From NCBI GenBank assembly GCA_947313765.1, contig CAMZNQ010000361.1, positions 1 through 11,164 on the forward strand: a stretch of DNA of 11,164 bases, written 5' to 3'. The notes beneath the pieces are model-generated. The model saw only the letters and a list, made by a program, of their open reading frames with translations. It was not told where the DNA came from and did no database searches. The position numbers and the translations under genes were made by a program. This stretch comes from an uncultured Sulfurovum sp. (GTDB lineage: Bacteria; Campylobacterota; Campylobacteria; Campylobacterales; Sulfurovaceae). Below are positions 1-11,164 of the stretch, piece by piece; positions within the stretch are counted from its first letter, which is position 1, and every line of letters begins with the position of its first letter.

Positions 1-744
1 ACCTTTTCCAACAAGTGTAACAACTGCTTTTGGATTTTTAGGCTTATGGGTTAAGTGAATAACTCTTGGTTTATGACGAGATGCACGAGCAACAGCCAAC
101 AGAGCCTCCATCTTTTGAACTCTTAGCTCTTTTGGTTTTAGGATTTGACACTCTAAACTACTCTCTTTTGCTAACTCTTTAGCAATTTTAGCCATAGTAG
201 CAGGGTAGCAATCTTCAGGAGTTGTATTTACAATATCTCTTGTAAAGTTTGTAGATTCTGCTGTTATTTGACCATTATTTAGAGCAGTAGCACACTTTTC
301 AATATCTGGTTGATACTCATTATACTCCTCTAGCGATATTATTATTTTCTCTATTGGATTTCTCTTTTTTGATGTTTTGTATCTATCAAAATTGTATTGA
401 CCCAATATGAAACCCTCTACCATAGCTCTATTTAAAGCAGTGCATTTAGGGTGATTCATATATGATGCAATTTTTACACTTTTATACTCTCTATTTAGCA
501 AATCTCTCATAGCATAGGCAGTAGCTGTTCTAATATTTTCACTCTTTAGACTCTCCATACCTACATATAGTCTATCTTTTTCAACAAGTAGGCATATCTC
601 ATCTTGTTCTGCTTTGAATCCTGCTTTTGTAAGTAGTTCTCTATCTTTTACAAATTTATGTTCAAAGTTCTTATCAACAACTATAACTATCTCTATCTCT
701 GCTTCTATCTCTTCTATTGGATTTATTGTTAAATCAAAATTCAT
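1..744 (-). CDS. pepA: leucyl aminopeptidase (M17 family), N-terminal 248 residues, 3' end outside window
   Basis: The minus-strand frame is open from an ATG at 744 to the window edge, so only the first 248 residues are visible. The product looks like a cytosolic M17 leucyl aminopeptidase, a dinuclear-metal exopeptidase of peptide turnover. Visible family hallmarks are the GFILGQYNFDRYK segment (111-123), the RDIVNTTPEDCYP segment (169-181, matching the family's RxLVNxPPNxxxP linker), and the end VVTLVGKG, which leads into the catalytic-domain strand that precedes the metal ligands. All metal and catalytic residues would lie beyond the edge, so activity cannot be judged. The start is set by AAGGA (about 8 nt upstream) in the 9-nt gap after the trpB stop. 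The tight spacing implies cotranscription with trpB. The gene is not in the supplied list of long frames because it has no stop inside the window. Confidence 0.88.
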   Translation of the reverse strand, partial: MNFDLTINPIEEIEAEIEIVIVVDKNFEHKFVKDRELLTKAGFKAEQDEICLLVEKDRLYVGMESLKSENIRTATAYAMRDLLNREYKSVKIASYMNHPKCTALNRAMVEGFILGQYNFDRYKTSKKRNPIEKIIISLEEYNEYQPDIEKCATALNNGQITAESTNFTRDIVNTTPEDCYPATMAKIAKELAKESSLECQILKPKELRVQKMEALLAVARASRHKPRVIHLTHKPKNPKAVVTLVGKG

Positions 745-753
745 CTTTTTCCT

Positions 754-1995
754 TTATTTAAATTGCTCTTCTAAAATATCTTGGGCTTGTATCATATCTT
801 TATCTCCACGACCAGAGAGGTTAACTAATATAGTTTTACCTTCAATATCTTCTCTATTCATCTTTTTGAGGTATGCAATTGCATGAGAACTCTCAAAAGC
901 AGGAATAATTCCCTCTTTTTGAGAGAGCCATACAAAAGCCTCCATAGCTTCATCATCTGTAATGTGGTTATAGGTTACAATATTATTATCTTTAAAATAG
1001 GCATGTTCAGGCCCAATCCCTGGGTAGTCTAGTCCTGCACTTATGGAGTGAGCCTCTTGAATCTGTCCATCTTCATCTTGAAGTAGGTATGAGCATTGAC
1101 CATGAAGTACACCTGGGCTTCCCTTTTCTAAAGAGCAACCATGTTTAGAATCTAAGCCAAGACCTCCTGCTTCTATCCCTATGCACTCTACATCATCATA
1201 CTCTAAAAAGTGATTGAAGATACCAAGTGCATTTGAACCACCACCAATACATGCAATGACTTTATCGGGTAGACAACCCTCAACCACATCTAATTGAGCC
1301 TTTGCTTCCCAACCAATAATAGATTGAATATCTCGTATCATCATAGGGTAGGGGTGAGGACCAGCAACTGTTCCAATAATATAGTAGGTATCACGAGCAT
1401 TAGTAACCCAATGGCGAATCGCATCATTCATTGCATCTTTTAGGCTTTGACTTCCCGACTCAACAGAGTGTACTTTTGCTCCAAGAAGTTTCATTCTAAA
1501 TACATTAAGCTCTTGACGTTTAACATCTTTTGAACCCATAAATATCTCACACTCCAAACCAAATAGTGCAGCTACTGTGGCTGTAGCAACTCCATGTTGA
1601 CCTGCACCTGTTTCAGCAATAACCTTTTTTTTGCCCAAACGTTTTGCTAAAATAGCTTGTGCAACACAGTGATTTATCTTGTGAGCACCTGTATGGTTGA
1701 GGTCTTCACGTTTCAGGTAAATTTTTGCATTTAACTCTTTTGAGAGATTCTCTGCAAAATATAGGGAAGATGGACGACCTACATAGTTTTTATAGTAGTA
1801 GTCTACCTCTTTCCAAAAATCTTTATCAAATCGTACAGATTCATAGTCAACTCTTAGCTGTTCAAGTGTTGGCATTAATGTTTCAGGTACAAAACGTCCT
1901 CCGTATCTATGTTTATCCTCTTTTTTACCAAAATGACCATTCTCATCAGGGTCATGAGGGCTTGGTACTGGTATATAGATGGTTTTGTGTGTCAT
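754..1995 (-). CDS. trpB: tryptophan synthase beta chain
   Basis: This 413-residue, PLP-dependent enzyme condenses indole (normally channelled from TrpA) with L-serine to give L-tryptophan. The Schiff-base lysine lies in HTGAHKIN (K106). ETGAGQHG (128-135) carries the catalytic Glu128. GGGSNA (251-256) is the PLP-phosphate loop, and NLSGRGDKD (392-400) holds the Ser that contacts the pyridine nitrogen. Relative to Salmonella TrpB, K87 and E109 are both shifted by 19, consistent with a modest N-terminal extension. It is a TrpB1-type chain of full length. The ATG at 1995 has only a weak AAGAGAA ribosome site. A TATAAT at 2030-2025 gives a leader of about 20 nt. pepA follows after 9 nt. No trpA, trpF or other trp gene is visible in the window. 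Confidence 0.96.
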
Positions 1996-2024
1996 TGTTT
2001 TCTCTTATGTTGTAAATTGGGTGG

Positions 2025-2030
2025 ATTATA
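2025..2030 (-). promoter_or_regulatory. -10 element of the trpB-pepA promoter
   Basis: The minus strand reads a perfect TATAAT here, 30 nt before the trpB ATG, giving a predicted start near 2018. Upstream on the same strand (about 2040-2115) are T-runs at intervals, the usual Campylobacterota replacement for a -35 box. No trp attenuator or leader peptide fits in the ~23-nt leader. Confidence 0.55.
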
Positions 2031-2119
2031 TCCAAATATCAATTAGCTTTATTGGATAAAAAATAAAAATATTAGCTCCATATATTTAATAAAATTCATA
2101 AAAATAGAAATTTTTTACA

Positions 2120-2155
2120 TTTTAATGTTTATTTTTGTATTTTTAATGTTTATTT
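2120..2155 (+). repeat. two perfect 15-nt direct repeats, 21 bp apart
   Basis: TTTTAATGTTTATTT occurs at 2120-2134 and again at 2141-2155 with all 15 bases identical. The 21-bp step is two helical turns, so both copies face the same side of the DNA. Relative to a start near 2182 they lie at about -62 to -48 and -41 to -27, upstream of the TATAAT at 2170-2175. This could be a tandem activator site or simply a strong T-wave promoter of the kind seen in Campylobacterota. Confidence 0.6.
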
Positions 2156-2169
2156 AAGTTAGCTTCTAT

Positions 2170-2175
2170 TATAAT
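2170..2175 (+). promoter_or_regulatory. -10 element for the 2181-2322 RNA
   Basis: A perfect TATAAT lies 6-7 nt before the first paired base of the RNA structure. It sits behind T-rich DNA with roughly helical periodicity. No plus-strand coding sequence starts within the next 700 nt, so it most likely serves the non-coding RNA. Confidence 0.6.
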
Positions 2176-2180
2176 TGTAC

Positions 2181-2322
2181 TTCAACGGCATATAGGTGAC
2201 ATTCTAACTCTCCCCTATTTCCTGAATTAGTATATGAGTTTCTGCAAAGAGGCTTATGTCTAACCCAATGTTTAGGATGTCATAGAGTATTATATTTTTT
2301 TAATATGTCGTTGAACTTTTTT
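2181..2322 (+). ncRNA. candidate structured small RNA, 6S-like rod architecture
   Basis: The plus strand folds into one long rod. The closing stem pairs 2181-2193 with 2303-2315 (13 bp) and is followed directly by a T6 tract (2317-2322), giving an intrinsic terminator. A middle stem pairs 2196-2207 with 2272-2283 (12 bp). An apical stem pairs 2227-2243 with 2248-2263 (16 bp, one bulge) under a GCAA tetraloop at 2244-2247. Between the middle and apical stems is an internal bubble, with 19 nt of C/U-rich 5' strand (2208-2226) against 8 nt (2264-2271). Seven of the 41 pairs are G-U, which would be A-C mismatches on the other strand, so the RNA is read on the plus strand. The length (~142 nt), single-rod shape, central bubble, own TATAAT and terminator resemble 6S RNA (ssrS). 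However, I cannot match conserved 6S primary sequence, and the large 3'-side bulge (2284-2302) is unusual. An SRP RNA is excluded because the conserved apical motif is missing. It is convergent with the asparaginase-like gene. Confidence 0.65.
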
Positions 2323-2338
2323 CATAAGAGAGTAAATC

Positions 2339-2833
2339 TTATTTTGTAGATTCAAAATATCCTTTTTCTTTGTTTTTGGTTACTCTTTTATGATTTTCCA
2401 TTCTACCATTCATAGAGATATGAACGCCTTTTTGATTGATTCCTAAGAGGTAGCCGTATGCTGATGAGAAATTTGCGGTTGCTTCTACGGAGTTTATAGA
2501 GTAGGGAACCATTGAACCTGTCAATACAATTTTTTTATCTAATTTCGCACTATCTAAATACTCTGCTGTTCTATCCATAGTATCTGTTCCATGAATAATA
2601 AGAGCTCTTTTTTTAGAACTATTTGTTATAATATCTAAAATCTCTTCTCTATCTTCATCTTTCATATCTAAACTATCTTTTCCGATTATGTTGATAACTT
2701 CAAATCTATTTAGCCAGAGTTTAGATATCTCTTTTAGGGCTTCTCCCTCTTTGTCAATATCTAACTCTCCTGTTATTGGATTATATACCTTGTTGAATGT
2801 TCCACCTGTATTGATAATTAATATTTTTTTCAT
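2339..2833 (-). CDS. single-domain asparaginase-like protein
   Basis: The 164-residue product matches the N-terminal domain of L-asparaginases (PF00710 type). NTGGTFNK (8-15) carries the nucleophile-position Thr12, Tyr17 lies in the following loop, DSLDM (53-57) is the substrate-binding segment, HGTDTMDRTA (81-90) carries Thr83-Asp84, and KIVLTGSMVP (101-110) carries the Lys of the second catalytic triad. Full-length asparaginases are about 330 residues and complete each active site with residues from the C-terminal domain of a neighbouring subunit. That domain is absent here, and 2001-2338 shows no remnant of it. The protein may be a distinct short family with altered assembly or ligand, so asparagine hydrolysis is not assured. 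The ATG at 2833 has AAGGA about 8 nt upstream. It is monocistronic and divergent from fabI. Confidence 0.8.
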   Translation of the reverse strand: MKKILIINTGGTFNKVYNPITGELDIDKEGEALKEISKLWLNRFEVINIIGKDSLDMKDEDREEILDIITNSSKKRALIIHGTDTMDRTAEYLDSAKLDKKIVLTGSMVPYSINSVEATANFSSAYGYLLGINQKGVHISMNGRMENHKRVTKNKEKGYFESTK

Positions 2834-2868
2834 CTCAAAATTCCTTTAATACTATTTTGTTAATTTGT

Positions 2869-2874
2869 ATTCTA
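2869..2874 (-). promoter_or_regulatory. possible -10 element of the asparaginase-like gene
   Basis: TAGAAT (5 of 6 to consensus) on the minus strand gives a predicted start near 2862 and a leader of about 30 nt containing the AAGGA ribosome site. It lies 12 bp from the divergent fabI -10. Confidence 0.4.
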
Positions 2875-2883
2875 TCTCAATCG

Positions 2884-2892
2884 TGATAAAAT
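2884..2892 (+). promoter_or_regulatory. extended -10 promoter of fabI-rlmB
   Basis: TGATAAAAT (TGn plus TAAAAT at 2887-2892) sits 32 nt before the fabI ATG, with a predicted start near 2899. The extended TG motif can compensate for the missing -35. Confidence 0.5.
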
Positions 2893-2923
2893 ACGCTCTA
2901 TTTAAAACTATGGAGAGAATGAA

Positions 2924-3751
2924 ATGATTATGAAAGGCAAAAAAGGTGTTATCCTTGGAATTGCAAATAAGAAATCTATTGCGTATGGAATTGCTAAAGC
3001 GTGTAGAGAGCAGGGGGCAGAGGTTGCCATTACCTTTTTAAATGAGAGATTTGAAAAAAAATTAGCTCCAATAGCCGAGGAGTTAGAGTGTGGGGAGTCA
3101 TTTTACCCTTGTGATGTTAGTAAACCAGAAGAGATTAAGGCGTTAAAAGAGTCTCTCGAAAAAGATATGGGTCAGATAGATTTTATTGTTCACTCTATTG
3201 CATTTGCCCCAAAAGAGGGACTTTCAGGACGCTTTTATGATATTTCAAAAGAGGCATTTGATATTGCTATGGATATATCTGTATACTCTTTGATTGAGAT
3301 TGTAAGAGAGCTAAAACCTATTTTATCTGATAATTCATCTGTATTAACTTTGACCTATTATGGTGGTGTAAAATATATTCCAAACTACAATCTAATGGGA
3401 ATTGCAAAGGCTACTTTGGAGATGACAACAAAATATTTAGCAGAGGATTTAGGTCGTGATGGTATTCGTGTAAATGCCATTTCAGCAGGTCCAATTAAAA
3501 CATTAGCAGCAGCTGGGATTGGAGAGTTTAGCTTTATGTTAAAATGGAATTCTGCACACTCTCCATTGAAAAAGAATGTAACAATCAAAGATGTTGGTAA
3601 CTCTGGAATGTATCTTCTATCTGATTTGAGTGCAGGAGTAACAGGCGAGATTCACTATGTTGATGGTGGATTTAACATTATGGGGATGCCTGCTGTTGAG
3701 ATAAATGAAGATGGAAAACAGGTAATTGCATGGAATGGAGAGCCTAAATAG
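2924..3751 (+). CDS. fabI: enoyl-[acyl-carrier-protein] reductase (NADH), FabI
   Basis: FabI catalyses the last step of each fatty-acid elongation cycle, reducing enoyl-ACP with NADH. The 275-residue short-chain dehydrogenase fold shows the split N-terminal nucleotide motif (GIANKKSIAYGIA, 12-24), the acyl-pocket Tyr145, and the catalytic Tyr155-x6-Lys162 in NYNLMGIAK. SAGPIKTLAA (187-196) is the substrate-binding loop. The position equivalent to E. coli Gly93 is Ala93 (HSIAFAP); Helicobacter FabI also has Ala here as I recall, so this is normal for the lineage. The start MIMKGKKG matches the family. GGAGAG (2912-2917) lies 6 nt before the ATG at 2924, which favours it over the ATG at 2930. 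The TAG stop abuts the rlmB start, so the two genes form a translationally coupled pair. Confidence 0.96.
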   Translation: MIMKGKKGVILGIANKKSIAYGIAKACREQGAEVAITFLNERFEKKLAPIAEELECGESFYPCDVSKPEEIKALKESLEKDMGQIDFIVHSIAFAPKEGLSGRFYDISKEAFDIAMDISVYSLIEIVRELKPILSDNSSVLTLTYYGGVKYIPNYNLMGIAKATLEMTTKYLAEDLGRDGIRVNAISAGPIKTLAAAGIGEFSFMLKWNSAHSPLKKNVTIKDVGNSGMYLLSDLSAGVTGEIHYVDGGFNIMGMPAVEINEDGKQVIAWNGEPK

Positions 3752-4522
3752 TTGAAAAATAAAAATTCAGAAGATTCAAAAGAGTATCTATCTAAAAAAT
3801 CATTTTTTGATAAAATAGTTACAATTTATGGTAGAAATGCTGTTTTAGAGGCTTTAGAAGATAACTCTATAACAATCTATAGGCTTCATCTTTCAGACTC
3901 CAATAGAGATGTAGCACAGCTTGAAAGGATGGTATCTATTGCAAAGAAAAGAGATATAGAGATACTATATCATAATAAAAAAGAGCTTTCAAGAATCTCT
4001 AAAAATTCAAAGCAAGACCAAGGTGTTGCTTTAGATATTATTTTGCAACACGCTTTAAGCGAAGATGAATTTTTAGAAAAGCATGACTCCTTTAGAGTAA
4101 TTGCTTTAGATGGTGTTCATAATCCACAAAATTTAGGAATGATTATCCGTTCTTGTGCAGGAGGAGATATTGATGCAATTATTATTCCGACAAAAAAATC
4201 AGCTCAAATTACCCCTTTAGTTATTAAATCTAGTGTTGGAGCAGTTTTTAAATTACCAATCATAAAGAGTAGAAACTTCATTAAGACTTTAGAAAACTTT
4301 AAAACTCATAACTCTAAGCTATTTACACTCTCTTCTCATGCAACAAAGAGTTATAGAGATGAGGTATATCCAAATAGAACTATATTTATATTGGGAAATG
4401 AGAGTAGTGGAGTTAGTTTAGAGGTTGAGAATATTTCCGATAGCTCTATCTCAATTCCAATGAGACGGGGAGTTGAATCTTTAAATGTGGCTGTTACAGC
4501 TTCTCTCTTGGCATTTATATAG
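3752..4522 (+). CDS. rlmB: TrmH-family (SpoU) RNA 2'-O-ribose methyltransferase, probably RlmB
   Basis: This 256-residue SpoU-type methyltransferase has a trefoil-knot SAM site. An N-terminal substrate-binding segment opens with IYGRNAVLEAL (25-35). Motif 1 is NLGMIIRSC (127-135) with Arg133, motif 2 is ILGNESSG (213-220), and motif 3 is IPMRRGVESLNVAVTAS (235-251). RlmB methylates the ribose of G2251 in the 23S rRNA P-loop. The assignment to RlmB over other TrmH-family members rests on the N-terminal motif and length, so the exact target is inferred. The start is a TTG immediately after the fabI TAG, with zero gap. GGAGAG at 3737-3742 sits 9 nt upstream, and no ATG occurs before the conserved core. 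The first ~20 residues (Lys/Ser-rich) are an extension over a minimal RlmB. Confidence 0.88.
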   Translation: MKNKNSEDSKEYLSKKSFFDKIVTIYGRNAVLEALEDNSITIYRLHLSDSNRDVAQLERMVSIAKKRDIEILYHNKKELSRISKNSKQDQGVALDIILQHALSEDEFLEKHDSFRVIALDGVHNPQNLGMIIRSCAGGDIDAIIIPTKKSAQITPLVIKSSVGAVFKLPIIKSRNFIKTLENFKTHNSKLFTLSSHATKSYRDEVYPNRTIFILGNESSGVSLEVENISDSSISIPMRRGVESLNVAVTASLLAFI

Positions 4523-4535
4523 AGAGATATTTTTT
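4502..4535 (+). terminator. hairpin terminator at the end of fabI-rlmB
   Basis: TCTCTCT (4502-4508) pairs with AGAGAGA (4521-4527), a 7-bp stem with a 12-nt loop that includes the last rlmB codons and part of the stop codon. It is followed by TAT and a T-run to 4535. On the minus strand the hairpin lacks a T-tract, so it serves the plus strand only. Confidence 0.5.
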
Positions 4536-5013
4536 AAAAAGAGAATCCTGCTGATATTTCAGGGTATCCCTCATTTTTAATATTATCTCCACTATTTCCA
4601 AACTCTTGAACCCATCCTAAAGACATAAATGAGTTAATTGAGGTCTGAATAGAGAAACCTATTCGTCCTCCATATATATCATAGTTTTTAAAAGGTTTCT
4701 CCAAAAATGTATGGTTGTAAAATGCACCCAAATATGGTTTGTATGTTGTATTTTCTAGTGGTATGTGATATGTTACAGGAACAGTAACTTGATGTATTGA
4801 TGGAGAAGCTCCAAAATATCCTTTGTAATCTGTACCAACAGATATATCATCCAATATAAAATAGTTAACATTTACTCCTGCTACAGTATAGTTTTTATTA
4901 AAATTTGTACTACTTCCTAAGGTTAAGTTTATGCTCTTGTTTCCCTTAGAAAAGGGGTTTTGAGCAAGTATGTTTGATATAATCAAAACTGTTATTAACA
5001 GTGCTTTTTTCAT
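4534..5013 (-). CDS. small secreted outer-membrane beta-barrel protein
   Basis: I do not recognise a named family. The 159-residue product has a classical Sec signal peptide (MKK followed by a hydrophobic run, likely cut after ILA at 17). The remainder alternates polar and hydrophobic residues in strand-like stretches with Gly/aromatic enrichment (for example VAGVNVNYFI, VTVPVTYHI, KPYLGAFYN, YGGRIGFSI, FMSLGWVQEF). It ends in ...ISAGFSF with a C-terminal Phe, the signature recognised by the BAM machinery. This fits an 8-stranded outer-membrane barrel of the OmpX/OmpW size class. The ribosome site is strong (TAGGAGGTC, about 7 nt before the ATG). Although it lies 44 nt downstream of the dctP-like gene, it has its own TATAAT promoter over nested palindromes, suggesting independent, regulated expression. 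A role in transport or surface stress is speculation. Confidence 0.75.
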   Translation of the reverse strand: MKKALLITVLIISNILAQNPFSKGNKSINLTLGSSTNFNKNYTVAGVNVNYFILDDISVGTDYKGYFGASPSIHQVTVPVTYHIPLENTTYKPYLGAFYNHTFLEKPFKNYDIYGGRIGFSIQTSINSFMSLGWVQEFGNSGDNIKNEGYPEISAGFSF

Positions 5014-5030
5014 AATTTTGACCTCCTACA

Positions 5031-5050
5031 GTTACATTATGTAACATAAT
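5031..5050 (-). promoter_or_regulatory. two overlapping palindromes at the start site of the outer-membrane protein gene
   Basis: GTTACAT-t-ATGTAAC (5031-5045) is a perfect 7+7 palindrome. ATTATG-taa-CATAAT (5036-5050) is a second perfect 6+6 palindrome sharing 10 bases with the first, with centres 5 bp apart. They cover the predicted start (about 5042) and touch the -10 box, the usual place for a repressor operator of TetR type. The regulator is not in the window. Confidence 0.5.
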
Positions 5051-5054
5051 TATA
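5049..5054 (-). promoter_or_regulatory. -10 element of the outer-membrane protein gene
   Basis: A perfect TATAAT on the minus strand lies in the gap between the dctP-like gene and the barrel gene, giving a leader of about 29 nt that contains the strong GGAGG ribosome site. Confidence 0.55.
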
Positions 5055-5057
5055 CCA

Positions 5058-6155
5058 TTATCCTCTTATATTTAGGAAATTTTTAGTGCTAATTTCATCC
5101 CAATTTCTATTTAGTTTTGTGAAGTTATTATAAGATTCTAAAACTCTTTTAAAATCTATGTTTTTCTTAGATTCTGACTCTAAAACCTCTTTTAAAGCTA
5201 TTTTTGCACTTTCCATCATATCTTTAGGAAAATTTTTGATTTTAACATTTTCAGGTAGCTCTTGTAATGCTTTTGCATTTTTATAACGGAACTCTTGAAT
5301 CATTGTACCTGTCATCTCTTCAGATGCTGTTTTAATAATTGCTTGATGTTGAGGTGTTAGTTGTTCCCATCTATTTTTATTGAATGTAATCTCTAAAATA
5401 GAACCAGGTTCATGCCAACCTGTATAGTAGTAATCAGCAGCTTTATCAAATCCCATCATACTATCAAGTGCAGGTCCTACCCATTCAGTAGCATCAATAG
5501 TTCCACGCTCTAAAGAGGTAAAAATCTCTCCAGCAGGAAGCAAAACAGGATTAACTCCTAATCTTTTCATAACCTCTCCACCAAGCCCAGGGATTCTCAT
5601 CTTTAAGCCTTTTAAATCTGCTACAGACTTAATCTCTTTTTTAAACCAACCACCCATTTGAGGGCCTGTACTCCCTCCAATTAAAGGATAGAGGTTAAAT
5701 TTGCCATAGAGTTCACGCCAAAGCTCCATTCCACCTCCAAATTTTAGCCATGTAATCATCTCTTCACTCGTTAAACCTAGAGGCATTCCTCCAAAAATTG
5801 AGAATGCAGAATTTTTACCTTTCCAGTAATATACACCAGAGTGAAAAGCATCTATCTGACCCAATGAAGTAGTATCAAAAACTTGCAATGCAGGAACTAA
5901 AATATTTTTAGGATATACTTTAATCTCTAAACTCCCACCACTAAGCTCAAAACAACGTTTAGCAAAGTTTTCAACTCCTGTTCCCATAATGGGAAAATGA
6001 GAGGGCCAAGAGGTTGCAAGTTTTAGCGTTACTTTTTTCACTCTGCTGATATTAACATTTTTATCTTTGACTCTATTCTCTTCTCTGTAGCAACCATTAA
6101 GTGTTAATGCCCCAATCCCTAGTGCTGAAGTGGTTAAAAAATCTCTTCTTTTCAT
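5058..6155 (-). CDS. TRAP transporter substrate-binding protein (DctP family, TakP-like), Tat lipoprotein
   Basis: This 365-residue protein binds an organic acid outside the inner membrane and delivers it to a TRAP transporter. The N-terminus MKRRDFLTTSALGIGALTLNGC has a twin-arginine motif (R3R4) and a plausible lipobox Cys at residue 22, implying folded export and lipid anchoring. DctP-fold features are LKLATSWP (44-51), AFHSGVYYWKGKN (103-115), MRIPGLGGEVMKRLG with the carboxylate-binding Arg187, and DATEWVGP (221-228) followed by YYYTGWHEPG (242-251). The last two are typical, as I recall, of the TakP/lactate-type branch, which binds 2-oxo or hydroxy acids. The exact ligand is inferred. 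No DctQ or DctM membrane subunit is adjacent. The ATG at 6155 has GGAGAA upstream and a TATAAT at 6186-6181. Confidence 0.9.
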   Translation of the reverse strand: MKRRDFLTTSALGIGALTLNGCYREENRVKDKNVNISRVKKVTLKLATSWPSHFPIMGTGVENFAKRCFELSGGSLEIKVYPKNILVPALQVFDTTSLGQIDAFHSGVYYWKGKNSAFSIFGGMPLGLTSEEMITWLKFGGGMELWRELYGKFNLYPLIGGSTGPQMGGWFKKEIKSVADLKGLKMRIPGLGGEVMKRLGVNPVLLPAGEIFTSLERGTIDATEWVGPALDSMMGFDKAADYYYTGWHEPGSILEITFNKNRWEQLTPQHQAIIKTASEEMTGTMIQEFRYKNAKALQELPENVKIKNFPKDMMESAKIALKEVLESESKKNIDFKRVLESYNNFTKLNRNWDEISTKNFLNIRG

Positions 6156-6180
6156 AATATATTCTCCATTTTTTAATTGA

Positions 6181-6186
6181 ATTATA
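6181..6186 (-). promoter_or_regulatory. -10 element of the dctP-like gene
   Basis: A perfect TATAAT on the minus strand lies 26 nt before the start codon, with a predicted start near 6174 and a leader of about 19 nt carrying GGAGAA. No convincing -35 is seen. Confidence 0.55.
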
Positions 6187-6251
6187 ACATTAAATCGCCA
6201 ACCAATATTAATTTCAAACTAATCTCTTTTGCCATAATATCTATTAAATAG

Positions 6252-6264
6252 GAGTAATTTACTC
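6252..6264. promoter_or_regulatory. 13-nt palindrome over the -35 region of the solenoid gene
   Basis: GAGTAA-t-TTACTC is a perfect 6+6 palindrome around one central base, at about -34 to -22 relative to the predicted start at 6286. It could be an operator. A T5 run follows, but the one-base centre makes a terminator hairpin unlikely. Confidence 0.35.
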
Positions 6265-6270
6265 TTTTTA

Positions 6271-6279
6271 TGCTATTAT
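6271..6279 (+). promoter_or_regulatory. extended -10 promoter of the solenoid-thioredoxin-ATPase cluster, apparently leaderless
   Basis: TGC-TATTAT (TGn extended -10; hexamer 6274-6279) ends 7 nt before the A of the ATG at 6286. That places the transcription start on the start codon itself. No Shine-Dalgarno sequence lies in the 30 nt upstream. Confidence 0.5.
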
Positions 6280-6285
6280 ATTTCT

Positions 6286-7683
6286 ATGAAAATAGAAGAG
6301 ATAATAGAAAATAATCAAAATGGAATAGTTCTTTTCTTGGGTAGAGTTACAAATTTTAATACTCAAGAGCTAAAAAACTTTTTAGAATCACAAGGTATGA
6401 ACTATAGTAATAAGTATGGTGGAGAGAAGATTGCCATGACTGTACTTAGCACAATGGTTACTCCACTAGAAGAGGAGTACTCCTATGAGTTGTACGATAT
6501 GGGAGTGCCTGAAGTTCGTTTAGCTCAATTTGAGGAGTTCTACACAAAACATATTAAACCAAATACCCTTATGATGTCTCTTAAACTCTCAAATGACCAA
6601 GAGCGTCTAAAGCGTCTGCTTAAAAATAGTTCCTTTTCTGATGAGGTATATCTAAAACTATTTAAGATGTATAATTGGGGTGCAGATGGTGTTTATGAGA
6701 ATGATGATAATCGTGATGCAACCATAACTTTTGTAGAGCGTTTCTATAGACCTGATGGCTTTCGTGACCCTGCTATGGTATACTCTCCTATTACTTTGTC
6801 AAATATCGCTAGAGATGCAAAAACTTCAGATATTTTAGATGCAATGTTGACCATGCCTAACCATGAGATTAAACAGAGTCGTAAAGAGGATTTACGTCCT
6901 AAAAATCTTCGTGAAATAATAGCACTAAATCCAAACATCTCAAATGAAAATATACGCTACCTTTTGAGTTTTAATGATGATAGAATAAATAGTTTTTTAG
7001 CTTGTAATAGCTCCATAGGAGTAGAGGCACAGAGCGTTATCTTTGATGGCTCAAATGATATTGCAAAGCGTATGTTGACTCAAAATGATAGTTTGTCTGA
7101 TGATATTTTCAATAAGCTTCTTAAAGAGGGAGGGGAGATAGTTAGTTCACTATTAACTTTTCAGAAGATAACATCTAGTAGATTAGAGTCTATTTTAAAA
7201 GAGAACTTTTCTGATGAAATTCTCTCTTTTTTAGGAGAGAACCAACTCATAGATGAAGTCTCTTTAGAATTAATAGCAATAAATAGAACATTAGACTATA
7301 GACTCTCTTCCAATAAAAAGATTGATAAGTCTCTATTGGATAAGATATATAATATCTATGGAGATGAGTTTATAGTACCACTTAGTTCAAATCCAAATAT
7401 CTCTAAAAAGCTACTAAATAGGTTCTATCAATCTGAAGATAGAGAGGTCATCTTAAATATAGCCTCAAATAGAGCTACCCCAAAAGAGATTTTAACAGAG
7501 TTGTGCCAAAGAGATGAGCATGATATAAATTGTAGATTAGCCGTAAATCCATCAGTGGAGTTGGAGTATCTGCAACAGTTTGCCCTTAATACAGAGCTTA
7601 TTATGGTGATGAGTCAAAATGAGACATACATAGCAAGTGTAAATTCTGCACATTTAGGAATGAGAAGTGATGATAGATATTAA
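6286..7683 (+). CDS. hypothetical solenoid protein with ten ~26-residue LRV-like repeats
   Basis: No named family is recognised for this 465-residue cytosolic protein (no signal peptide or membrane segment). Residues 1-200 form a separate N-terminal region; GIVLFLGRVTNFNTQELKNF (13-32) faintly recalls the start of a BRCT domain, but this is weak. From about 213 the chain is regular. An Asn (or Gln) recurs at 215, 241, 267, 293(Q), 319, 343, 369, 395, 421 and 445, steps of 26 or 24. It often lies in NPxIS-like turns (ALNPNIS, SSNPNIS, AVNPSVE) followed by a helix with Leu/Ile spacing. This resembles the leucine-rich-repeat-variant (LRV) solenoid and suggests a protein-binding scaffold. The ATG at 6286 follows an extended -10 by 7 nt with no ribosome site. 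The 3' end overlaps the thioredoxin-like gene, so the two are coupled, and a MoxR-type ATPase follows. Confidence 0.8.
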   Translation: MKIEEIIENNQNGIVLFLGRVTNFNTQELKNFLESQGMNYSNKYGGEKIAMTVLSTMVTPLEEEYSYELYDMGVPEVRLAQFEEFYTKHIKPNTLMMSLKLSNDQERLKRLLKNSSFSDEVYLKLFKMYNWGADGVYENDDNRDATITFVERFYRPDGFRDPAMVYSPITLSNIARDAKTSDILDAMLTMPNHEIKQSRKEDLRPKNLREIIALNPNISNENIRYLLSFNDDRINSFLACNSSIGVEAQSVIFDGSNDIAKRMLTQNDSLSDDIFNKLLKEGGEIVSSLLTFQKITSSRLESILKENFSDEILSFLGENQLIDEVSLELIAINRTLDYRLSSNKKIDKSLLDKIYNIYGDEFIVPLSSNPNISKKLLNRFYQSEDREVILNIASNRATPKEILTELCQRDEHDINCRLAVNPSVELEYLQQFALNTELIMVMSQNETYIASVNSAHLGMRSDDRY

Positions 7684-8011
7684 AACTTTAGATACAAAGA
7701 GATATAGTGAAGTAGAGCCATTCATAGGAAATGGAAAACCTACAATCATAGCATTTGGAATGAAACATTGCTATAGTTGTTTAGAGATGAGCAGAGTCTT
7801 TGCAGAGATTCTTGAAAAAAACCCTACAAATCAGATATTTTCTGTTGATGGTCAAAAAGAGCGTCTGATTTTAAGAGATAAATACAGATTAAAGTTAATG
7901 CCTGTTCAGATATTTTTTGATGCTAAGGGGGATGAGGTTTTTAGACATGAGGGGGCATATAAAAAGCCTATTGCAGAGATTATATTAAAAAAGTATGGAT
8001 TTGGAGTCTAA
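7670..8011 (+). CDS. small thioredoxin-fold protein with a CYSC active site
   Basis: This ~113-residue protein has no signal peptide, so it is likely cytosolic. A thioredoxin core is visible: strand PTIIAFGMKHC, the redox motif Cys-Tyr-Ser-Cys (about residues 34-37 from this start), the VDGQ segment after the second strand, and the cis-proline in LMPVQIFF (about 78), followed by FDAKGDEVFRHEGA. CYSC differs from the thioredoxin CGPC, implying a different redox potential or partner. The gene overlaps the end of the solenoid gene by 14 nt. GTG at 7667 just before this ATG is an equally possible start; AGGA at 7656-7659 lies 10 nt before the ATG and 7 nt before the GTG. The ATPase starts 3 nt after its stop. 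The context suggests it reduces or senses disulfides in the products of this cluster; that is inference. Confidence 0.85.
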   Translation: MIDIKTLDTKRYSEVEPFIGNGKPTIIAFGMKHCYSCLEMSRVFAEILEKNPTNQIFSVDGQKERLILRDKYRLKLMPVQIFFDAKGDEVFRHEGAYKKPIAEIILKKYGFGV

Positions 8012-8014
8012 AGC

Positions 8015-9016
8015 ATGAGAGCAGAAGAGATAAAAAAGAGTTTAGATAGTTTGATAGAGTCTCAAATCCCTGTTTTTGTATGGGGAAGCCCAGGGATTGG
8101 AAAATCATCAATCATTAAAGAGATAGCATTAGATAAAGATTTAGAGTTTGTAGATTTACGTCTATCTCTACTTGACCCAACAGATTTAAAGGGAATTCCA
8201 TTTTTTGATAAAGATAACAATGAAGCAGTATGGGCAAGTCCAAACTTTTTACCAAAAGAGGCAAACTCTAAAGGTATTCTCTTTTTAGATGAGATAAATA
8301 CAGCTCCCCCATCTGTTCAAGCCTCTGCTTATCAGTTGGTACTTGACCGAAAAGTAGGAGATTATGAGTTACCAAAGGGTTGGAGTATTGTGGCTGCTGG
8401 TAATCATGAGAGTGATAGAGGTGTTGTCTATCGTATGCCACCACCACTTGCAAACCGTTTTGTTCATCTAAATATGGATGTCAGTTTTGATGATTGGAAA
8501 AGTTGGGCTTATGATAGTGGCATAGATAGTTCGATTATTGCATTCTTGCAATATGACTCTACAAAACTTTTTGATTTTGACCCATCTAAAAATGAGAAAT
8601 CGTTCCCTACACCACGCTCATGGGAGTACGTTCATAAGATTTTAGCTTCAGGTATTGAATCTACTCTATTGATAGATATTATCTCTGGAGCAGTTGGTGC
8701 AGAGAGTGCAACATCATTTATGAGTTTTAGAAAAGTTATGAATAGACTACCAAATATTGATAAACTTTTAAATGGAGATGATGTAGAGATTGAGCATGAT
8801 AGTCAAGTTCTGTTTGCACTTATTGCAGGTGTAGTTACAAACATTAAACAAAGCTCAACTAAAGAGAAGATAGATAATGCTCTAAAGTTCTCATTGAGCC
8901 TACCTAAAGAGTTCTCTGTGATGTTGGTTAAAGATATGCAACAAAACAGAATCAATGTAGAGGGTTCGGCTATTTGGGAAGATTGGGTTGAGGAGTTTGC
9001 CTATTTGTTGGTGTAG
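8015..9016 (+). CDS. MoxR-type AAA+ ATPase
   Basis: This 333-residue AAA_5/MoxR-like ATPase acts as a chaperone-like remodeller in the cytosol. Walker A is GSPGIGKS (24-31), Walker B is ILFLDEIN (88-95), and sensor 1 is AAGN (127-130). The arginine-finger region is PPPLANRF (Arg148), and PTPRSWE (199-203) is consistent with sensor 2. The DPTDLKGIPFF segment (54-64) and NTAPPSVQASAYQLVLDR (95-112) are typical of the MoxR branch that usually sits next to a VWA-type metal-binding protein. Here no such gene follows: the next gene is on the opposite strand and overlaps its last 16 nt. GGAG at 8003-8006 sits 8 nt before the ATG, inside the end of the thioredoxin gene, so the three genes are one operon. 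The target is unknown. Confidence 0.92.
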   Translation: MRAEEIKKSLDSLIESQIPVFVWGSPGIGKSSIIKEIALDKDLEFVDLRLSLLDPTDLKGIPFFDKDNNEAVWASPNFLPKEANSKGILFLDEINTAPPSVQASAYQLVLDRKVGDYELPKGWSIVAAGNHESDRGVVYRMPPPLANRFVHLNMDVSFDDWKSWAYDSGIDSSIIAFLQYDSTKLFDFDPSKNEKSFPTPRSWEYVHKILASGIESTLLIDIISGAVGAESATSFMSFRKVMNRLPNIDKLLNGDDVEIEHDSQVLFALIAGVVTNIKQSSTKEKIDNALKFSLSLPKEFSVMLVKDMQQNRINVEGSAIWEDWVEEFAYLLV

Positions 9017-9942
9017 TTCATACACTCTTTCTCTCGTGGATTTGGTGCATAGTTGGGTGTAGGTTTACAGCCAAATGAACTTTTTGACCATCTAAATTTA
9101 TCAAGCATTAATTTATAGTCTCTCATGCTTGGTAAAGTTCCTTCTGCTTCTATTTTTAAATATTTGCTATTAATCTCTTTTTTTGAAAAAATCATCTCTT
9201 TATTTTTACCCCTAAAAGTAAATGAAGCTAAATTAGTTATTGGTTCATAAATAGTTTTTTTTACTAACTCTCTAGGGTAAGGGTAGAAAATAGTTTGATG
9301 ATTTCCTCCTTCTTTAGCCATAATAAATGTTTTATGCTCTACATTTATATGTTTATACATATCTAAATAGATACGAGGGTCGGTAGAGTAGTCATCTTCA
9401 AAAAGTTCTGTGACAAAATTGGTGTTTTTTGGAAGTTTCATATTTTTTTGATGTTGAAAATCAATCCAAGGAGAAGCTCCCCAAATAAAACGACCATTTT
9501 CTCCTAATTTATCTTCTGTAAAGAGTTTATATCCTAAACTTGGAAGTATTCCTGCACCAGAGGAGTGTCCTGCAAGACCTATTCTCGTCTCATCTATAAT
9601 TCCTTTTTCATTACAAAATTTTTTTCCAAATAGTAGTGCATCATAAAAATGGTTCATAATATAGTCAGAAGCAAAACTTTGTGTAGACAAACCAACAACC
9701 ACATATCCTTGTTGGACTAAATGATGATAGAGATGTGTGTAAACTCTTCTATCTGTTGTTGCTGCTGATAGAAAAAAGATGGTTGGTTTTTTTACATTTT
9801 CTTCTTGATAATAGATACTGATACCCATTTTATTTTTATGTTTAACATTGATTGTTTCATGAAACTCTTTTATCTCATTTTTTTTATCACTACAAGCAAT
9901 GGTGTTGAAAATTATAATAAATAGAATTATGTAGTTTTTCAT
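9001..9942 (-). CDS. alpha/beta-hydrolase, probable lipoprotein
   Basis: This 313-residue predicted esterase or lipase-like enzyme has an N-terminal signal (MKNYIILFIIIFNTIAC) and a probable lipobox Cys17. The -3 position is Thr rather than Leu, so lipidation is likely but not certain. The hydrolase core shows PTIFFLSAATTDRRVY (oxyanion region), the nucleophile elbow GHSSG with Ser127 inside GLAGHSSGAG, an acid candidate in FEDDYSTD (181-188), and the His of GGNHQTI (His215). A C-terminal ~70 residues contain CKPTPNYAPNPREKEC with two Cys that could form a disulfide outside the cytoplasm. This resembles the dienelactone-hydrolase/PAF-acetylhydrolase-like superfamily, and the substrate is unknown. 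It starts 13 nt after ispE with AGAGAGA overlapping the ispE stop, so it is cotranscribed with ispE. Its end overlaps the convergent ATPase gene by 16 nt. Confidence 0.82.
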   Translation of the reverse strand: MKNYIILFIIIFNTIACSDKKNEIKEFHETINVKHKNKMGISIYYQEENVKKPTIFFLSAATTDRRVYTHLYHHLVQQGYVVVGLSTQSFASDYIMNHFYDALLFGKKFCNEKGIIDETRIGLAGHSSGAGILPSLGYKLFTEDKLGENGRFIWGASPWIDFQHQKNMKLPKNTNFVTELFEDDYSTDPRIYLDMYKHINVEHKTFIMAKEGGNHQTIFYPYPRELVKKTIYEPITNLASFTFRGKNKEMIFSKKEINSKYLKIEAEGTLPSMRDYKLMLDKFRWSKSSFGCKPTPNYAPNPREKECMNYTNK

Positions 9943-9955
9943 ATTTTAAATCTCT

Positions 9956-10702
9956 CTATTTAATTTTAAAAAAAGTACTACCACTACCTGAAAAATACCA
10001 CCCATTTGGAGCAATATCTTTTAGTTTAGGGTAGGCTATTAAAGAGGCTCTATATAAATCATTTGCCATGATAGCATCAACTTTAGAGAGAACCTCTCTT
10101 GTTGTTAATCTCTCCCAACCCTCAAAGTTTTTAGGTTCTATGGTCTCAAATAACTCTTTTCTAAATGTTTTATAGACTAGAGGCGTATCACAATGGATAT
10201 TTGGTGTAAAAAGCTCTATCTCAAAAGGCTCATCTTTAAAGGGTTCAACAATCTCTCCAAATCCACTCACATTTGCAGAGTCATAGTCATAAACAAAAAA
10301 TGGAATATCTGCACCAACTTTTGAGCCTATTTTAGCTAGAGTAGGAGTATCTATCTCTAAGTTACAAACTTCATTAAAAAGACGCATAAATGCCCCTGCA
10401 TCAGAAGAGCCACCACCAAGTCCTGCACCTGAAAGAATTCTCTTATGCACTACTACTTTATGGTTTCTAAAAAAATCTGTATCAATACTCATAGCTTTGA
10501 AACTTTTATATATTGTATTACTTTTTGTAGGAACATCTCCACACCCCTCAATGGTAAACTCTTTACATTTTTCTGGAACAAAAGAGATAGTATCATACAG
10601 ATGTGGTACTTTAATAAATCGTGAGAGTAGGGTATGGTAACCATCTTTATGCCCTGTTATTTTTAAAAATGTATTTATCTTTGCATTAGCTTTTATGGTC
10701 AT
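9956..10702 (-). CDS. ispE: 4-diphosphocytidyl-2-C-methyl-D-erythritol kinase
   Basis: IspE is the GHMP-family kinase of the non-mevalonate (MEP) pathway. It phosphorylates CDP-methylerythritol on the way to IPP and DMAPP. The 248-residue chain shows the N-terminal ANAKIN motif with catalytic Lys8, the ATP-binding glycine loop SGAGLGGGSSDAGAF (91-105), GADIPFF with catalytic Asp132, and the C-terminal FSGSGSTFF (237-245). It is shorter than E. coli IspE (283 residues) but complete, with all core motifs. The ATG at 10702 has AGGAGA 7 nt upstream. In Campylobacter relatives ispE often sits with truB/csrA/smpB, as I recall. Here it is instead followed by an alpha/beta-hydrolase lipoprotein gene. 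Confidence 0.95.
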   Translation of the reverse strand: MTIKANAKINTFLKITGHKDGYHTLLSRFIKVPHLYDTISFVPEKCKEFTIEGCGDVPTKSNTIYKSFKAMSIDTDFFRNHKVVVHKRILSGAGLGGGSSDAGAFMRLFNEVCNLEIDTPTLAKIGSKVGADIPFFVYDYDSANVSGFGEIVEPFKDEPFEIELFTPNIHCDTPLVYKTFRKELFETIEPKNFEGWERLTTREVLSKVDAIMANDLYRASLIAYPKLKDIAPNGWYFSGSGSTFFKIK

Positions 10703-10738
10703 ATATTATCTCCTGATGCTATATATAATCTAATTGAA

Positions 10739-10744
10739 CTTATA
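10739..10744 (-). promoter_or_regulatory. possible -10 element of the ispE-hydrolase operon
   Basis: TATAAG on the minus strand (5 of 6) gives a start near 10732 and a ~30-nt leader including AGGAGA. A TATATA closer to the gene (about 10721-10726) would place the start on the ribosome site and is less likely. The assignment is tentative. Confidence 0.3.
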
Positions 10745-10823
10745 ATTTTTGCTTTTATCGTAAATAGAGTTGTTTTTCTATTAATTTCTAAACCCTATAA
10801 AACCTTGCCGTTTTAATAACCAT

Positions 10824-10840
10824 AAAAAATTGGATTTTTT
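10824..10840 (-). terminator. possible AT-only hairpin after the TPR gene
   Basis: AAAAAAT (10824-10830) and ATTTTTT (10834-10840) form a 7-bp inverted repeat around TGG, 20 nt beyond the TPR-gene stop. On the minus strand it ends in a T-run. There is no G-C in the stem, so support is weak. The rest of 10703-10859 shows nothing else convincing. Confidence 0.3.
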
Positions 10841-10859
10841 GGATTTTCTCAATAAAAGG

Positions 10860-11164
10860 CTATCTCTTCTCCAACTCCTCTATCATCTCTAAGAGCAACT
10901 CAACATTACCAACTCCTCTAAACTGCAACAAAATCTCTTTTGCCTCTTTTAGCTTCTCCTTTGGGAGATTGAAAAGGTAAACCCCCATAACTAAACTTTT
11001 AGCATAACCTACACCAAAGGCAGAGGGGTTGAGTTTGGCTAACTCTTGGTATATCTCTAAAGCCTCCCCAACATGCTTAAGTGCCTCTTGGTTTTGGTTT
11101 AGTTTATACTCTAAACTTGCTAAGTTGTTAAGGGTTATTGCCACATAATATTTAAAGGCAGAGG
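10860..11164 (-). CDS. TPR-repeat protein, C-terminal ~100 residues, 5' end outside window
   Basis: The frame stays open to the right edge (codons SAFKYY precede the GTG at 11144), so this is the 3' part of a longer gene and the GTG is not a real start. The visible chain has one clear tetratricopeptide unit of the kinesin-light-chain style, TLNNLASLEYKLNQNQEALKHVGEALEIYQELAKLNPSAF, ending in the NPSAF linker. The same SAF begins the visible portion, consistent with tandem ~42-residue TPRs. The last ~45 residues form a variant unit with a Leu/Glu-rich amphipathic helix (LLLEMIEELEKR). TPR arrays mediate protein-protein contacts. The partner is unknown, and nothing in the window links it to ispE, which lies 157 nt downstream. 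Confidence 0.8.
   Translation of the reverse strand, partial: SAFKYYVAITLNNLASLEYKLNQNQEALKHVGEALEIYQELAKLNPSAFGVGYAKSLVMGVYLFNLPKEKLKEAKEILLQFRGVGNVELLLEMIEELEKR

Follow-up and report, generated by a model that had tools for sequence, protein, structure and literature searches.

RepG of Helicobacter pylori, a small RNA (sRNA) of the Campylobacterota, has a C/U-rich loop, and the alphaproteobacterial 'cuckoo' RNAs carry the motif CCUCCUCCC. The RNase P RNA of cyanobacteria and Rickettsia contains inserted repeat elements that are repeated genome-wide. In Caulobacter, SisA-D are described as multi-copy sRNAs which are titrated by the sponge CrfA (PMC12559287). The 6S RNA of Campylobacter jejuni is reported to be 185 nt long, and the purD-upstream region of this species, once called a purine riboswitch, is described as 6S RNA, as in H. 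pylori (PMC3847290). The Rfam 'purD RNA motif' (RF01069), entered as cis-regulatory, corresponds to the locus so described (PMC3847290), and its label looks outdated.

The locus investigated here lies in a window (the whole stretch of DNA analysed, 11,164 nucleotides from an uncultured Sulfurovum sp.). On comparative sequence evidence, the structured RNA at positions 2181-2322 is a real, previously unlisted small RNA family. It resembles the 6S RNA of Campylobacterota in its rod shape with an internal bubble, in having a promoter of its own and in falling within a similar size range, but differs by its other locus, the lack of a match to the 6S models, a short form without the 6S layout and an element common with RNase P RNA. 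The features of the locus are as follows:

2141-2175, plus strand: conserved upstream block and -10 box (TATAAT at 2170-2175), from blocks common to the aligned upstream sequences.
2181-2322, plus strand: structured small RNA, long form, from fold, covariation and match to model R1.
2181-2193, plus strand: closing stem, 5' arm, pairing with 2303-2315 in the predicted fold.
2196-2207, plus strand: inner helix, 5' arm, pairing with 2272-2283; 6 of 10 pairs changed on both sides.
2208-2230, plus strand: invariant element CTCTCCCCTATTTCCTGAATTAG with the core CCCCTATTTC at 2212-2221; 23 of 23 columns invariant.
2227-2263, plus strand: apical hairpin with GCAA loop at 2244-2247; pairs of helix 4 changed on both sides in 6 of 6; absent from the short form.
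2303-2315, plus strand: closing stem, 3' arm, from predicted fold and covariation.
2317-2322, plus strand: T6 tract behind the closing stem, a possible terminator in this genome only.
2339-2833, minus strand: asnB, asparaginase N-terminal domain protein of 164 aa (PF00710), the constant neighbour.

The sequence from 2180 to 2324 folded at -40.6 kcal/mol with 49 pairs, 9 of them G-U, into a rod that has a closing stem of 13 bp, further in a helix of 12 bp, and an apical hairpin of 4+12 bp ending in a GCAA loop; a small side hairpin completes the fold. The segment 2171-2335 had a z of -4.39, and equal stability was reached in 0 of 200 shuffles. The three nested stems of the first-pass annotation were thereby recovered (13, 12 and 4+12 bp); the seven G-U pairs it gave are those of its three stems, against the 9 of the whole 49-pair fold. 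The GCAA loop that caps its GNRA rod is present in the window's RNA, but apical loops varied in length and sequence among the homologs and the GNRA loop is not conserved. As it had stated, no protein explains the stretch; no open reading frame of at least 60 aa runs across 2181-2322. Neither tRNA nor tmRNA was found in the window. The proposed check against Rfam gave no match in the 2181-2322 stretch at E ≤ 5, and no family matched the homolog loci.

A DNA search of 100 relatives yielded 17 further genomes of one Sulfurovum-like genus with clear homologs, the other matches (E ≤ 1) being mostly short chance words. The covariance model R1, of which the window sequence is itself a part, matched at 2180-2324 with E 1.7e-21. 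It further matched 20 of 175 family genomes, all within the genus and with the short homologs of G023 and G031 already found, and 3 of 398 order genomes, namely two of the genus and one weak match judged to be chance. Model R2 gave matches in 13 of 397 relatives, none of them outside the genus, and G004 and G027 were new among these. The RNA is thus present in 29 of 34 genomes of the genus, as a long form of about 140 nt (n = 18, including the window's) or a short form of about 95 nt (n = 11). Two copies each were detected in G028 (354 nt apart, each with TATAAT) and G029 (77 nt apart); the second G029 copy displayed a different closing stem, still paired, and the same loop, without a TATAAT of its own. 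Two weak candidates were judged to be chance: L044 of G016, with 3 mismatches and lying against a 607-codon open frame, and L239 of G461, which at 27.6 bits (E 0.07) covered only the inner part of the model and had no closing stem. The RNA was not found in G003, G005, G007, G011 and G015; all five assemblies lack an intact asnB, and the listed completeness of G015 is 98%. No homolog was found in any other genus searched, which is not proof of absence since searches of more than 40 genomes were filtered more strictly, with 8-18 of the many candidates in each genome being scored; many of the genomes searched are also incomplete.

The conservation and covariation in relatives that the first-pass annotation had asked for were both found. 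In alignment A1 of the 18 long-form sequences (17 distinct), 98.2% of the cells pair and 13 of 30 pairs changed on both sides, against a shuffle mean of 6.5 that reached this value in 0 of 500 shuffles and against 1-4 in slid controls. RNAalifold alone returned the same 30 pairs. Helix 1 was paired in 100% of the cells with 1 of 11 pairs changed on both sides. Alignment A2 held 11 short copies from 9 genomes, the later-found copies of G004 and G027 being left out, and gave 8 of 20 pairs changed on both sides (shuffle mean 3.5, reached in 0 of 500); in the closing stem of the short form the count was 7 of 13. One control on A2 spoke against structure: in 499 of 500 shuffles the number of further pair types was no lower than in the alignment.

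The TATAAT at 2170-2175, noted before as standing ahead of the first paired base (2181), precedes 29 of 31 copies. G013 has TACAAT instead, as does the second G029 copy, whose stem the box overlaps. The Campylobacterota sigma-70 promoter is described as a gnTAnaAT -10 box with T-rich spacing (PMC3847290), a pattern which the conserved sequences upstream of the small RNA fit. A generic promoter scan listed no sigma-70 promoter at the TATAAT because there is no -35 hexamer. Together with the covariation in both forms, the conserved box supports the earlier proposal of a structured RNA read from the plus strand behind a promoter of its own, and with the lack of an Rfam match it favours the option of a new Campylobacterota sRNA. 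The exact fit of promoter, RNA and terminator claimed at the same time did not extend to the family: the T6 at 2317-2322 has a counterpart of at least 6 T within 10 nt behind the closing stem in only 2 of 31 copies, and a generic scan found no terminator at the 2181-2322 locus, so that the exact T6 terminator was rejected as a family feature. A weak hairpin with a T-rich stretch, overlapping the opposite-strand end of asnB, was observed 42-50 nt downstream of the long form in 17 of 18 cases and after none of the 13 short copies. The 3' end of the small RNA is therefore placed tentatively.

In 27 of the 29 carrier genomes the RNA lies immediately 3' of asnB and is encoded on the opposite strand. 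Among the 17 homolog loci, asnB and fabI adjoin the RNA in all 17 and trpB is on the other side in 16 (not seen in L005), such that the RNA is stand-alone and intergenic between trpB and asnB in 16 of 17 loci as fetched. At the short-form loci fabI adjoins asnB in 9 of 9, and trpB was not matched at these nine. An asnB was found in 28 of the 34 genus genomes, with the long form alongside in 18 and the short form in 9; in G011 the contig ends inside asnB. G027 and G004 carry the RNA, and no asnB was found in their assemblies. The product of asnB comprises the asparaginase N-terminal domain only (PF00710 profile positions 1-163 of 193), with domain matches of similar length in 28 of 34 genus genomes. 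Elsewhere in the window, 6286-7680 (plus strand) and 9004-9942 (minus strand) encode proteins of 465 and 313 aa, neither of which matches a Pfam family; the former precedes a thioredoxin-like protein and an AAA ATPase.

The first-pass annotation had also suggested a divergent 6S RNA. In the window's own genome, however, RF01069 matched upstream of purD (L102 2937-3067, minus strand, E 1.2e-15), and neither RF00013 nor RF01069 matched at the candidate (E ≤ 5) or at the homolog loci (E ≤ 3). With this separate purD locus, a position beside asnB and no model match, the candidate was rejected as the 6S RNA of the genus. RF00013 matched the purD region of L114 and L112 below the cut-off and gave 6 matches at E ≤ 1 over 149 order genomes, none over the cut-off; its null result carries little weight either way because it also missed the purD locus of the own genome.

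The most conserved part of the RNA is not a helix but the exposed stretch CUCUCCCCUAUUUCCUGAAUUAG (core CCCCUAUUUC). The element is unpaired in the predicted folds of both forms, except for the last 4 nt (TTAG) of the 2208-2230 element, which pair into the apical hairpin on its 3' side. Within the long form, the internal loop has CUCUCCCCUAUUUCCUGAAUUAG on its 5' side and the apical hairpin is inserted behind this stretch, and in the predicted folds of the short form UAUCCCCCUAUUUCUAAAUCG is the hairpin loop, so that the molecule consists of a stem with a 21-nt loop. In the long form 23 of 23 element columns were invariant, compared with 9 of 53 other unpaired columns; for the short form the counts were 20 of 21 and 0 of 17. 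Because the similarity that led to the 18 long-form loci included the element, its invariance there is partly a product of how the loci were chosen; the short forms are the fairer test, because nine of the eleven short genomes were reached via the position of asnB and not via the element.

Searching the exact 12-mer CTCCCCTATTTC on both strands of the 34 genus genomes gave 13 sites outside the two RNAs that carry it (the second is described below), compared with 21 for a reversed control, and a conserved full complement is therefore not present as far as an exact 12-mer search extends. Among 16 further 12-mer stretches (13 in the genus, 3 in the family), 15 were in or against open frames of at least 60 codons, the exception being L211 in G032. 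A third carrier of the element was also sought. In other genera, none of 30 loci (L131-L160) was recognised as rnpB or small RNA; among 42 18-mer stretches in named genomes 16 were the small RNA, 4 were rnpB and 22 were neither. A phage origin was dropped, as the 19-mer occurred in 0 viral contigs. For 5S rRNA, considered as a possible partner, a pattern search of the loci read out gave no 5S gene.

The second carrier is RNase P RNA, into which second matches to window positions 2208-2235 fell in several genomes. RF00010 identified 30 rnpB genes in 29 of the 34 genus genomes. The arm carrying the element, placed between conserved rnpB words, is one that we take to be P12. It is extended and contains CCCTATTTC in 18 of the 30 genes, in 15 of these as CCCCTATTTC. 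The genes without the element have a short arm in 11 of 30 cases, and one, that of G003 (L090), has an extended P12 region of unrelated sequence. G004 (L089, L094), with a listed contamination of 6%, has two rnpB genes, one with and one without the P12 element. All 18 element-bearing rnpB genes are found in genomes with the small RNA. This co-occurrence proves little, since nine small-RNA genomes have only the short P12 arm without the element and only two genomes (G003, G015) have rnpB without the small RNA. The longest word shared by the two RNAs of the same genome was 24 nt in G002, 20 nt in G006, G010, G021 and G032, 16 nt in G026, 15 nt in G020, 13 nt in G014, G016 and G017 and 10-12 nt in the remaining eight; with shuffle maxima of 10-14 over all genomes, the shortest words (10-12 nt) alone are not significant. 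Of five P12 arms folded, those of G000, G012, G014 and G024 left the core unpaired, and that of G006 paired it in part. Such an exposed element common to a small RNA and RNase P RNA was not found in a search of literature listings.

In a purD tree of 30 genomes the long forms make up the crown group, short forms with the P12 element are among the deeper branches, G028 (short) is located inside the crown, and the P12 element was lost or gained several times. This history of the forms is a lead only, because the tree was midpoint-rooted and leaves 8 of its 27 inner branches open. Over CCCCCTATTTCTAAAT the rnpB element of G024 is identical to the loop of the short form, although this genome's small RNA is a long form; this suggests a shared state that is older.

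We read the RNA, with a probability of roughly 0.5, as a stand-alone, genus-restricted and trans-acting sRNA with its own sigma-70-type promoter, whose C/U-rich seed is also carried by RNase P RNA. What the compared genomes show directly is that the structure and the -10 box are conserved, that the element is invariant and shared with rnpB, and that the 6S locus is a separate one. The covarying rod would expose a single C/U-rich sequence (core CCCCUAUUUC), which most likely serves for base pairing, as a seed, with a partner rich in purines, for example G-rich mRNA leaders or another RNA. Because the element has the same sense in the small RNA and in RNase P RNA, the two cannot pair with each other through it, and a common third partner is the simplest functional reading; a base-pairing partner is favoured over a protein because the element is long and C-rich. 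RNase P RNA carries the same element in its extended P12 arm, and both RNAs would probably meet the same partner, which one of them may titrate from the other. We infer that the small RNA is expressed and acts by base pairing, and that it may compete with RNase P.

In a more tentative version, which we consider possible but somewhat unlikely, RNase P RNA itself would use the P12 arm as a built-in guide or sponge to catch an mRNA, an sRNA or a protein, and the small RNA would mimic the arm and compete with it, so that tRNA processing and gene regulation would be coupled. Instead of a seed, the element may be a protein-binding site in both RNAs: a single-strand RNA-binding protein with a place on the P12 arm would also be sequestered or carried by the small RNA. 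The common sense of the element, which calls for a third party, agrees with such a site, as do the core unpaired in 4 of 5 folded P12 arms and its place as the loop of the short form; the single site per RNA, however, sets this case apart from RNAs that titrate proteins through many sites, and we regard this explanation as unlikely. Rather improbable is that the sharing with rnpB is a relic of sequence transfer by gene conversion with no shared function, the small RNA working independently. The longest identities (15-24 nt) are confined to one group of genomes (G002, G006, G010, G020, G021, G026, G032) and 11 of 30 rnpB genes do not have the P12 element, but rnpB retains the core on deep as well as crown branches as the adjoining P12 sequence changes, a pattern more in keeping with selection than with a single transfer.

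That the structure is merely a cis-acting part of asnB, the 3' end or terminator of its mRNA with no separate RNA, is very improbable. In each of the 27 genomes that could be read for both, it follows immediately on the stop codon of asnB, but the conserved -10 box is on the opposite strand, the invariance is in the loop and not only in the stem, and G027 and G004 have the RNA without a detected asnB (which may be assembly loss). An extra 6S-like RNA beside that of purD, mimicking an open promoter and binding RNA polymerase, is the least credible explanation: the rod with a large internal loop recalls the 6S layout of closing stem, central bubble and apical arm in the long form, but RF00013 and RF01069 do not match, the genome already has a 6S locus, the short form consists of a stem and its hairpin loop with no apical arm beyond a bubble, and an element common with RNase P RNA is not expected of 6S RNA.

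The preferred reading, a trans-acting sRNA with a seed shared by RNase P RNA, places the family beside RepG as another sRNA of the Campylobacterota, a likeness by description only; it differs from RepG in that the loop is a fixed mixed sequence and not a run, and in that the element is also present in RNase P RNA. The C-rich-loop sRNAs and their sponges ('cuckoo' RNAs; SisA-D with CrfA) likewise combine multi-copy sRNAs with a titrating RNA, but they belong to another phylum and have other sequences, and their antagonist is a sponge sRNA, whereas the second carrier of the element here is the RNase P ribozyme, in the same sense. As in cyanobacteria and Rickettsia, a variable arm of RNase P RNA holds extra sequence; unlike the repeats there, the exact 12-mer has no more additional sites in the genus than the reversed control pattern. 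The Sulfurovum-like Campylobacterota have a small RNA family without an Rfam match, and if the shared element is functional, a housekeeping ribozyme would take part in recognition of the kind used by sRNAs.
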